A DNA stretch of 64,000 nt from Rhodopseudomonas rhenobacensis (lineage in GTDB: Bacteria > Pseudomonadota > Alphaproteobacteria > Rhizobiales > Xanthobacteraceae). The notes beneath the pieces were generated by a model. That model made no database searches and was not told the origin of the DNA. It saw only the letters and a program-made list of their open reading frames with translations. Below are positions 1-64,000 of the stretch, piece by piece (position 1 is the first letter of the stretch; every line of letters begins with the position of its first letter). The translations under genes and the position numbers were made by a program. The stretch covers positions 124,001-188,000 of the forward strand of contig NZ_JACHIH010000002.1 in assembly GCF_014203125.1 (NCBI RefSeq), given 5' to 3'.

Positions 1-891
1 CCACGTCGGAAATGTTTCGGGTTCGCGGTCGTCAGCAAGCGTCGCCAGATAACGCGGCTTCCACACGTCCCTGATGAAGCTTTCCATCGAGGTCGGCAGC
101 GGACTGCGATGGCCATGGAACCGGACCCGCCCATCGTTCAGGGCGTCGAAGGTCTGGCTGTCATCGAGCCATTGCTCGGGCGTGCCGAACCGCTTGAGAA
201 ATTCGGCTTCGATATCCTGCCGCTTGCGGTCGACGAAGCGATACGCCACCGGCCGGCCGATCTCCCGGCTGATGATCGCGGCGAGTTCGGGCATCGTGAG
301 ATCTTCCGAACCGACCTCCCGGATCACGCGGTGTTCGCCCGTCGGGTTGGTCAATTCCTTCGCCGCCAGATTGGCGATGTCGTCGGTCGCCACCCAGGGC
401 GTCTTCCGATCAGGATCGAGTGACCAGCCGAGTGCGCCATGCCTTGCGACGGCCGCCGCCCAGGCCAGCGTGTTCTCGATGAACCAGGAGGCACGCAGAT
501 GCACCAGATCGACATCACTGAGCTGGTTGAGCGCTTGGTCCAGCTGGTGGAAGCCCGCAAAATGGCCGGTGTCGCCCTTCACCTCGGATCCGATCGACGT
601 CAAATTGACAGCCAGCCTGACCGGAGAATTGCGAAGCGCGTCGACAAAGCGCCGGGCGACTGCAGGGTAGTGCCCGTGGATGTTGTTCCAATCGGTCTTC
701 ACCATCAGGAACGCCGCATCGGCATCCCGAAAGAATGAGCCGAGGTCGCCGGCCCCGGTGTCGAAGCTTCCCAAACACGGCTCGGCGCCGAGCTTGACCA
801 GCGCGTCGAGCGCCGCACCGCCGCGTGACAGCGCCTTCACCTGATGCCCGGCGTTCAGCAGATTGCGGGTGAGCTTGGCGCGCGATCGCCG
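1..891 (-). pseudogene. NmrA/SDR-type NAD(P)-binding reductase, 5'-truncated, cut by window edge
   Basis: The minus-strand frame reads as an NmrA-like atypical short-chain dehydrogenase: RNLLNAGHQVKALSRG near the N-terminus, then the AVNLTSIGSE and HLRASWFIENTLAW blocks usual for these proteins. The first beta strand and the glycine-rich GxxGxxG dinucleotide loop that should precede RNLLNAGH are absent; instead the frame meets a TAG at 892-894 with no start codon between. The sequence directly beyond belongs to an AraC regulator on the other strand, so a deletion probably removed the promoter and 5' end. The 3' end lies outside the window. Family is fairly clear; substrate unknown. Confidence 0.6.
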
Positions 892-1175
892 CTACCCTGA
901 CCGCAGAGCCGAGCGACCGCCGCACCCTCGCCGAATGGGCCGCCCACGTCGCCATGAGCGAGCGATCCTTGAAGCGGCTGATGGTTCAGGAAACCGGACT
1001 GAGCTTCGGCCGCTGGCGGCGGCAACTGCATCTCGTCATCGCGCTGCGCGAACTCGCCAGCGGCGCGACGGTGCAGCGGGTGTCGAGCGATCTCGGCTAC
1101 GAGTCGGCCACGGCCTTCATCGTGATGTTCAAGAAGGCGCTCGGCACCACACCAGCGCGTTACTTCGCCAGCTGA
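888..1175 (+). pseudogene. AraC-family regulator, C-terminal DNA-binding remnant
   Basis: Only the two helix-turn-helix motifs of an AraC/XylS regulator remain: SERSLKRLMVQETGLSFGRW, then the second HTH with LGYESATAFIVMFKKALG and the terminal TTPARYFAS. The N-terminal cupin-like effector domain is missing, and homology stops where the inverted NmrA-like gene begins. The ATG at 954 could still express a 73-aa DNA-binding fragment, but it cuts the first HTH and has no convincing ribosome site. AraC genes of this kind often lie divergent to the reductase gene they control, which fits a single deletion across a shared promoter. Confidence 0.65.
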
Positions 1176-1422
1176 CCGGTCGCGCTGGGCGAAGTGTGCG
1201 CCGCAGCGCCCGCCGGCGGCTGGTCGTTGGCAATGCCGTCCACAATAGGCGGATGAGCAAGGACTTTGCAGCACATCAAAAACAACCCCGTCTTCAATAC
1301 GGAGCTGTTCCACTTCGGCGATCGCGCAAATCGGCAATTCAGCGGGACGCTATACCCACAACTGATTGCCGGTGAGCGCGCGAGCGCCGCATTCCGAGCA
1401 GGATGGCTGCCTTCTAGAACGG
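1176..1422. other. Gap of about 250 bp between AraC remnant and IS remnant
   Basis: No gene is supported. In one plus-strand frame (about 1265-1420) a short coding-like stretch contains FNTELFHFGDRANRQFSG and AFRAGWLPS; it begins right after a stop and runs into the transposase remnant, so it may be the tail of a gene cut by the insertion. I cannot name its family. Confidence 0.3.
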
Positions 1423-2052
1423 TTATGCGCGCCTGACGCGAGAGAAGAAGCTCTCGATGATGTTGGTCGAAACGCCAAGACCGTGCCGGTAGGCCTCCGA
1501 ATGGTCCACCCGGGTGAGCGGATTGAGGCCGCAGAGTCCATCATATGCAAGATGTTCGTCGGCATAGACGTGAGCTTTGCGGCTCACGTGAGTTCGGACG
1601 ATGTCCCAGGCTCAATCGGCGTTCTCGGTCGGGGTTACCCGGGTGAACGTCTGCCCAATCAAGCAGCGCTCACGCGCTGCCATCACGACCACACGTTGCG
1701 GCGACTGGATCTTGCGTCGATCATCACGATCCTCTTTGCGGTTCTCCTGCCGGATGTGACCACCGAGGTACATGCCGTCGATTTCCACACGGTCGTCGAG
1801 CAACATCTGCTTCCGTCTTGCGGCCAATGCTTCTCTCAACTTCATCGGATTCGACCATGCCGTCTTGGTCTGAACTCCGAGTTCACGGGCGACCTGCAGT
1901 GCGGCCTTGCCCTTCGCTGCATTCGCCGACATGGCGATCACCGCAATAATCTGCCTAAACATCAGCTTCCGGCTGGCGAAGATGATGCCGCTGGTGAGAG
2001 GATTACACACTTGCTGAATTGCACGAGGCCAAACTTGCGAAGCCTGTATCAT
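1423..2052 (-). pseudogene. IS1595-family (ISXO2-like) transposase remnant
   Basis: The minus strand carries the middle of an ISXO2/IS1595 DDE transposase: the TSGIIFASRKL block, AKGKAALQVARELG, the catalytic EIDGMYLGGH region, YADEHLAYDGL, and the ending GVSTNIIESFFSRVRRA. The N-terminal zinc-ribbon half is missing, an in-frame TGA interrupts the frame at 1612-1614, and the last residues are lost at the TAA at 1423. No terminal inverted repeats were found, so the element is dead. Beside a two-partner secretion locus it suggests past mobile activity at this boundary. Confidence 0.75.
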
Positions 2053-2157
2053 CCGAGAGGATAGAGCATGATTGCCCTACGCTGACGCGTATCCGTAGTT
2101 GACGTAGGAGTTGGCGCATTCTGTAGTCTAAAACTTGCAGAGAAGCGCGCCGATACG

Positions 2158-5100
2158 CTACCAGACCGTATAGGTATTGCGCTGATATGAGCAAACGCAA
2201 GCAATCGTCGATAGGTCGAGCCGATAGTAGTGTTCGAACGCGGAGAACAACTTGCTTTCGTCGCATGACAACCGCTCGCCAAACTGCACGTCATTAAAGT
2301 TGGCTGCGTCGATAAAGCTCGTGGCGAAATAGCTTGGAAAGATCACCGGGCGGATCTTGGGAGTGAGGTCGGCCAGCGACGACGGGAAGGCAGGGAGCGT
2401 GGGCGGCACCGTGACGATGAGGTTGGCGCCTGCGTAACTCAAAATGTAGTTGGCGGAGGCGGCTAGTGTACCTCGGAGGATGGGATATGGGCCAGGGCTG
2501 GACGCGATTGTGGCATTCGTTGCGAGGCCGCCGGTGAGGCTGTCGCCATTGACCAAGCCGGAGCTGACATAGGTCAAAGCTGGATTGGCGACGCCGTATA
2601 GCCGCGACTGGGCATTGGCAGTGACCGCGAGGGGTGCTGGGGTTACGCTGAGATTGGCCCCAATATAGCTGATCGCGTAATTGGAGTTGGCCAGACTGCC
2701 CTGTGTGATGCCGTAGAGACCGACATTCGAGGTCGGACCGGCGGCAGTGAACAGGCTGCCGGACAGGCTGTCGCCGTTCAGTAGGCCCGAGCTGGTATAG
2801 GTCAGCGCTGGGTTGGCGGCGCCATAGAACCGGGATTGTGCATCGGCGGTCACGCTGAGCGGAGCCGCGGCCACGCTGAGATTGGCCCCAATATAGCTGA
2901 TCGCGTAATTGGAGTTGGCAAGGCTGCCCTGGGTGATGCCGTAGATTCCGACATTGGAGGTCGGGCTGGCGGCAGTGAACAGGCTGCCGGACAGACTGTC
3001 GCCGTTGACCAGGCCGGAGCTGGTATAGGTCAACGCCGGATTGGCGGCACCGTAGAGCCGGGACTGCGCGTCGGCGGTGACGGTGAGCGGAGCCGCGGTG
3101 ACGCTGAGGTTGGCGCCGGTATAGCTGATCGCGTAATTGGAGTTGGCAAGGCTGCCCTGGGTGATGCCGTAGATTCCGACATTGGAGGTCGGGCTGGCGG
3201 CAGTGAACAGGCTGCCGGACAGACCGTCGCCGTTGACCAGGCCGGAGCTGGTATAGGTCAACGCCGGATTGGCGGCACCGTAGAGCCGGGACTGCGCGTC
3301 GGCGGTGACGGTGAGCGGAGCCGCGGTGACGCTGAGGTTTGCGCCGGTATAGCTGATCGCATAGTTCGAGGACGCGGCAAGCGTGCCCTGTGTGATGCCG
3401 TAGAGACCGACATTCGAGGTCAGGCCGGCGGCAGTGAACAGGCTGCCGGACAGGCTGTCGCCGTTGACCAGGCCGGAGCTGGTATAGGTCAGCGGCGGAT
3501 TGGCCGCGCCGTAGAGCCGGGATTGTGCATCGGCGGTGACGGTGAGCGGAGCCGCGGTGACGCTGAGGTTGGCGCCGGTATAGCTGATCGCATAGTTCGA
3601 GGACGCGGCAAGCGTGCCCTGGGTGATGCTGTAGATTCCGACATTCGAGGTCGGACCGGCGGCAGTGAACAGGCCGCCGGACAGACTGTCGCCGTTGACC
3701 AGGCCGGAGCTGGTATAGGTCAGCGCCGGATTGGCGGCGCCGTACAGCCGCGATTGCGCGTCGGCGGTGACGGTGAGCGGAGCCGCGGTGACGCTGAGAT
3801 TGGCCCCAATATAGCTGATCGCGTAATTGGAGTTGGCAAGGCTGCCCTGGGTGATGCCGTAGAGGCCGACATTCGAGGTCGGACCGGCGGCAGTGAACAG
3901 GCCGCCGGACAGACTGTCGCCATTGACCAGGCCGGAGCTGGTATAGGTCAGCGCCGGATTGGCGGCGCCGTACAGCCGGGATTGCGCGTCGGCGGTGACG
4001 GTGAGCGGAGCGGCGGTGACGCTGAGGTTTTCTCCGGTGTAGCTGATCGCATAGTTCGAGGATGCGGCAAGCGTGCCCTGGGTGATGCCGTAGAGGCCGA
4101 CATTCGAGGTCGGACCGGCTGCAGTGAACAGGCCGCCGGACAGACTGTCGCCGTTGACCAGGCCGGAGCTGGTATAGGTCAGCGCCGGATTGGCGGCGCC
4201 GTACAGCCGCGATTGCGCGTCGGCGGTGACGGTGAGCGGAGCGGCGGTGACGCTGAGGTTTGCTCCGGTGTAGCTGATCGCATAGTTCGAGGATGCTGCA
4301 AGCGTGCCCTGGGTGATGCCGTAGAGGCCGACATTCGAGGTCGGATCGGCGGCAGTGAACAGGCCGCCGGACAGACTGTCGCCATTGACCAGGCCGGAGC
4401 TGGTATAGGTCAGCGCCGGATTGGCCGCGCCGTAGAAGCGCGATTGCGAATCGGCCGTGACGGTGACGGGCGCTGCCGTCACCGCGAGCGCGCCGTCCAC
4501 ATAGCTGACGACGTATCCCTGCTGGTTGGAATACAGGCCGCTCGCCACAATGGAATAGTTGCCGACATCGACCGCGCCCTGCGCGGTCCCGGCGTAGCTC
4601 ACCGTTCCGAGCAGGTTTCCGTCGGGCGCGGTCGAATAACTGACGCCGTTGCCGCCGGCAAACGGCTGCGCGTCGTAGACCTTGGTTGCGCCCGACGCCG
4701 TCACCGTCAGCGGCACCATGAACGTGCGCAACAGCGGATTGGTGTTGCCGTTATAGATGGTCCAGATGCTGGTGAAATCCCAGCCGGGAAAGTTGACTGC
4801 CTGCTGCATCTGCGCGCCGGTGAGTCCGGTGCCGCCCGGCGAGGCCGGTTGTCCGGAAGTATCGAGATTCCAGTAGCTGCTGGTAACGGCTCCAGAGTTG
4901 CTGCCCAGCAAGCCGCCGACGCTGTTGCCGCCGCTCACCGCGCCGGTCGAATAGCTGTTCACCACCGAGCTGGAGTTGGCTCCCATCAGTCCGCCGACGC
5001 TGGTGGTGCCGGTGACGCTGCCGGTCGCGTAGGTGTTGCTGACGATGCCGGTCGTGCTGCTGCCGGTCAGGCCTCCGACGTAAGTGGTGCCGAAGACGTT

Positions 5101-7428
5101 GCCGGTGGCATAGCTCTGTTCGATGGTGCCGGTGTTGCTGCCCATCAGGCCGCCGACGCTGCTGGTGCCGTTGACGTCTCCGGTGGCGTAGCTGCGGCTG
5201 ACCGCGCCGGTGTTGCTGCCCATCAGGCCGCCAAGGCTGCTGCCGCCGCTGACGGTGCCGGTGTTGTAGCTGTTGATGATGGTGCCTGTATTGCTTCCGA
5301 CCAGGCCGCCGCCGGAGCTGAGCGCGTTAACGCTGCCCGCCACGAGTCCGACATTCCGGATCAGGGAGGCGGACCCGGTCGATCCGAACAGGCCCTGATC
5401 CGCGGTGACGGGGCGGTTGATGACGAGACCGCTGATCGCATGGCCGAGCCCGTCGAACGTACCGGTGAACGGGAGCACGAGTGTTCCGATCGGCGCAAAC
5501 CCAAGCCCCGAGTTCCAGGTCGCCGTTGCGCTGGCGTCGATATTGCTGCCGAGCGCGTAGTGCCCGGTCATGTCCGAGGCCGAGAGGCCCTGCAAGGTCG
5601 GCGTGGCGGGTGCCAGGATCGCATCGCCCTCCAGTCCGAGGCTGTTGATTACCGTGTAACCGATTCCGCCGATCGACAGCGCGGGGGTCGCGCCGGACAG
5701 CGTGATCGCGGATTGGTGGGCGAGAACATAGACGCCGGATCCGCTGGCGGCCTCGCCGCTGGTCGGGGTGTTCGGGTTGATCGCCAGGCCGGCGGTGTCG
5801 CCGGTGGCGGTGATGTTCGCGTTGACGTTGACGTTGTTGGTCGCGTTGAGCGTCAGCGTGGTGTTGGCGCTCCACGAGATCGCCGCGTTGACGTTGACGT
5901 TGCCGGCCTGGGCCGAGGCGCTGCCGGTCTGCAGCACGACATTGGTGCCGCCATTCAGCGCGGCGCTGATATCGCTGTTGCTGACGACGCTGCCGCCGGC
6001 GGTCGGGGTCCAGGTCCCGGTCGGCGATTGCGGCGCCGTCGATGCGGTGTCGGTCACCGTCAGATCGAACGGATCGAGCAGCCAGGTGCCTGCGGCACCG
6101 TGCGGCGCCGTCGCGTTGACCGAGATGCCGGCGACGTCGAGCCGATGCCCGGAGGTCTCGACGGTGCCGCCATTGCCCAGCAGGGCGCCGCGGGCGGAGA
6201 GCGTCCCGGCAACGCGGGTCGTGCCGTCCGCCCATGCCACGATCGTTCCGCCGTTGCCGTTGCCGGTCGCGTCGGCTTTCAGAATAACACCAGGTCCAAT
6301 CGAGACCGAGTCGGCATGCGCAAGCGAGCCACGCCCCTGATAACCGCCGCCGATCAGAATGCTGCCGCCGCCGGTGGCGCCAGATGTGTCGAGCGCGGCG
6401 TTATCGATCGACACGGCATGACCCGTGAGGGTGATCGCGCCGCCGGTCGCGCCCTTGCTGGTGGCGGCGAGACGTGCGCCGACGACGGTGACGTCGTGAC
6501 CTTCGATAGCGATAGCGCCGCCGCCGGCCGTGCCGGCCTTGCGGCCCCCCGAGGCGTTCAGTTTGCCGGTCACGGTGATGTTGCCGCCCGCGCCGCCGCC
6601 CAGCACGATCGCGCCGGAGCGCCCCGAAACCGAGCGGGCGGAGAGACTTCCCGACACGTTCACCGCGTCGCGGATCGCCTGCTTCACCGTGGCCGCTCGC
6701 AGCGCGATCGAGCCACCCGCCGCGGCGATCCGACCGGAGACGTCCACCAGCGCCTTGCCGTTGCCGGATGCGGCGGTCGGCACCGCGACCTGCATGAATC
6801 CGTCACCGGCGAGATCGAGCACGATGGATTCGCCTGATCCCAGTCCGACCTTGCCGAGCGGCACCTTGATGGTCCCGGAATTGGAGACGGTGCCGCCGAG
6901 CAGCGCGACGAAGCCGTCGCGGCCGACCGTGATAGCACCTGCATTGTCGACAGCGGCCGAACTGCCGTTGCCGGTAAACACCCGCCTGCCCGCCATAAAA
7001 TCGCTATCGCTGATGTCGAGCGTCGAAGCGACAAAGCCACCGCCGACATCGACCGTTCCGGTCGGCGTGATCGCGATGCCGTTCGGGTTGACGAGATACA
7101 CCTGCCCGTTGGCGCGCAGGCTGCCGGCGATCGTCGACGGCGTCTCGCCGGTGACCCGATTCAAGATTGCCGAGGTGCTTGCCGGTTGATTGAACGTGAC
7201 GCTGTTTGGCTGTCCGACGGAAAATGACGTCCAGTTCGCGACCGCGACCGCCGAGGTCTGGTTGATGGTCAGGGTGTTGCCGATGGGAGCACCGATCGCA
7301 GCACTCCCCGCCGTGACCGTGCCGCCTTGCGGCAACAGGTTCTGGGCCACAGCGGACGGAGCTCCACTCAGCGAAAGACTGAGGGCAAGCGGACCACAAA
7401 CGATTGGGCTAAGGAGATTGCGCAACAC
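2158..7428 (-). CDS. TpsA: filamentous-haemagglutinin-type adhesin with GLUG and MBG repeats
   Basis: Predicted secreted exoprotein of a two-partner (type Vb) system, 1756 aa. I chose the GTG at 7428: a GGAAGG ribosome site lies 8-9 nt upstream and a clean signal peptide follows (about residues 1-29, ending PSAVA). Earlier in-frame starts exist at 7497 (TGATG overlap with tpsB) and 7533. Residues about 30-300 form the TPS/haemagglutination-activity domain with the diagnostic NPNG (114-117); a glycine-rich beta-helix follows; about 705-860 hold GLUG repeats (GGLMGSNTG pattern); about 985-1675 hold nine MBG-type repeats; the last 80 residues are non-repetitive. No metal-dependent active site was seen. 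Likely role: surface adhesion. Confidence 0.85.
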   Translation of the reverse strand: MLRNLLSPIVCGPLALSLSLSGAPSAVAQNLLPQGGTVTAGSAAIGAPIGNTLTINQTSAVAVANWTSFSVGQPNSVTFNQPASTSAILNRVTGETPSTIAGSLRANGQVYLVNPNGIAITPTGTVDVGGGFVASTLDISDSDFMAGRRVFTGNGSSAAVDNAGAITVGRDGFVALLGGTVSNSGTIKVPLGKVGLGSGESIVLDLAGDGFMQVAVPTAASGNGKALVDVSGRIAAAGGSIALRAATVKQAIRDAVNVSGSLSARSVSGRSGAIVLGGGAGGNITVTGKLNASGGRKAGTAGGGAIAIEGHDVTVVGARLAATSKGATGGAITLTGHAVSIDNAALDTSGATGGGSILIGGGYQGRGSLAHADSVSIGPGVILKADATGNGNGGTIVAWADGTTRVAGTLSARGALLGNGGTVETSGHRLDVAGISVNATAPHGAAGTWLLDPFDLTVTDTASTAPQSPTGTWTPTAGGSVVSNSDISAALNGGTNVVLQTGSASAQAGNVNVNAAISWSANTTLTLNATNNVNVNANITATGDTAGLAINPNTPTSGEAASGSGVYVLAHQSAITLSGATPALSIGGIGYTVINSLGLEGDAILAPATPTLQGLSASDMTGHYALGSNIDASATATWNSGLGFAPIGTLVLPFTGTFDGLGHAISGLVINRPVTADQGLFGSTGSASLIRNVGLVAGSVNALSSGGGLVGSNTGTIINSYNTGTVSGGSSLGGLMGSNTGAVSRSYATGDVNGTSSVGGLMGSNTGTIEQSYATGNVFGTTYVGGLTGSSTTGIVSNTYATGSVTGTTSVGGLMGANSSSVVNSYSTGAVSGGNSVGGLLGSNSGAVTSSYWNLDTSGQPASPGGTGLTGAQMQQAVNFPGWDFTSIWTIYNGNTNPLLRTFMVPLTVTASGATKVYDAQPFAGGNGVSYSTAPDGNLLGTVSYAGTAQGAVDVGNYSIVASGLYSNQQGYVVSYVDGALAVTAAPVTVTADSQSRFYGAANPALTYTSSGLVNGDSLSGGLFTAADPTSNVGLYGITQGTLAASSNYAISYTGANLSVTAAPLTVTADAQSRLYGAANPALTYTSSGLVNGDSLSGGLFTAAGPTSNVGLYGITQGTLAASSNYAISYTGENLSVTAAPLTVTADAQSRLYGAANPALTYTSSGLVNGDSLSGGLFTAAGPTSNVGLYGITQGSLANSNYAISYIGANLSVTAAPLTVTADAQSRLYGAANPALTYTSSGLVNGDSLSGGLFTAAGPTSNVGIYSITQGTLAASSNYAISYTGANLSVTAAPLTVTADAQSRLYGAANPPLTYTSSGLVNGDSLSGSLFTAAGLTSNVGLYGITQGTLAASSNYAISYTGANLSVTAAPLTVTADAQSRLYGAANPALTYTSSGLVNGDGLSGSLFTAASPTSNVGIYGITQGSLANSNYAISYTGANLSVTAAPLTVTADAQSRLYGAANPALTYTSSGLVNGDSLSGSLFTAASPTSNVGIYGITQGSLANSNYAISYIGANLSVAAAPLSVTADAQSRFYGAANPALTYTSSGLLNGDSLSGSLFTAAGPTSNVGLYGITQGSLANSNYAISYIGANLSVTPAPLAVTANAQSRLYGVANPALTYVSSGLVNGDSLTGGLATNATIASSPGPYPILRGTLAASANYILSYAGANLIVTVPPTLPAFPSSLADLTPKIRPVIFPSYFATSFIDAANFNDVQFGERLSCDESKLFSAFEHYYRLDLSTIACVCSYQRNTYTVW
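2400..4480 (-). repeat. Tandem array of about nine 228-231-bp MBG repeats inside tpsA
   Basis: The segment GCGGCAGTGA recurs at 2741, 2969, 3197 and 3428 and on to about 4347, giving a period of 228 or 231 bp. Each unit encodes the pattern VTADAQSRLYGAANPALTY ... SSGLVNGDSLSG ... NYAISYTGANLSVTAA. Two variants (GTLAASSNY and GSLANSNY) differ by one codon and are intermixed along the array. The units nearest the ends (RFYG first; VTANAQSRLYGVANP last) are the most divergent. Confidence 0.9.
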
Positions 7429-7496
7429 ATACAGATCCTTCCGAAAGTGAATCGTCGTGGGCGAGACGGCTTGAAATTCGGTGATCGCGATCACCA

Positions 7497-9284
7497 TCAG
7501 AACCGCACGTTCATGACGACATTTCCGCGCCAAGCATGCGGCAGGTCAGGCAGATTTGAGAATTGCCGCGCCACTTCCAGCCCCAGCGTGAGGCCTTGGT
7601 ATCCGCCGGCAAGTTCGATGCCGCTGCGCACGCCGGCGCCGACCGACCCGCCCCGAATGGTGGATAATTCGAGGATGGTCGGCGCGATCAGCCGGCCGGC
7701 TCCGACGCTGCCAAAGCCGTATGGTGACAGCACGATCGGGACCGCTGTGCCCATCGCGGCAAACGGGCGCGCAAGCTCGACCCGCAATGTCCCGCCCTCA
7801 TCGACGTTCAACGTTCCGGTTGAAAAGGCCGATAGTGCCTGCGGGCCGTCCAGCGCGAACTGCTCGGAGACGAACAATGGATGGCCGAACGAGGTCTGTG
7901 CACGGCCTATGAGATCGAAGTTCAATCCGTACGGCAGCGGCTGAAACACGCGCGCGTCGAACGTCGCCTTGGAGAAATAGGGGTCTGAACCCTGTCGCGA
8001 CAGCGGCACGCCGGAGGCCAGTGCATCGGATTGATCGCGTCCGCCGACACCTTGGGAGAACCCGGCGTTGAGCTGCAGCGCGCTGCCCCAGGCGGGCAAC
8101 CCGGTGTCGAAGGACGCGCCGGCGCGAAATGCGTTGTAGCGATCCCGGTTGAGGTCGGCGGAGAACAGCGGCAACGCAATGCTCTGCTCGATATGTTCGA
8201 ACGCCGCGTTGAAGCTCAGCAACGTCCTGCGGGTCCGAATCGCAGGAAACGATGTTCGCACCGCGAAGCGCTCGAATTGGCCGATGCTGGAGAGGCTGCC
8301 AACGACCGGCCGGGGCTGGCTGCGCGCATTGGTGTATTCCGGATTCAGGACCCAGCCATCGCTGCCGAGCGGCAACACGGCACCGGCCCCAAGCACCCGC
8401 AACGGAGATGCGGAGTCGAACAGCAGTCCCGGATCGCCGCTTGCTTGCGCCGATGCGTAGAACTGTTCGCCGAGCCCGAGTGCCGAATTGAGAGCGGCGC
8501 TGGTGCCGTAGCTCCAGCTTCCCAGCGAGGCGGGAAGTCGGTTGTCGATGCCGGCTGTCGCGCTCACCAGCCGTTGGGTGCCCTCGAGCACCAACAGCGC
8601 GCCGCCCATCATCTTGCCGCGCGCGAGTGTGCTTTTCAGCCGCAGGCCCGGCACGTCGCCTGCAGTCAAGAGCAGCCGTTCGATCTCGGCGAGAGTGATA
8701 TGACCGCGCCCGATCAATGGGGCCATCCGCGAAGCCACCACCGCGCGTATCCGCGGCGGAACCTGTTCGACGCCGACGGCCTCGATGAAGCCATCGATCA
8801 CGACGATGCGCACGATTCCGCCGTCGTTTAGTTTCTGCTCGGGCACCGTTACTCGGACAAGGACATAGCCGGCGCGCGCGTAGGCCTGTTCCAACGCGCC
8901 GACAAATTCATAGACTTGGGCCACGGTGACCCGCTGTTTCTCGATCGTCGCAACCAGCGCGCGGGTTTCTTGAGCAAGCTCCTCGAACGATCCGGTGATC
9001 GCGACGCGTCCGGCCACAACGCTGAGACGTTCGGAGCCCGTCGGGGCCTGCAATCGGACTCGGCCCTCGGCGGGCAGTCCGACGGGCCCGATCGAAAGTG
9101 CGGGCCGCAGCGTCTGCGGCGTCACCTGGCTGGGGGCGATCTGGGAATACGCGGCGCTTGGTGGAACTACGAATGTAAGACAGAGCGGCACCGCAAAGCC
9201 AAGCGCTACGTTGGGGATGAAACGGCGTTCGCTCCGGGACAACCTGGTGCCAGATTCAAAGCCCACGGAAGACCGTGATGACAC
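7497..9284 (-). CDS. TpsB: ShlB/FhaC/HecB-family outer-membrane transporter
   Basis: Outer-membrane pore that exports the TpsA encoded immediately downstream; 595 aa. Order: signal peptide (cleavage near PPSAAYSQ), a POTRA region (about 60-260, with AYARAGYVLVRVTVPEQ and the following GIVRIVVIDGFIEAV typical of ShlB-type POTRA), then a 16-strand-type barrel ending RGNVVMNVRF with the terminal Phe recognised by BamA. The chosen start is GTG at 9284. Its stop overlaps a possible ATG of tpsA (TGATG at 7495-7499), so the two are probably co-transcribed and may be translationally coupled. No truncation is visible. Confidence 0.88.
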   Translation of the reverse strand: MSSRSSVGFESGTRLSRSERRFIPNVALGFAVPLCLTFVVPPSAAYSQIAPSQVTPQTLRPALSIGPVGLPAEGRVRLQAPTGSERLSVVAGRVAITGSFEELAQETRALVATIEKQRVTVAQVYEFVGALEQAYARAGYVLVRVTVPEQKLNDGGIVRIVVIDGFIEAVGVEQVPPRIRAVVASRMAPLIGRGHITLAEIERLLLTAGDVPGLRLKSTLARGKMMGGALLVLEGTQRLVSATAGIDNRLPASLGSWSYGTSAALNSALGLGEQFYASAQASGDPGLLFDSASPLRVLGAGAVLPLGSDGWVLNPEYTNARSQPRPVVGSLSSIGQFERFAVRTSFPAIRTRRTLLSFNAAFEHIEQSIALPLFSADLNRDRYNAFRAGASFDTGLPAWGSALQLNAGFSQGVGGRDQSDALASGVPLSRQGSDPYFSKATFDARVFQPLPYGLNFDLIGRAQTSFGHPLFVSEQFALDGPQALSAFSTGTLNVDEGGTLRVELARPFAAMGTAVPIVLSPYGFGSVGAGRLIAPTILELSTIRGGSVGAGVRSGIELAGGYQGLTLGLEVARQFSNLPDLPHAWRGNVVMNVRF

Positions 9285-10179
9285 CCACGAGCGGCACTCC
9301 CTTCAGAGGACAATCGACCGACTGGACAAACTGTCCGCCGACTGTTGACCCGCATGGTTAACGGTTGGTTAATTCCGACTTAAGACTCAACAAACTTATT
9401 TAGTGGAAAGTACGTGTCGCGCCGTAAGGATCAATTGCTCGGACTGATACGCCGCTCGTAGAACTCCGCAGTAATTTGATGGGAAAGCATCTTCCGATGC
9501 GCAAGGTTGGCTGCCCCTCTATGTAAGCCAATGCGATGGCGCGCTGTGGAGTGTCGTCCGTAAGCGACCCGAACCATCGCTCGAGCATGCATCTTGGGAG
9601 ATGAAACAGCCGGGTGACGTTCCGCCGCCCACGCTTCAGCGAAGATGAGCGCCTATCTGTGTAGTCGGTTCCCCGCCAACTCTGGGGGAGCACTAAGGAT
9701 TGCGTTCCTCATCTCGCAGAATGCAGGGAGCCTTCAAGCCAGCGCTGCAACCGTTTCGATTTCATCGGATCTTCCAGTGGCTCCAAGATCGGACCGGACC
9801 GCTCACAAGTCGAGCGATGGTGTGAGAGGATCACGTCGCGATCTCGGCAACTGACTCTTCGTAGCAGTTCCGCGCGTATTTCCGTGGATGCACGCAAGAT
9901 AATTCCTTTGGCGACGACGACACGGGCCGCTTCAAGCACCAAACAGTAGTTGCCGAAGGTTACTCGGTCATGGCGCAATATTGGACATTTGTCCCAGTGC
10001 AGCGCAGTCACAACCGAAGCCTTTGGCGCGGTCGCCGCCCTCTGCTCGATAACGCATATTCCGTGGAACGAGCACGCTGAGCTTATCCCACGCGCAGCAA
10101 CCCGGGTAACAACCGGGCGGGCTCTTTGTCGCGAGTTTTGGAGCCTCAGAGGGCGACTGGTCGAGGAATGGCCGGGTAC
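9285..10179. other. Intergenic region of about 0.9 kb upstream of tpsB, no supported gene
   Basis: The first 130 bases are AT-rich (GGTTAACGGTTGGTTAATTCC near 9357) and probably hold the tpsB promoter. Beyond lie only short frames with atypical composition, the best being 9709-10011 on the minus strand (100 aa); none has a recognisable domain or a good ribosome site. The composition differs from neighbouring housekeeping DNA, and the stretch ends at an inverted-repeat element, so it may be degraded accessory DNA. Confidence 0.4.
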
Positions 10180-10368
10180 GTGTAAATCAGCACCGAAGTT
10201 GGACCCCTCTCGTAGGTCCGACTAAGGAGCTGATTTCTGAGTGGCAATTCGCTTGAGCGGGGTCCCGATCGGCGCCGATCGGGACCCCTGCCAAATGCGA
10301 TCTTTCTCAGTTAAATCAATGATTTATGCTGAGGAATTGCGGGGTCCCACTTCGGTGCTGATCCACAC
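10180..10368. mobile_element. Short terminal-inverted-repeat element, IS21-like ends, no transposase
   Basis: Left end 10180-10207 (GTGTAAATCAGCACCGAAGT...GGACCCC) and right end 10341-10368 (GGGGTCCC...GGTGCTGATCCACAC) are inverted repeats matching at about 25 of 28 positions. The 130-bp interior has no ORF but contains a perfect palindrome. I recall related end sequences from IS21-family elements of Bradyrhizobium-like genomes, so this is probably an internally deleted (MITE-like) derivative. No target duplication was identified. Confidence 0.6.
10259..10288. repeat. Perfect 30-bp palindrome inside the IR element
   Basis: The left arm GGGGTCCCGATCGGC is followed without spacer by its exact reverse complement. 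The outer GGGGTCCC matches the inner edge of the element's terminal repeats, as if two element ends had been joined head to head. Confidence 0.85.
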
Positions 10369-10385
10369 GATGGAGCCCAATTACT

Positions 10386-10895
10386 CTAGAACGGAATATC
10401 GTCGTCCATGTCGCTGGCGCGGCCACCACCACCACCACCACCGCTGCTGGCGGCGGCCGGGGCGCGGCGCGGCGGCGCGCTCGACGGCCCGCTGGAGCCG
10501 AAATCGCCCGGCGCATCGTCGCCGCCGAAACCGCCGCCGCCGCTGCGGCCGTCCAGCATGGTCAGCGTCGAATTGAAGTTCTGCAGCACGACTTCGGTGG
10601 AGTACTTCTCGACGCCGCTCTGGTCGGTCCATTTGCGGGTCTGCAGCTGGCCCTCGATGTAAACCTTGGCGCCCTTCTTCAGATACTGCTCGGCAATCCG
10701 GCACAGCCCCTCACTGAAGATCACCACGCGGTGCCACTCGGTCTTTTCCTTGCGCTCGCCGGAATTCTTGTCGCGCCAGGTTTCCGAGGTGGCGATCCGC
10801 AGATTGGCGATCGGCCGCCCGTCCTGAGTCCGCTTGATCTCCGGATCGGCGCCAAGATTGCCGATCAGAATCACCTTGTTCACGCTTCCCGCCAT
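10386..10895 (-). CDS. ssb: Single-stranded DNA-binding protein
   Basis: Binds and protects single-stranded DNA in replication, recombination and repair; 169 aa, a normal bacterial length. Residues 1-110 are the OB fold ([16 protein letters not shown], then the [20 protein letters not shown] block and [15 protein letters not shown]). A Gly/Pro/Ala/Ser-rich disordered tail follows, and the last residues are the acidic tip MDDDIPF that recruits partner proteins. The poly-Gly stretch explains the CCACC repeats near 10420. A LexA-box-like site lies about 170 bp upstream, and uvrA is the next DNA-repair gene on the other side, so SOS control is plausible. Confidence 0.97.
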
Positions 10896-11066
10896 CGCCG
10901 CTCTCCACTGTCGCTAGAACTCTGCACACCGGCCGCGCCCGGAGGTCGGGGACGGCCGTCTCAAACTGACGCCACAAGCCGCCACCTTTGGTGACAGGCT
11001 ATACCCTCTCGAACGATCCGCGCGGGGCCGCTCGCAGCGTTATCCACATCGCGATGGCGGCATTAT

Positions 11067-11081
11067 GTTCGAGTTTTGTTC
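11067..11081. promoter_or_regulatory. Putative LexA box (GTTC-N7-GTTC) upstream of ssb
   Basis: GTTCGAGTTTTGTTC exactly fits the alphaproteobacterial SOS operator, a direct repeat GTTC-N7-GTTC. It lies about 170 bp upstream of the ssb start and about 260 bp upstream of the outer-membrane gene on the other strand. Exact match seen; function inferred. Confidence 0.55.
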
Positions 11082-11243
11082 TGGTGGAAAGCCGGAAAAC
11101 GTCGGAAAAGTTGTACTGCAGCGCGCCTCCCAGCGCGCCCCGCCACGGCCTCGCCGCGCCGTCGGCGTCCTCGAAATACCTCAGGTAAACCGCGTTTCCC
11201 GCGTTACTTGCTATCCGAGTGTGGCTTTTCGGTTACTGCTTTT

Positions 11244-11259
11244 TACGCGAAGTCGCGTA
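11244..11259. promoter_or_regulatory. Inverted repeat upstream of the outer-membrane protein gene
   Basis: TACGCGA-AG-TCGCGTA is a perfect 7-bp inverted repeat about 80 bp before the start of the barrel gene, in an AT-richer patch that probably holds its promoter. It could be an operator or the base of a 5' UTR hairpin. Confidence 0.35.
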
Positions 11260-11340
11260 TAACTACTCGCGCAATAAGGGCGCTCGCGCTTCCCATGAAT
11301 CGGCCAGCCGGATCACGAAGCGGCAATAGGAGAGATGCAG

Positions 11341-12078
11341 ATGAAGAAGTTTCTGTTAGGTACGGTTGCTCTCGTGGCACTGGGCGTGGCCGCCCCGGCG
11401 GTGGCTGCTGATCTTCCCGCTCGCACCTACACCAAGGCGCCGGCCTACGTCGCCGCGGTCTATGATTGGAGCGGCTTCTACATCGGCGCCAACGCCGGCG
11501 GCGGCTGGTTCAAGGACAACTGGAATTCGTTGGGCGGTTTCGACCTCGGATCGCATACCGGCGACGGGGCCGTGGCGGGTGGTCAGATCGGCTATCGCTG
11601 GCAGACCGGCACCTGGGTGTTCGGCCTCGAAGCTCAGGGCGACTGGGCTGATCTGAAGGGCGACCACGACGATACGTTCTTCTCGACGCGGTCGGACAAC
11701 TCCAAGCTGAAAGCCTTCGGTCTCTTCACCGGCCAGATCGGCTATGCCTGGAACAACGCCTTGCTGTATGCCAAGGGCGGTGCTGCGGTCACCAGCACGA
11801 ATTATAACGTGTCATTCCCGATCGCCGGCGTCACCGCGAGCACCAACGACGTGACCAAGTGGGGCGCCACCGTTGGCGCCGGTCTCGAATACGGCTTCGC
11901 TCCGAACTGGTCGATCGCAGTCGAGTACGACCACATCTTCATCGATCGCAAGGACGTCGATTTCGCCTTCACCGCCACCGGAATTTATTCCGGCACCTTG
12001 CGCACCGGCGGCGACACCGATCTGGTCACCGCTCGTCTGAACTATCGCTGGGGCGGCCCGCTGATCCCGCGGTTCTGA
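11341..12078 (+). CDS. Omp25/RopB-type outer-membrane beta-barrel protein
   Basis: Small porin-like barrel of the family abundant in Rhizobiales; 245 aa. An AGGAGAG site at 11328-11334 touches the ATG at 11335 but sits 6 nt from the ATG at 11341, so the latter is the better start. Signal peptide MKKFLLGTVALVALGVAAPA, cleavage near AVAAD; then DWSGFYIGANAGGGW and repeated GQIGYRWQTG-type beta hairpins; the end RLNYRWGGPLIPRF supplies the C-terminal Phe for barrel insertion. It stands alone, followed by a strong terminator, and separates the divergent ssb and uvrA genes. Ligand unknown. Confidence 0.9.
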   Translation: MKKFLLGTVALVALGVAAPAVAADLPARTYTKAPAYVAAVYDWSGFYIGANAGGGWFKDNWNSLGGFDLGSHTGDGAVAGGQIGYRWQTGTWVFGLEAQGDWADLKGDHDDTFFSTRSDNSKLKAFGLFTGQIGYAWNNALLYAKGGAAVTSTNYNVSFPIAGVTASTNDVTKWGATVGAGLEYGFAPNWSIAVEYDHIFIDRKDVDFAFTATGIYSGTLRTGGDTDLVTARLNYRWGGPLIPRF

Positions 12079-12110
12079 GTTTCGCCCTAAGCGATTGAAA
12101 GTCTTCGACG

Positions 12111-12142
12111 AAAGGCCGGCTAGCGCCGGCCTTTCGGTTTTT
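12111..12142 (+). terminator. Rho-independent terminator after outer-membrane gene
   Basis: Ten-base stem AAAGGCCGGC/GCCGGCCTTT with a TAGC loop, followed by CGGTTTTT, 33 bp after the stop codon. Confidence 0.9.
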
Positions 12143-12234
12143 CCGCCGGCCGCGCGGCAAAAATGTCCGGCTCCGGCAACCCGCCGGGCAACAAACCGTT
12201 GATGGCGGCCCGGCAGCACTGGAAATCCCGCCCC

Positions 12235-12249
12235 GTTCTTCCTATGTTC
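12235..12249. promoter_or_regulatory. LexA box (GTTC-N7-GTTC) upstream of uvrA
   Basis: GTTCTTCCTATGTTC matches the alphaproteobacterial SOS operator exactly and ends 82 bp before the uvrA ATG, an expected place for repression of an SOS gene. Confidence 0.8.
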
Positions 12250-12331
12250 CAAGGCACTCAACTGGCGTCAGATCCGGTCACTCCGGGACTGCGCGCCCAT
12301 TAACGTGGCGCGGCGGCGTCGGGACAACCTC

Positions 12332-15331
<3,000 letters not shown>

Positions 15332-15391
15332 TCCTTGATTCGCTAACAATTCGCTACAATCTGTGGTGCGCTTTCGATCTAGGAGTAGCTA

Positions 15392-16657
15392 ATGCCCTTG
15401 ATTGCGTTGTGGCAATCGAATCCGACTGCCATTGGTGAATCAACGATTGAGCAAATCGTTGCGATGGCCGGCGATGGAAATTTACGAGATGCCACCGCTT
15501 GTTCGCAAGAATTCAGGCAATACCTTTCCGAGATTCCTTCCGGAAAGTTGGGCGAATATATTGATCATTGTCTTTCGTCCAGCTTCACCAAGAGTGGAAT
15601 GGTGCTTCAGGATCTCGTAAACGAACTCGGCCGAAGGCTTGACTACAAAGTCACGAATGGCCGCTATCAGGGCACCATTGGGGGGATAGGATATGACGGA
15701 ATTTGGACGTCGCCTGAAAGTCACACGATCATCAGTGAGGTCAAGACTACAGATGCGTATCGCATCTCGCTTGACACTATTGTTTCATACCGAGAGAAAC
15801 TCCTGTTAAAAAGTGAAGTATCCGGAAAGCCATCTATATTAATCGTTGTTGGGCGTGAGGATACGGGTGAGCTTGAAGCTCAAATTCGCGGATCTCGGCA
15901 CGCTTGGGACATTCGCCTAATCAGCGCCGAAGCATTATTAAAGCTGGTCCAGCTTAAGGAAAATTCGGACAATCCAGATACCGGGCGGCAAATCCGAAGT
16001 TTGCTTATGCCCATGGAATACACCCGGCTCGACAACATGGTCGATGTTATGTTTGCCACAGCCACTGACGTCGAAGCGATTATCGCCGAAGCTAATACTA
16101 ACGCAGATAGTGAAGAAATTCCTCTAACATCTGAAGTCGTAAAAACCGGCTGGGAGTTTACTGATTTTGCAGTCATTGACGGCAAACGAGCCGAGATCGT
16201 TGATGCTATCGGCAGAAAACTCGACACAAAGTTTATCAAGAATACGAGGGCACTCTTCTGGAATGCAAATCATGAAAAGCGCCTCGCATGTTCGATCTCC
16301 AAGAGATATACGAAAGGAACTTCATCCCGCTACTGGTACGCTTATCATCCGGCCTGGGACGAGTTCTTACGGGGTGGGATTGAATCGTATTTCGTCCTTG
16401 GATGCGTGGACTTAAACCTGGCATTTTCGATTCCTCATGAGGTGATCGAAGGCAATTTGCTAGCTCTGAATACGACTAAGACAAGCCGGAAGACCTATTG
16501 GCACATTCATTTAATCGAAACCGACGGTGGTCACTCGATTCTTTTGCCACTTTTGGGGGCCGGCAAGACGCTTCCAGTCGACCAATTTACGATCCAGCTG
16601 GCTATTAGCCCCCGTAGGATGGAGTTGGGTTTGCAGAACCCATCTCACAGTCACTGA
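15392..16657 (+). CDS. Probable PD-(D/E)XK nuclease-like protein (restriction-type), family unknown
   Basis: 421 aa with an ideal AGGAG site at 15381-15385. Residues about 95-155 look like a PD-(D/E)XK nuclease core: GYDGIW (D102), a 13-residue gap, then SEVK (E116, K118), followed by a hydrophobic strand (SILIVVG) as in Mrr/restriction folds. The C-terminal half (about 250-410) has several aromatic-rich beta segments (SSRYWYAYHPAWDEFL, YFVLGCVDLNLAFSIP, KTYWHIHL) that could recognise DNA, but I cannot place them in a family. Base composition is clearly AT-richer than uvrA, indicating transfer. It converges on a toxin-antitoxin pair. No methyltransferase accompanies it. Confidence 0.55.
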   Translation: MPLIALWQSNPTAIGESTIEQIVAMAGDGNLRDATACSQEFRQYLSEIPSGKLGEYIDHCLSSSFTKSGMVLQDLVNELGRRLDYKVTNGRYQGTIGGIGYDGIWTSPESHTIISEVKTTDAYRISLDTIVSYREKLLLKSEVSGKPSILIVVGREDTGELEAQIRGSRHAWDIRLISAEALLKLVQLKENSDNPDTGRQIRSLLMPMEYTRLDNMVDVMFATATDVEAIIAEANTNADSEEIPLTSEVVKTGWEFTDFAVIDGKRAEIVDAIGRKLDTKFIKNTRALFWNANHEKRLACSISKRYTKGTSSRYWYAYHPAWDEFLRGGIESYFVLGCVDLNLAFSIPHEVIEGNLLALNTTKTSRKTYWHIHLIETDGGHSILLPLLGAGKTLPVDQFTIQLAISPRRMELGLQNPSHSH

Positions 16658-16733
16658 GTTGAAAATGCGCTGCCGGCTGGGTCGCGAAATCCTGAATCAC
16701 TCGACGGTCAGTTCACGCTTTTCCCTTCAGGCT

Positions 16734-17039
16734 TCAAGTCCGGGTCAGCAAAACGTAGCGCATAGGATTGAGCACTTGCGAAACCCATCTTCCGTTCGTC
16801 CGTGGGGACCTGATCCAGACCACGGTGGGGCCGTTGTTCGAGGCCGCGCGTATCATCAGAAAATCTCGGTCTTTGGTCACCAGCGCCGCAGATTGGTCAA
16901 TCGCGGCTTGCCAAATCTGGCGATCCGTCGCGGCCAGCAAGCCGATGTCAGCGACATGAAACGCCTCGCAACCGGCATGCCGAAACGGCTCCGCCAGCGC
17001 CGGCGGAAGCTGTGCATCGATCAGAAAGCGAGGGCTCAT
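16734..17039 (-). CDS. DUF5615 PIN-like toxin
   Basis: 101 aa. Matches the DUF5615 (Mut7-C-like PIN) family: FLIDAQLPPALAEPF at the start, AFHVADIGLLAATD, and ALVTKDRDFLMIRA, which together give the acidic residues (D8, D40 and the D57/D59 region) expected of a PIN-type RNase. Its ATG overlaps the stop of the upstream DUF433 gene by 4 bp (TCAT at 17036-17039), a standard antitoxin-toxin layout. The toxin role is inferred from family and pairing; RNase activity is not shown. The gene ends 76 bp from the convergent nuclease-like gene. Confidence 0.8.
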   Translation of the reverse strand: MSPRFLIDAQLPPALAEPFRHAGCEAFHVADIGLLAATDRQIWQAAIDQSAALVTKDRDFLMIRAASNNGPTVVWIRSPRTNGRWVSQVLNPMRYVLLTRT

Positions 17040-17263
17040 TCCGCCGCGATGACCGGGTGATCCGCCTGCTTTGCTGCGAAGGCCAGAGCCGCGTCAATGT
17101 CGGCGTTTTCCAGATACGGATAGTCGCGCAGGATGTCGTCGCGCGACGCGCCCGCTGCGAGCTGGCCGAGAATGTCGGCGACGCTGATGCGCAGGCCGCG
17201 AATGCAGGGGCGACCGTGCAGGACGTCCGGATCGATGGTGATGCGCGCGAGCAGGTCCGACAT
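17036..17263 (-). CDS. DUF433 antitoxin
   Basis: 75 aa from the ATG at 17263, preceded by AGAGG at 6 nt spacing; a longer frame begins at 17290 but lacks a ribosome site. Carries the DUF433 signature ITIDPDVLHGRPCIRGLRIS, then VADILGQLAAGASRDDILRDYP, a winged/HTH-like fold, and ends EADIDAALAFAAKQ-like. DUF433 proteins are the usual partners of DUF5615 PIN toxins; as antitoxins they probably bind both the toxin and their own promoter. First gene of the two-gene operon. Confidence 0.8.
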   Translation of the reverse strand: MSDLLARITIDPDVLHGRPCIRGLRISVADILGQLAAGASRDDILRDYPYLENADIDAALAFAAKQADHPVIAAE

Positions 17264-17530
17264 CGAAAACCTCTGCAGGCAGCTTAGCATTTTGCAGGCT
17301 GTTTGACAGCGAGCAAAGCTGGATCAGCCAGCGACGTCGGCAAATGCGGGGTCATTACTGTCTCCGGAATATCGCTGTGCTCTTCACGGGCTGCGGGCAG
17401 AAGTTGATCGCCTGCCCATCCCCCTTCCTTCGATACTCCCGCACTGTACCAAATAAGAGACAAGCTGAGCCGACCCGCGACCTTAGGCTGTTTGCAGAGA
17501 GTGATTCTCCTACAGCCCATAGGAAACGCC

Positions 17531-18304
17531 ATGACCCGGTTCTCGCGCGGCGGACTTGCCGCCCTTGTCACGCTTGCCGCCCTTGCGATGGCGAGTTCGG
17601 CCTCCGCCGCCGACGTCGCCGCCTATCGCTCCGCGCTGCCGATCGCCGCGCCGGGGGGCGCCTGGAGCGGGCTCTATCTCGGCGGCAATGGCGGCTGGGG
17701 CTCGAGCCGCAAGTGCTGGGATTTCGTCAATGCGGCGGGCAGCTTCCTCAGCTCGGAAGGCTGCCACGACGCCACCGGCGGCACCGCGGGCGGCCAGCTC
17801 GGCTATCGCTGGCAGGCCGCCAATCTGGTGTTCGGCGTCGAGGCGCAGGGCAACTGGGCGGATTTCAACGGCAGCAACATCAGCATCGCCTTCCCGACCG
17901 TCGTCAACGCCACCAAGGTGGATTCCTTCGGGCTGTTCACCGGCCAGATCGGCAATGCCTGGGGCAACACCCTGCTCTATCTCAAGGCCGGCGGCGCGGT
18001 GACCTCGGATCGCTACACCGGCTATCTCACCTCCAACGGCGTGCAGATCAGCGACGCGGTGAAAGACACCCGTTGGGGCGCGGTGGTCGGCGTCGGCGTG
18101 GAGTACGGCTTCGGCGGCGCCTGGTCGGTCGGCGTCGAATACGACCACATGTTCATGCAGGACAAGCTGATCAGGTTCACCAATATCGGCACCGTGGCGC
18201 CCGCCGGCACCGCCTATGCCAGCGACCGCATCCATCAGGACGTCGATCTGGTGACGCTGCGGCTGAATTATCGCTGGGGCGGCCGCGCCGTCGCGCGCGA
18301 CTGA
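17531..18304 (+). CDS. Outer-membrane beta-barrel protein (Omp25/RopB type)
   Basis: 257 aa from the ATG at 17531, with AGGAAAC immediately upstream; the GTG/other starts from 17492 lack a site. Signal peptide MTRFSRGGLAALVTLAALAM, cleavage near ASAAD, then AWSGLYLGGNGGWG, GGQLGYRWQAAN, a middle hairpin GLFTGQIGNAWGNTLLY and the last strand LVTLRLNYRWGGRAVARD. It is a paralogue of the protein at 11341-12078, with the same hairpin order, but ends in Asp rather than the usual terminal Phe, which is unusual for BamA recognition. Ligand unknown. Confidence 0.85.
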   Translation: MTRFSRGGLAALVTLAALAMASSASAADVAAYRSALPIAAPGGAWSGLYLGGNGGWGSSRKCWDFVNAAGSFLSSEGCHDATGGTAGGQLGYRWQAANLVFGVEAQGNWADFNGSNISIAFPTVVNATKVDSFGLFTGQIGNAWGNTLLYLKAGGAVTSDRYTGYLTSNGVQISDAVKDTRWGAVVGVGVEYGFGGAWSVGVEYDHMFMQDKLIRFTNIGTVAPAGTAYASDRIHQDVDLVTLRLNYRWGGRAVARD

Positions 18305-18452
18305 GGGTACGCCCATGAGAAGATCGCAGCCGAGCCAATAACACGCAAAGGTTGTATTTCCACTCTCCTCGTGCTATCCCCAGGGTCGCCGGCCAAGGCG
18401 ACGCCGTGCCGATGAGCGCTCGCCGCCGGTCCAATCAGGCTGGGAGGCCACC

Positions 18453-19799
18453 ATGGCGAGCACCGAGAACGGAAACCGTCGTTTTCCTGAACCCACTCCG
18501 CCGCAGCCGACCGGGCGGACCTTGGTGCTTTTGCACCGTGGCGCCGAAATCCTCCAGGCGCAGAACCGGATCGAGAACACGCTCGGCCTGCGGGCGTTCG
18601 ACGCGCGTGAATTCGCCGGCTCGACCACCGCGATGGCAGAGGCGCTGAGCGGCGGCGCCGCGGTGATCCTGCCGCGCTTCAGCGTCGCGGTGCTGCCCGA
18701 AGCCGCCGGCGCCGGCGCCCGGGCGCAGCTCAGCGCGCTCGCCGCCTCCGACGAGGTGCGGCAGGTGCGCCCGGAATTCTTCATGTTCGCCACCAGCGAG
18801 CGCGCGCAGCGCTATCACCAATGGGTGCGCGACGGGCTGGTGCTACTCGCCGAAGAAGCTACCTCGGTGGTGGTGACGTCGGCGGAGGCCCCGGCGACGC
18901 TCAGCCTGGTCTCCACCTCGCCGGCGCCGTTCGCAGATAACGATCAATTCACCTGGGGTCTGCAAGCGATCGGCGCCGACAAATCGGCCTACACCGGCCG
19001 CGGCATCCGCATCGCGGTGCTCGACACCGGGCTCGATCTCGAGCATCCGGATTTCAAAGGCCGGGCGATCGTCTCGCAGAGCTTCGTCGGCGGCGACGCG
19101 ATGGATGTGCACGGCCACGGCACCCACACCGCCGGCACCATCGCCGGGCCGAAACAGTCGAGCATCGGCCGCCGCTACGGCGTCGCCCCTGATGTCGAGC
19201 TCTATGTCGGCAAGGTGCTCAGCGACAACGGCTCCGGCCGCGAAGGCGACATTCTGAACGGCATGAACTGGGCGATCGAGTCGAAATGCGCGGCGATATC
19301 GATGTCGCTCGGCCGCGGCGTGCGGCCCGGCGAGAAGCCCGATGTGCTCTATGAAGAAGTCGGCGCGGCGGCGCTTGCGGAAGGCTGCCTGATCATCGCC
19401 GCCGCCGGCAATGATAGCGCGCGCGACTTCGGCCTGATCGCGCCGGTCAACGCCCCGGGCAATTCGACCACCGTGATGGCGGTCGCGGCCCTCGATCCGA
19501 AAATGCGGGTGGCGCCGTTCTCCTGCGGCAGCATTAACCCGGACGGCGGCCATGTCGACATCGCGGCGCCCGGCGTCGCGGTGTATTCCACTGCGCCACG
19601 ACCGCAGCTGTCGCGGATCCTGCAGGGCACCAGCATGGCCTGCCCGCACGTCGCCGGCTTGGCGGCGCTGTTCGCGCAGTCGGATTCGTCGCTGCGCGGC
19701 CAGAAGCTGTGGGACGCGCTGGTGCAGAAGGCCCGCAGCCTCGGCAATGAAAGCGACCTCGGCGCCGGGCTCGCGCAGGCGCCGGACGCGGGGGCTTAA
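18453..19799 (+). CDS. S8-family subtilisin-like serine protease
   Basis: 448 aa, preceded by GGGAGG at 5-6 nt. The catalytic triad is complete: D191 in IAVLDTGLDLEHPD, H222 in HGHGTHTAGT, S394 in GTSMACPHVAG; the oxyanion Asn is N320 in AAAGNDS. Residues 1-170 are a non-catalytic segment without an obvious secretion signal: a strand LVLLHRGAEILQ and a turn AVLPEAAGAGARAQL resemble an inhibitor-like propeptide fold. A separate small I9-like protein is encoded 75 bp downstream. Probably intracellular or non-classically exported; substrate unknown. Confidence 0.88.
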   Translation: MASTENGNRRFPEPTPPQPTGRTLVLLHRGAEILQAQNRIENTLGLRAFDAREFAGSTTAMAEALSGGAAVILPRFSVAVLPEAAGAGARAQLSALAASDEVRQVRPEFFMFATSERAQRYHQWVRDGLVLLAEEATSVVVTSAEAPATLSLVSTSPAPFADNDQFTWGLQAIGADKSAYTGRGIRIAVLDTGLDLEHPDFKGRAIVSQSFVGGDAMDVHGHGTHTAGTIAGPKQSSIGRRYGVAPDVELYVGKVLSDNGSGREGDILNGMNWAIESKCAAISMSLGRGVRPGEKPDVLYEEVGAAALAEGCLIIAAAGNDSARDFGLIAPVNAPGNSTTVMAVAALDPKMRVAPFSCGSINPDGGHVDIAAPGVAVYSTAPRPQLSRILQGTSMACPHVAGLAALFAQSDSSLRGQKLWDALVQKARSLGNESDLGAGLAQAPDAGA

Positions 19800-19874
19800 C
19801 ATCGCCGCCGCCGCGACGCGGTTTGGTCGGCTTGGTGAGAACGCGATAAGCTGCTGCAACGCCGGAGGCTTGGC

Positions 19875-20117
19875 ATGGCAGAGATCGGAATCCTGGTGAT
19901 GGTCGACAAGGATCGGCAGAGCGATCTCGACCAGGTGGCGAAAGCGCTGGAAGCCCGCGGCCTGCGCGTCGAGCAGAAACTCCCGCGCTTCCGCACCATC
20001 ACCGGGACCGCCGACAGTTCCTTGATCGAGCAGCTGAAGACGGTCCAGGGAGTCGCAAGCGTGCGACCGCAACAAGGCGTGCAGCTCCCGCCGATGGGCG
20101 ACGACATTCCGCAATAG
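19875..20117 (+). CDS. Small peptidase inhibitor I9-like protein
   Basis: 80 aa, start 75 bp after the subtilase stop, with GGAGG upstream (about 19862). GILVMVDKDRQSDLDQVAKA, then LRVEQKLPRFRTITGTADSS and LIEQLKTVQGVASVRPQQ follow the alternating beta-alpha-beta pattern of subtilisin propeptides (I9): a helix, 'TGxA' turn, and V..VRP strand at the end. No signal peptide. Given the neighbour, the likely role is folding aid for, or inhibitor of, the adjacent protease; this is inferred from fold pattern and context. Confidence 0.6.
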   Translation: MAEIGILVMVDKDRQSDLDQVAKALEARGLRVEQKLPRFRTITGTADSSLIEQLKTVQGVASVRPQQGVQLPPMGDDIPQ

Positions 20118-20225
20118 GGTGGCGCCGTCCTGCAAAGGCGGTGCGGCGATGCCCCGCGCCGCACCGCCACGCTGCGCACCGCGATTTGAATCGCCTTGCC
20201 GCCGAAGCCGGCCTATTCTGCGCCG

Positions 20226-20576
20226 ATGTCGCGCCTCGCCGTTGTCTCGCTCGCACTCGCCTTGCTGCTGCCGATCGCCGCGGCCGCGGCGCCGTTCAAG
20301 CAGCCGCAGCGCTGGCACGGCTACGGCTTCCTGCCGGGCTATCGCCAGCCGCCGAACAACAGCGTGCCGCCGTTCGCCGACAGGACGCCGGCGTCGCGGA
20401 TGGCGCTGCGTAAGAAACGGCCTTGGTACATCGATCCGGTGCCGCGCTATTACGGTTATGACGGCGAGCTGCATTATGTCGGCCGGCCCGGCTTCTATCG
20501 CGGCCGCTACAATGGCGGCAGCTTCGGGCCGTGTTGGACCCGAACGCCGATCGGCCCGATCTGGAACTGCGGCTGA
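20226..20576 (+). CDS. Small secreted protein of unknown function
   Basis: 116 aa from the ATG at 20226. A signal peptide (MSRLAVVSLALALLLPIAAA) precedes a mature part rich in Pro, Tyr, Arg and Gly: QRWHGYGFLPGYRQPPNN, PWYIDPVPRYYGYDGELHY, and a C-terminal GSFGPCWTRTPIGPIWNCG with two Cys that could form a disulfide. No known domain recognised. The Tyr/Gly-rich pattern and terminal CW..NCG resemble small periplasmic or envelope proteins of Bradyrhizobium-type bacteria. Stand-alone gene. Confidence 0.65.
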   Translation: MSRLAVVSLALALLLPIAAAAAPFKQPQRWHGYGFLPGYRQPPNNSVPPFADRTPASRMALRKKRPWYIDPVPRYYGYDGELHYVGRPGFYRGRYNGGSFGPCWTRTPIGPIWNCG

Positions 20577-20707
20577 CCGCGCTTGAGCGCTTGACCTGAT
20601 CTTATTCCGCTGCGCCCCGATAGCGAGGAGCGTTCGCGATCGACGCAAGCCTACGCCGCGCGGTTTTGCCGGTTGCGGCGTCGCCGCGAAGCAGGCCTAG
20701 TGGCGCG

Positions 20708-21484
20708 ATGACCTATGGCGAGCTCAAGACCAGCGTCCGTGAACTCTACGAAGGCACCACGCCGCGCGGCGTCGCGTTTCGCTATGGGCTGCTGGCGTTC
20801 GATATCATCACGGTGGCGTTCATCGTCGGCACCTCGTTCCTGCCCTCGAACGAGATCATCGAATCCCTCGATCTGCTGTTCGGCGCGCTGATCATGATCG
20901 ATTTCGCCGCACGGCTGACGATCAGCCGGCGTCGGCTGCGGGAATTCACCCGTCTCGCGACCTGGACCGATATTGTGGCGATCGTGTCGTTCCTGGCGCC
21001 GCTGGCCGGCGAAGCCGGCGGCTTCCTGCGGATTTTGCGAACACTGCGGCTATTACGCAATTATCAGATGCTGGCGCGGCTGCGCACCGACAGCCGGTTC
21101 TTCCGCCGCAACGAGGAGGTGATCATCGCCGTCACCAATCTCGCGGTGTTCATTTTCGTGATGACGGCGGTGGTCTATGAAACCCAGAAGGGCCGCAACC
21201 TCGAGATCGGCAACTACGCGGACGCGCTGTATTTCACCGTCACCGCGTTGACCACCACCGGGTTCGGCGACATCACGCTGCAGGGCACCGCCGGGCGCCT
21301 GATCAGCGTCGTCATCATGATCTTCGGCGTCACGCTGTTCTTCAATCTCGCGCGTGCTCTGCTCAGCCCGGACAAGGTGCGCTTCCCCTGCCCGGCCTGC
21401 GGCCTGCAGCGCCACGACCGCGACGCCGTGCACTGCAAGGCCTGCGGCGATCTGCTGAACATTCCCGACGAGGGATTGATGTAA
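20708..21484 (+). CDS. Voltage-gated potassium channel-type ion transporter with C-terminal zinc ribbon
   Basis: 258 aa from the ATG at 20708 (an upstream TTG frame start is unlikely). Six-segment Kv layout: S1 AFDIITVAFIVGTSF, S2 LLFGALIMIDFAARL, S3 WTDIVAIVSFLAPL, S4 FLRILRTLRLLRNY with regularly spaced Arg, S5 LAVFIFVMTAVVYE, pore with the selectivity filter TTTGFGD, S6 LISVVIMIFGVTLFF. The tail after S6 holds a CPACGL...CKACGD zinc ribbon, which is not part of the core channel and may tune gating or redox/metal response. Substrate K+ is inferred from the filter (GFGD for GYGD). Confidence 0.85.
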   Translation: MTYGELKTSVRELYEGTTPRGVAFRYGLLAFDIITVAFIVGTSFLPSNEIIESLDLLFGALIMIDFAARLTISRRRLREFTRLATWTDIVAIVSFLAPLAGEAGGFLRILRTLRLLRNYQMLARLRTDSRFFRRNEEVIIAVTNLAVFIFVMTAVVYETQKGRNLEIGNYADALYFTVTALTTTGFGDITLQGTAGRLISVVIMIFGVTLFFNLARALLSPDKVRFPCPACGLQRHDRDAVHCKACGDLLNIPDEGLM

Positions 21485-21763
21485 TCGGCCGTTCGCGAGG
21501 CGAGCGGCTCGGCGCAGCGATAAGCCGCGTCGATCAGAGCGATAGATCGAGGCTATCGCAACGCCCGCCTGCGGCGAGCGCGCGACGCCGCTGCACGCCA
21601 GGACTGTGCTCGGTCATGCGCGCCACGCAAGCCGCAATGCATATCAAAATACCGCGTGCGAACTAACAGCCTCGGGGTTAGACCGCGCGCACCCGATGGC
21701 TGTGACTGATCCGGGCTTCTCCCGCCTCGAACGCCGCCTCGCCGCGCACCTCGAGGCATTTCC

Positions 21764-23236
21764 ATGCACAAGCTCATTCTGCCGCGTCCGCTGCCCACCG
21801 CCGTCGTCGTCTGCCTGACGCTGATCATCTGGTTCGCCGTTCCGGTGCCCGCCGGCGTCGCGCCGAATGCCTGGCATCTGTTCGCGCTGTTCGTCGGCAC
21901 CATCGTGGCGATCATCGGCAAGGCGATGCCGCTCGGCGCGCTGTCGATCATCGCCATCGCGCTGGTGGCGATCACCGGCGTCACCAACCCCACCAAGCCC
22001 GCGGCGGCGTTGGCCGACGCGCTGTCCGGCTTCGCCAATCCGCTGATCTGGCTGATCGTCAGCGCGGTGATGGTGGCGCTGGCGGTGACCAAGACCGGGC
22101 TCGGCCGCCGCATCGGCTTCTACTTCGTCAAGCTGTTCGGCAAGAAGACGCTCGGCGTCGCCTACGGCCTGGTGTTCTCCGAATTGGTGATCGCGCCGGT
22201 AACGCCCAGCAACACCGCGCGCGGCGGCGCCATCATCCATCCGATCATGCGCTCGATCGCCGATAGTTACGGTTCAAGCCCCGAACAAGGCACCCAGAAG
22301 ACCATCGGCCGCTATCTGGCGCTGGTCAACTACAACACCAACCCGATCACCTCGGCGATGTTCATCACCGCCACCGCGCCCAATCCGTTGTGCGTGGCGT
22401 TGATCGCGGCGGCGACCGCAGGCTCCATTTCGATCAGCTGGGGGCAATGGGCGCTGGCGGCGCTGCTGCCCTGCCTGGTGATGCTGTTGGTGATGCCGCT
22501 GGTGCTCTATCTGCTGTATCCGCCGGAAATCAAGCACACCCCCGGCGCCAAGGAGATGGCGAGCGCGGAACTCGCCAAGCTCGGGCCGATGCGGCTGCCG
22601 GAAGCGATCACGCTGTCCGTGCTGATCATGATGCTGGCGGTGTGGGCCGGCGTGCCGGCCTGGCTGCTCGGTCCGGCGTTCAGCCTCGACCCGACCACCA
22701 CCGCCTTCGTCGGCCTGGCGCTGTTGCTGATCACCGGCGTGTTGGAGTGGGAGGACATTCTGAAGGCGAAGAGCGCCTGGGATACGCTGATCTGGTTCGC
22801 CGCGCTGGTGATGATGGCGACCTTCCTCGGCAATCTCGGATTGACCAAGTGGTTCTCGCTGACCATCCAGGGCGGCATCACCCATCTGGGGCTGGACTGG
22901 AAGGCCTCCGCGGCGATCCTGGTGGTGGTGTATTTCTACGCGCACTACTTCTTCGCCTCGACCACCGCGCACGTCACCGCGATGTTCGCCGCGTTCTTCG
23001 CCGCCGGCATCGCGCTCGGCACCCCGCCGATGCTGCTCGGGCTGTTGCTTTCGTTCTCGTCGTCGCTCAACATGTCGCTGACGCATTACGCGACCGGCAC
23101 CGCGCCGATCATCTTCGGCTCCGGCTACATCACGCTGAACGAGTGGTGGATCGCCGGCCTGGTGATGAGCGTGGTCAACCTGTTGATCCTGGTCGGGGTC
23201 GGCGGGGTGTGGTGGGGCGTGCTGGGTTATCTCTGA
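21764..23236 (+). CDS. DASS-family (SLC13) anion/dicarboxylate symporter
   Basis: 490 aa, GAGG at 6 nt. Inner-membrane transporter with a dozen hydrophobic segments. Family marks: first hairpin/SNT-type motif in IAPVTPSNTARGGAI and a second in SFSSSLNMSLTHYATGTAP, the two anion/Na+ binding loops; YNTNPITSAMFITATAPNP lies between. This resembles the CitT/YbhI/2-oxoglutarate-malate branch, so di- or tricarboxylates are the likely substrates; the exact one is not determinable. No sensor kinase or metabolic partner gene is adjacent; the next gene is on the other strand. Confidence 0.88.
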   Translation: MHKLILPRPLPTAVVVCLTLIIWFAVPVPAGVAPNAWHLFALFVGTIVAIIGKAMPLGALSIIAIALVAITGVTNPTKPAAALADALSGFANPLIWLIVSAVMVALAVTKTGLGRRIGFYFVKLFGKKTLGVAYGLVFSELVIAPVTPSNTARGGAIIHPIMRSIADSYGSSPEQGTQKTIGRYLALVNYNTNPITSAMFITATAPNPLCVALIAAATAGSISISWGQWALAALLPCLVMLLVMPLVLYLLYPPEIKHTPGAKEMASAELAKLGPMRLPEAITLSVLIMMLAVWAGVPAWLLGPAFSLDPTTTAFVGLALLLITGVLEWEDILKAKSAWDTLIWFAALVMMATFLGNLGLTKWFSLTIQGGITHLGLDWKASAAILVVVYFYAHYFFASTTAHVTAMFAAFFAAGIALGTPPMLLGLLLSFSSSLNMSLTHYATGTAPIIFGSGYITLNEWWIAGLVMSVVNLLILVGVGGVWWGVLGYL

Positions 23237-23267
23237 GGCCCGGGCCTTGTGGGCGGGCGTCAGGCGA

Positions 23268-23396
23268 CTATCTGACCCCGGTGCCCTTGCAGCGCTGGCA
23301 GGTCACCACCTTGTCGCCCTTCTTCAGCGTGCCCTTGCCCTCGCAATTCTTGCACTTCTGCTTCTTCTTGATGTTGGGGCCTTTGTCGTTGGCCAT
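23268..23396 (-). CDS. 42-aa protein with two CxxCxGxG zinc-binding motifs
   Basis: Starts ATG at 23396 with AGGAG 6 nt upstream and stops TAG at 23268. The sequence is basic at the N-terminus (GPNIKKKQK) and has exactly two DnaJ-type motifs, CKNCEGKG and CQRCKGTG, separated by 13 residues and ending two residues later. This equals one half of a DnaJ cysteine-rich domain, enough to bind one Zn2+. Probably real: ideal ribosome site and full conservation of both motifs. Function unknown; protein- or RNA-binding chaperone-like roles are conceivable. Confidence 0.75.
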   Translation of the reverse strand: MANDKGPNIKKKQKCKNCEGKGTLKKGDKVVTCQRCKGTGVR

Positions 23397-23765
23397 GAGG
23401 CACTCCTGATTCGGACGCAGCGGCGGGCGCCGCGCGGTCACCGCTCATAGCACCGTTGCGGGGACTGCGGCGCAATATCGCGATCACCACCGGCTCGATC
23501 CGCGCTATAATGGCGTCGGTCGTTCCGCGCCGAGCTCTGCAAGCCGAGCCAGGCAGGCAAGCGCGGACGGCGAAATGAGAATGAAACCACATACCCCATC
23601 GTGCGTTAGGCTGCGCGCGATGGCGGATACTGAAAACGGTGGCGACATCCTCCGTGATGGCGCCGTCGCTGCAGAGCTGAGACCGTGACCCGGGGTTAAC
23701 CCGCACTTGAAATATGCTGCAATCATGCCGATGTGCGTGCTGCGCGAGATATATAGGGGAACGCC
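23397..23765. other. Intergenic region between divergent small genes
   Basis: About 370 bp between the 42-aa zinc protein (minus) and the GNAT gene (plus). I see no gene, tRNA or clear terminator in it; a TATAAT-like hexamer near 23508 and the ATATATAGGGGAACGCC just before the GNAT start suggest promoter and ribosome-site functions only. Confidence 0.4.
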
Positions 23766-24056
23766 GTGAATCAGATCGACACCACCATCACTGTTCGTGA
23801 CAACAAGCCACGCAATCGCTTTGAATTGGATACACAAGGCTCGCTCGCCTTCGCGAGCTATCGTCGCGCCGCCGACAAGGTGATCATCACCCACACCGAG
23901 ACCCCGGCGGCGCTGCGCGGCCGCGGCATCGCCTCGCGCTTGGTCAAGGGCGCGCTGGAGCTGATTCGCGCCGAGGGATTGAAGGTGGTCGCCGGCTGCG
24001 GCTTCGTCGCCGATTATCTCGATGCGCATCCGGAATTCGCCGACCTCAAGGGCTGA
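23766..24056 (+). CDS. GCN5-related N-acetyltransferase, small YidJ-type
   Basis: 96 aa, GTG start with GGGGA upstream. Compact GNAT domain of the N-acetyltransferase_2 type (PF14542-like): SLAFASYRR, then IITHTETPAALRGRGIASRL with the acetyl-CoA-binding Q/RxxGxG/A loop as RGRGIA, followed by the helix LVKGALELIRAEGLKV and the terminal CGFVADYLDAHPEF. Such proteins lack a substrate-specific half; the acceptor is unknown. Monocistronic and followed by a bidirectional terminator shared with the convergent DUF3597 gene. Confidence 0.88.
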   Translation: MNQIDTTITVRDNKPRNRFELDTQGSLAFASYRRAADKVIITHTETPAALRGRGIASRLVKGALELIRAEGLKVVAGCGFVADYLDAHPEFADLKG

Positions 24057-24142
24057 GGGCGATCGACCGTTGATGAGCGCAGACCCATCGATCTGCGACC
24101 ATCGTCGTTTGACAGATCCCGCACGGAACAACAGAGCAAACA

Positions 24143-24171
24143 AAAAGGCCCGCGAAAAACGCGGGCCTTTT
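24143..24171. terminator. Bidirectional terminator between GNAT and DUF3597 genes
   Basis: Perfect 12-bp stem AAAAGGCCCGCG/CGCGGGCCTTTT with an AAAAA loop, A-rich before and T-rich after, so it can act on both convergent genes. Confidence 0.9.
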
Positions 24172-24191
24172 CGCTGTGATCGATGGTTCGC

Positions 24192-24581
24192 TTAGTGCTT
24201 GATGTCGGCGGGCAGCTTGCCGCCATTGGCGGCGAGCTTGGCCATCACCTGCTTGTGCAGCCAGATGTTCATGGTCGCGGAATCGCTGAGGTCGCCGCTA
24301 TAGGCGAGTTCTTTCGCCAGCTCCTTGCGCGCGGTCAGGCTGGAATCGATATCCAGCGCCTTCATCAGATCGACGATCGAGGTGCGCCATTCCAGCTTCT
24401 CATGTTTGTCGGCGACCGCCTTGTCGAGGATCGGCGCGACCTCGACGCTCTGGCCCGGCGCGCCGGCGCTCGAGCTGCCCGGGGTCGGCGCGGTGGCCGG
24501 TCCGCCGGCGGTGGTGCCGCCCGGCGCGGCCTCGGCGTGGGTACCAAAGATCGCGCTGATGATCTTGCCAAAAATGCTCAT
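24192..24581 (-). CDS. DUF3597 domain protein
   Basis: 129 aa. N-terminal MSIFGKIISAIFGTHAEA, a Gly/Ala/Pro/Thr-rich linker (20-45), then the DUF3597 block VEVAPILDKAVADKHEKLEW, RTSIVDLMKALDIDSSLTAR, KELAKELAYSGD and NIWLHKQVMAKLAANGGKLP. The family is a small helical domain of unknown function with a LysM-less, cytosolic-looking N-terminus. DUF3597 proteins are about 120-160 aa, so this is complete. Convergent with the GNAT gene and sharing its terminator. Confidence 0.88.
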   Translation of the reverse strand: MSIFGKIISAIFGTHAEAAPGGTTAGGPATAPTPGSSSAGAPGQSVEVAPILDKAVADKHEKLEWRTSIVDLMKALDIDSSLTARKELAKELAYSGDLSDSATMNIWLHKQVMAKLAANGGKLPADIKH

Positions 24582-24932
24582 GGGATGCTCCAGGTCGAAG
24601 TGATCGAGGAACCGATCAAAGGCCGCAGCGGCGACACCACCTCACCTGATCCGGCGACGAACGCTCGGACCAGGATCGGCGCAGTGCCTACGGGACGCTC
24701 ACTAACCGATTGGCACGCGCGTTGTTCCCGGCCGGCGTGGTCGCATTGCGCTGCGACACCGCGACAATCGGAATCACCGAAGCGTGAGCACCGGCAGTGC
24801 TTCGCCGGCGTTAGTCTTCGCCCAACAGGTCGCGGCAAGACCAGGTCTTTGCCCTCGCGTCTGGTCTCTTCGTGATCATCCAGCACGACGTCGCCGTTCG
24901 GCGGCGATCGCTGCGCAACGGGAGGCACGACC
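24582..24932. other. Intergenic region between divergent DUF3597 and DUF2189 genes
   Basis: About 350 bp. No gene or RNA is supported; open frames across it (for example 24578-24940 minus) run through the DUF3597 start and have no ribosome site. GGGAGG at about 24921 is the ribosome site of the downstream gene. Presumably holds both promoters. Confidence 0.4.
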
Positions 24933-25889
24933 ATGGCCACGCCATATGCCGACGAGTTCGCCGACGATCCGCCTTATGCCAACCGCGGCGACACTGCCGC
25001 CGCCCCATCACAGCACGCGACACCACAAGCGCAGCGCGCGGCGCCGCCGGCGATCCGCAAGATCGGCCTGTCCGATCTGCGCGCCACGCTGCGGCTCGGC
25101 TGGGAGGATTTCAAAGCGGTGCCAAGCCACGCCATCATGCTGTGCGTGATCTATCCGGTGCTCGGCCTGGTGCTGGCCCGCGCCGTGCTCGGCTATTCGG
25201 TGCTGCCGCTGCTGTTTCCGATGGCCGCCGGCTTCGCGCTGATCGGCCCGTTCGCAGGCCTCGGACTCTACGAACTCAGCCGCCGCCGCGAGCTCGGCCA
25301 GCACGCCTCGGCCTGGCACGCCACCGAGGTGCTGCGCTCGCCGTCGTTCGGCGCCATGCTCGGGCTCGGCGCGCTGCTGCTGGCGATCTTCGTCACCTGG
25401 ATCGCCACCGCCCAGGCGATCTATCTCGCGACCTTCGGCTACGCGCCGGCCGCCGCCATCCCCGACTTCCTGCGCCTGGTGCTGACCACTCAGGCCGGTT
25501 GGCAGCTGATTCTGATCGGCTGCGGCGCTGGCTTCCTGTTCGCGGTGGCGACGCTGTGCCTCAGCGTGGTCGCCTTCCCGATCATGCTGGATCGCCAGGC
25601 CGGCTTTGTCGATGCCATCGCCACCTCGCTGCGCGCGGTGGCGCGCAATCCGCTTCCGATGGCGGCCTGGGGCATGATCGTCGCCGCGCTGCTGGTGGTG
25701 GGCTCGCTGCCGGCCTTCCTCGGCCTCGCCGTGGTGATTCCGCTGCTCGGCCACGCCACCTGGCATCTCTATCGCAAGGTGGTGGAACCGAATCCGTTTC
25801 CGCCGGAAATTCCGCCGGCCAACCCGATCCGGCGGTCGGCCGCGGATTTCCCCGCCGCATTGTTGCAGTGGAAGCGCGAACGTCCGTAG
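24933..25889 (+). CDS. DUF2189 integral membrane protein
   Basis: 318 aa, preceded by GGGAGG. A 45-residue Ala/Pro-rich cytoplasmic N-terminus precedes the DUF2189 domain: IRKIGLSDLRATLRLGWEDF, then about six membrane segments (VIYPVLGLVLARAVL, LLFPMAAGFALIGPFAGL, ALLLAIFVTWIATAQ, FLFAVATLCLSVVAFP, MIVAALLVVGSLPAF and GLAVVIPLLGHATWHLY). The LYELSRRREL and HATWHLYRKVV motifs are typical of the family. Function unknown; commonly single genes in alphaproteobacteria, sometimes near cytochrome genes, not so here. Confidence 0.88.
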   Translation: MATPYADEFADDPPYANRGDTAAAPSQHATPQAQRAAPPAIRKIGLSDLRATLRLGWEDFKAVPSHAIMLCVIYPVLGLVLARAVLGYSVLPLLFPMAAGFALIGPFAGLGLYELSRRRELGQHASAWHATEVLRSPSFGAMLGLGALLLAIFVTWIATAQAIYLATFGYAPAAAIPDFLRLVLTTQAGWQLILIGCGAGFLFAVATLCLSVVAFPIMLDRQAGFVDAIATSLRAVARNPLPMAAWGMIVAALLVVGSLPAFLGLAVVIPLLGHATWHLYRKVVEPNPFPPEIPPANPIRRSAADFPAALLQWKRERP

Positions 25890-26334
25890 TGGGTGCCCGC
25901 GGGGCCTTCGCTGCTGCGAAGGCTCCTCAACAGGCGCCTCGACAACGCCCTCCGTAATCTACCTGAATTGCTCTTCAGCCGGTGTTTTTGCATGCGACTC
26001 TGAATAAGGGGCCGCCCGGCTTTAGCCTTAAGTCGAAATTGACCGATGGGTTAGCGTCCACCAAACTACTTCAATCCGACACGCCAAGTATTTCATAATC
26101 CGTTAGTTTCTGCGATATTGCTGGAGACAAGTCAGACCGGCCCGCGTCGTCTGCCCGCTTGTTGGGAGTCCTTCGCGGAGACCGAAAGGGTTACTCATTC
26201 CTTGCGCAGGCTATGCGCGCGGGGCTTAGCTGCATCGCAGCATTTACACTGTTTGGCCCAGCGGTATTCCACTATATTCATTTCAACGACGAAGCTCCCT
26301 TGAAGAGCTGAATCGTAATTCTAGGAGATATCCC
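25890..26334. other. Intergenic region upstream of the DUF1127 gene
   Basis: About 445 bp of lower GC than its neighbours, no supportable gene. The last 110 bp are AT-rich (TTTACACTGTTTGG near 26243, CACTATATTCATTTC near 26269) and probably carry the promoter of the small DUF1127 gene; exact elements are uncertain. Confidence 0.4.
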
Positions 26335-26487
26335 ATGTTTCTTTCGCTCATCCGCATGATCCGCGAATTCCGGGACTATCAGCGCAATGTGAGCGAATTG
26401 TCCCAGCTCAGTGATCGCGAATTGGCCGATATCGGCCTCGATCGCTCGGACATTCCGCGCGTTGCCTCGGGTCACTATCACGGTTGA
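26335..26487 (+). CDS. DUF1127 small protein
   Basis: 50 aa, AGGAG at 26322-26326 before the ATG at 26335. MFLSLIRMIREFRDYQRNVS, then the DUF1127 core LSQLSDRELADIGLDRSDIP and a short tail VASGHYHG. DUF1127 proteins are short Arg-rich alphaproteobacterial regulators, some reported to bind RNA or affect phosphate/stress responses; the specific role here is unknown. Too short for common ORF cutoffs but clearly a real member. Own promoter region upstream and a hairpin terminator after. Confidence 0.9.
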   Translation: MFLSLIRMIREFRDYQRNVSELSQLSDRELADIGLDRSDIPRVASGHYHG

Positions 26488-26514
26488 TCCAGTGTTCAGT
26501 TTCGAGTTCCGATG

Positions 26515-26540
26515 ACGCCCGCTCTACGCGGGCGTTGTCG
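26515..26540 (+). terminator. Probable terminator after DUF1127 gene
   Basis: ACGCCCGC/GCGGGCGT stem (8 bp, 5-nt loop) 27 bp after the stop; the following TTGTCGTGT is only mildly T-rich, so strength is uncertain. Confidence 0.55.
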
Positions 26541-26606
26541 TGTCTGGGCCTAGGTTCCGGGCTGGCGGCGATTTCCCTTTGTCGCAAAACGCGCTAGCTG
26601 TGGCGC

Positions 26607-28037
26607 ATGATGTCTGATCCTTCCAACACCGTTCACGTCGTCGGCGGCGGCCTCGCCGGCTCCGAAGCCGCCTGGCAGATCGCGCAGGCCGGCGTCCGCG
26701 TTGTGCTGCACGAAATGCGCCCGGCCCGGATGACCGAAGCGCATCGCACCGAAGGCCTCGCCGAGCTGGTGTGCTCCAACTCCTTCCGCTCCGATGACGC
26801 CGCCAATAACGCGGTCGGGCTGCTGCACGCCGAAATGCGCAAGCTCGGCTCGCTGGTGATGCGCGCGGCCGACGCCAACCAGGTCCCGGCCGGCGGCGCG
26901 CTGGCAGTCGACCGCGACGGCTTCTCCGCCGCGGTCACCAAGGCACTGACCGATCATCCTTTGATCGAATTGCAACGCGGCGAACTCGACGGCCTGCCGC
27001 CGGCGGACTGGGGCCAAGTGGTGATCGCCACCGGCCCGCTCACCTCGGCGCCGCTGGCGTCGGCGATCCAGGCGCTGACCGGCGAAGATTCGCTGGCGTT
27101 CTTCGATGCCATCGCGCCGATCGTGCACCGCGACTCGATCGACATGTCGGTGGCCTGGTTCCAGTCGCGTTACGACAAGGTCGGCCCCGGCGGCAACGGC
27201 GCCGACTACATCAACTGCCCGATGACCCGCGAGCAATATGACGGCTTCGTCGCCGCATTGATCGAAGGCTGCAAGGTCGACTTCAAGGATTGGGAGACCA
27301 ATACGCCCTACTTCGACGGCTGCCTGCCGATTGAAGTGATGGCGGAGCGCGGCGCCGAAACGCTGCGATTCGGGCCGATGAAGCCGGTTGGGCTGACCAA
27401 TCCCAAAGATCCGACCGTGAAGCCCTACGCCATCGTGCAGCTGCGCCAGGATAACAAGCTCGGCACGCTGTACAATCTGGTCGGCTTCCAGACCAAGCTG
27501 AAGCACGGCGAGCAGAGCCGCATTTTTCGCAGCATTCCGGGATTGGAAAGCGCCGAGTTTGCAAGGCTTGGCGGGCTGCATCGCAACACGTTTCTGAACT
27601 CGCCGAAATTGCTCGATCAGCAGCTGCGGCTGCGCGCGGAACCGCGGCTGCGGTTCGCCGGACAAATGACCGGCTGCGAGGGTTATGTGGAGTCGGCCTC
27701 GATCGGGCTGATCGCCGGGCTCTATGCCGCCGCCGACGCGCGGCAAACCGCACTGGCGCCGCCGCCGGCGACCACCGCGCTCGGCGCGCTGCTCGGCCAC
27801 ATCACCGGCGGACACATCGAAACCATCGACGCCGGGCCACGCTCGTTCCAGCCGATGAACGTCAATTTCGGCCTGTTCCCACCGCTTGCCACGCCGCCGA
27901 CCCACGGCGCCGACGGCAAGAAGCTGCGCGGCCCCGACAAGACCGTCGCCAAGAAACAGGCGATGAGCGCCCGCGCGCTGGCTGACCTCGATGGCTGGAT
28001 CGCGGAGAATTTGCCGGCCGCTGCTGCGGCGGCTTGA
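26607..28037 (+). CDS. trmFO: tRNA (uracil-54-C5)-methyltransferase, folate/FAD-dependent
   Basis: Makes ribothymidine (m5U54) in the T loop of tRNAs using methylenetetrahydrofolate and FADH2. 476 aa, standard for TrmFO. FAD dinucleotide-binding [10 protein letters not shown] at residue 13; the GidA-like motif [19 protein letters not shown] carries the conserved Cys; [31 protein letters not shown] and [20 protein letters not shown] are TrmFO-type blocks, the last including the C-terminal Cys. The start may be the first or second of two adjacent ATGs (26607, 26610). Monocistronic; followed by a dispersed palindromic repeat. Confidence 0.97.
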
Positions 28038-28059
28038 TTTCCGGAAAATGCAGAAGAGT

Positions 28060-28222
28060 TCATCGTGCCCCGGATGCAGTGCAGCGCGCTGCCCCGGCGA
28101 TGCGAAGCATCGTCCGGTGCGGCGTGATGCACTGCTAAGCCGGGGCCATTACGAAACGCGGCGTCCGTAACGGTCCCGGTTCTGCGAAGCGGCACTTCGT
28201 GCCGCATCGCGCCCGGGACACA
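28060..28222 (+). repeat. Dispersed palindromic repeat, copy 1
   Basis: The segment with GCCCCGGATGCAGTGCAGC, AGCCGGGGCC and GTCCGTAACGGTCCCGG is matched in the opposite orientation at 62380-62523 (CCGTAACGGCCCCGG). Internal arms (GTGCAGTGC...GATGCACTGC; GAAGCGGCACTTCGTGCCGC) make it hairpin-rich. Fills the gap between trmFO and the next, convergent, gene. Confidence 0.75.
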
Positions 28223-28234
28223 GGCACCGGGTAA

Positions 28235-29101
28235 TCAGCCCCGGAACACCCGCGACCGGCTCGCCCGCCACAGCGTCCACAGCGTCGCCAGCCGGGTGCG
28301 CGGCTGCGGCTGCAGCGGATCCCACTCCGGGCGCGCCATCTGCGCCAGATCGCGTTTCGCCAGCGCCAGCGGCAGGAGCGCCGGCCGGATTTCGCGCGGC
28401 GCCTCGGACAAAAGCGTCAGCGCCTGATCGAGATGCGTCCTCGCCTCGCCAACCAATTGATCCAGCGCGGCGCGCAGCTCAGGCGTCACCTTGCCCGCGA
28501 AGGCGTCTTCCGGATCGGCGCCGGATTGCGCCAAAAACTCCGCCGGCACGAACAGCTGGCGCCGCGCGGCGTCGCGCGGAAATGTCCCGAGCAGCCGCGC
28601 CGCGCCGATCGCGAGGCCGGCATGATGTGCCAAATGATCGACGGCGTCGGAGATTGGACCGAGCAGCCGCGCCGCCTGCGCCAGCAGGGCCGACGAGGTT
28701 TCTGCGAGATAGAGCTCGAGCGCGGCACGGTCCGGCATCGGGTCGTTGTAGAGATCGAAGATATGCGCCTCGATCAGCCGCGACAGCGGCGCCACCGGCA
28801 GCGCGTAACGGCTGATCGCGCGCTGCAGCTCGGCGGCGACCGGATTGCCCTCGACGCCGCCATGGCCGACGCCCGCCAGCATGTCGGTCCACCATTGCAA
28901 GCGGATTTCGCCGGGTAAAGGCTGGCTGACCTGGCCGCGCACCCGCACGATCTCGACGTTGAAAGCGTAGAGGGCCAGCGCCGCGCGGCGATGCGCGGGG
29001 TCGAGGAACAGCGTCGCGGCGTAGCGGTCGAAATCATGGCTGCGCACCAACTCGGCGCAGAACGCCGCGTTGCCCTCGTCGGCCGTCGCGGCCGTGCTCA
29101 T
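28235..29101 (-). CDS. Squalene/phytoene synthase-fold protein, NDUFAF6-like complex I assembly factor
   Basis: 288 aa with the trans-isoprenyl diphosphate synthase fold but without the Asp-rich catalytic motifs: where DxxxD is expected there is AFNVEIVRVRGQ...EIRLQWW, and the second is replaced by VDHLAHHAGLAIGAARLLG...RRQLF. Exactly this pattern (AFNVE...R.Q.W; DH...H.G.A.G......RR..F) is that of mitochondrial NDUFAF6, an assembly factor of respiratory complex I, so an enzymatic carotenoid role is unlikely. The ATG at 29101 overlaps by 4 bp the NDUFAF3-like gene upstream, in one operon with secDF. Confidence 0.85.
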   Translation of the reverse strand: MSTAATADEGNAAFCAELVRSHDFDRYAATLFLDPAHRRAALALYAFNVEIVRVRGQVSQPLPGEIRLQWWTDMLAGVGHGGVEGNPVAAELQRAISRYALPVAPLSRLIEAHIFDLYNDPMPDRAALELYLAETSSALLAQAARLLGPISDAVDHLAHHAGLAIGAARLLGTFPRDAARRQLFVPAEFLAQSGADPEDAFAGKVTPELRAALDQLVGEARTHLDQALTLLSEAPREIRPALLPLALAKRDLAQMARPEWDPLQPQPRTRLATLWTLWRASRSRVFRG

Positions 29102-29484
29102 GCCACCGCGATCAGCGCCGCGGCGACCCGCCGACGCTCGCCGATCATGATGTTGTAGGTCCGGATCGCGGGTCCGGTCTGCATCGGGTCGAGCACGATG
29201 CCGATCCGGCGCATCGCGTTGCGCAAGCCGGCCGACGGCTGCCAGACCTGGGTGGCGGTGCCGATGATCAGCGTGTCGATGGCGCCTGCGTTGTCGATCA
29301 CCCGCCGCAGCGAAACTTCGTCGATCTGCGCTGGGTCGGTGACCGGCCAGGCCCAGATCGCGTCCGGCAGGCAGAGCAGCGAGCCCTGGTGCGACATCTC
29401 GGCGAAATAGAACCCGCCCTTGCCGTAGGAGTCGATCGGCGCCGATCTTGGAAGATGCAGGCTGTCCGTCGGGTGCTCCCCCAT
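29098..29484 (-). CDS. Mth938/NDUFAF3-like protein
   Basis: 128 aa. Mth938 (DUF498) fold: IDSYGKGGFYFAEMSHQGSL, LCLPDAIWAWPV, then DTLIIGTATQVWQPS and the end RTYNIMIGERRRVAAALI. Mitochondrial NDUFAF3, a complex I assembly factor, has the same IDxYxxxGF, LP..., GTG and RVxxALIP pattern. The ATG overlaps the secF stop (TGATG at 29482-29486), and its own end overlaps the next gene by 4 bp, so it is the fourth gene of a yajC-secD-secF operon. Role in complex I assembly is inferred from family. Confidence 0.87.
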   Translation of the reverse strand: MGEHPTDSLHLPRSAPIDSYGKGGFYFAEMSHQGSLLCLPDAIWAWPVTDPAQIDEVSLRRVIDNAGAIDTLIIGTATQVWQPSAGLRNAMRRIGIVLDPMQTGPAIRTYNIMIGERRRVAAALIAVA

Positions 29485-30488
29485 CAGGGCTTCGACGCCG
29501 GCTCCTTGGCGTCGTGCCGGTTCATGCCGACGCCAAGATAGATCAGGATCGGGGCCGCGATGAAGATCGAGGTGTAGGTGCCGACCAGCACCACGCCGAA
29601 CATCATCACCGCGGTGAAGGAGTGGATGGCGTGACCGCCGAACAACAGCAGCGCCAACAGCGCCAGCGTCACCGTGACGTGGGTGATGATCGAGCGCGAC
29701 AGCGTCGAATTGATCGATTCGTTGAGCAGCTGCGGCATCGGCATCTTCTTGTAGCGCCGCAGCATTTCGCGAATTCGGTCGTAGATCACCACGGTGTCAT
29801 TCAACGAATAGCCGAGAATCGTCAACAGCGCCGCGATCGAGGTGAGATCGAAGTCGACCTGGGTGATCGACATGAAGCCGATCGTCAGCACGATGTCGTG
29901 GACGTTGGCGATCATCGCGCCGAGCGCGAACTGCCATTCGAAGCGGAACCAGAGATAGATCAGGATCGAGAAGATCGCCAGCATCAGCCCGAGCATGCCG
30001 TAGGCCAGCAACTCACTGGACACCCGCGGGCCGACCACTTCGACGCGGCGATATTCGACATTGTCGCCGAGTGCGGTGCGAACCTTCTGCACCGCGTCCT
30101 GCTGTGCGGCGTCGCCGCCGGGCTGTTCGGCGACCCGGATCAGCACGTCGGCGGGACCGCCGAACTGCTGCAGCTGCACGTCACCGAGGCCGAGCGCGCT
30201 CAGCGTCGCGCGCATCGCCGGGATATCGGCGGCGCCGGTCTTGGCCTGCACTTCGAGCAGCGTACCGCCCTTGAAGTCGATGCCGAAGTTCAAGCCGTGG
30301 GTGAAGAACAGCGTGATGGCGACGATCGACAACAGCGCCGAGATCGGAAAGCTGATCCGGCGAAATTGGGTGAAGTCGAAATGGGTGTCGTCCGGGACGA
30401 TGCGCAGCGACGGCAGCCAGCCCATGATGCTGACAAATGTCAGCACCGCGATCACGGCGCCAAGCCCAATCAAGATCCAGTGTGTCAC
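29484..30488 (-). CDS. secF: Protein translocase subunit SecF
   Basis: 334 aa. With SecD it uses the proton-motive force to pull proteins through SecYEG. Residues: an N-terminal membrane segment (ILIGLGAVIAVLTFVSIMG), a periplasmic part beginning FGIDFKGGTLLEV (the SecF GIDFxGG motif), and five further membrane segments with LGYSLNDTVVIYDRIRE, the canonical DTVVIYDRIRE, and RSIITHVTVTLALLALL. Starts 16 bp downstream of secD. Complete; normal length. Confidence 0.97.
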   Translation of the reverse strand: MTHWILIGLGAVIAVLTFVSIMGWLPSLRIVPDDTHFDFTQFRRISFPISALLSIVAITLFFTHGLNFGIDFKGGTLLEVQAKTGAADIPAMRATLSALGLGDVQLQQFGGPADVLIRVAEQPGGDAAQQDAVQKVRTALGDNVEYRRVEVVGPRVSSELLAYGMLGLMLAIFSILIYLWFRFEWQFALGAMIANVHDIVLTIGFMSITQVDFDLTSIAALLTILGYSLNDTVVIYDRIREMLRRYKKMPMPQLLNESINSTLSRSIITHVTVTLALLALLLFGGHAIHSFTAVMMFGVVLVGTYTSIFIAAPILIYLGVGMNRHDAKEPASKP

Positions 30489-30504
30489 AGCGAGCTCCGT
30501 AATC

Positions 30505-32109
30505 TCAAATCGGCACGCTGTGCGGCCGTTTCCACCGCACCCACGCTGCGACGATCAGCCGGGTCAGCGTGAAGGCGGTGAACACCGTGGTGAGGATGCC
30601 GATGCCGAGCGTGACGGCGAAGCCGCGCACCGGTCCGGTGCCGATGTAGAACAGCACCGCCGCGGCGATGAAGGTGGTGATGTTGGAATCCAGGATGGTC
30701 GACAGCGCGCGCTTGAAGCCGGCGTCGATCGCCGAGATCGCGGTGCGGCCGCCGCGGAGTTCCTCGCGGATGCGCTCGTAGATCAGCACGTTGGAGTCGA
30801 CCGCGATGCCGACGGTGAGCACGATGCCGGCGATGCCGGGCAACGTCAGCGTGGCGTTGAGCAGCGACAGGATCCCGAAGATCATCGCCACGTTGATCGC
30901 CACCGCGATGTTGGCGAACACGCCGAACAGCCGGTAGGTCAGCAGCATGAACACGATGACGAGGATCGAGCCCACATAGGCGGCGAGTTCGCCCTTCTCG
31001 ATCGAGTCCTGGCCGAGGCCGGGGCCGACGGTGCGCTCCTCGATGATGGTCAGCGGCGCCGGCAGCGCACCGGCGCGCAGCAGGATGGCGAGGTCGTTGG
31101 CCTGCTGCACGGTGAAGCTGCCGGAGATCTGCCCGGAGCCGCCGGTGATCGGCTCGCGGATCACCGGGGCCGAGATCACCTCATTGTCGAGCACGATGGC
31201 GAACGGCTGACCGACATTGTCGGTGGTGGCTTGGGAGAATTTACGCGCACCTGACGTGTTGAAGCGGAACGAGACGATCGGCTCGCCGGAGCGCTGGTCG
31301 AAGCCCGGCTGCGCGTCGGTGAGATCGCCGCCCGACACCAGCACCTGCTTCTTGATCACATAGGGCTGTTTCGGCTCCTGCGCGCCCAGCAACAGGTCGG
31401 AATCCGGCGGTACGCCGCCGCCCTGCCGCACCTGATCGGCCGGCACGGTGGGATCGACCATGCGGAAATCCAGCTTGGCGGTCTTGCCCAAAAGTTCCTT
31501 CAGCCGGGTCGGGTCCTGCAGGCCGGGCACCTGCACCAGAATGCGGTCGATGCCCTGGCGCTGGATCAAGGGTTCGACGGTGCCGAGTTCGTTGACGCGG
31601 CGTTCGACGATCTGGATCGACTGTTCGACCGACTGCCGGATCCGCTCCGTGATCGCCGCCTGGGTCACCGAAAGCCGAATCAATCCGGAGCCGGCGTCGG
31701 AAACCTCGAGGTTGCGCTGGCCGCTCTGCCCCATCAGGCCGCCGAGCGGTTGCGACAGCTCACGCAACTTTGTCAGCGCGGTCGCGACGTCGGTGTCCTT
31801 GGAGATCCGCACTTCGACGGCATCGTTGCGCACAGCGAGGCCGGTGTAGGGGATCTTGGCGTCACGCAGGGTGCGGCGGGCGTCGTCGCGAACCTGGTCG
31901 AGCTTGTCCTTGCGGACCGAGTTGGAATCGACCTCGAGCAGGATGTGCGAGCCGCCCTGCAGGTCGAGCCCCAGAACCAGATGGCGCTGCGCCCATTTCG
32001 GCCAGGTCTTGACGGTGGCTTCCGGGAAGAAGTTCGGAACCGCGCACAGGCAGACCGCCAGCGCGGTCAGAATGATCGCCAGCGCCTTCCACCGCGTGAA
32101 ATACAACAT
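30505..32109 (-). CDS. secD: Protein translocase subunit SecD
   Basis: 534 aa. Periplasmic head with the GLDLQGGSHILLEVD motif (D1) after the first membrane segment (MLYFTRWKALAIILTALAV), a long P1 domain, then five membrane segments; the GIAVDSNVLIYERIREELR motif in TM4 is the SecD signature with the proton-translocating Asp. Length fits alphaproteobacterial SecD. Co-transcribed with yajC upstream and secF downstream; the two small complex I assembly-factor-like genes complete the operon. Confidence 0.97.
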   Translation of the reverse strand: MLYFTRWKALAIILTALAVCLCAVPNFFPEATVKTWPKWAQRHLVLGLDLQGGSHILLEVDSNSVRKDKLDQVRDDARRTLRDAKIPYTGLAVRNDAVEVRISKDTDVATALTKLRELSQPLGGLMGQSGQRNLEVSDAGSGLIRLSVTQAAITERIRQSVEQSIQIVERRVNELGTVEPLIQRQGIDRILVQVPGLQDPTRLKELLGKTAKLDFRMVDPTVPADQVRQGGGVPPDSDLLLGAQEPKQPYVIKKQVLVSGGDLTDAQPGFDQRSGEPIVSFRFNTSGARKFSQATTDNVGQPFAIVLDNEVISAPVIREPITGGSGQISGSFTVQQANDLAILLRAGALPAPLTIIEERTVGPGLGQDSIEKGELAAYVGSILVIVFMLLTYRLFGVFANIAVAINVAMIFGILSLLNATLTLPGIAGIVLTVGIAVDSNVLIYERIREELRGGRTAISAIDAGFKRALSTILDSNITTFIAAAVLFYIGTGPVRGFAVTLGIGILTTVFTAFTLTRLIVAAWVRWKRPHSVPI

Positions 32110-32182
32110 CGATTGACCTGTCAGACCATGGAAAGGGGCGCGCCGCGGCTGCGGAACGCCGTCACCGCCTTAAAGCGGCAGG

Positions 32183-32611
32183 TTACTTGGTGGCCGAATC
32201 GTCCTTGGATTCCGTCACGTCCTTGTTGTCCTGGACTTCCTTGGGCTGCGGCTTGCCGCCCTTGGCTTCCTTGACGTCCTTCTCCTTCAGCGGCTCGCCC
32301 TTGGCGCGTACGCCGGTGATCATCTGGCGCATCTGGCGGACGCGGACGCCGTCGGCGACCTCGAATTCCAGACTGTCGTCGTCGATCACCTTGGTCACCT
32401 TGCCGACCAGACCGCCCGAGGTGATGATGGTGTCGCCGCGGCGGATGTTCTTCACCAGCTCGGCGTGCTCCTTCACCTTCTTCTGCTGCGGCCGCAGGAT
32501 CAGGAAGTACATGATGACAAAGATCAGCGCGAACGGCAGCAGCGACATCAACATGCTGCCGGTGTCGCCAGCCGAGCCGGCAGCCTGAGCAAACGCAGGA
32601 GTAATCAGCAT
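32183..32611 (-). CDS. yajC: Preprotein translocase accessory protein YajC
   Basis: 142 aa from the ATG at 32611 (GGGGA at 6 nt; an upstream GTG at 32614 is less likely). One membrane segment LLPFALIFVIMYFLILRPQQ, then the YajC cytosolic block ELVKNIRRGDTIITSGGLVG, a Lys-rich tail ESKDDSATK. YajC associates with SecDF and forms an accessory complex of the translocase. First gene of the yajC-secD-secF operon, on the minus strand. Confidence 0.95.
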   Translation of the reverse strand: MLITPAFAQAAGSAGDTGSMLMSLLPFALIFVIMYFLILRPQQKKVKEHAELVKNIRRGDTIITSGGLVGKVTKVIDDDSLEFEVADGVRVRQMRQMITGVRAKGEPLKEKDVKEAKGGKPQPKEVQDNKDVTESKDDSATK

Positions 32612-32788
32612 CACAATCCCCGTGAAATGGAACGAGCCGGCGCTGGGCTTGCAAGCCGGCCGGTCCAGGCAAATTCGCGCGGACTATAGCGGCCGCGGTC
32701 CCAATTGCAACGCTGCCCAGCCGTTCATTTCGGGCGCTTGCCGGGCCTGATCCGGCCCGATATGGCTGCAGCGTCAGGAAGGGCTCAG

Positions 32789-33760
32789 ATGGCAAAAAAA
32801 CCCGGAAAAACCCCGGCGCGCGCCGCCAAAACCCGCGTCGCCGCGAAATCCCGCAAAGCCGCGACAAAACGTCCGAAGCCGGCCGTCGATACCGCGGAGC
32901 AGCGGATCGCCCGGGCGCTGGAGGCGATCGCCGCGAGTCTCGCGGCGTCCGCGCCGAAGCCCCAGGACCAGGCCGAGCCGCTGGCCGCGGCCGAAGCCTT
33001 CATCTGGCATCCCGAGGGCCGGCTGGCGCCGGTGCCGCGGGTGTCGCGGGTCGATCTCGAGCTGTTGCAGGGCATCGACCGGATGCGCGACATCCTGATC
33101 GAGAACACCGAGCGATTCGCCGCCGGCCTGCCCGCCAACAACGCGCTGTTGTGGGGCGCGCGCGGCATGGGCAAGTCGAGCCTGGTCAAGGCGGCGCATG
33201 CCAGCGTCAACGCCAAGCCTGACGTCGCCGGCAATTTGAAGCTGATCGAAATCCACCGCGAGGACATCGAAAGCCTGCCGGCCTTGATGACGATTCTGCG
33301 CGCCTCGACATTCCACTTCATCGTGTTCTGCGACGATCTATCGTTCGACGGCGACGACGCCTCCTACAAATCGCTCAAGGCGGTGCTGGAAGGCGGCATC
33401 GAAGGCCGTCCCGACAATGTGATCCTGTACGCCACCTCGAACCGCCGCCATCTCCTGGCACGCGAGATGGTGGAGAACGAGCGCTCCACCGCGATCAATC
33501 CGGGCGAAGCCGTCGAAGAGAAAGTCTCGCTGTCGGACCGCTTCGGGTTGTGGCTCGGTTTCCACAAATGCAGCCAGGACGAATTTCTGGCGATGGTGCG
33601 CGGCTATTGCACGCATTTCGGCATCAGCCTCGACGACGCCGAACTGCAGCGCGAGGCGCTGGAATGGGCGACCACCCGCGGCTCGCGCTCCGGCCGCGTC
33701 GCCTGGCAGTTCACCCAGGATCTGGCGGGACGATTGGGCGTGCGGACGGCGGCGAAGTAG
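32789..33760 (+). CDS. DUF815 AAA+ ATPase
   Basis: 323 aa from the ATG at 32789 (AGGAAGGG upstream). A Lys/Arg/Ala-rich N-terminus precedes the ATPase: Walker A LLWGARGMGKSSLVKA, Walker B HFIVFCDDLSFD, sensor region ILYATSNRRHLL, Arg finger in a C-terminal EKVSLSDRFGLWLGFHKCSQ block. DUF815 proteins are conserved AAA+ ATPases of unknown client, related to DnaC/IstB-type modules. Divergent from the yajC operon, so they share a short promoter region (about 180 bp). Confidence 0.92.
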   Translation: MAKKPGKTPARAAKTRVAAKSRKAATKRPKPAVDTAEQRIARALEAIAASLAASAPKPQDQAEPLAAAEAFIWHPEGRLAPVPRVSRVDLELLQGIDRMRDILIENTERFAAGLPANNALLWGARGMGKSSLVKAAHASVNAKPDVAGNLKLIEIHREDIESLPALMTILRASTFHFIVFCDDLSFDGDDASYKSLKAVLEGGIEGRPDNVILYATSNRRHLLAREMVENERSTAINPGEAVEEKVSLSDRFGLWLGFHKCSQDEFLAMVRGYCTHFGISLDDAELQREALEWATTRGSRSGRVAWQFTQDLAGRLGVRTAAK

Positions 33761-33854
33761 CCGCCACTCAGCGCGTTAGTTCGTCTCAGGGCGGCTACTC
33801 GACAGTTCGCCAGTTGCTCCGGCATAGTGAGTTCCTCCGGACCGGGGAACTTGC

Positions 33855-34085
33855 ATGAACAAGACCTCCCATAACGAGCGCCGCAAGCTCACCGCCACTT
33901 TCGTGAACACGATTGGGGCAGCAGTGTTCTCGGTCGGCGGGCTCGGCCCAATCGTCAGCTACGCAACCGGGCTGCCGACCATCTTGAACCTGGATCAGGT
34001 GATCTTGCTGGCAGCGGTTTGCTTCCTCATCGGCCTGGGACTACATTTGGGTGGCAGGATGCTGTTGGGAGGTCTGATCGAATGA
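33855..34085 (+). CDS. Small membrane protein, unknown
   Basis: 76 aa with GGGGAA 6 nt before the ATG. Two hydrophobic segments: NTIGAAVFSVGGLGPIVSYA and VILLAAVCFLIGLGLHLG, a basic N-terminus (HNERRKL) and a Gly-rich turn between them, a hairpin topology. Its stop overlaps the next ATG by 4 bp (ATGA at 34082-34085), so the two are one operon. No family recognised; holin-like or small-channel roles are guesses only. Confidence 0.65.
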   Translation: MNKTSHNERRKLTATFVNTIGAAVFSVGGLGPIVSYATGLPTILNLDQVILLAAVCFLIGLGLHLGGRMLLGGLIE

Positions 34086-34369
34086 CTTTCTCCGTCGTTC
34101 TCGTCATTCTCGCCATGATGACGGCGGCTTGTGTCGCGCTGCTCGTCTACGCCAGGATCATCGACCCTACGCCGGAGATCAAATCCGGCGACATCCGCAA
34201 TGACCAAGCGGCTGCCAGGACCGCCGCATCAGCCGCAAGCGAACTTGCGCCGTCAGCCGGCTACCGGGTTAGCCCTGCAATGGCGGCAGAGCTGAAGGGC
34301 ACGGCGGATGACCTGCGCAAAGCAATAGAGACCTTAACTCGGAGCATCGAGCGCACCGGGAGCAAGTAG
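34082..34369 (+). CDS. Single-pass small membrane protein, partner of the upstream gene
   Basis: 95 aa. One N-terminal membrane anchor (FSVVLVILAMMTAACVALLV), then a soluble 70-residue part with an amphipathic, coiled-coil-like C-terminus (AMAAELKGTADDLRKAIETL). Overlaps the preceding 76-aa gene by ATGA, indicating translational coupling and likely a heteromeric membrane assembly. No family recognised. The pair sits alone between a DUF815 gene and the convergent leucine-catabolism operon, whose last gene ends 32 bp away. Confidence 0.6.
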   Translation: MTFSVVLVILAMMTAACVALLVYARIIDPTPEIKSGDIRNDQAAARTAASAASELAPSAGYRVSPAMAAELKGTADDLRKAIETLTRSIERTGSK

Positions 34370-34401
34370 AATTCAATGGACGGGCTGTGGGAGACGCTTA
34401 C

Positions 34402-35307
<906 letters not shown>

Positions 35308-35314
35308 GGCAGCC

Positions 35315-37318
35315 TCAAATCGGCGTCGGCTCGATCTCGGCGAGTTCGACGCCTTCCTGGACGATATCGCCGACTTTGCATTTCAGATGGGTCAAGACGC
35401 CCGCGAACGGCGCGCGCAGCGTCTGCTCCATCTTCATCACTTCCAGCGTGAGGATCGCCGCGCCCTTCTCCAACGTCGCGCCCTCCTCCGCCAGCAGCGC
35501 AACCACGGTGCCGGGCAGCGGCGCCACGATGCGGTCCTCGCCGACATGCTCGTCGTCGTCGCCGCCGAACGGATCGATCCAGTGCAGATCGAAGCGGCCG
35601 CTGCGGCTGCGCAGATAAAGTTCGTGGCCTACGATCACCGCGACGACCGCGCTGCGGGCGCCGTCGAGCGTCAGGTCGATGCCACCGTCGTCTCGCGTGG
35701 CGGTGCTGAAGGCAAACGTCCGGCCGTCGATGTCGAGTTGCGCCGGCCCGCTGCCGTAGCGCAGCGTGACGCGATGCTCGGCCGCACCATGACGAAACGC
35801 GAACGTCCGCGCGCGCAGGCCGACCGGCATCCAGCCCGCAGTACGCCACGGCGACGGCGCCTCATGCTGCGCGACCTTGGCTTCCTCGACCAGGATCGCC
35901 GCGACCGCGGCGCACAGCTCGAGATCGCCAGGTTCGGTAGCGGGCGGCGTCAAGCGCGCCAATTCGCGCCCGATGAAGCCGGTGTCGATCGCATTGGCGC
36001 GGACGTCGGGATGGGTCAGCAGCGCCGACAAGAATTGCGTGTTGGTGACGATGCCGCGGATATCGGTGTCGTCGAGCCCGCGCGTCAGCCGGTCGATCGC
36101 GGCGTCGCGGCTCGGTGCCCAGGCGATCACTTTGGCCAGCATCGCGTCGTAATAGGGCGACACCTGATCGCCCTGCCGATAGCCGGCATCGATCCGCAAA
36201 CCGTTGCTCTCTGGCGGCGTGCGCCAGGTCCTGATAGTCCCGACCGAGGGCATGAAATTCTGCTGCGGATTTTCCGCATAGACCCGCGCCTCGATGGCGT
36301 GACCATTGAGTTTGATTTGATCCTGCGTGCGCGGCAGCTGCTCGCCGAACGCGACGCGAAGCTGCCATTCGACAAGGTCGATGCCGGTGATCAACTCAGT
36401 GACCGGATGCTCGACCTGCAGCCGCGTGTTCATCTCGATGAAGAACACGTCGTGGCCGTCGGAGACGAATTCGATGGTGCCGGCGCCGACATAGTTCACC
36501 GCCCCCGCCGCCTTGCGCGCCGCGGCGCAGACCGTTTCGCGCTGCGCCGGGTTCAGCGTCGGCGACGGCGCCTCCTCGATCACCTTCTGGTGTCGACGCT
36601 GCAGCGTGCATTCGCGCTCGAACAGCGACACCAGATTGCCGTGGGAATCGCCGACGATCTGCACCTCGATGTGCCGCGGGTTGGTGACGAATTTCTCGAT
36701 CAGCATGCGGTCGTCGCCGAACGCAGCTTTCGCCTCACGTTTGGCGCTGACGATCGCAGCGCTGAGTTCATTTGCGGTGTGCACCACCCGCATGCCGCGA
36801 CCGCCGCCGCCCGCCGAGGCTTTCACCAACACCGGAAAGCCGATCTTGTCCGCAGCCTGCGCCAGCGTCGCTTCGTCTTGCGCTTCGCCGTGGAAGCCCG
36901 GCACCAATGGCACGCCGGCCTTCTCCATCAATTCTTTGGAGCCCGACTTCGACCCCATCGCGGTGATCATCGCCGCGGTGGGACCAACGAACACCAGTCC
37001 GGCATCGGCGCAGGCCTGTGCGAACTCGGCGCTCTCCGACAGGAAACCATAGCCGGGGTGGATCGCTTCGGCGCCGCTCTGCCTCGCTGCGGCAATCACC
37101 CGTTCGATGTTCAGATAAGAATCCCGCGCGGGCGGGGCACCAATCAGCACCGCCTCGTCGGCTTCCGCGACATGCAATGCATCGCGATCGGCTTCGGAAT
37201 ACACCGCGACGGTGCGCAGCCCCATGGCGCGCGCGGTGCGAATGACGCGGCAGGCGATCTCGCCGCGGTTGGCGATCAACAGCGTGCGAAAACGGCGATA
37301 CAGCGCGGGCGTTGCCAT
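35315..37318 (-). CDS. Methylcrotonyl/acyl-CoA carboxylase biotin-carrying alpha subunit
   Basis: Carboxylates its own biotin with ATP and bicarbonate for transfer to an acyl-CoA. The start is ATG at 37318 (667 aa); the longer frame overlaps mccB and is not used. Biotin carboxylase: LIANRGEIACRV, ATP-grasp loop KASAGGGGRGMRVV, and metal site FIEMNTRLQVEHPVTELITG. C-terminal biotinyl domain has EVMKMEQ with K629 as the biotin site. The operon with HMG-CoA lyase points to 3-methylcrotonyl-CoA (leucine pathway) rather than acetyl- or propionyl-CoA. Confidence 0.93.
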   Translation of the reverse strand: MATPALYRRFRTLLIANRGEIACRVIRTARAMGLRTVAVYSEADRDALHVAEADEAVLIGAPPARDSYLNIERVIAAARQSGAEAIHPGYGFLSESAEFAQACADAGLVFVGPTAAMITAMGSKSGSKELMEKAGVPLVPGFHGEAQDEATLAQAADKIGFPVLVKASAGGGGRGMRVVHTANELSAAIVSAKREAKAAFGDDRMLIEKFVTNPRHIEVQIVGDSHGNLVSLFERECTLQRRHQKVIEEAPSPTLNPAQRETVCAAARKAAGAVNYVGAGTIEFVSDGHDVFFIEMNTRLQVEHPVTELITGIDLVEWQLRVAFGEQLPRTQDQIKLNGHAIEARVYAENPQQNFMPSVGTIRTWRTPPESNGLRIDAGYRQGDQVSPYYDAMLAKVIAWAPSRDAAIDRLTRGLDDTDIRGIVTNTQFLSALLTHPDVRANAIDTGFIGRELARLTPPATEPGDLELCAAVAAILVEEAKVAQHEAPSPWRTAGWMPVGLRARTFAFRHGAAEHRVTLRYGSGPAQLDIDGRTFAFSTATRDDGGIDLTLDGARSAVVAVIVGHELYLRSRSGRFDLHWIDPFGGDDDEHVGEDRIVAPLPGTVVALLAEEGATLEKGAAILTLEVMKMEQTLRAPFAGVLTHLKCKVGDIVQEGVELAEIEPTPI

Positions 37319-37320
37319 CG

Positions 37321-38925
37321 TCACATCCTGAACAGGCCGAAGGTGGTGGGCGGAATCGGCGCATTCGCCGACGCCGACAACCCAAGCCCCAACACCAGCC
37401 GCGTATCGGCAGGATCGATCACGCCGTCGTCCCACAGCCGCGCCGTGGCGTAGTATGGGCTTCCTTGGGTCTCGAACTGCGCCTTGGTCGGCGCCCGAAA
37501 CGCCTCTTCCTCCTCGGCCGACCAAGTACCACCTTTGGCCTCGATATTGTCGCGCCGCAGTTGGCTCAGCACCATCGCAGCCTGATCGCCGCCCATCACC
37601 GAGATCCGGGCGTTCGGCCACATCCACAGAAACCGCGGCGAATAGGCCCGGCCGCACATGCCGTAATTGCCGGCGCCGTAGGAGCCGCCGATCACGATCG
37701 TGAATTTCGGCACATTGGCGGTGGCGACTGCCGTCACCAGCTTGGCGCCGTCGCGGGCGATGCCGCCGGCTTCGTATTTCTTGCCGACCATGAAGCCGGT
37801 GATGTTCTGCAGGAACACCAAGGGAATGCCGCGCTGGCAGCACAGCTCGATGAAATGCGCGCCCTTCAGCGAACTCTCGCTGAACAGAATGCCGTTATTA
37901 GCAATGATGCCGACCGGAAAGCCCCAGATATGCGCGAAGCCGCACACCAGGGTCTGGCCGTACAGCTTCTTGAACTCGTCGAACTCCGAGCCGTCGACCA
38001 CGCGCGCAATGATGTCGCGGATATCGAACGGTTTTCGCGCATCGGCGGGGACAATTCCGTAAAGCTGCTCGGCCGGATACAGGGGCTCGCGCGGCTCGTG
38101 CAGATTCAACGCGGCGCGCTGCGCGGGCTTCAGCGTGCCGATAATCTTGCGGGCGATGCCGATGGCGTGGGCGTCGTTCTGCGCGTAGTGGTCGGTAACG
38201 CCGGATTGCCGGGAATGCACGTCGGCGCCGCCGAGTTCTTCCGCGGTGACAACTTCGCCGGTGGCGGCCTTTACCAAAGGCGGACCGCCGAGAAAGATCG
38301 TGCCCTGATTGCGCACGATGATGCACTCGTCCGACATCGCCGGCACATAGGCGCCGCCGGCGGTGCAGGAGCCCATCACGATCGCGATCTGCGGAATCCC
38401 CAAAGCCGACATCTGCGCCTGGTTGTAGAAGATCCGGCCGAAATGCCGCTCGTCGGGAAAGATCTCGTCCTGCTGCGGCAGGAAGGCGCCGCCGGAATCC
38501 ACCATGTAGATGCACGGCAGATTATTTTGGCGGGCGATGTCCTGCGCGCGCAGATGTTTCTTCACCGTCATCGGATAGTAGGTGCCGCCCTTGATGGTGG
38601 CGTCGTTGGCGACGATCATGCATTCGCGCCCGGCGACCCGGCCGACCCCGGTGACGATCGAGGCGGAATGCACATCGCCGCCATAGAGGCCGTGCGCGGC
38701 GAGCGGCGACAATTCGAGGAACGCGGTGCCGGGGTCACACAACAGATCGACGCGCTGCCGCGCCAGCATTTTGCCGCGCGACGTGTGCTTGGCGCGCGAG
38801 GCTTCGCCGCCACCGCCGGCGACCTCGCCGAGCTTGTCGTGCAGTTCGGCGACTAGCGCGCGCATCGCCGCGACGTTGCGGCCAAAATCCGAAGAAGCGG
38901 AATCGACGGAAGAGCGGAGCGGCAT
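37321..38925 (-). CDS. Methylcrotonyl/acyl-CoA carboxylase carboxyltransferase beta subunit
   Basis: Transfers CO2 from biotin to the acyl-CoA. Start ATG at 38925 (MPLRSSVD; 534 aa) with GGAAA upstream; a longer GTG start at 38940 is less likely. Crotonase-fold halves: [18 protein letters not shown], the acyl-CoA-binding [14 protein letters not shown], the second half with [20 protein letters not shown] and [20 protein letters not shown]. Biotin-dependent MCC-beta type (about 530 aa) rather than PccB, judged from [10 protein letters not shown]. First gene of the operon; mccA follows 2 bp later. Confidence 0.93.
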
Positions 38926-39074
38926 GCGTTTCCAAAGCACTTGTTGTTACGCCGCCCTCTGTCGGGGCGGCTGATCATGGTGTCACCGCGCGGCGGCGCA
39001 ATGCAACCTCAATTGCGTGGCGCGCCGCAGCGTCGCGGCGCGCGGATTGTACCGAAGGCCGGGCGAGCGGCCGT

Positions 39075-39380
39075 TCAGTGCGTCCAGGGCATGTCGCGGC
39101 GGAAGGCGAAATTGTCCGAATAGGCGGCGCGGCGCCGCGCCGGCGGCTTCGGCTCGATCACCTGGTAGGGAATGCCCTCGCGTTCGCAATAGGCGATGGC
39201 GTCTTCGCGGGTGTGAAAGTGCAGGGTCAGCTGCTGGCGGGTATCGCCGGAACTGGTCCAGCCCATCAGGGGCTCGATCACCCGCGGCTGTTCCGGCTCG
39301 TAGTCGAGCTGCCATTCCTTGGTCTTGGCGAGTCCGGATTGCATCGCGTTCTTGGCAGGCTTGTAAATGCGTGCGGTCAT
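39075..39380 (-). CDS. NDUFS4-like complex I accessory protein (ETC_C1_NDUFA4)
   Basis: 101 aa from MTARIYKPAK at 39380; an ATG at 39410 with AGG upstream would add ten residues. Family pattern of the 18-kDa complex I subunit: ARIYKPAKNAMQSGLAKTKE, the WQLDYEPEQPRVIEPLMGWT, the block LTLHFHTREDAIAYCEREGI and YQVIEPKPPARRR, then the end NFAFRRDMPW. In alphaproteobacteria and mitochondria this protein binds the peripheral arm of NADH:quinone oxidoreductase. No nuo gene is nearby; stand-alone, divergent from opgC. Confidence 0.9.
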   Translation of the reverse strand: MTARIYKPAKNAMQSGLAKTKEWQLDYEPEQPRVIEPLMGWTSSGDTRQQLTLHFHTREDAIAYCEREGIPYQVIEPKPPARRRAAYSDNFAFRRDMPWTH

Positions 39381-39596
39381 GGGTTGATACGGCCTGTTGG
39401 GCTGCGGCATTGCGCCTATTTGGTGAAAACCCCGGGTCTAGTGTACCGTGATCCGTTACGAGTTGGATTTTTCTGATTCCGTCTTCGGACGGTGTGGTTT
39501 TTCAGTTTCGGTATATTCGGTCTGGTTCGTCGTGACAATCGCGGCCAGGGTCCGGGCTCGCAACCTCGTACGAACGCTACAGCACGAACGGCTTTC

Positions 39597-40832
39597 ATGG
39601 AAATCCGCGCCACCCTCCCCCCCAAAGGACGCGACCTGCGGCTCGACCTGTTTCGCGGCGTGGCCAATTGGGCGATCTTTCTCGATCACATTCCCGACAA
39701 TGTGGTGAACTGGATCACCACGCGGAATTACGGCTTCAGCGACGCCGCCGACCTGTTCGTGTTCATCTCCGGCTATACGGCGTCGTTCGTCTACGCCAAG
39801 ATGATGCTGGAGCGCGGCTTTCTGGTCGGCGCCACAAGGCTGATGAAGCGGGTCTGGCAGCTTTACGTCGCCCACGTGATCCTGTTCGTGATCTACATCG
39901 CGGCGATCGGCTACGTCGCGCAGCGCTATAACGACCCCGACATCATCAACGAGTTCAACGTCGCGGGCCTGGTCGACAACCCGATCCAGACGCTGACCCA
40001 GGGCCTATTGCTGAAATTCAAGCCGCTCAATCTCGACGTGCTGCCGCTCTATATCGTGCTGATGGGGTTCTTCCCGCCGGTGCTGTGGCTGATGCTGCGG
40101 CGGCCCAATCTGACCATGCTGGCTTCACTCGCGCTGTATTTCGCCGCGCGGTATTTCGGCTGGAACCTGGCGGCCTATCCGGTCGGCAGCTGGTATTTCA
40201 ATCCGTACACTTGGCAACTGCTGTTCGTGTTCGGCGCCTGGTTCGCGCTCGGCGGCGCCACCGGCTCACGCCGGATCATCAACTCGCCGATCACGCTGTA
40301 CTTCTGCATCGCCTATCTGATCTTCGCGCTGGTGATGACGATGGCGGGGCGGTTTCCGGAGTTCGGCGCGCTGTTTCCGACCTGGCTGTATGCCGCCTTC
40401 AATCCCAACGACAAGACCTTCCTGGCGCCCTACCGGGTGCTGCACTTCGTGGTGCTGGCGTTCATGGTGGTGCGGTTCGTGCCGAAGGAATGGCCGGGGC
40501 TGGAATGGCCGATCTTCCGGCCGCTGATCAAATGCGGCCAGCAATCCTTGGCGGTGTTCTGCGTCGGCGTGTTCCTGTCGTTCGTCGCGCACTTCGAACT
40601 GATGATGAGCTCCGGCTCGCTGCTGGCGCAGATCTTCGTCAGCGTCACCGGGCTGGCGATCCTGTGCTTCGTGGCCTACTACATCGGCTGGTCGAAAAAG
40701 CAGGACAAGCCGCTGCCGCGCCCGGCCCCGGCGGCCGCCGAACCGGCGGCCGAAAAGGCGGCGGAGGCTTCGCCCACGACACAGGCGACGGCGCCCGCCT
40801 CCGGCAATTCCATATCGGCCGACCGCTCCTGA
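39597..40832 (+). CDS. opgC: OpgC-domain membrane protein
   Basis: 411 aa from the ATG at 39597. OpgC proteins succinylate osmoregulated periplasmic glucans. Signature RDLRLDLFRGVANWAIFLDH at the start, followed by SDAADLFVFISGYTASFVY with the family H and D residues, then about ten hydrophobic segments (VILFVIYIAAIGYV, LYIVLMGFFPPVLWLML, ITLYFCIAYLIFALVMT) and a Pro/Ala/Glu-rich cytosolic tail. No clear ribosome site before the start. No glucan synthase (opgGH/ndvB) nearby, so the substrate stays inferred. Confidence 0.88.
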   Translation: MEIRATLPPKGRDLRLDLFRGVANWAIFLDHIPDNVVNWITTRNYGFSDAADLFVFISGYTASFVYAKMMLERGFLVGATRLMKRVWQLYVAHVILFVIYIAAIGYVAQRYNDPDIINEFNVAGLVDNPIQTLTQGLLLKFKPLNLDVLPLYIVLMGFFPPVLWLMLRRPNLTMLASLALYFAARYFGWNLAAYPVGSWYFNPYTWQLLFVFGAWFALGGATGSRRIINSPITLYFCIAYLIFALVMTMAGRFPEFGALFPTWLYAAFNPNDKTFLAPYRVLHFVVLAFMVVRFVPKEWPGLEWPIFRPLIKCGQQSLAVFCVGVFLSFVAHFELMMSSGSLLAQIFVSVTGLAILCFVAYYIGWSKKQDKPLPRPAPAAAEPAAEKAAEASPTTQATAPASGNSISADRS

Positions 40833-40870
40833 TCGCGGACCAGAAGAACGACCGGCAATAGAAGAAAACG

Positions 40871-40980
40871 CGTCATTGCGAGCCGAGGTCGGCGCGCAGC
40901 GCCGACCGACAGCGAAGCAATCCAGGGGCATCGCGTGGTGCCCTGGATTGCTTCGTCGCAAGGGCTCCTCGCAACGACGG
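40871..40980. repeat. REP-like palindromic intergenic element
   Basis: Starts CGTCATTGCGAGCCGAGGTC and ends CTCGCAACGACGG; the inner arms GAAGCAATCCAGGG and CCCTGGATTGCTTC pair almost perfectly. This is the form of an interspersed element common in Bradyrhizobium/Rhodopseudomonas genomes. Lies between opgC and the tnaA stop codon (15 bp away) and may terminate transcription. Confidence 0.75.
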
Positions 40981-40994
40981 ACTTGGACGCCTGA

Positions 40995-42443
40995 TTACAG
41001 GCTGTCGCCCAGGTCCTCGCGGAATTTCGCGACCAGCTTGTCCTGCCAGTCCGACACCGGCTTCAACAGGCCGTAGAAGAACCGCAGCACTTCGGGCTCC
41101 TCGATGAACGACAGCCCGCCGATCAGCCGGCGGTTGTCGTACAGCCAGGCCAGGCGGTCGACGGCGTATTTGACCTGCGACAGCGTGAACACCCGCCGCG
41201 GCATCGCCAGCCGGACCAGCTCCATATTGGCGAAGATCTCGCTGCCGTCGGGCTCGCGCTGCTCCGACAGCGTGCCGCGCTCCATGCCGCGAATGCCCGA
41301 GGCGATGTACAGCGCCGAGGCCAAGGCGCCGGCGGGGTATTGCGCCTGTGGAATGTGGTCGACGAAGCGCTTGGCGTCGATGTGGCAGCCGAGCCCGCCG
41401 GCCGGCGTGATCAGCGGCACGCCGCGCTCCTGCAACTGATCGACCATGTAGGCGATGAATTGCGGCCCCTGGTTGATCATCTCCTCGTCCATGGTCTCTT
41501 CGAGACCGACGGTGAGCGCTTCCATCTCGCGCACCGACATGCCGCCATAGGTGAGAAACCCTTCGAACAGCGGCACCAAAGGCCGCATCCTCTGGTAGAT
41601 GCCCTGGTCGCGGATGCAGATGCCGCCGCCGCGGGCGCAGCCGAGCTTGCGCGCCGAGAAATAGATCACATCGCAGAGGTCCGCGGTGCGCCGGGTGATC
41701 TCGCGGATCGAGAGCGCCTTGCAGTGCTCCTCGCGCACCTTGTTGAAGTACAGGTTGTCGGCGAGCAGGCTGGCGTCCAGCACCAACAGAACGCCGTTCT
41801 CCTTGCAGACGTTGCTGACGTCGGCGAGGTTTTGCAGCGAGAACGGCTGGCCGCCGATCAGGTTGGTGCCGGATTCCATCCGCACGAAAGCGATGTTGTC
41901 GGCGCCGCGGGCCTTGATCAGCGCGCGCAGCTTGCCGATGTCCATGTTGCCCTTGAACGGGTTGACGCTGACCACCTCGAGCCCGGCGTCGGTCACCAGT
42001 TCCTCGACCGCGCCGCCCTGCAGCGTGATATGCGCCTTGGTGGTGGTGAAGTGATAGTTCATCGGCACCACCTTGCCGGGCGAAACGAACGCCTTGGCGA
42101 GAATGTGCTCGCAGGCGCGGCCCTGATGCGCCGGCAGGAAATAGTGCATGCCGAACAGGTCGCGCAGCTTGTTTTCCAGCCGGGTGTAGGTGGCGCTGCC
42201 GGCGTAGGAATCGTCGGCGACCATCATCGCGGCCTGCTGCTGATCGCTCATGGCGTTGACGCCGGAGTCGGTCAGCATGTCGAGAAACACGTCGGCATTC
42301 TTCAACAGGAAGGTGTTGTTGCCGGCCTCGGTGATCTTCTCCAGGCGGCGCTCGACCGGCGGCAGGCAGAGCTTCTGGACGATCCGTACCTTGTGCATTT
42401 CCAGCGGCACGGTCTCGTTGCCGTAAAACTTCACTGTCGCCAT
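40995..42443 (-). CDS. tnaA: Tryptophanase/beta-eliminating lyase
   Basis: PLP enzyme, 482 aa from the ATG at 42443 (GAGGAGA at 6 nt), converting L-tryptophan to indole, pyruvate and ammonia or, if it is a tyrosine phenol-lyase, tyrosine to phenol. Family blocks: AGNNTFLLKNADVFLDMLTD, SGVNAMSDQQ, HFTTTKAHITLQGG, LVLDASLLADNLYF, the PLP lysine in YFSARKLGCARGG, and GGMSVREMEALTVG. It diverges clearly from E. coli TnaA and TPL (CARGGG for the usual loop). No Trp-rich leader peptide was found upstream, so no TnaC-type attenuation. Confidence 0.88.
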   Translation of the reverse strand: MATVKFYGNETVPLEMHKVRIVQKLCLPPVERRLEKITEAGNNTFLLKNADVFLDMLTDSGVNAMSDQQQAAMMVADDSYAGSATYTRLENKLRDLFGMHYFLPAHQGRACEHILAKAFVSPGKVVPMNYHFTTTKAHITLQGGAVEELVTDAGLEVVSVNPFKGNMDIGKLRALIKARGADNIAFVRMESGTNLIGGQPFSLQNLADVSNVCKENGVLLVLDASLLADNLYFNKVREEHCKALSIREITRRTADLCDVIYFSARKLGCARGGGICIRDQGIYQRMRPLVPLFEGFLTYGGMSVREMEALTVGLEETMDEEMINQGPQFIAYMVDQLQERGVPLITPAGGLGCHIDAKRFVDHIPQAQYPAGALASALYIASGIRGMERGTLSEQREPDGSEIFANMELVRLAMPRRVFTLSQVKYAVDRLAWLYDNRRLIGGLSFIEEPEVLRFFYGLLKPVSDWQDKLVAKFREDLGDSL

Positions 42444-42803
42444 ATCTGTCTCCTCGACCCGCACGACTGTGCGCGCAGGCGCCTGCCTGTTGCCAATTTC
42501 GGATGTGGGGAAAGGCGGTGGCGTTGTCGTCGGTGACCGTGCGGTGGCCGCACGGCTCACCCCGCCTGCACGTCGCAGGCTGCAAAGCCTTGGTCGCTCG
42601 GCTTTCCTCTCAAACGCGAAGGCCAACACATATCGAGCGGCCGAACGATCTCAATTGCGTTGAATCAAACCCATCCGCGCGACACCGCGTGGGCCGCGCA
42701 GGCGCCTGCGAGTTGGACGCAGGAGCTTCGCCGCAGCTAAGCGCAGCGATGCCGCGGTCGGACGGGTGACGCGCGAGGCTGCCGGCCCCGCGCGCCTTCC
42801 TCG
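42444..42803. other. Intergenic region upstream of tnaA
   Basis: About 360 bp between tnaA (start) and the outer-membrane gene's end. The palindrome GCAGGCGCCTGC occurs twice (42475-42486 and 42698-42709), possible operator sites. No gene supported; the frame extending tnaA upstream is rejected for lack of a start and ribosome site. Confidence 0.4.
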
Positions 42804-44534
42804 TCAGTTGGCGGCGGCGACGCCCCAATCGAGCTTGTAGTTCACGCCCATCTTCACGACGTGAAACGCCTGGTCGATATCGGCGCGCGGCAGGCCGAGC
42901 GCGGCGTTCACCGGGAAGGTGATGCTCTGGGTGCCGAAGTCGCTGTAGTCGTATTCCAGCTTCGCCGACCAGGCGTGATTGACGGCGTATTCGAGGCCGG
43001 CGCCGACGGTCCAGCCGAGCCGCGTGCTACGCACGCTGTCGCGACAGCAGCCAGCGCCGTTGGACGTGAAGATGCTGCTGGTGTCGAGCACGTGGTCGGT
43101 GACCGCAAAGGCGCCGCCCGCCTTGACGTAGAGCAGGCTGCGCTCAACCGCGTAGCCGACCCGGCCGGCGACGCTGCCGAGCGCCTCGGTGTGCGCCTCC
43201 GCCTGGCCGCCGCCGAGCCCGGAATAGATCGTGTGCGAGCCCTTGAGATCGGCAAACGCCACATCGGCCTCGACGCCGAACACCGTCCGGCCGGTCTGGA
43301 AATTATAGCCGATCTGCCCACCGCCAAGCCCGCCGGCCATCGGCGTCGACTTGCCGAAGCCGCCGACGTTGAGGCCGCGCGGCGTCCCCGGCGGAAAGTC
43401 CGGCGGTCCAGGATTGACCAGCGAGGTGGTCGAGCCGATTGAATCGGACCAATGCTTCGGACCGAAGCCGGCGCCGAGCTGGCCGCCGACATAGACGCCG
43501 GTCCAATTCACCGCCAGCGGCGGCGCCTTGGTGGCGAACCCGACGGCGGCCGACGGCGGCGTGGTGTCGCCCCACTTGTAGGACGATTGCAGGAACATGC
43601 CGTAGCGCTCGGCGGTGAAGGTGGTGCGCTGGGTGGTGGCGTCGGGCGCCCCCGGCAGGAATTGGAAGCGCGCCCCGACGTCGTTGCTCTTGAACGTCCA
43701 GTAGCGGCCGCCGAGCCCGACGCTCCAGCCGTCGGTGACCGCATAGGTCAGCACCGACTCGATCTGCGCGCCATTGCCGTTATCGCCGATCTCGTCGATC
43801 CGCAGGTTGCGCAGCACGTGGTCGTCGACGCCGCGGAACGAGACATAGGGCAGATAGGCCGCGTCGACGCTCAGCTTCAGCCGCTCGGACAGCGCGAATT
43901 CGCCCGACAGACCGACCCGCAGCGACTGCCAATGGTTGGATTCCGTGATCGCGCGCGTATTGACGCCGCAGCCGTTGACGAACTGATTGGCCGCCTGCTG
44001 CACGCAGTCGTAGGCGTTCTCCTGGGTGAAGAAATGATTATAGCCGACGAACGCGCCGAGCTTGGCGCCGGGCGCGGTGATGAAACTGTAGCCGAGGTCG
44101 GCGGTGGCGTAAGACAGGTTGCCGTCGCGCAACGTGCTGAGCGTGTTGGAGTAGCCGGTGCCGCCCATCGCCGACGGATCGAAGTCTTCGTCGTTCATCT
44201 TGCCGTGGCTGCCCATCGAGCCGAGCCCGGCGTTGAATTTCACGAAGAAGCCGGTCGTGTGATCCACCCGACCGAACAGTTCGCCGGAATGCCCGGTGAG
44301 ATCGTCGTAGATCAACCGCGACACCGCCGTCGACGCGCTCGGCGTGTTGCTCGTGCCGAACAGGTCCTTTTGCACCTTGCCGGACGAGTACCACCAGCGC
44401 GCGCCGAGTTCGGTCTGCCAGGCCGACAGCTCGATCGGCGGCATCACCGCCTTGATCGGCAGATCCGCCGCGATCGCCGACGACGCGCCGAGCAGCAGCG
44501 CCGCCCCGCTCGAAACCAAAATTCTGAATGTCAT
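42804..44534 (-). CDS. Two-barrel outer-membrane protein (omptin-like + Omp25/RopB-type)
   Basis: 576 aa from the ATG at 44534 (MTFRILVSSGAALLLGASSA; signal cleavage near AIAAD). The first half (to about 330) has beta strands TELGARWWYSSGKVQ and DDLTGHSGELFGRVDH, like omptin/protochlamydial barrel families of Nitrobacteraceae. The second half starts NWTGVYVGGQLGAGFGPKHW and has the GQIGYNFQTGRTVFG and SAKLEYDYSDFG strands of the RopB family, ending NYKLDWGVAAAN. Two complete domains in one chain suggest a fusion; the chain lacks a terminal Phe. Function unknown. Confidence 0.75.
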   Translation of the reverse strand: MTFRILVSSGAALLLGASSAIAADLPIKAVMPPIELSAWQTELGARWWYSSGKVQKDLFGTSNTPSASTAVSRLIYDDLTGHSGELFGRVDHTTGFFVKFNAGLGSMGSHGKMNDEDFDPSAMGGTGYSNTLSTLRDGNLSYATADLGYSFITAPGAKLGAFVGYNHFFTQENAYDCVQQAANQFVNGCGVNTRAITESNHWQSLRVGLSGEFALSERLKLSVDAAYLPYVSFRGVDDHVLRNLRIDEIGDNGNGAQIESVLTYAVTDGWSVGLGGRYWTFKSNDVGARFQFLPGAPDATTQRTTFTAERYGMFLQSSYKWGDTTPPSAAVGFATKAPPLAVNWTGVYVGGQLGAGFGPKHWSDSIGSTTSLVNPGPPDFPPGTPRGLNVGGFGKSTPMAGGLGGGQIGYNFQTGRTVFGVEADVAFADLKGSHTIYSGLGGGQAEAHTEALGSVAGRVGYAVERSLLYVKAGGAFAVTDHVLDTSSIFTSNGAGCCRDSVRSTRLGWTVGAGLEYAVNHAWSAKLEYDYSDFGTQSITFPVNAALGLPRADIDQAFHVVKMGVNYKLDWGVAAAN

Positions 44535-44661
44535 GACGAGCCCCCGAACGTCATTGCCTCGATGCATCGGCATGGCAGTCCGAATCTGCAGCTGTCAATT
44601 AGGCGTTCTTCGAGCGCGTGGCGGCACCACAGGCGCGCAGAACGGAGTCACGCGGCGCCGC

Positions 44662-45276
44662 TTACAGGCAAAGACCGAGAAGTTTCATGTGGCAGGCATC
44701 GCGCGGCGCGTGCTGCGGAGTCGGCTTCGGCGCGGCCTTGCCGGCGGATTTTGCGCCGGGTTTTGCCGCCGATTTCGCCGCAGCCTTCTTGGCCGGTCGC
44801 TGCGGCGCGGCTTTTTCGTAGCCGCCGGCAATCACCATCGCCCAATAGGTTCGTCGGGTCGCGGCGCTGCGTGCGCTGGCGACCCCGACCCGGGATGCGC
44901 CCGGCATCAGCAGGTTCTTCAGATGCCCCGGCGAATTGATCCACTGGGTCAGCGTCTTCGGAAAACCGTCATTGCCGTAAGCGACATTCTCCGCGGCCTG
45001 GCCGGCGTGGGCGGGCGCCACGCGGCTGACGAACGGGCCGAGCACCTCGTGGCTGAGCACATCTTTGGCCGCCATCGCCTCTGCCTGGTCATGGGCGATT
45101 TGCGTGAGCTTGGAGTCCAGCGTCACCCGCCCCTGCCCGTGCGCCAGCCGGAACGTGGAGATCATCTCGGCGGGCGCCGCAGGCGCCGGCTGGGCCGGTG
45201 CCGCGGCGGGCTGTGCGAAAGCCGCAGCCGGCATCAACAGCGCCAGCGCGAGCCCGATCGACCAAGCCAGTTTCAT
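44662..45276 (-). CDS. Secreted CAP-domain protein with Lys/Ala-rich tail
   Basis: 204 aa from the ATG at 45276 (GGAGG at 5 nt). Signal peptide MKLAWSIGLALALLMPAAAF; then the CAP/SCP domain: LTQIAHDQAEAMAAKDVLSH, a conserved AAENVAYGNDGFPKTLTQW, and SPGHLKNLLMPGASRVG, with the expected His and Glu residues. The last 55 residues are a KPAAK-like Lys/Ala/Pro tail ending DACHMKLLGLCL with two Cys. CAP proteins act in the periplasm or cell wall; no peptidase activity is proven. Single gene before tRNA-Pro. Confidence 0.85.
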   Translation of the reverse strand: MKLAWSIGLALALLMPAAAFAQPAAAPAQPAPAAPAEMISTFRLAHGQGRVTLDSKLTQIAHDQAEAMAAKDVLSHEVLGPFVSRVAPAHAGQAAENVAYGNDGFPKTLTQWINSPGHLKNLLMPGASRVGVASARSAATRRTYWAMVIAGGYEKAAPQRPAKKAAAKSAAKPGAKSAGKAAPKPTPQHAPRDACHMKLLGLCL

Positions 45277-45349
45277 CGCCCCTCCGCGCCATCGCCTCTC
45301 GAGCCGCGAACCAAAGCGCGGACGTTCCGGCCGAGTCTTTTGATTGGAA

Positions 45350-45426
45350 TGGTCGGGGCACACGGATTCGAACCGTGGACCTGCAGTACCCAAAACTGCC
45401 GCGCTACCAGGCTGCGCTATACCCCG
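45350..45426 (-). tRNA. tRNA-Pro(UGG)
   Basis: Reads CGGGGTATAGCGCAGCCTGG..., with acceptor CGGGGTA pairing with TGCCCCG, D loop AGCCTGGTAG, anticodon loop TTTGGGT (UGG), T arm GGTTCGAATCC and encoded CCA. 77 nt. The DUF192 gene lies upstream and the CAP gene downstream on the same strand. Confidence 0.95.
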
Positions 45427-45481
45427 AGCTCTGCGAAGCGTTGTCGTTACACGCTTGCGGCGAAACCGGCAAGCTGGGGTT

Positions 45482-45964
45482 TCAGCGACCGTTGAACAAC
45501 GGATGCGCCACCCGGTCGCCCGGCGCGATGCCGTATTTCCTGGCGGTGCCGGCGATCACCTCCAGCACGCCCTTGGCGGGCGGCCCCGAGGCGATGATGG
45601 CGAGCGATTGCGGCACGGTGTTCTCGGCGATCCGCGAAATCCGCCCGTCGGCGCGGATGAAGATCATGTCGAGCGGGATGAAGGTGTTCTTCATCCACAT
45701 CGACACCGGCTGCTCCGGCGAGAAGTCGAACAGCATGCCGCGGCCGTCGGCGAGTTCCTTGCGATACATCAGCCCGGTGGTCTTCTCCTGCTCGGTGGTG
45801 GCGACCTCGACGGCAAACACCTGGACACCGGATTTGGTGACGATCTCCAGCGTCTGTATCTCCGCGGCGGAGGCCGCGGCGCCGAGCCACAGCGACATCG
45901 CCAGCACCGCCGCGCCGCGCGCCACCAGGCCGCGCAGCTTCGATCCCATTCCCTGCTCACTCAT
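45482..45964 (-). CDS. DUF192 secreted protein
   Basis: 160 aa from the ATG at 45964 (a second possible ATG lies at 45949). Hydrophobic signal-like segment GAAVLAMSLWLGAAASAA, then the DUF192 fold: IQTLEIVTKSGVQVFAVEVA, the Asp/His-poor core EKTTGLMYRKELADGRGMLF and the signature MWMKNTFIPLDMIFI...ISRIAENTVPQS, followed by GVLEVIAGTARKYGIAPGDR. Usual length about 150; role unknown, often periplasmic. It is the gene downstream of the cold-shock gene and upstream of tRNA-Pro on the minus strand. Confidence 0.88.
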   Translation of the reverse strand: MSEQGMGSKLRGLVARGAAVLAMSLWLGAAASAAEIQTLEIVTKSGVQVFAVEVATTEQEKTTGLMYRKELADGRGMLFDFSPEQPVSMWMKNTFIPLDMIFIRADGRISRIAENTVPQSLAIIASGPPAKGVLEVIAGTARKYGIAPGDRVAHPLFNGR

Positions 45965-46124
45965 GCGCAACGCCCGCTTGTCTGGTTGGCTCAGGACTCG
46001 CGTCCCATCGTTGCGCCGACGCTAGCAGATCGGCGGGCGCGCGCGGCAGCGCATTTTCCGCAGCGGCGCCCGCCGCGGGCGCATGGAGCTGCGAACGCGG
46101 CGCAATTGTCATGGATGCGAGCGT

Positions 46125-46787
46125 TTAGTGCGAGGACAATCCGGGCGCGCCGCCCTCGGGCTGGATCTCGGCGGCCATCATGCCCTTGGAACCCGGCCCG
46201 AACCGCACCAGCACATATTGGCCGGGGCGCAATTCGGTCATGCCGAAGCGGCGCAGCGTCTCCATGTGGACGAAAATGTCCGGCGTGCCCTCGCCGCAAG
46301 TCAGGAAGCCGAAGCCGCGCAGCCGGTTGAACCATTTGACCTGCGCGCGCTCCAATCCACTGGTCGGCGTGACGTTGACATGGGTGCGCGGCGGCAGCAT
46401 CTGCGCCGGGTGGATCGCGGTCGACTCGTCCATCGAGACCACGCGGAACGCTTGATAGCCTTTGGCGCGCTGCACGCATTCGCAGATGATGCGGGCGCCC
46501 TCATAGGCGGTCTGGTAGCCGTCGCGGCGCAGCACGGTGACGTGCAGCAGCACGTCGGGGGCGCCATTGTCCGGCACGATGAAGCCGTAGCCCTTTGATG
46601 CGTCGAACCATTTGATGACGCCGCTGATCTCGACGAGATTCGCCGAATCGCCCAGCGCGCCGATCGGGTCCAGCGTGTGGTCGCGATCGAGGTCGGAGGA
46701 AAAATCTCCCGGGCCGCGCTTCACGGTACCCGCCCCGCTTGCCAGCGACGCGCCTGGCCTTTTGGACTCAAAACCGTCCGACCCCAT
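46125..46787 (-). CDS. Two-domain cold-shock protein (CspA family)
   Basis: 220 aa from the ATG at 46787 (another at 46802). Residues 1-55 are an unstructured Gly/Ser/Asp-rich lead. CSD1: GVIKWFDASKGYGFIVPDNG (RNP1-like), with VLLHVTVLRRDG. CSD2: QVKWFNRLRGFGFLTCGEGT with PDIFVHMETLRRFG. Two CSDs in one chain (about 70 aa each) with a linker is the form seen in Rhodopseudomonas-type genomes, unlike the single-domain 70-aa CspA of enterics. RNA chaperone/single-stranded nucleic acid binding. Monocistronic. Confidence 0.93.
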   Translation of the reverse strand: MGSDGFESKRPGASLASGAGTVKRGPGDFSSDLDRDHTLDPIGALGDSANLVEISGVIKWFDASKGYGFIVPDNGAPDVLLHVTVLRRDGYQTAYEGARIICECVQRAKGYQAFRVVSMDESTAIHPAQMLPPRTHVNVTPTSGLERAQVKWFNRLRGFGFLTCGEGTPDIFVHMETLRRFGMTELRPGQYVLVRFGPGSKGMMAAEIQPEGGAPGLSSH

Positions 46788-46984
46788 GACCCCGGACCCC
46801 ACATCATCTTCTACAGCGCGTCATCGGTGCGACAACGGCGGTTCGCGGGTTCCCACGTCAAAACGACCTGCAGCCCACGCGAATCTTCTGATTCGAAGAT
46901 AACATTCTGCCGTGCCCGGCAAAGACAAAAAACAGCGCGTTAGGGAACTATGAACATCTTGCTGATTGGCGAATCATCCGCGCA

Positions 46985-47746
46985 TCAGTTTCCCACAAAC
47001 GGACCCAGTATTTCTCCTATGTCGTAGCGGATCACCAGATCGGCGGTTTGGTCCTGATCGGTCGGCTCGTTGTTGATGATCACCAGCTTGGCGCCGCTCT
47101 GCTTCGCCAGCAGCGGAAATCCCGCCGCCGGCCACACCACCAGCGACGAGCCGATCGCGAGTAGCAGGTCGCAGTTCTGCGCCAGCTCGGCGGCGCGCTG
47201 CATCGCTTCCTCCGGCATCGGCTGACCGAACGAGATCGTCGCGGTCTTCACCGGCTCGTCGCACACGGTACAGACCGGCGCGTGATGGGTGCGCTCCCAG
47301 CAGGCCTTGACCCATTCCAGTTCGTGGCGTCGGCCGCAGCCGATGCAGCGCGCATAAGTGGTGTTGCCGTGCAGTTCGATCACGTCCTGCTCGGCGAAGC
47401 CGGAGGCCTGGTGCAGGTTGTCGATGTTCTGAGTCAACACTGCTGGAATTTTGCCGGCGCGGTACAGCGCAGCCAGCGCGCGGTGGCCGCGCGACGGCCG
47501 CGCCGCGCCGAACGTCGGCTGCATCGCGAAGCGCCGCCGCCAGGCTTCGTCGCGGGCGTCCTGTCGCGCCACGAAGGCGTCGTAGGGGATCGGCTGGTTG
47601 CGGCTCCACAGCCCGCCGGGGGATCGGAAATCCGGGATGCCGCTTTCGGTGGAAATGCCGGCGCCGGTGAACGGCACGATGACCGATGCTTCCGCGATCA
47701 TGTCACCGAGCTGCTCGACACCGCTGCGAAGATCGGTTGCGATCAT
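46985..47746 (-). CDS. NAD-dependent protein deacylase (sirtuin)
   Basis: 253 aa. Removes acyl groups from lysines with NAD+. All sirtuin motifs: FTGAGISTESGIPDFRSPGG, TQNIDNLHQASG, catalytic His in ELHGNT, a structural zinc set CIGCGRRH...CTVCDEPV, GSSLVVWPAAGFPLLAK and the NNEPT adenine-binding loop. Length normal for bacterial CobB-like class III/U sirtuins. The Y and R of class III desuccinylases (YxxR) are not clear, so deacetylase is the safer call. Monocistronic; start ATG at 47746. Confidence 0.95.
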   Translation of the reverse strand: MIATDLRSGVEQLGDMIAEASVIVPFTGAGISTESGIPDFRSPGGLWSRNQPIPYDAFVARQDARDEAWRRRFAMQPTFGAARPSRGHRALAALYRAGKIPAVLTQNIDNLHQASGFAEQDVIELHGNTTYARCIGCGRRHELEWVKACWERTHHAPVCTVCDEPVKTATISFGQPMPEEAMQRAAELAQNCDLLLAIGSSLVVWPAAGFPLLAKQSGAKLVIINNEPTDQDQTADLVIRYDIGEILGPFVGN

Positions 47747-47910
47747 GACTCAAAACCCGCTCATGGCTTGAGGCTTCGCAGGTTGCGCCGCGCGCGGCAA
47801 GGCCTACCAAAGCCCCGTCCTCGGGTGCACGGGGATGTGAATTGCGCCGCGGCGCCGCCGCGCTATCTTGAGCGTGCAGACCATGACATGACCCGTCCCG
47901 ATCGACCCAA

Positions 47911-47944
47911 AGAGCCCCGTTCCCTCCAAGGCGGGGCTCTTTTC
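47911..47944 (+). terminator. Orphan terminator 104 bp before gloA
   Basis: Stem AGAGCCCCG/CGGGGCTCT with a 12-nt loop, then TTTTCG. The T-run is on the plus strand, yet no plus-strand gene precedes it (the sirtuin is divergent), so it must end a leader or a small RNA. Confidence 0.75.
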
Positions 47945-48047
47945 GTTGCAGCGTGCACGACGCGCGCCGCGGGCCGGCGCTTCGCAGGCTTGCCCGGCGA
48001 CGGGTTTTCGCCGACAACTCCGGCGTCATCCGCAACGGAGCAACCCC

Positions 48048-48497
48048 ATGCGTTATCTGCACACCATGCTGCGCGTCCGCAATCTCGACGCCGCGCTGAA
48101 ATTCTACAGCGATGCGCTCGGCCTCAAGGAGGTTCGGCGGATCGACAACGACAAGGGCAAGTTCAGTCTGGTGTTTCTCTGCGCGCCCGAGGACGAAGGT
48201 CTGTTGGCGCAAAGCGCGGGCCGCGGCGCGCCGCTGGTCGAACTGACCTACAATTGGGATGAGGAAAAATACGGCGAAGATCGCTTCTTCGGCCACCTCG
48301 CCTATGAGGTCGACGACATCTACGCCACCTGCGATCGGCTGATGAAGCTCGGCATCACCATCAACCGTCCGCCGCGCGACGGCCAGATGGCGTTCGTGCG
48401 CTCGCCCGATCTGCATTCGATCGAACTGCTGCAGAAGGGCGATGCGTTGCCGCCGCAGGAGCCGTGGGCCTCGATGCCGAACACCGGGCATTGGTGA
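48048..48497 (+). CDS. gloA: Lactoylglutathione lyase (glyoxalase I)
   Basis: Isomerises the hemithioacetal of methylglyoxal and glutathione to S-lactoylglutathione. 149 aa from the ATG at 48048 (ACGGAG upstream). VOC fold with two halves; start [20 protein letters not shown] as in E. coli GloA; metal ligands H5, E in [15 protein letters not shown] in [13 protein letters not shown] and E in [10 protein letters not shown]. Slightly longer than the E. coli enzyme. Starts 104 bp after an orphan terminator hairpin that could act as leader attenuator. Confidence 0.95.
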
Positions 48498-48689
48498 GCG
48501 CAGCGATATATCGCTCGCGGTGAGCTGAAACGCGCTACCTGCTGCGGCTCGCCGACGTTCTCCCTGCGCGCGCCCAACTACACACTTTGCGCGCGCGCAT
48601 TCGCAGCCGCGGAAATCCGTTTCATACGCGGAACCCGGCGGGGGTCGTGGCGTTCTCCCACCGACGCTGATTTGTATGGGAGGCTGACG

Positions 48690-48770
48690 ATGGGACGCGG
48701 ACTTTTGCTTTGGCTGATTGGTGTGCCGATTCCGGTCATCATTCTGCTGTGGCTGTTCCTGGGCCGCTAG
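48690..48770 (+). CDS. 26-aa hydrophobic small protein
   Basis: ATG at 48690, GGGAGG at 6 nt spacing, stop TAG at 48768. The peptide begins MGRGLLLWLIGVPIPVIILL and ends WLFLGR: a Gly-rich start, one 20-residue membrane segment with a central Pro-x-Pro, and a basic end. The ideal ribosome site and membrane-peptide composition make it likely to be expressed; similar tiny proteins are annotated in related genomes as I recall. Function unknown. A weak hairpin follows at about 48802. Confidence 0.6.
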   Translation: MGRGLLLWLIGVPIPVIILLWLFLGR

Positions 48771-48801
48771 GCTCGCGCCACGGCTGCACCACATAGCTAC
48801 G

Positions 48802-48836
48802 ACAGGAGGCCTCGCACCGCGGCGTCTCCTGTTTTG
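48802..48836 (+). terminator. Possible weak terminator after small protein
   Basis: ACAGGAG...CTCCTGT (7-bp stem, 17-nt loop) followed by TTTTG, 32 bp after the 26-aa gene's stop. Confidence 0.4.
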
Positions 48837-48901
48837 CGTTGAGGCTTCGTCTTGAGTGACGCGTGACGTACGTGAGCGCACGAAACTTCGCCGTGACTTC
48901 G

Positions 48902-49159
48902 TTACGGCGTGAATTTGACCCCGAAGGTGCTGCCGCGTCGCCACACCACTTCGCAGTTACGGCCTTGGCGCGCGTCGCGCGAGAACGCCAGCCGCAACTT
49001 CGCATTCAGCGCCTGCGGCGAATCCAAAGTGATCTTGGCCCCCGAAGCGGACAGATCGAGCACCACGCAGCGACGCGCCGCGAAGCCGCCTTCCAGCGTG
49101 ATCCATCCGGTCTCGTGCACCGCTTTGCGGCTGTCCCGCTTCCTGTTGCTCGTCGCCAT
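48902..49159 (-). CDS. PilZ-domain protein
   Basis: 85 aa from the ATG at 49159 (GGAGG at 7 nt). c-di-GMP binding domain: RKRDSRKAVHETGWI with the R..R switch, then the conserved D-x-S-x-x-G as DLSASGAKI, the hydrophobic LRLAFSRDARQGRNCEVVWR and VKFTP end. Compact single PilZ, so probably a c-di-GMP adaptor rather than a fused enzyme. Monocistronic, convergent with nothing, upstream region holds the tRNA-Glu promoter on the other strand. Confidence 0.9.
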   Translation of the reverse strand: MATSNRKRDSRKAVHETGWITLEGGFAARRCVVLDLSASGAKITLDSPQALNAKLRLAFSRDARQGRNCEVVWRRGSTFGVKFTP

Positions 49160-49467
49160 CGCCAAGCCTCCAAATCGATGCAAGTTTTAGCGGGCGGGCC
49201 TTGAGGAATGATTGGTGGAAACCGCTAAAAACCGCGGCGTCCGGGAAAGGTTCTGGTTACAATTGGCTCAACGTCGCGCAGAGCGCTTGCCCGGCTCGGA
49301 AAACGCCACTATACGTTCGCCCGCGCTCGCCAAATCAGCCGCCGAACGGCCTGATGGCGGCGCCGGTCGGTGGCGATAAGGCATTGATCGATCGGCAAGA
49401 CTCGTTTTATACAGCCTTGAAAACGCGGACCCTGCATTGCCTCCGGGAGTGTCGGGACCAACGTTTG
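49160..49467. other. Region between PilZ and tRNA-Glu, no gene
   Basis: About 310 bp with divergent promoters for pilZ (minus) and tRNA-Glu (plus). AT-rich patch CTCGTTTTATACAGCCTTGAAAA around 49402 is the probable tRNA promoter. No ORF has a ribosome site. Confidence 0.4.
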
Positions 49468-49542
49468 GCTCCCTTCGTCTATCGGTTAGGACGCCACCCT
49501 TTCACGGTGGAGAGAGCGGTTCGATTCCGCTAGGGAGCGCCA
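49468..49542 (+). tRNA. tRNA-Glu(UUC)
   Basis: GCTCCCTTCGTCTATCGGTT..., acceptor GCTCCCT pairing with AGGGAGC, anticodon loop CTTTCAC (UUC), T arm GCGGTTCGATTCCGC and encoded CCA. 75 nt, closed cloverleaf. Confidence 0.95.
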
Positions 49543-49662
49543 TCATTGGATGGCCTCGTCCGAAAATCGCTGTTCCGCCGCGCCCGCCGCGGCTCTATCC
49601 GCCCGGCAATCCTGCGGCCCGCTTTGTGCCTAGGGCATTGTCCGAAGCGACGGAGGCATCAA

Positions 49663-49863
49663 GTGGCCCTCTGGAAGACCATCAAGAATCTCTTCATTCC
49701 GTGGAATCTGATCACCCCGGACGCCTCCGAGGCGGACGGCGTCCGCACCGTCGATCTCGGCCAGATCATGATCGACGGCGCCACCGGCGACGTCTCCGAC
49801 ACGGCGCGCATCCTCGAGCACGGCCACCCTGCCCCGCCTGCCCCGCCGCCCGGCAAATCCTGA
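49663..49863 (+). CDS. Small protein of unknown function
   Basis: 66 aa from a GTG at 49663 with GGAGG at 7 nt spacing; a longer frame from 49546 would begin beside the tRNA and lacks a site. Starts MALWKTIKNLFIPWNLITPD, then VDLGQIMIDGATGDVSDTAR and an Ala/Pro tail PAPPAPPPGKS. The aromatic amphipathic start could be membrane-associated. Small proteins of this kind are common in these bacteria; no domain recognised. Confidence 0.6.
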   Translation: MALWKTIKNLFIPWNLITPDASEADGVRTVDLGQIMIDGATGDVSDTARILEHGHPAPPAPPPGKS

Positions 49864-49975
49864 AGCGACGTTAGCGATCCGCCGGCCGCCCGCTGGCCAC
49901 GGTTTACGCGGCCTTAATCCAACCTCGACGATCATCCGCAACCTTACCCGCCCGCGGCGAACCAGGGGTTGAAGG

Positions 49976-50299
49976 ATGACGCTTCGCAGGGGACTGCTGA
50001 CGGCTGTGTGGCTCGCTGCCGCCGCGGGGCCGGCGTCGGCCGCCGATTGGCGCTATTGCCTCGCCGCCTCGGACGCCGATCACAAGGTCTATGTCTCGGC
50101 GCCGTTCTTCACGTCGGATGATTGGCTCCGCGCGGAAACCGCTTTCCGCGACCTGCTCAAGCGCTCGCATCTGGAGAACTACACCGTGCAATGTCCGCGC
50201 AGCGACGATGAATCGTCGCTGCTGGCGATGCAGCGCCACGCCATCAACTTCAACTCCCAGTACGGCAACCGCACCACGGTGCTGGACTGGCATCCCTGA
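49976..50299 (+). CDS. Small secreted protein of unknown function
   Basis: 107 aa, AGGGG about 10 nt upstream of the ATG at 49976. Signal peptide MTLRRGLLTAVWLAAAAGPA, cleavage near ASAAD; mature part WRYCLAASDADHKVYVSAPF and VQCPRSDDESSLLAMQRHAI, ending YGNRTTVLDWHP. Two Cys (near the start and in VQCPRS) could form a disulfide. Typical of a small periplasmic family in Nitrobacteraceae; no known domain. The FabH-like gene ends 18 bp further on the opposite strand. Confidence 0.7.
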   Translation: MTLRRGLLTAVWLAAAAGPASAADWRYCLAASDADHKVYVSAPFFTSDDWLRAETAFRDLLKRSHLENYTVQCPRSDDESSLLAMQRHAINFNSQYGNRTTVLDWHP

Positions 50300-50316
50300 G
50301 GGGCGACGCTTGCCGA

Positions 50317-51432
50317 TCAGCGCTTGCGCACGAACACCGTGCCGGCGGAATAGCCGGCGCCGAAGCTGCAGATCAGCCCGAGCTCGCCGGCTGCCATGTC
50401 GTCGGAGTGCTGGTGGAAGGCGATGATCGAGCCCGCCGACGAGGTGTTGGCATAACGGTCGAGGATGATGACGTTTTCTTCCGGCGAGGGATCGCGGCCG
50501 AGCACGCGGCGGCCGATCATCTCGTTCATGTTGATGTTGGCCTGGTGCAGCCACAGCCGCTTCAAGGCGTGCGGATCGAGCCCGAGCGAAGCGGCGTGGT
50601 CGAGGATCAGCTCCGACACCATCGGCACCACTTCCTTGAACACCTTGCGGCCCTGCTGCACGAACAGCTTGTCCGCCAGGTCGCGACCCTCGGGCGCGGC
50701 GCGGTTCAAGAACCCGGCATTGTTGCGGATCGCATTGGAGAACTGCGTCTTCAGCCTCGTGCCGAGAATGTCCCAGCCGCCTGCGGCCTCATCGGCGCGT
50801 TCGACGATCACTGCGGTCGCGACGTCGCCGAAGATGAAATGGCTGTCGCGGTCGCGGAAATTGAGATGGCCCGAGCAGATCTCCGGGTTGACCATCAGCA
50901 CCGCGTCGAGCGAGCCGGTGGCGACGAAATCCGTCGCGGTTTTGATGCCGAAGGTCGCCGAGGAGCACGCCACGTTGAGGTCGAAGGCGAAGCCGCCGAG
51001 GCCGAGCGCGGCCTGCACCTCGACCGCCATCGCCGGATAGGCCCGCTGCATGTTGGAGCAGGCGCACAGCACCGCGCCGATCCGCTCGCGCGGCTTGCCC
51101 CAGCGCTGCAGCGCCTGCTCGGCCGCCCGCACCGCCATCTCGGCCAGGATCGACAGCTCGTCGTTGGAGCGCTCCGGAATCACCGGCCGCATCACCTGCG
51201 GATCAAGGATGCCGGACTTCTGCATCACGTAGCGCGACTTGATGCCGGAGGCCTTTTCGATGAACTCGGCCGATGACGGCTGCAGCGGCGCAATCTCGCC
51301 GGCGGCGATCGCCGCGCCATGGTCGGCGTTGAACCGCGCCACATAGGCATTGAACGCCTCGACCAGCTCGGCATTCGAGATGCTCTCGGAGGGCGTGTAG
51401 AGACCGGTCGCGGCGATGACTGCAGGGCGCAC
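50317..51432 (-). CDS. FabH-like 3-oxoacyl-ACP synthase III
   Basis: 371 aa thiolase-fold condensing enzyme. The KAS III catalytic triad is complete: Cys in LNVACSSATFG, His in LWLHQANINMN and Asn in RYANTSSAGS. Unlike standard FabH (about 320 aa) it has an insertion after the start (FNADHGAAIAAGEIAPLQPS) and starts GLYTPSESISNAELVEAF. It belongs to the longer FabH-like group of alphaproteobacteria; substrate chain is unknown. Not next to acpP or fabD, so a specialised lipid role is likelier than fatty acid initiation. Confidence 0.88.
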   Translation of the reverse strand: MRPAVIAATGLYTPSESISNAELVEAFNAYVARFNADHGAAIAAGEIAPLQPSSAEFIEKASGIKSRYVMQKSGILDPQVMRPVIPERSNDELSILAEMAVRAAEQALQRWGKPRERIGAVLCACSNMQRAYPAMAVEVQAALGLGGFAFDLNVACSSATFGIKTATDFVATGSLDAVLMVNPEICSGHLNFRDRDSHFIFGDVATAVIVERADEAAGGWDILGTRLKTQFSNAIRNNAGFLNRAAPEGRDLADKLFVQQGRKVFKEVVPMVSELILDHAASLGLDPHALKRLWLHQANINMNEMIGRRVLGRDPSPEENVIILDRYANTSSAGSIIAFHQHSDDMAAGELGLICSFGAGYSAGTVFVRKR

Positions 51433-51771
51433 AGAAAGCTCCAGAACGGAAATGGGGCATGGCGACGCCGATCGGCACCCCGATCCGGCAGCGGCTGGTT
51501 TTCTGCCCTAATGCCCTGGATGTCTAGCGATGCAAAGGTCGAGAACCGCCGGAAAGCCGGGTTTTCCGACTTGATGTTGGCTGGCGCGCTGCGTTCGCGG
51601 CTGCGCAGCACGATGCTGCAGGGCAGCAGACGGCGGGGTCAGGCGGAGGCGCGGAAGGTCCCGATGTCGCTATGGGAAGCGTGCTCAGGAGGCATGAGCG
51701 CAGCTCGCAGAGGCGAAGTCCGGACACGAGAAGGCCGCCCGGTCGGATCGACGGGGCGGCCTGATTGGTCC
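51433..51771. other. Region between FabH-like and DUF3551 genes
   Basis: About 340 bp, holds the FabH-like promoter (right next to 51433) and, at its far end, the terminator hairpin of the DUF3551 gene at 51732-51762. No ORF with ribosome site; minus frame 51524-51778 is a composition artefact. Confidence 0.4.
51732..51762 (-). terminator. Probable terminator of the DUF3551 gene
   Basis: Perfect 9-bp stem AGGCCGCCC/GGGCGGCCT, 10 bp past the stop (minus strand), followed by TCTCG; modest T content. Confidence 0.55.
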
Positions 51772-52047
51772 TTACCACTGGGCGCGGGCGTTGTAGGGAT
51801 ACGCGTGATAGTACGACCGCCCCTGGTTACCGAAGGCGAAACGCGGGTTGATGCCGCAATCGGACTCGGTGCCGGAGGCCGCCGCCTTGCACTGCTGGAA
51901 GCTGGTGTAGTCACAGGCGCCGGGGTAGCCCTGCTGCCGTCCCTGTAGACAATAGGCGTAGTCCCGGGCTTCGGCCGGCGAGGACGTGGCGCCGGCCAAA
52001 GCCGCGACGGAGGTCGCGGCCAGAGCGGCGATGATAAGCGAGCGCAT
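51772..52047 (-). CDS. DUF3551 small secreted protein
   Basis: 91 aa, AGGAG before the ATG at 52047. Signal MRSLIIAALAATSVAALAGA, then the DUF3551 pattern RDYAYCLQGRQQGYPGACDY, TSFQQCKAAASGTESDCGIN and the tail PRFAFGNQ. Conserved YCLQG, G-P-G-x-C-x-Y, QC and C-x-x-NP give four Cys for two disulfides in the periplasm. The family is specific to Bradyrhizobium and relatives. A second copy lies at 53382-53639. Confidence 0.9.
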   Translation of the reverse strand: MRSLIIAALAATSVAALAGATSSPAEARDYAYCLQGRQQGYPGACDYTSFQQCKAAASGTESDCGINPRFAFGNQGRSYYHAYPYNARAQW

Positions 52048-52351
52048 CGGTGTCTCCTGTTGGTTGAGAGGTGGAGAACCGCAAGATCAGCTGTCCGTTC
52101 CGAGACGCGCGAACAAGCGCGCGTGACCGTTTCTGTCCAATCGTTAATAAGCCGTCGACGGCCGCCCCACCGCGAAATGCCGGATTTACGGCGTTTGCGA
52201 ATCAGTGATTTAGCTCAAGGAAACGAAAGCAGCGCGCTGCTACGAAATCTCGCGGGGTGGCCGATGCCATCCCGCACTCGATTTTGATTGAAACATTGCC
52301 CTCGCCGCGACCGCTTCGGTCGGCATGTGCGCAGCTCAGGTGGACGGTAAG
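52048..52351. other. Divergent promoter region, DUF3551 and collagen-like genes
   Basis: About 300 bp, AT-richer near 52140 (TCGTTAATAAGCC) and 52205 (GATTTAGCTCAAGG). No ORF or RNA recognised. Confidence 0.35.
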
Positions 52352-52852
52352 ATGGATTATCTCTCGGCGATCGCCTCGTTGCTCGTGGTGTTGGTATTGG
52401 GCGTCGGGTCGATTTTCATCGGCTACCTGGCTTTGAGCGAGATGAAGCTCCCCGGGGTGCCGAGCTGGAAGCGCCCCACCCTGCCGACCTTTACGGCGGA
52501 GCAGGTCCGCAATCAGCTGATGCTGGCCACGGTGCTGATCGGCGCGATCGTGGTCGTCGTAGCCGCGCTCAACAACCGCAGCCTGCAGGGCGCACAGGGC
52601 GAGCCCGGCGCACCGGGACCGCAAGGCCCCGCTGGCGTTTCGGCCACGGCGCTGCGGACCGTGGTCTCCACCTCATGCGCCAAGGACGGCTGTCCGCTGG
52701 CCTGCGAGCCGACCGAAACCCTGGTCACCGCGCTCTGCGTCAACGGCACCGGGACCCGGCTGACCGACACGCTGCTGGTCGAGAACGGTCAGTTGAAGGC
52801 CAAATGCGGCGGCGGCTCCAGCCGCATCATCCTCACCTGCGCACCCAAGTAA
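52352..52852 (+). CDS. Membrane protein with short collagen-like segment
   Basis: 166 aa from the ATG at 52352 (AGGTGG upstream). Two membrane segments: ASLLVVLVLGVGSIFIGYLA and LMLATVLIGAIVVVVAALNN, then a short Gly-X-Y segment GAQGEPGAPGPQGPAG and a Cys-rich exported tail: STSCAKDGCPLACEPTETLV, ALCVNGTGTRL, KCGGGSSRIILTCAPK, with six or seven Cys. Unknown function; collagen-like spacers of this size usually set a C-terminal domain away from the membrane. Upstream frame from 52325 lacks a ribosome site. Confidence 0.75.
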   Translation: MDYLSAIASLLVVLVLGVGSIFIGYLALSEMKLPGVPSWKRPTLPTFTAEQVRNQLMLATVLIGAIVVVVAALNNRSLQGAQGEPGAPGPQGPAGVSATALRTVVSTSCAKDGCPLACEPTETLVTALCVNGTGTRLTDTLLVENGQLKAKCGGGSSRIILTCAPK

Positions 52853-53069
52853 CGCTCATTGGAGCCCCCGGCGCGCGACGCCGGGATGTCAGCGCCCGCC
52901 CCTCCGCCCGCGGGGGGACGTCTCATTGCGCCGGGCGGATCGTAAGATACGCAGAATTGCACGGCTCGTCCGCAAGCCCCGCGTCGGGCCATGACGTCAT
53001 TTGATCGGCGTCAACGTCAATTCACGGATTCGGGCGGAATAATTAAAAATCTACAGAGGATGCGCAGCC

Positions 53070-53207
53070 ATGATGACCCTCGATATTCTGCTGCTATCTG
53101 CCGCCGCGGTCTCCACCGTCGTGATCCTGTTCGCCGTCGTGATCCTGGGCGACGTTCAGCAACATCAGCACCAGCGCGCTCACGTCAACGCGCGCCGCAT
53201 CAAGTAA
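53070..53207 (+). CDS. Small single-pass membrane protein
   Basis: 45 aa, ATG at 53070 (AGAGGA about 11 nt upstream) or 53073. One membrane segment LDILLLSAAAVSTVVILFAV and a His/Gln/Arg-rich cytosolic end (DVQQHQHQRAHVNARRIK). The His run QHQHQ...H could bind metal. Short-protein candidate supported by membrane-segment composition and position after an AT-rich promoter-like stretch (GGCGGAATAATTAAAAATC). Function unknown. Confidence 0.5.
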   Translation: MMTLDILLLSAAAVSTVVILFAVVILGDVQQHQHQRAHVNARRIK

Positions 53208-53381
53208 GCCGGTCGCGCGCGACAAGCAAGTAAGAGCCGGCTCGCGGTGATCCGAGCGGCAGGTCGTGAGGACTGGCATTGAGCGTCGGTCGCGTCGCCC
53301 GCGGCAAGTGCAATACCGACACGGCGTCGCGCCTCTTGACGCGATGCCCGGTGTGAGGTGCGGCTTCCTTCCGCGACGTGC

Positions 53382-53639
53382 TCAGCGGTGGCGTCGACGG
53401 TGAGTCCGTCGCGGTTCGCCATAGGCCCGCGGATTGACCACGCAATCGGCGAAGCGGCCGGACGCCGACGCTGCGCATTGCTGATAGGTCGAATAGCTGC
53501 ATTCACCCGGGTAACCGAACCCTGGCGACACCAGGCAGTAGCGATAGTCGCGCGCGTCCGCAGACCCGCTGAAACCGACCGCCATCGTCGTCAACGCCGC
53601 GACTCCGATCCAGAGCTTGCCGATCCAGAGCTTGCGCAT
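53382..53639 (-). CDS. DUF3551 small secreted protein, second copy
   Basis: 85 aa from the ATG at 53639: GAGGAA lies 6 nt upstream, whereas it touches the other ATG at 53645. Signal segment MRKLWIGKLWIGVAALTTMA, then the same YCLxSPGFGYPGECSYSTYQQC layout as the other DUF3551 gene, with the conserved Cys, ending CVVNPRAYGEPRRTHRRRHR. The C-terminal His/Arg run is specific to this copy. Paralogue of 51772-52047; both bracket the collagen-like and the small membrane gene. Confidence 0.87.
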   Translation of the reverse strand: MRKLWIGKLWIGVAALTTMAVGFSGSADARDYRYCLVSPGFGYPGECSYSTYQQCAASASGRFADCVVNPRAYGEPRRTHRRRHR

Positions 53640-53805
53640 CACCATTTCCTCGTCAGGGGTCCTCCCGCGAGGCCCTGCAGGGACTGAACCCATTGTATGC
53701 ACGCCGGTTCCGGTATCGGCGTGGAGAACTTCACACTTTTATGACGGAACGCATTAACGGCCGCAGCTTTTGTTCCAGGTCCCATCTAACAAGGAGCTCC
53801 TGATT

Positions 53806-54063
53806 ATGAAGGCGAAGATCAACCTGGCGATGATCGCCGGCGCGGCGCTGTTGGCCACCACGCTCGGCGCTTCGGCGCAGAGCCAGACCGATTCCAATGG
53901 CAACGCCATGGGTTCGCAGCATGTCGGCAACGGCGTCCACAAGTCGACCGGCACCAAGCATAAGGGCACCGTCGGCAGCGCCGGTATGAATCGCACCACC
54001 CCGCCGCCGGCCTCGAGCCAGGGCGACGTCGGCCCGGCCGGCAACAACAACGGCACGCGCTGA
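53806..54063 (+). CDS. Small secreted Gly/Asn/Ser-rich protein
   Basis: 85 aa from the ATG at 53806, AAGGAG 9 nt upstream (a frame from 53770 lacks a site). Signal MKAKINLAMIAGAALLATTL, cleavage near ASAQ; the mature part is low-complexity: SQTDSNGNAMGSQHVGNGVH, SAGMNRTTPPPASSQGD and GPAGNNNGTR. Probably intrinsically disordered and periplasmic; no domain. A strong terminator follows 28 bp later. Confidence 0.7.
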   Translation: MKAKINLAMIAGAALLATTLGASAQSQTDSNGNAMGSQHVGNGVHKSTGTKHKGTVGSAGMNRTTPPPASSQGDVGPAGNNNGTR

Positions 54064-54087
54064 ACAAGCTAAGCTGCAGTTGCAGAG

Positions 54088-54118
54088 AAGGCCCCGGAGC
54101 GATCCGGGGCTTTTCTTT
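54088..54118 (+). terminator. Rho-independent terminator
   Basis: Stem GCCCCGGA/TCCGGGGC with loop GCGA, flanked by AAG and TTTTCTTT, 28 bp after the small secreted protein gene. Confidence 0.9.
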
Positions 54119-54255
54119 GTCGGGTATTTATCCGGCGGTCACCACGCTGTGCTGTGCTGCCGCTCGCCGCCCCGTGACGAACATTTATACGATCGCTGCG
54201 TGGGGCGCGGGGTATAGTATCCGACGACATTGCGCCGGTCACAGGAGGTCTCTCG

Positions 54256-54828
54256 ATGACGATTCCCGATGATAACACCCGCCTCGAGGCTGAATTCAAA
54301 GCCGCCGCCCACGCCCATTGGAAGGCGCTGTTGATCGAAGGCGTGCTGTTGGCGATCTTGGGGCTGTTCGCCGTGGTGTTTTCTCCGCTCGCGAGCGTCT
54401 TTGTCATAGTTGCGCTGGGTTGGCTGTTCATTGTCAGTGGCGTTGCGGGCCTCGCGCTGACGTTCTGGGCGCGGCAATCGCCCGGCTTCTGGTGGTCGCT
54501 GGCCTCCGCGGTGGTGGCGCTGGTCGCAGGCGTGATCCTGCTGGCCCAGCCGCTCGAGGCGACCTTGACGCTCACCATCGTGGTCGGCGCCTACTTCCTC
54601 GCCGAGGGCGTGGTGACCATCATGTACGCGCTGGAGCACCGCCGCGAATTGACCGAGCGGTGGGGCTGGATGCTGGCGTCGGGGCTCGCCGACCTGTTGG
54701 TGGCGGCCATCATCATCAGCGGCCTGCCCGGCACCGCGCTGTGGGCGATCGGCCTGTTGGTCGGCATCAACCTGTTGTTCGGCGGCGCCTCGATGATCGC
54801 GATGGCGCTGGCCGCGCGGAACCGCTGA
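54256..54828 (+). CDS. HdeD-family membrane protein (DUF308)
   Basis: 190 aa, AGGAGG 7 nt before the ATG. Six membrane segments arranged as three two-helix DUF308 repeats: LIEGVLLAILGLFAVVFSPL, VFVIVALGWLFIVSGVAG, FWWSLASAVVALVAGVILLA, LTLTIVVGAYFLAEGVVT, GWMLASGLADLLVAAIIISG and LWAIGLLVGINLLFGGASM. Related to E. coli HdeD, linked to acid resistance, though the role in this organism is not shown. Single gene; a palindromic hairpin element follows 23 bp later. Confidence 0.92.
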   Translation: MTIPDDNTRLEAEFKAAAHAHWKALLIEGVLLAILGLFAVVFSPLASVFVIVALGWLFIVSGVAGLALTFWARQSPGFWWSLASAVVALVAGVILLAQPLEATLTLTIVVGAYFLAEGVVTIMYALEHRRELTERWGWMLASGLADLLVAAIIISGLPGTALWAIGLLVGINLLFGGASMIAMALAARNR

Positions 54829-54850
54829 CGCCGCCTCGCGCATGATGCTG

Positions 54851-54881
54851 ATTGCGAAAACTGCGATGCAGTTTTCGCAAT
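54851..54881. repeat. Hairpin inverted repeat
   Basis: ATTGCGAAAACTGC-GAT-GCAGTTTTCGCAAT is a perfect 14-bp inverted repeat with a 3-nt loop between convergent genes. It resembles dispersed small palindromes of Bradyrhizobium-like genomes and, despite no T-run, may act as terminator. Confidence 0.7.
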
Positions 54882-54887
54882 CAAGCG

Positions 54888-55163
54888 CTAGCAGCCGCGG
54901 CAGATGCTGCGAAGTTGCCGATCCAGCGCCACGTCCGCGGGATCGCGGGCGCTGGGGTCGGGCAGTGACGGATCGAGCCGCGGTTGGCGGTGGCCGACCG
55001 GGGCGGTGCCGACCGCCCTCTGCTCAGAGGACTGCGACGGCGCCACCGAGGGGGTGCCCGGTGTCGTCATGCCGCTGCCGGTGCCGGTGCCGGTCTGCGC
55101 AAACGCCGCCGCACTGCCGAGCACCACGACGACGCCAACCGTGAATGGGATCAGTCTTCGCAT
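54888..55163 (-). CDS. Small secreted protein of unknown function
   Basis: 91 aa from the ATG at 55163 (GAGGAG at 8 nt). Signal MRRLIPFTVGVVVVLGSAAA, cleavage near AFAQ; mature part GTGTGSGMTTPGTPSVAPSQ, then DPSLPDPSARDPADVALDRQ and a C-terminal LRSICRGC with two Cys. Ser/Thr/Pro/Gly-rich, probably disordered periplasmic. It follows the 63-aa gene below by 23 bp on the same strand, and that gene overlaps epmB; possibly one transcription unit. Confidence 0.7.
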   Translation of the reverse strand: MRRLIPFTVGVVVVLGSAAAFAQTGTGTGSGMTTPGTPSVAPSQSSEQRAVGTAPVGHRQPRLDPSLPDPSARDPADVALDRQLRSICRGC

Positions 55164-55186
55164 GTCACTTCTCCTCAGCCCGAGCG

Positions 55187-55378
55187 CTAGCGCTCCGGCC
55201 GTTCGATCGTCGCGCAATTGCGTCGGCCCTGCGCGGCGCAGTCCTGCACCTTGCGAACGTCGGCCATGGTCCATAGCAGCCAGATTCCCGCCGCCACCAC
55301 CACCCCGAACACCACCAGCAACGCCAGATTTTCAACGTTGCGGGCGCTGTCCGGATCCGCCGGCTGCTGATCACTCAT
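55187..55378 (-). CDS. Small membrane protein after epmB
   Basis: 63 aa from the ATG at 55378, which lies inside the last codons of epmB (8-bp overlap), so it is likely translated with it. SDQQPADPDSARNVENLALL, one membrane segment LLVVFGVVVAAGIWLLWTMA, then KVQDCAAQGRRNCATIERPE with two Cys. No family recognised. Position after epmA-epmB hints at cotranscription only. Confidence 0.6.
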   Translation of the reverse strand: MSDQQPADPDSARNVENLALLVVFGVVVAAGIWLLWTMADVRKVQDCAAQGRRNCATIERPER

Positions 55379-56459
55379 CGGCGTTCGGCGGATAGAGATG
55401 AACGTCGCCGCAATAATCGGTGACACGATAGCGCGAATCCGCCGCCGGTTCATCCGACGGCGTCAAATAATTCGGACCGACCGGCGCCTTGCCGTAGCCG
55501 CCCGGAATGTCGAGCACGTAATCCGGCTGGCACAGGCCGGACACCCGGCCGCGCAATGACCGCATCAAGGCCTGGCCTTCGGCGAGCGTGGTGCGCAGAT
55601 GCGCGGTGCCCGGCGCGAGATCGCCGTGGTGCAGGTAATACGGCTTGATCCGGCATTCCACGAACGCGCGCATCAACGCCGCGAGCGTCACCGCGTCGTC
55701 GTTGACGCCGCGCAGCAGCACCGACTGGCTGACCATCGGAATGCCGGCGTCGATGATCCGCTTGCAAGCGGCACGGGCCGCCGCGCTCAATTCGCGCGGG
55801 TGATTGGCGTGCAGCGCCATCCACACCGTGGCGCCGGAGACCTGCAGCGCCCCGACCAGCTCGCGGCTGATCCGCGACGGCTCCGCCACCGGCACGCGGC
55901 TGTGGATGCGGATGATCTTGACGTGGGGAATCGCGGCGAGATCGCTCATCGCCTCGCTGAGCCGGCGCGGCGACAGCATCAGCGGGTCGCCGCCGGTCAG
56001 GATCACCTCCCAGATCTCGGGATGCGCGCGGATATAGTCCAGCGCCGCCCGATAGGCGTCGCCGGACAGCGTCGCCGCCTTGCCGGGTCCCACGGTCTCG
56101 CGGCGGAAGCAGAACCGGCAATACACCGCGCAGACATTGACCAGCTTGAACAGCACGCGATCTTGGTGGCGATGCACGATGCCGTCGACCGGCGCGTGCG
56201 CGGCGTCGCCGATCGGGTCGGCGCGCTCGATCGGAAGCGCATCGAGCTCGGCCGCGCTCGGGATGTATTGCCGGGCGATCGGATCATCGGGATCGGTCGG
56301 ATCGATCAGTGCGGCGACCGCGTCGGTCACCGCCACCGCGTAGCGCTGCGCCACCGCGTGGAGCGCCGGCAGTTCGTCGGCCGCAATCAGCCCGCGCGCC
56401 ACCAGCTCCGCCGGCTGGCGCAGCGTCGGCGCGGCCGGCATGTTCAAAATCCTGCTCAT
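55371..56459 (-). CDS. epmB: EF-P beta-lysylation protein EpmB (lysine 2,3-aminomutase family)
   Basis: Radical SAM/PLP enzyme that turns (S)-alpha-lysine into (R)-beta-lysine for attachment to elongation factor P. 362 aa from the ATG at 56459, which overlaps the epmA stop (CCATGA). The radical SAM cluster motif CxxxCxxC is C110-C114-C117 in CAVYCRFCFRRET; the GGDPLMLSPRR motif follows the SAM site; a PLP lysine lies near the GGYGKAPVGPNY segment. Co-encoded with epmA and next to efp, this leaves little doubt. Confidence 0.95.
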   Translation of the reverse strand: MSRILNMPAAPTLRQPAELVARGLIAADELPALHAVAQRYAVAVTDAVAALIDPTDPDDPIARQYIPSAAELDALPIERADPIGDAAHAPVDGIVHRHQDRVLFKLVNVCAVYCRFCFRRETVGPGKAATLSGDAYRAALDYIRAHPEIWEVILTGGDPLMLSPRRLSEAMSDLAAIPHVKIIRIHSRVPVAEPSRISRELVGALQVSGATVWMALHANHPRELSAAARAACKRIIDAGIPMVSQSVLLRGVNDDAVTLAALMRAFVECRIKPYYLHHGDLAPGTAHLRTTLAEGQALMRSLRGRVSGLCQPDYVLDIPGGYGKAPVGPNYLTPSDEPAADSRYRVTDYCGDVHLYPPNADE

Positions 56460-57508
56460 GGCGTCCCCGCCGGCGGCGTCCACACCACCTCGTCGATCCG
56501 CCGCGCGCCGGCGGCCAGCATCACCAGCCGGTCGAAGCCGAGCGCGATGCCGCTCGCCTCCGGCATCTGCCCGACCGCGTCGAGAAACTCCTCGTCGAGC
56601 GGGTAGCGCTCGCCGTAGCGGCGCTGCTTCTCATCCATCGCCTTGCTGAAGCGCGCGCGCTGCTCGTCGGCGTCGGTCAGTTCGCCGAAGCCGTTGGCGA
56701 GTTCAACGCCGCAGGCATAGACCTCGAAACGCTCGGCGACCCGCGGATCAGCCGGCAGCGTCCGCGCCAACGCGGCTTCCGGCGCCGGGTACTCGTTGAG
56801 CACGGTCAACTGCCCCTGCCCGAGATTGGGCTCGATGTGCTCGACCAGCACCTTGCTGAAGATGTCCGACCAGTCGTCGTCGTCGCTGACTTTGACCCAG
56901 CGCTGCGCCATCGCCGCCAGCGCCGCGCGGTCGGGCTCGCCGCCGTTGATGCTGGCCAAGAGATCGATGTCGGTGAAGGTCCTGAACGCCTGCGCCACGG
57001 TGAGCATCTGCGGCGCTGCGAACGGATCGGCGATGCGGCCGCGGAACGAGAATAGCCGGGTGCCGGCGGCGCGCGCGGCTTCGCCGATCACCGCCACGCA
57101 ATCGTCGATCACCGCCTGGTACGGCGCGCCGGCGCGGTACCATTCCAGCATGGTGAATTCCGGCAGATGCAGGTCGCCGCGCTCGCGGTCGCGGAACACC
57201 CGGGCGAATTCGACGATCTTTTCTTCGCCGGCGGCCAGCAGTTTCTTGCAGGCGAACTCCGGCGAGGTCCGCAGGAACCGCGATAGCCGCTCGCCGGAAC
57301 CCGTGGTCAATTCGGTTCGCGGAGCGTGCAGATGGGTCTCGTTGCCGGGCGAGGCCTGCAAAATCCCGGTTTCGACCTCGATAAAGCCCTGGGTGGCGAA
57401 CCATTGCCGCAGCGCGCGGGTGATTTCCGCCCGCGCCCGCAGCAGCGGGGCGCGATCGAGGTGCCGGGACGGCGCCCACCATGGCGAAATCGGGCTGGTC
57501 TCGTCCAC
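56456..57508 (-). CDS. epmA: EF-P-(R)-beta-lysine ligase EpmA (GenX/PoxA)
   Basis: Class II lysyl-tRNA-synthetase-like enzyme that attaches beta-lysine to a conserved Lys of EF-P. The start taken is GTG at 57508 (350 aa); an upstream GTG at 57601 would give the longer frame. Motif 2 FARVFRDRERGDLHLPEFTM, motif 3 GIALGFDRLVMLAAG, and PEFACKKLLAAG. It lacks the anticodon-binding domain of true LysRS, as in E. coli EpmA (325 aa). Last codons overlap epmB. efp diverges 139 bp away. Confidence 0.95.
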   Translation of the reverse strand: MDETSPISPWWAPSRHLDRAPLLRARAEITRALRQWFATQGFIEVETGILQASPGNETHLHAPRTELTTGSGERLSRFLRTSPEFACKKLLAAGEEKIVEFARVFRDRERGDLHLPEFTMLEWYRAGAPYQAVIDDCVAVIGEAARAAGTRLFSFRGRIADPFAAPQMLTVAQAFRTFTDIDLLASINGGEPDRAALAAMAQRWVKVSDDDDWSDIFSKVLVEHIEPNLGQGQLTVLNEYPAPEAALARTLPADPRVAERFEVYACGVELANGFGELTDADEQRARFSKAMDEKQRRYGERYPLDEEFLDAVGQMPEASGIALGFDRLVMLAAGARRIDEVVWTPPAGTP

Positions 57509-57646
57509 TAAGGTCGCCCCGGCGGATGCTGCAAAACGCTGGCATCGCGATACGAAATCAGTATGTTGCAGGCCGAAACCGCTTCGCTGGCCACAGGACA
57601 CCGTTGTCCGGATCGGTCCCGGGCCCGAAATTTAGGAAACAGTCCT

Positions 57647-58213
57647 TTGAAAGTCATCGCCAGTTCTATTCGCAAGGGCAACGTCATTGAGCAAGACGGC
57701 AAGCTTTACGTGGTTCTGACCGCCGAGAACATCCATCCCGGCAAGGGAACTCCGGTCAGCCAGATCGAAATGCGCCGAATCAGCGACGGTGTGAAGATCT
57801 CGGAGCGCTACAAGACCACGGATCAGGTCGAGAAAGCGACGATCGAGGACCACAACTTCAACTATCTGTATGAAGATCCCGACGGCTTCCACTTCATGAA
57901 CACCGAGAATTTCGACCAGGTCCAGGTGCCGAAGGACGTGATCGGCAATGCCGCGCCTTACTTGCAGGAAAACATGACGGTGAAGCTGTCGCTGCACGGC
58001 GTCGTTCCGGTGGCGATCCAGATGCCGCAGCGCGCCACGCTGGAAGTGGTCGACACCGAGCCGGTGACCAAGGGGCAGACCGCGTCGTCGTCCTACAAGC
58101 CGGCGATCCTGTCGAACGGCGTCCGCACCCTTGTGCCGCCGCATATCGGCACCGGAACCCGCATCGTTATCATGACCGAAGACGGCTCCTACGTCGAACG
58201 CGCCAAGGACTGA
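57647..58213 (+). CDS. efp: Elongation factor P
   Basis: 188 aa from the TTG at 57647 with AGGAAAC 6-7 nt upstream. Helps ribosomes through polyproline stretches. Three domains: KOW-like [20 protein letters not shown], with the modification loop [12 protein letters not shown] (K33, the equivalent of E. coli K34), then the OB domains with [19 protein letters not shown] and [20 protein letters not shown]. The divergent epmA-epmB operon supplies the beta-lysyl modification. The longer frame from 57563 lacks a ribosome site. Confidence 0.97.
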
Positions 58214-58239
58214 CCTCGTAGCTCTGGAGTACCCTGGCA

Positions 58240-59943
58240 TTGCGTTTGACGGACCTCGGCCCGATCTGCGACCGAGCCGTCAAGCTCATCGCTGCGGCGT
58301 GGCTGGCGCTTGGCCTCGCCGCGACCGCCGCGCCCGCCGACGAATTCCGCACCGTCCCGGTGTCGGCGATGCGGGTGGATTGGCGCGCCGCGGTCGAGCA
58401 GTTGAAGGCCGAGATCGGCACGCCGCCGGCGGTGGCCGCCGCGTTCAGCTTTGGCCCGCAGCGCCGGTTTCGCGGCGCCGATCCGCGGGCCTGGCCGGCC
58501 ATGCTGCAATTGAACGCCGTGACCTCGCGGCTGTTTCCCGGCATCGCCCGCAGCCCGGTGCCGGTGCTGCTGCCGTTCGACACCGCGGCCCTGCTGAGCG
58601 ATCGCGAACGCGGCGCGCCGGACAGCCTGTCGGCGGCGCATTATCAGTCCGGATTCCGCGCGGCCGACTTGTTCGAAGCCGGCGCCGCCGGCTACGACGC
58701 GGTGTTCTCGTTGCCCGTCGCGATCACTGACGGCCTGCCCGCCCGGCTGTTCGCCAAGCCGGTCGAGGTGCAGATCACCGCCTCGCTCTTGACCTACGAC
58801 ATCAACGATCCGTTGGCCGGCAAGGGCGAGCCGGTGAAGGCGCTCGCGGCACTTTATCCCGACCTGCGCCGCACCATCCGCGAGGGCCACGTCCGCTACG
58901 CCTTCAGCCGGTTCGGCGTGCCCTACGTGGTGGCGATCCAATGCGTCGACGCCACCCCGCGCGCCAGGCGGCTGGGTTGCCGCGAGGCCTCGCCGATCGC
59001 CGAACGGTTTCTCAAGGCGCTGCGGGTCGTCGGCGGCGGCCCGGCCCGGCCGCGGCATTACCTGCCGTCGCGGCTGGCCGAACGCCCGGCGACGCCGTCG
59101 CCGGATTTCAGCTACCGGCCGAGCGGCGAGATCATCGCCGACAGCGGCTTTCGCGGCCAGCCGGGCCGGCCCGACCTCACGGTGTATTCGCAGATCCGGT
59201 TTCCGCTCGAACGCGCGCCGGCCTACGCCAATTCGCAGTCGTTCCTGAACTGGGGCGATTGTTTCCACCGCGGCCGGGTGCCGCCGCCGTCCGGCAAGGG
59301 CGCTAGCTACCACTGCAAAGGCAGCAGCAAATCGCTGCTGTACGACGAGGCCGCCGGCGAGAACTACGCCTATCCGTGGCAGGACAATTTCTGCGAGGCC
59401 CGCGAACTCGGCGTCGGGCAATGCGCCTCGGGCTTCGGCCATCAGGGCCAGGACATCAGGCCGTCGTCCTGCACGCAGCGCAGCGCCAATCCGGATCGGT
59501 GCGAGCCGAACAAATACAAGGTGGTGGCGGTGCGCGACGGCGTGCTGTTGCGCCAGCCGAAGCAGCAGGCGGCGACGCTGTTGGTGAACACCAGCAACGA
59601 GCACATCCGGTTTCGCTACCTGCATATGAGTCCTTCGGCGATGGATGCCGACGGCGTGCTGAGCGGCCGCCGCGTCGACGAAGGCGAGCCGATCGGCCTG
59701 GTGTCGAACTACCAGGACGGCCCCGGCGGCACCACCACCCACCTGCATTTCGACGTCCAGGTGTTCACCCGCGACGGCTGGCTGTGGGTCAATCCTTACG
59801 TCACGCTGATCTCGGCCTATGAGCGGCTGCTCGGCCAGCGCGGCAGCGAAATCGCGCCGACGCCGCCGTTGCCGGCACAATCCCGCACCGCCCCGCAAGA
59901 TCCGGTCGAGCCCGACGCGCCGCAAGAAGGCGGCGGCGACTAG
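58240..59943 (+). CDS. M23-family metallopeptidase, secreted
   Basis: 567 aa from a TTG at 58240 (GGAG about 10 nt upstream), 26 bp after efp. Signal segment near residue 15-30 (VKLIAAAWLALGLAATAAPA), a large N-terminal region of unknown type, then LytM/M23 zinc site: first H and D in GFGHQGQDIRP, then RYLHMSPSAM and the HxH of TTHLHFDVQVF. Pro/Ala/Glu tail PLPAQSRTAPQDPVEPDAPQ. Likely peptidoglycan DD-endopeptidase or an amidase activator in the periplasm. The long amino-terminal domain (30-350) is not assigned to any family. Confidence 0.85.
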   Translation: MRLTDLGPICDRAVKLIAAAWLALGLAATAAPADEFRTVPVSAMRVDWRAAVEQLKAEIGTPPAVAAAFSFGPQRRFRGADPRAWPAMLQLNAVTSRLFPGIARSPVPVLLPFDTAALLSDRERGAPDSLSAAHYQSGFRAADLFEAGAAGYDAVFSLPVAITDGLPARLFAKPVEVQITASLLTYDINDPLAGKGEPVKALAALYPDLRRTIREGHVRYAFSRFGVPYVVAIQCVDATPRARRLGCREASPIAERFLKALRVVGGGPARPRHYLPSRLAERPATPSPDFSYRPSGEIIADSGFRGQPGRPDLTVYSQIRFPLERAPAYANSQSFLNWGDCFHRGRVPPPSGKGASYHCKGSSKSLLYDEAAGENYAYPWQDNFCEARELGVGQCASGFGHQGQDIRPSSCTQRSANPDRCEPNKYKVVAVRDGVLLRQPKQQAATLLVNTSNEHIRFRYLHMSPSAMDADGVLSGRRVDEGEPIGLVSNYQDGPGGTTTHLHFDVQVFTRDGWLWVNPYVTLISAYERLLGQRGSEIAPTPPLPAQSRTAPQDPVEPDAPQEGGGD

Positions 59944-60029
59944 CGGAACGCGGGCGGCCCCGGAGCACGTTCGGTTCCGCACGTCATCAACCTTTGCCGC
60001 ACCACCCCCGACGCCGCTACACTGCGGCC

Positions 60030-61250
60030 ATGACAAACATCGATTCCCCCGCCCGCCTGACCCGCCGCGCGCTGCTCGGCGCCGCCGCCCTGCTCGCCGC
60101 GCCGGCCGCGGCCTTCGCCGCCCCCGCCGGCTTTGCGGAATGGCGCGACGGTTTCCGCGCCAAGGCGCTCGCCAAGGGGATTTCGGACGCCACCTATGCG
60201 CGGGTGATGGGGTCGCTTGAGCCCGACATGAGCGTGTTCCGGCAGATGCAGAAGCAGCCGGAATTCAACGAGCAGCTCTGGCAATACATCAACCGCCGGG
60301 TGTCGGACTGGCGGATCATCAACGGCCGCGAGGCGCTGAAGCAGCACGCCGCGTTGTTTGCCCGGATCGAGCGAGATTTCGGCGTCGAGCGCGGCACGCT
60401 GCTGGCGCTGTGGGGCGTGGAAAGCGCCTATGGCGATCCGTTGGTGCAGCAGAACCACATGCGCCCGGTGTTCCCCTCGCTCGCCGCTCTCGCCTGGAAG
60501 GAGCCGCGCCGCCGGGTCTATTGGGAAACCGAGCTGATCAACGCCCTGAAGATCGTCGATCGCGGCTGGTCGACGCCGCAGGAGATGCGCGGCTCCTGGG
60601 CCGGGGCGATGGGCCACACCCAATGGATGCCGGAAGTTTGGCTCAATGTCGGGATCGACTACGACGGCGACGGCAAGGTGTCGCCGTTCGGCCGGCCCGA
60701 CGACGCGCTCGGCTCCAGCGCCAAATTCCTGCTCAACCGCGGCAAGTATCACCGCGGCGAGCATTGGGGCTACGAGGTGCAGGGACCGGGCGGATCGTTC
60801 AGCGGCAGCCGCAGCTATCTGGCGTGGTCGCGCTCCGGCGTGACGCGGATCGACGGCGAGCCTTACCCCGACCCGCAGGCCAACGCGCAGATGTGGATTC
60901 CGGTCGAGGGCGGACCGAAATTCCTGCTCGGGCCGAATTTCTACGCGGTGAAGAGCTACAACCCGTCGATGAACTACGCGCTGGCGATCTGCCATCTCGG
61001 CGACCGCATTCTCGGCGCACCGCCGTTCCAGCAGCCGTTCCCCGGCTCGGAACGGGCGCTGACGCTGGCCGAGGTGCAGGAGATGCAGACCCGGCTGACC
61101 CGCGCCGGCTTCGACACCGGCGGCACCGATGGCCGGGTCGGCAACGACACCATGAAGGCGATCCGCGACTATCAGAACAAGATCGGGCTGTCGCCGGCCG
61201 ACGGTTATGGCGGCTTGAAAGTGCTGGCGGCGCTGCGGCAGGGACGTTGA
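60030..61250 (+). CDS. Lytic murein transglycosylase, MltB type
   Basis: 406 aa from the ATG at 60030. A twin-arginine-type signal (TRRALLGAAALLAAP) precedes the SLT_2 domain: the catalytic Glu in LLALWGVESAYGDPLVQQNH, the region EMRGSWAGAMGHTQWMPEVW and the NYALAICHLGDRILG; C-terminal peptidoglycan-binding PG_binding_1 domain LTLAEVQEMQTRLTRAGFDT. Cleaves the MurNAc-GlcNAc bond to give 1,6-anhydroMurNAc. The stop overlaps the next ATG (TGATG at 61248-61252), so the two are translationally coupled. Confidence 0.93.
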   Translation: MTNIDSPARLTRRALLGAAALLAAPAAAFAAPAGFAEWRDGFRAKALAKGISDATYARVMGSLEPDMSVFRQMQKQPEFNEQLWQYINRRVSDWRIINGREALKQHAALFARIERDFGVERGTLLALWGVESAYGDPLVQQNHMRPVFPSLAALAWKEPRRRVYWETELINALKIVDRGWSTPQEMRGSWAGAMGHTQWMPEVWLNVGIDYDGDGKVSPFGRPDDALGSSAKFLLNRGKYHRGEHWGYEVQGPGGSFSGSRSYLAWSRSGVTRIDGEPYPDPQANAQMWIPVEGGPKFLLGPNFYAVKSYNPSMNYALAICHLGDRILGAPPFQQPFPGSERALTLAEVQEMQTRLTRAGFDTGGTDGRVGNDTMKAIRDYQNKIGLSPADGYGGLKVLAALRQGR

Positions 61251-62341
61251 TGCGGCGTTCGTTGTGGAACAAGTTCGTCGCGCTGCTCAAGCTCGAATGG
61301 CATCACCTGACGACGATCAATCCGAGCGACCGGCCCTGGCAGATGCCGTTCGCAGCCGCCTTGGCGTCGGGCGTGCCGCTGCTGGTCGGCGCCTGGTTCG
61401 ACCGCCTCGACTACGGGCTGATCTCCTCGCTCGGCGGCATGGCGTTCATCTATCTGCCGGCGACGCCGCTGCATCACCGCATGGTGTCGCTGATGGCGGT
61501 CGGCTTCGGCATGACCGCCTGCTACGCGTTCGGCATCATCGCGCATTTCTTTCCGCTATTGCTGACGCCGGTGCTGGGGCTGGTCGCGATCCTGGTGTCG
61601 ATGGTGTGCCGGTTCTATCGCGTCGGTGTGCCGGGCAGCCTGTTCTTCGTGATGGCGGCCTCGATCGCCGCCTATTCGCCGACCGAGGTGCTGCAGGTGC
61701 CGCTCAAGGTCGGGCTGCTGACCATGGGCTGTCTGCTCGCAGCATTGATCGCCTTCGTCTACAGCATTGCGCTGCTGCGGCTGCGGGCGTCGCAGCCGGC
61801 GCCGCCGCTGCCGCCGGCGACGTTCGATTTCGTGGTGTTCGACTCGGTGGTGATCGGCGTCAGCGTCGGCATCTCGCTGGCGCTGGCGCAGCTCCTCCAT
61901 CTGGAGCGGCCGTATTGGGTGCCGGTGAGCTGCCTCGCGGTGATCCAGGGGCTGTCGCTGCGCGCGGTGTGGACAAGGCAGCTGCATCGCGTGCTCGGCA
62001 CCGCGCTCGGACTGCTGCTGGCCTGGGGCCTGCTGGCGTTGCCGCTGGAGAAATGGAGCATTTCGCTGCTGGTGATCGCGCTCAGCTTCATCATCGAGAG
62101 CGCCGTGGTGCGGCACTACGGCTTCGCGGTGATCTTCATCACGCCGCTGACCATCTTCCTCGCCGACGCCGCCTCGCTGGGCCAAGGGTCACCGCACGCG
62201 GTGATCGAGGCGCGGTTGTTCGACACGCTGCTCGGCTGCGCGGTCGGCCTCGCCGGCGGCTTCTGCCTGCACAGCCCGACCTTTCGCGAGGTCGCCGGCC
62301 GCCAATTGCGCCGACTGATCCCGGCGCGGTTCGGGGTGTGA
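61250..62341 (+). CDS. FUSC-family integral membrane protein
   Basis: 363 aa, ATG overlapping the MltB stop. Basic start MRRSLWNKFVALLKLEWHHL, then two sets of hydrophobic segments: YGLISSLGGMAFIYLPATPL, LLLTPVLGLVAILVSMV, LLTMGCLLAALIAFVYSIAL and, after the PPLPPATFDF linker, VVIGVSVGISLALAQLLHLE, RPYWVPVSCLAVIQGLSLRA and LFDTLLGCAVGLAGGFCLHS. The YWVPVSC...VW...RxxGTxLG pattern is that of the FUSC/aromatic-acid exporter-like (AaeB, YccS) family. Cargo unknown; coupling to MltB suggests an envelope role. Confidence 0.88.
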   Translation: MRRSLWNKFVALLKLEWHHLTTINPSDRPWQMPFAAALASGVPLLVGAWFDRLDYGLISSLGGMAFIYLPATPLHHRMVSLMAVGFGMTACYAFGIIAHFFPLLLTPVLGLVAILVSMVCRFYRVGVPGSLFFVMAASIAAYSPTEVLQVPLKVGLLTMGCLLAALIAFVYSIALLRLRASQPAPPLPPATFDFVVFDSVVIGVSVGISLALAQLLHLERPYWVPVSCLAVIQGLSLRAVWTRQLHRVLGTALGLLLAWGLLALPLEKWSISLLVIALSFIIESAVVRHYGFAVIFITPLTIFLADAASLGQGSPHAVIEARLFDTLLGCAVGLAGGFCLHSPTFREVAGRQLRRLIPARFGV

Positions 62342-62379
62342 GACGACCAAGCGAACTAACAGCACCCGCGAGAAAAGCC

Positions 62380-62523
62380 TGGTGTCCCGGTCGCGGAGCC
62401 GCGCCCTTCACGCGGCGCCGCGAGCCGGGACCGTTCCGAAGGCAGCATCCGTAACGGCCCCGGCTCTGCAGCGCACCACGCCGCAAGCGCGGCGCGCTGC
62501 ACGGCGTCCGGGGCACGCTGCTA
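62380..62523 (-). repeat. Dispersed palindromic repeat, copy 2 (inverted relative to copy 1)
   Basis: GTCCCGGTCGCGGAG..., CCGTAACGGCCCCGGCTCTGC and CGTCCGGGGCACG match the reverse complement of 28060-28222, including the CCGTAACGGYCCCGG core. Lies between FUSC and the convergent recJ. Confidence 0.7.
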
Positions 62524-62558
62524 TTGTAATTGCTCACCAGGTGGCGAAGTTAGGTCGC

Positions 62559-64000
62559 TCACCTGATCATCGCCGGTCCGGGATCCGGCACTGCGACGTC
62601 GGTGACGCGGAGCTGCACCCGCTCGGCGCCCTGCCAGCGATCGACCGTGAGGCAGCCGGCGACATGCAGCGGTTGGCCGCGGTTCTCCTGCAGCGCGTTC
62701 CCGAGCTTCTGCCCCACGCTGCGAAACGCGATGCCGTTGACGATGGCGCCGTCGCCGGATTTGAAGCGCAGCCGCAGATGCGCCTGGCCGACCTCGTCGG
62801 CATAGACCAGCTGGTGCGACGGCAGCGCCAGCACCGGCTCCGGGTTGCCGGAGCCGAACGGCCCGGCGCGCTGCAGCGTCGCCACCAGATCCGGCGTCAC
62901 CGCGCGCGCCGACACCGCGCCGTCGATGTAGAGCTCATTGGCGTGGCGCGACCGCGCGACGTCGGCGGCGAGTGCGGCTTCGATATAGGCGCGGAATTCG
63001 GCGAGCTTCTCCTTGCGCAGCGTGACGCCCGCCGCCATGGCGTGGCCGCCGCCCTTCATCAAGAGGCCGTCGCTCACCGCCTGGCGCACGGCTTTGCCGA
63101 GATCGACGCCGGGAATCGAGCGGCCCGAGCCGGTGCCGATGCCGCCGGGCTCCAACGCAATGGCAAATGCCGGGCGTGAAAACTTCTCCTTCAGCCGCGA
63201 GGCGACGAGGCCGACCACGCCGGGGTGCCAGCCTTCCGAGGCGGTGACGATCACCGAACCCTTGTCCTCGAAGCCCAGCGCCGCCAGCGCCTCGGCCTCG
63301 GCCTGGGCTTCCGCCGTCTGTTCGATCACTCGGCGTTCGGCGTTGAGCCGGTCGAGTTCGGCGGCGATCTTGGCGGCTTCGGAAATGTCGGTCTCCAGCA
63401 GCAGCCGCACGCCCAAATCGGCGCGGCCGATGCGGCCGCCGGCGTTGATCCGCGGCCCCAGCATGAAGCCGAGGTGGAACGCGTCGGGCGGGCCGTTCAG
63501 CCGCGCCACGTCCATCAGCGCGGTGTGGCCGACATGGTCGCGCCGCCGCATCGCGATCAGCCCCTTGGCGACGAAGGCGCGGTTCAGCCCGATCAGCGGC
63601 GCCACGTCGGCGACGGTGCCGAGCGCCACGTGATGCAGCATGTTCAACAGATCCGGCTGCGGCCGCTCGGCGGTCCAGAAGCCGCGCGCCCGCAATTCGC
63701 GATTGAGCGCGACCAGCGTGACGAACACCAGCCCGACCGCGGCGAGATGGCCGAGCCCGGAGAGGTCATCCGGCCGGTTCGGATTGACCAGCGCGTCGAC
63801 CACGGGCAGTTCGTCGCCGCATTGGTGATGATCGATCACCACCACGCTCATGCCGAGCCGCTTGGCCTCCGCGAGCGGCTCGAGGCTGGTGGTGCCGCAA
63901 TCCACGGTGACCAGCAGCGTCGCACCCTTTTCCGCCAGCATCCGCACCGCGTCGACGTTCGGGCCGTAGCCCTCGAAGATGCGGTCCGGGATGTGGATCA
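62559..64000 (-). CDS. recJ: Single-stranded-DNA-specific exonuclease RecJ (5' end beyond window)
   Basis: 5'-to-3' single-strand exonuclease for recombination and mismatch repair. 480 residues visible; the frame is still open at the right edge (IPDRIFEGYGPNVDAVRML), so the N-terminus is missing. DHH-family motif III VIDHHQCGDELP and LVTVDCGTTS, then LGTVADVAPLIGLNRAFV, the LGFMLGPRINAGGRIG, and the DHHA1 motif LMKGGGHAMAAGVTL. C-terminal OB-fold-type region QLVYADEVGQAHLRLRFKSG. Stop at 62559. Confidence 0.97.
   Translation of the reverse strand, partial: IHIPDRIFEGYGPNVDAVRMLAEKGATLLVTVDCGTTSLEPLAEAKRLGMSVVVIDHHQCGDELPVVDALVNPNRPDDLSGLGHLAAVGLVFVTLVALNRELRARGFWTAERPQPDLLNMLHHVALGTVADVAPLIGLNRAFVAKGLIAMRRRDHVGHTALMDVARLNGPPDAFHLGFMLGPRINAGGRIGRADLGVRLLLETDISEAAKIAAELDRLNAERRVIEQTAEAQAEAEALAALGFEDKGSVIVTASEGWHPGVVGLVASRLKEKFSRPAFAIALEPGGIGTGSGRSIPGVDLGKAVRQAVSDGLLMKGGGHAMAAGVTLRKEKLAEFRAYIEAALAADVARSRHANELYIDGAVSARAVTPDLVATLQRAGPFGSGNPEPVLALPSHQLVYADEVGQAHLRLRFKSGDGAIVNGIAFRSVGQKLGNALQENRGQPLHVAGCLTVDRWQGAERVQLRVTDVAVPDPGPAMIR

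Follow-up and report, generated by a model that had tools for sequence, protein, structure and literature searches.

What does the AT-rich gene that follows uvrA in Rhodopseudomonas rhenobacensis encode, and how could its host be spared by the product? The gene lies in the window, the 64,000-nucleotide stretch of DNA that we analysed, at 15392 to 16657 on the forward strand, 60 bases beyond the end of uvrA. A sequence-only reading had proposed a possible defence nuclease with a PD-(D/E)XK core. The reading frame is intact, from an ATG at 15392 to a stop at 16657, and its 421 codons specify, as judged from homologues and alignments, a restriction-type nuclease joined to a C-terminal module. The AGGAG at 15381 to 15385 on the same strand, 6 nt before the ATG, is a probable ribosome-binding site. 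We looked for a sigma-70 consensus promoter of the gene and found none.

The 421-aa protein matched no family in Pfam, NCBIfam or PADLOC and no PDB sequence. A profile search of the PDB sequences returned one chance match, and a profile of the C-terminal domain returned none. The PADLOC HMMs also failed to match the homologues at loci L010 and L021. The best PHROGs match had an unusable E value of 0.13, and sequence searches with the window protein against plasmids and phages gave nothing usable. The same was true of plasmid searches with the L010 protein and with a C-terminal domain fused to a GmrSD enzyme, and viral scans with these two queries gave no matches. The family is rare and patchily distributed: it occurred in 5 to 6 of about 390 genomes per sample in two samples, three of these by C-domain matches only, and in fewer at the phylum scale. 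Across the family, identity to the window copy is 35 to 64% in the nuclease domain and 18 to 44% in the C-domain. The gene encodes an intact nuclease of defence type whose family is undescribed; its catalytic domain is of a known kind and its C-terminal module has no name. Because the family is absent from Pfam, NCBIfam and PADLOC, annotation pipelines that rely on these libraries would miss it.

The composition of the gene is foreign to its surroundings, as had been proposed. Its G+C content is 48.2%, against a window mean of 65%, which is 5.0 sd below the mean for stretches of the same length. Among all 1266-bp windows in the 64 kb, G+C is lowest in those overlapping the gene, and the GC3 of the gene is 51% compared with 90% in the adjoining uvrA. 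The gene is present in a single copy in the 5.18-Mb host genome. In an empty-site comparison, similarity to relatives of the host extended through uvrA and stopped at its end, which left the ends of the insertion undefined. A script search found no flanking direct repeats of at least 10 bases at the locus. The best homologue (54% identical) is on a plasmid-like Sphingomonas contig that carries a Rep3 initiator and a resolvase. Homologues in other alphaproteobacterial families are 50 to 51% identical, and those within the host's own family are only 37 to 39% identical. On this sequence record the gene is a horizontal acquisition, as indicated by the low G+C, the single copy, the break at the end of uvrA in relatives, and the closer homologues outside the host family.

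Beyond uvrA, the nearest relative (L055; G005:C12:396000-405400) carries a DUF4258 gene and then an incomplete duplicate of the uvrA 3' end, with 88% identity across about 200 bp. An Mrr restriction endonuclease gene and a DUF433 gene come next. Single defence genes may have landed repeatedly at the uvrA 3' end. In the window, two paralogous outer-membrane-protein-like genes (11335 to 12078 and 17492 to 18304) lie on either side of uvrA and the nuclease gene, and their DNA is in part 69% identical.

A toxin-antitoxin neighbour had been taken as a mark of defence. HMM matches do place a DUF5615 PIN-like/DUF433 pair at 16734 to 17290, on the reverse strand. However, its G+C content is 62%, so it lies outside the AT-rich stretch and is no evidence of an island shared with the nuclease gene. 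The nearest relative has its DUF433 gene slightly further on. The pair is probably resident and says little about the nuclease; because its composition is host-like, it is weak evidence for a defence role.

The N-terminal domain (residues 1 to 226; 15392 to 16069, forward strand) is predicted to be a FokI/BspD6I/HindIII-like PD-(D/E)XK nuclease. Because the nuclease core did not resolve in a model of the full-length protein, we modelled the domain separately; the alignments used for folding comprised five or six sequences, with loci from the genome searches left out. Residues 1 to 233, folded alone from five sequences, gave a pTM of 0.75 and a pLDDT of 71 in the best of five models (the others reached 52 to 60). 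The model consists of a helix (68 to 82), three strands (86 to 89, 103 to 106 and 112 to 118), a second helix (127 to 139) and a further strand (148 to 153), which is the alpha-beta-beta-beta-alpha-beta core of the PD-(D/E)XK superfamily. Foldseek matched it to HindIII (E value 8e-5, probability 1.00) and to FokI and the R.BspD6I small subunit (probability 1.00 each). The structural aligner gave Z scores of 13.3 for Nt.BspD6I (177 residues), 12.5 for HindIII (194 residues), 11.1 for the R.BspD6I small subunit and 10.9 for FokI, with the next matches at or below 8.2. The nuclease core that had been read from the motif is thus borne out by the predicted fold.

The putative catalytic residues are where the sequence-only reading had put them, with exactly the spacing that it gave. 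D102 (15695 to 15697), the catalytic acid of the PD motif, immediately precedes strand 103 to 106, and E116-V117-K118 (15737 to 15745), the ExK motif, ends strand 112 to 118. All of the first five full-length sequences have D102, E116 and K118 unchanged, and 10 of the 11 aligned retain them. D74 of helix A (15611 to 15613) is also invariant and may be a metal ligand. The hydrophobic strand said to follow the ExK motif is conserved as well (SILIVVGR, 148 to 155). The FokI/BspD6I-type match spans the whole cleavage domain (160 to 198 residues, Z 10.9 to 13.3, above the unrelated structures), in a model with a pLDDT of 71 from five sequences, and is hence of moderate strength. By this model, the N-terminal domain is a restriction-enzyme cleavage domain and more than a motif match. 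The exception to D102 and K118 conservation is a diverged homologue (26% identical; L027, 3495 to 4898), in which the D and K are lost and YGG and EFVF stand in their place. It may be inactive or have another role.

A variable linker of low confidence (about residues 227 to 256; 16070 to 16159, forward strand), with pLDDT mostly under 40 and gaps in the alignment, leads to the C-terminal module (residues 257 to 407; 16160 to 16612, forward strand). The model, fold matches and homologues together predict a RecU/Hjc/NhoI-like fold without catalytic acids. The pLDDT of the module is mostly 65 to 94 in the full-length model. Its nearest folds are NhoI, I-Ssp6803I, Hjc and RecU, with tied Z scores of about 6 to 8.4 that are near the level of common arrangements. 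Against viral models, Foldseek matched several small proteins without a characterised function at probability 1.00; Holliday-junction resolvases, RecU among them, ranked lower. The strands expected to bear the D and ExK appear to read SISK and YWYAYHP, and no catalytic acids were seen there in the model. YWYAYHP and YWHIHL are the aromatic strands of this half, which had been noted, together with its lack of a known family, from the letters alone. A search for an SRA-, EVE- or PUA-like fold had also been suggested, but there was none among the matches listed (NhoI/I-Ssp6803I/Hjc/RecU-type folds, Z about 6 to 8), so that part of the reading is not clearly upheld.

The C-terminal module also occurs apart from the nuclease. 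It forms the C-terminal end of a 782-aa GmrSD type IV enzyme (L012; GmrSD_N/GmrSD_C), follows pentapeptide repeats (L031), lies behind a 250-residue N-terminal part with no Pfam match (L013, 9162 to 10304), and persists as a lone remnant (L009). Within the limits of alignment A3, the residues invariant across these fusions are, in window numbering, S303, Y314, W315, L326, C338, T362 and H371. The pentapeptide fusion (L031, 7726 to 8421) adjoins a 226-aa protein of no known family. In a C-domain tree, the window copy falls among members that are solitary, linked to Kiwa, or fused to GmrSD or pentapeptide parts, and the C5-methyltransferase-associated ones stand apart with moderate support (83/80). 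A DNA-binding or reader domain is the natural inference. We offer only tentatively a more specific proposal, that the module is an undescribed reader of DNA modification built on a dead PD-(D/E)XK-like fold and exchanged among FokI/HindIII-like nucleases, GmrSD enzymes and pentapeptide proteins, which would make the window protein a pseudonuclease-guided nuclease. The module, joined here to a well-known kind of cleavage domain and elsewhere to a type IV enzyme, would represent a new reader class if modified DNA is what it reads.

The claim that this is a defence gene gains from the neighbourhoods of the homologues. At L011, a C5-methyltransferase gene is divergent from XRE, the homologue and Vsr, M-C-R-V being the usual order. 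The M-C-R core recurs at L010, where the XRE and nuclease starts overlap and McrB/McrC and Vsr lie close by. McrB/McrC might itself be the nuclease partner of that C5-methyltransferase, and the pairing with the homologue is therefore uncertain. Around the L003 homologue are genes for a C5-methyltransferase, a GHKL ATPase, an integrase and, by eye, a Vsr-like protein; a possible Response_reg_2 protein was recognised by eye and position, with no HMM match. This set resembles the type II clusters of C5-methyltransferase, Vsr and paraMORC/Response_reg_2 genes in PMC8011034 and PMC2292703. KwaA (1e-91) and KwaB (8e-130) are directly upstream of the L021 homologue, with a PglX-like methylase and a Cas4-like protein farther upstream, and Drt2 (1e-125) and an HNH protein are near the L026 homologue. 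The L021 region (1348 to 9212) is on a viral contig; its PglX/DUF1156-like methylase, Cas4-like/RNase H protein, KwaA, KwaB and nuclease homologue together are possibly an extended Kiwa locus. A phage copy (L022/L023) is beside terminase. No defence neighbour was seen around the nuclease gene at L024, L025, L027 or in the window, and the copies at L024, L025 and in the window are solitary amid housekeeping genes. Solitary copies occur in genomes G000, G755 and G772, those of G755 and G772 without a linked methyltransferase. By simple count, known defence genes adjoin about half of the independent loci. By neighbour context, a defence role of the nuclease, probably against phage or other DNA entering the cell, is well supported. 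Neither of the findings that the sequence-only reading had named as refuting it, a predicted structure lacking a nuclease core or homologues with exclusively non-defence neighbours, was obtained.

No methyltransferase is adjacent to the window gene, as had been read from the sequence, and a search of the whole 5.18-Mb host assembly widens this finding, because it detected no C5-methyltransferase (PF00145). Matches to N6/N4-type methylases are present elsewhere in the genome and are possible partners. Among other carriers, we found no C5-methyltransferase in G772, a short fragment of one near a contig end in G755, and genes for such enzymes in G309 and G188, which carry the C-terminal module. 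With the G755 fragment and the G309 and G188 genes, it does not hold cleanly that a carrier lacking a linked methyltransferase is always found in a genome free of C5-methyltransferases. The window gene does have the type IV-like trait of a single system without a linked methyltransferase. The window nuclease is probably modification dependent; the missing C5-methyltransferase and the C-domain in common with a GmrSD type IV enzyme make this plausible. Such dependence looks not to be universal in the family, because two homologues are in ordinary-looking type II M-C-R order by a C5-methyltransferase.

The computations gave a nuclease core, conserved catalytic residues, a separable C-terminal module, foreign composition and defence neighbours of several relatives. 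We suggest, with a probability of about 0.5, that the gene was acquired horizontally and makes up a single-gene system, a restriction endonuclease lacking a methyltransferase partner. In this scenario, the C-terminal module would bind incoming DNA at a particular feature, a modified base within some sequence context being the likeliest. The N-terminal domain, using D102, E116, K118 and Mg2+, would then cleave, probably as a dimer, and the host would be spared if its own DNA lacks the recognised mark. The simplest account has the C-domain set the target, a reasonable inference since the window C-domain groups away from the C5-methyltransferase-linked ones and has diverged from those of L010 and L011 (20 to 23% identity) more than the N-domain (48%). 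It is likewise reasonable that methyltransferase-linked members would act on unmodified targets. The weakest link is the step to modified targets for solitary members such as the window copy. It is prompted by the need for a solitary intact restriction nuclease to spare its host, but the partner may simply be unlinked, or something other than modified DNA may trigger the enzyme. Several observations count against this explanation: L010 and L011 are in classic type II order, an arrangement in which methylation would block the enzyme; it is not obvious what the pentapeptide fusion would have to do with DNA modification; C5-methyltransferase sequences occur in G755, G309 and G188; and support for the C-domain grouping is only moderate.

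The gene could instead encode an ordinary type II endonuclease, possibly IIS-like, that cuts at a fixed site in unmodified DNA. Its methyltransferase would then be unlinked or not a C5 enzyme, or would have been lost because the site is rare or expression is off in the host. The gene orders at L011 (with Vsr) and L010, the similarity of the N-domain to type IIS and IIP enzymes, and the N6/N4-type methylases of the host would all fit. Yet no C5-methyltransferase was detected in the assembly, a type II nuclease left intact without its methyltransferase normally kills the cell, and the low C-domain identity means that specificity cannot be transferred from L010 and L011; we consider this rather unlikely. 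Alternatively, the protein might be a non-specific nuclease triggered by infection, an abortive-infection factor whose C-terminal module senses a phage product or ligand rather than DNA. A C-fold without catalytic residues, joined elsewhere to pentapeptide repeats and the L013 domain, and a homologue directly after kwaA-kwaB are in keeping with such a sensor. This is an improbable account, given a nuclease domain of restriction-enzyme type, a C-fold resembling DNA-handling folds, and a window without an adjacent sensor or nucleotide-signal gene. It is very doubtful that the nuclease was acquired horizontally but has no defence role here, serving instead in repair or mobile-element maintenance or persisting as a decaying passenger. 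The solitary copies amid housekeeping genes, the phage copy by terminase genes and the lost catalytic residues of L027 could be read so, but the window copy retains its frame, ribosome-binding site and catalytic residues, and family members are repeatedly and independently placed by defence genes.

With a conserved nuclease domain, a fast-changing C-domain, and both apparently methyltransferase-paired and solitary forms, the family would offer a way to study how a restriction enzyme shifts between ordinary and modification-dependent targeting. Among known systems, the type II clusters with C5-methyltransferase, Vsr and paraMORC/Response_reg_2 genes include a homologue (L003), whereas the window gene lacks those partners. 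The type IIS restriction and nicking enzymes Nt.BspD6I/R.BspD6I and FokI resemble the window protein in catalytic-domain fold (160 to 198 residues, Z 11 to 13), in an acid and ExK-type site, and in having separate recognition and cleavage domains. However, the catalytic domain of Nt.BspD6I is at the C terminus (PMC8533099), and cleavage comes first in the window protein, so the order is reversed. Identity to these enzymes is only 8 to 16%, their recognition parts are unrelated to that of the window protein, and no methyltransferase gene is linked to the nuclease gene in the host. The type IIP enzyme HindIII shares the topology of the N-domain, its preceding helices included, but differs in that it lacks a further C-terminal module of this kind and is paired with a methyltransferase of its own. 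The window protein shares its layout with DpnI and PvuRts1I/AbaSI, two-part modification-dependent enzymes in which an N-terminal nuclease is followed by a C-terminal reader. DpnI is also among the weak fold matches. The fold of the window C-domain corresponds neither to a winged helix nor, with any clarity, to an SRA domain. The nuclease domains of GmrSD type IV enzymes are DUF262/DUF1524 (GmrSD_N/GmrSD_C), neither of which is in the window protein, but the 782-aa GmrSD enzyme bears the same C-terminal module.
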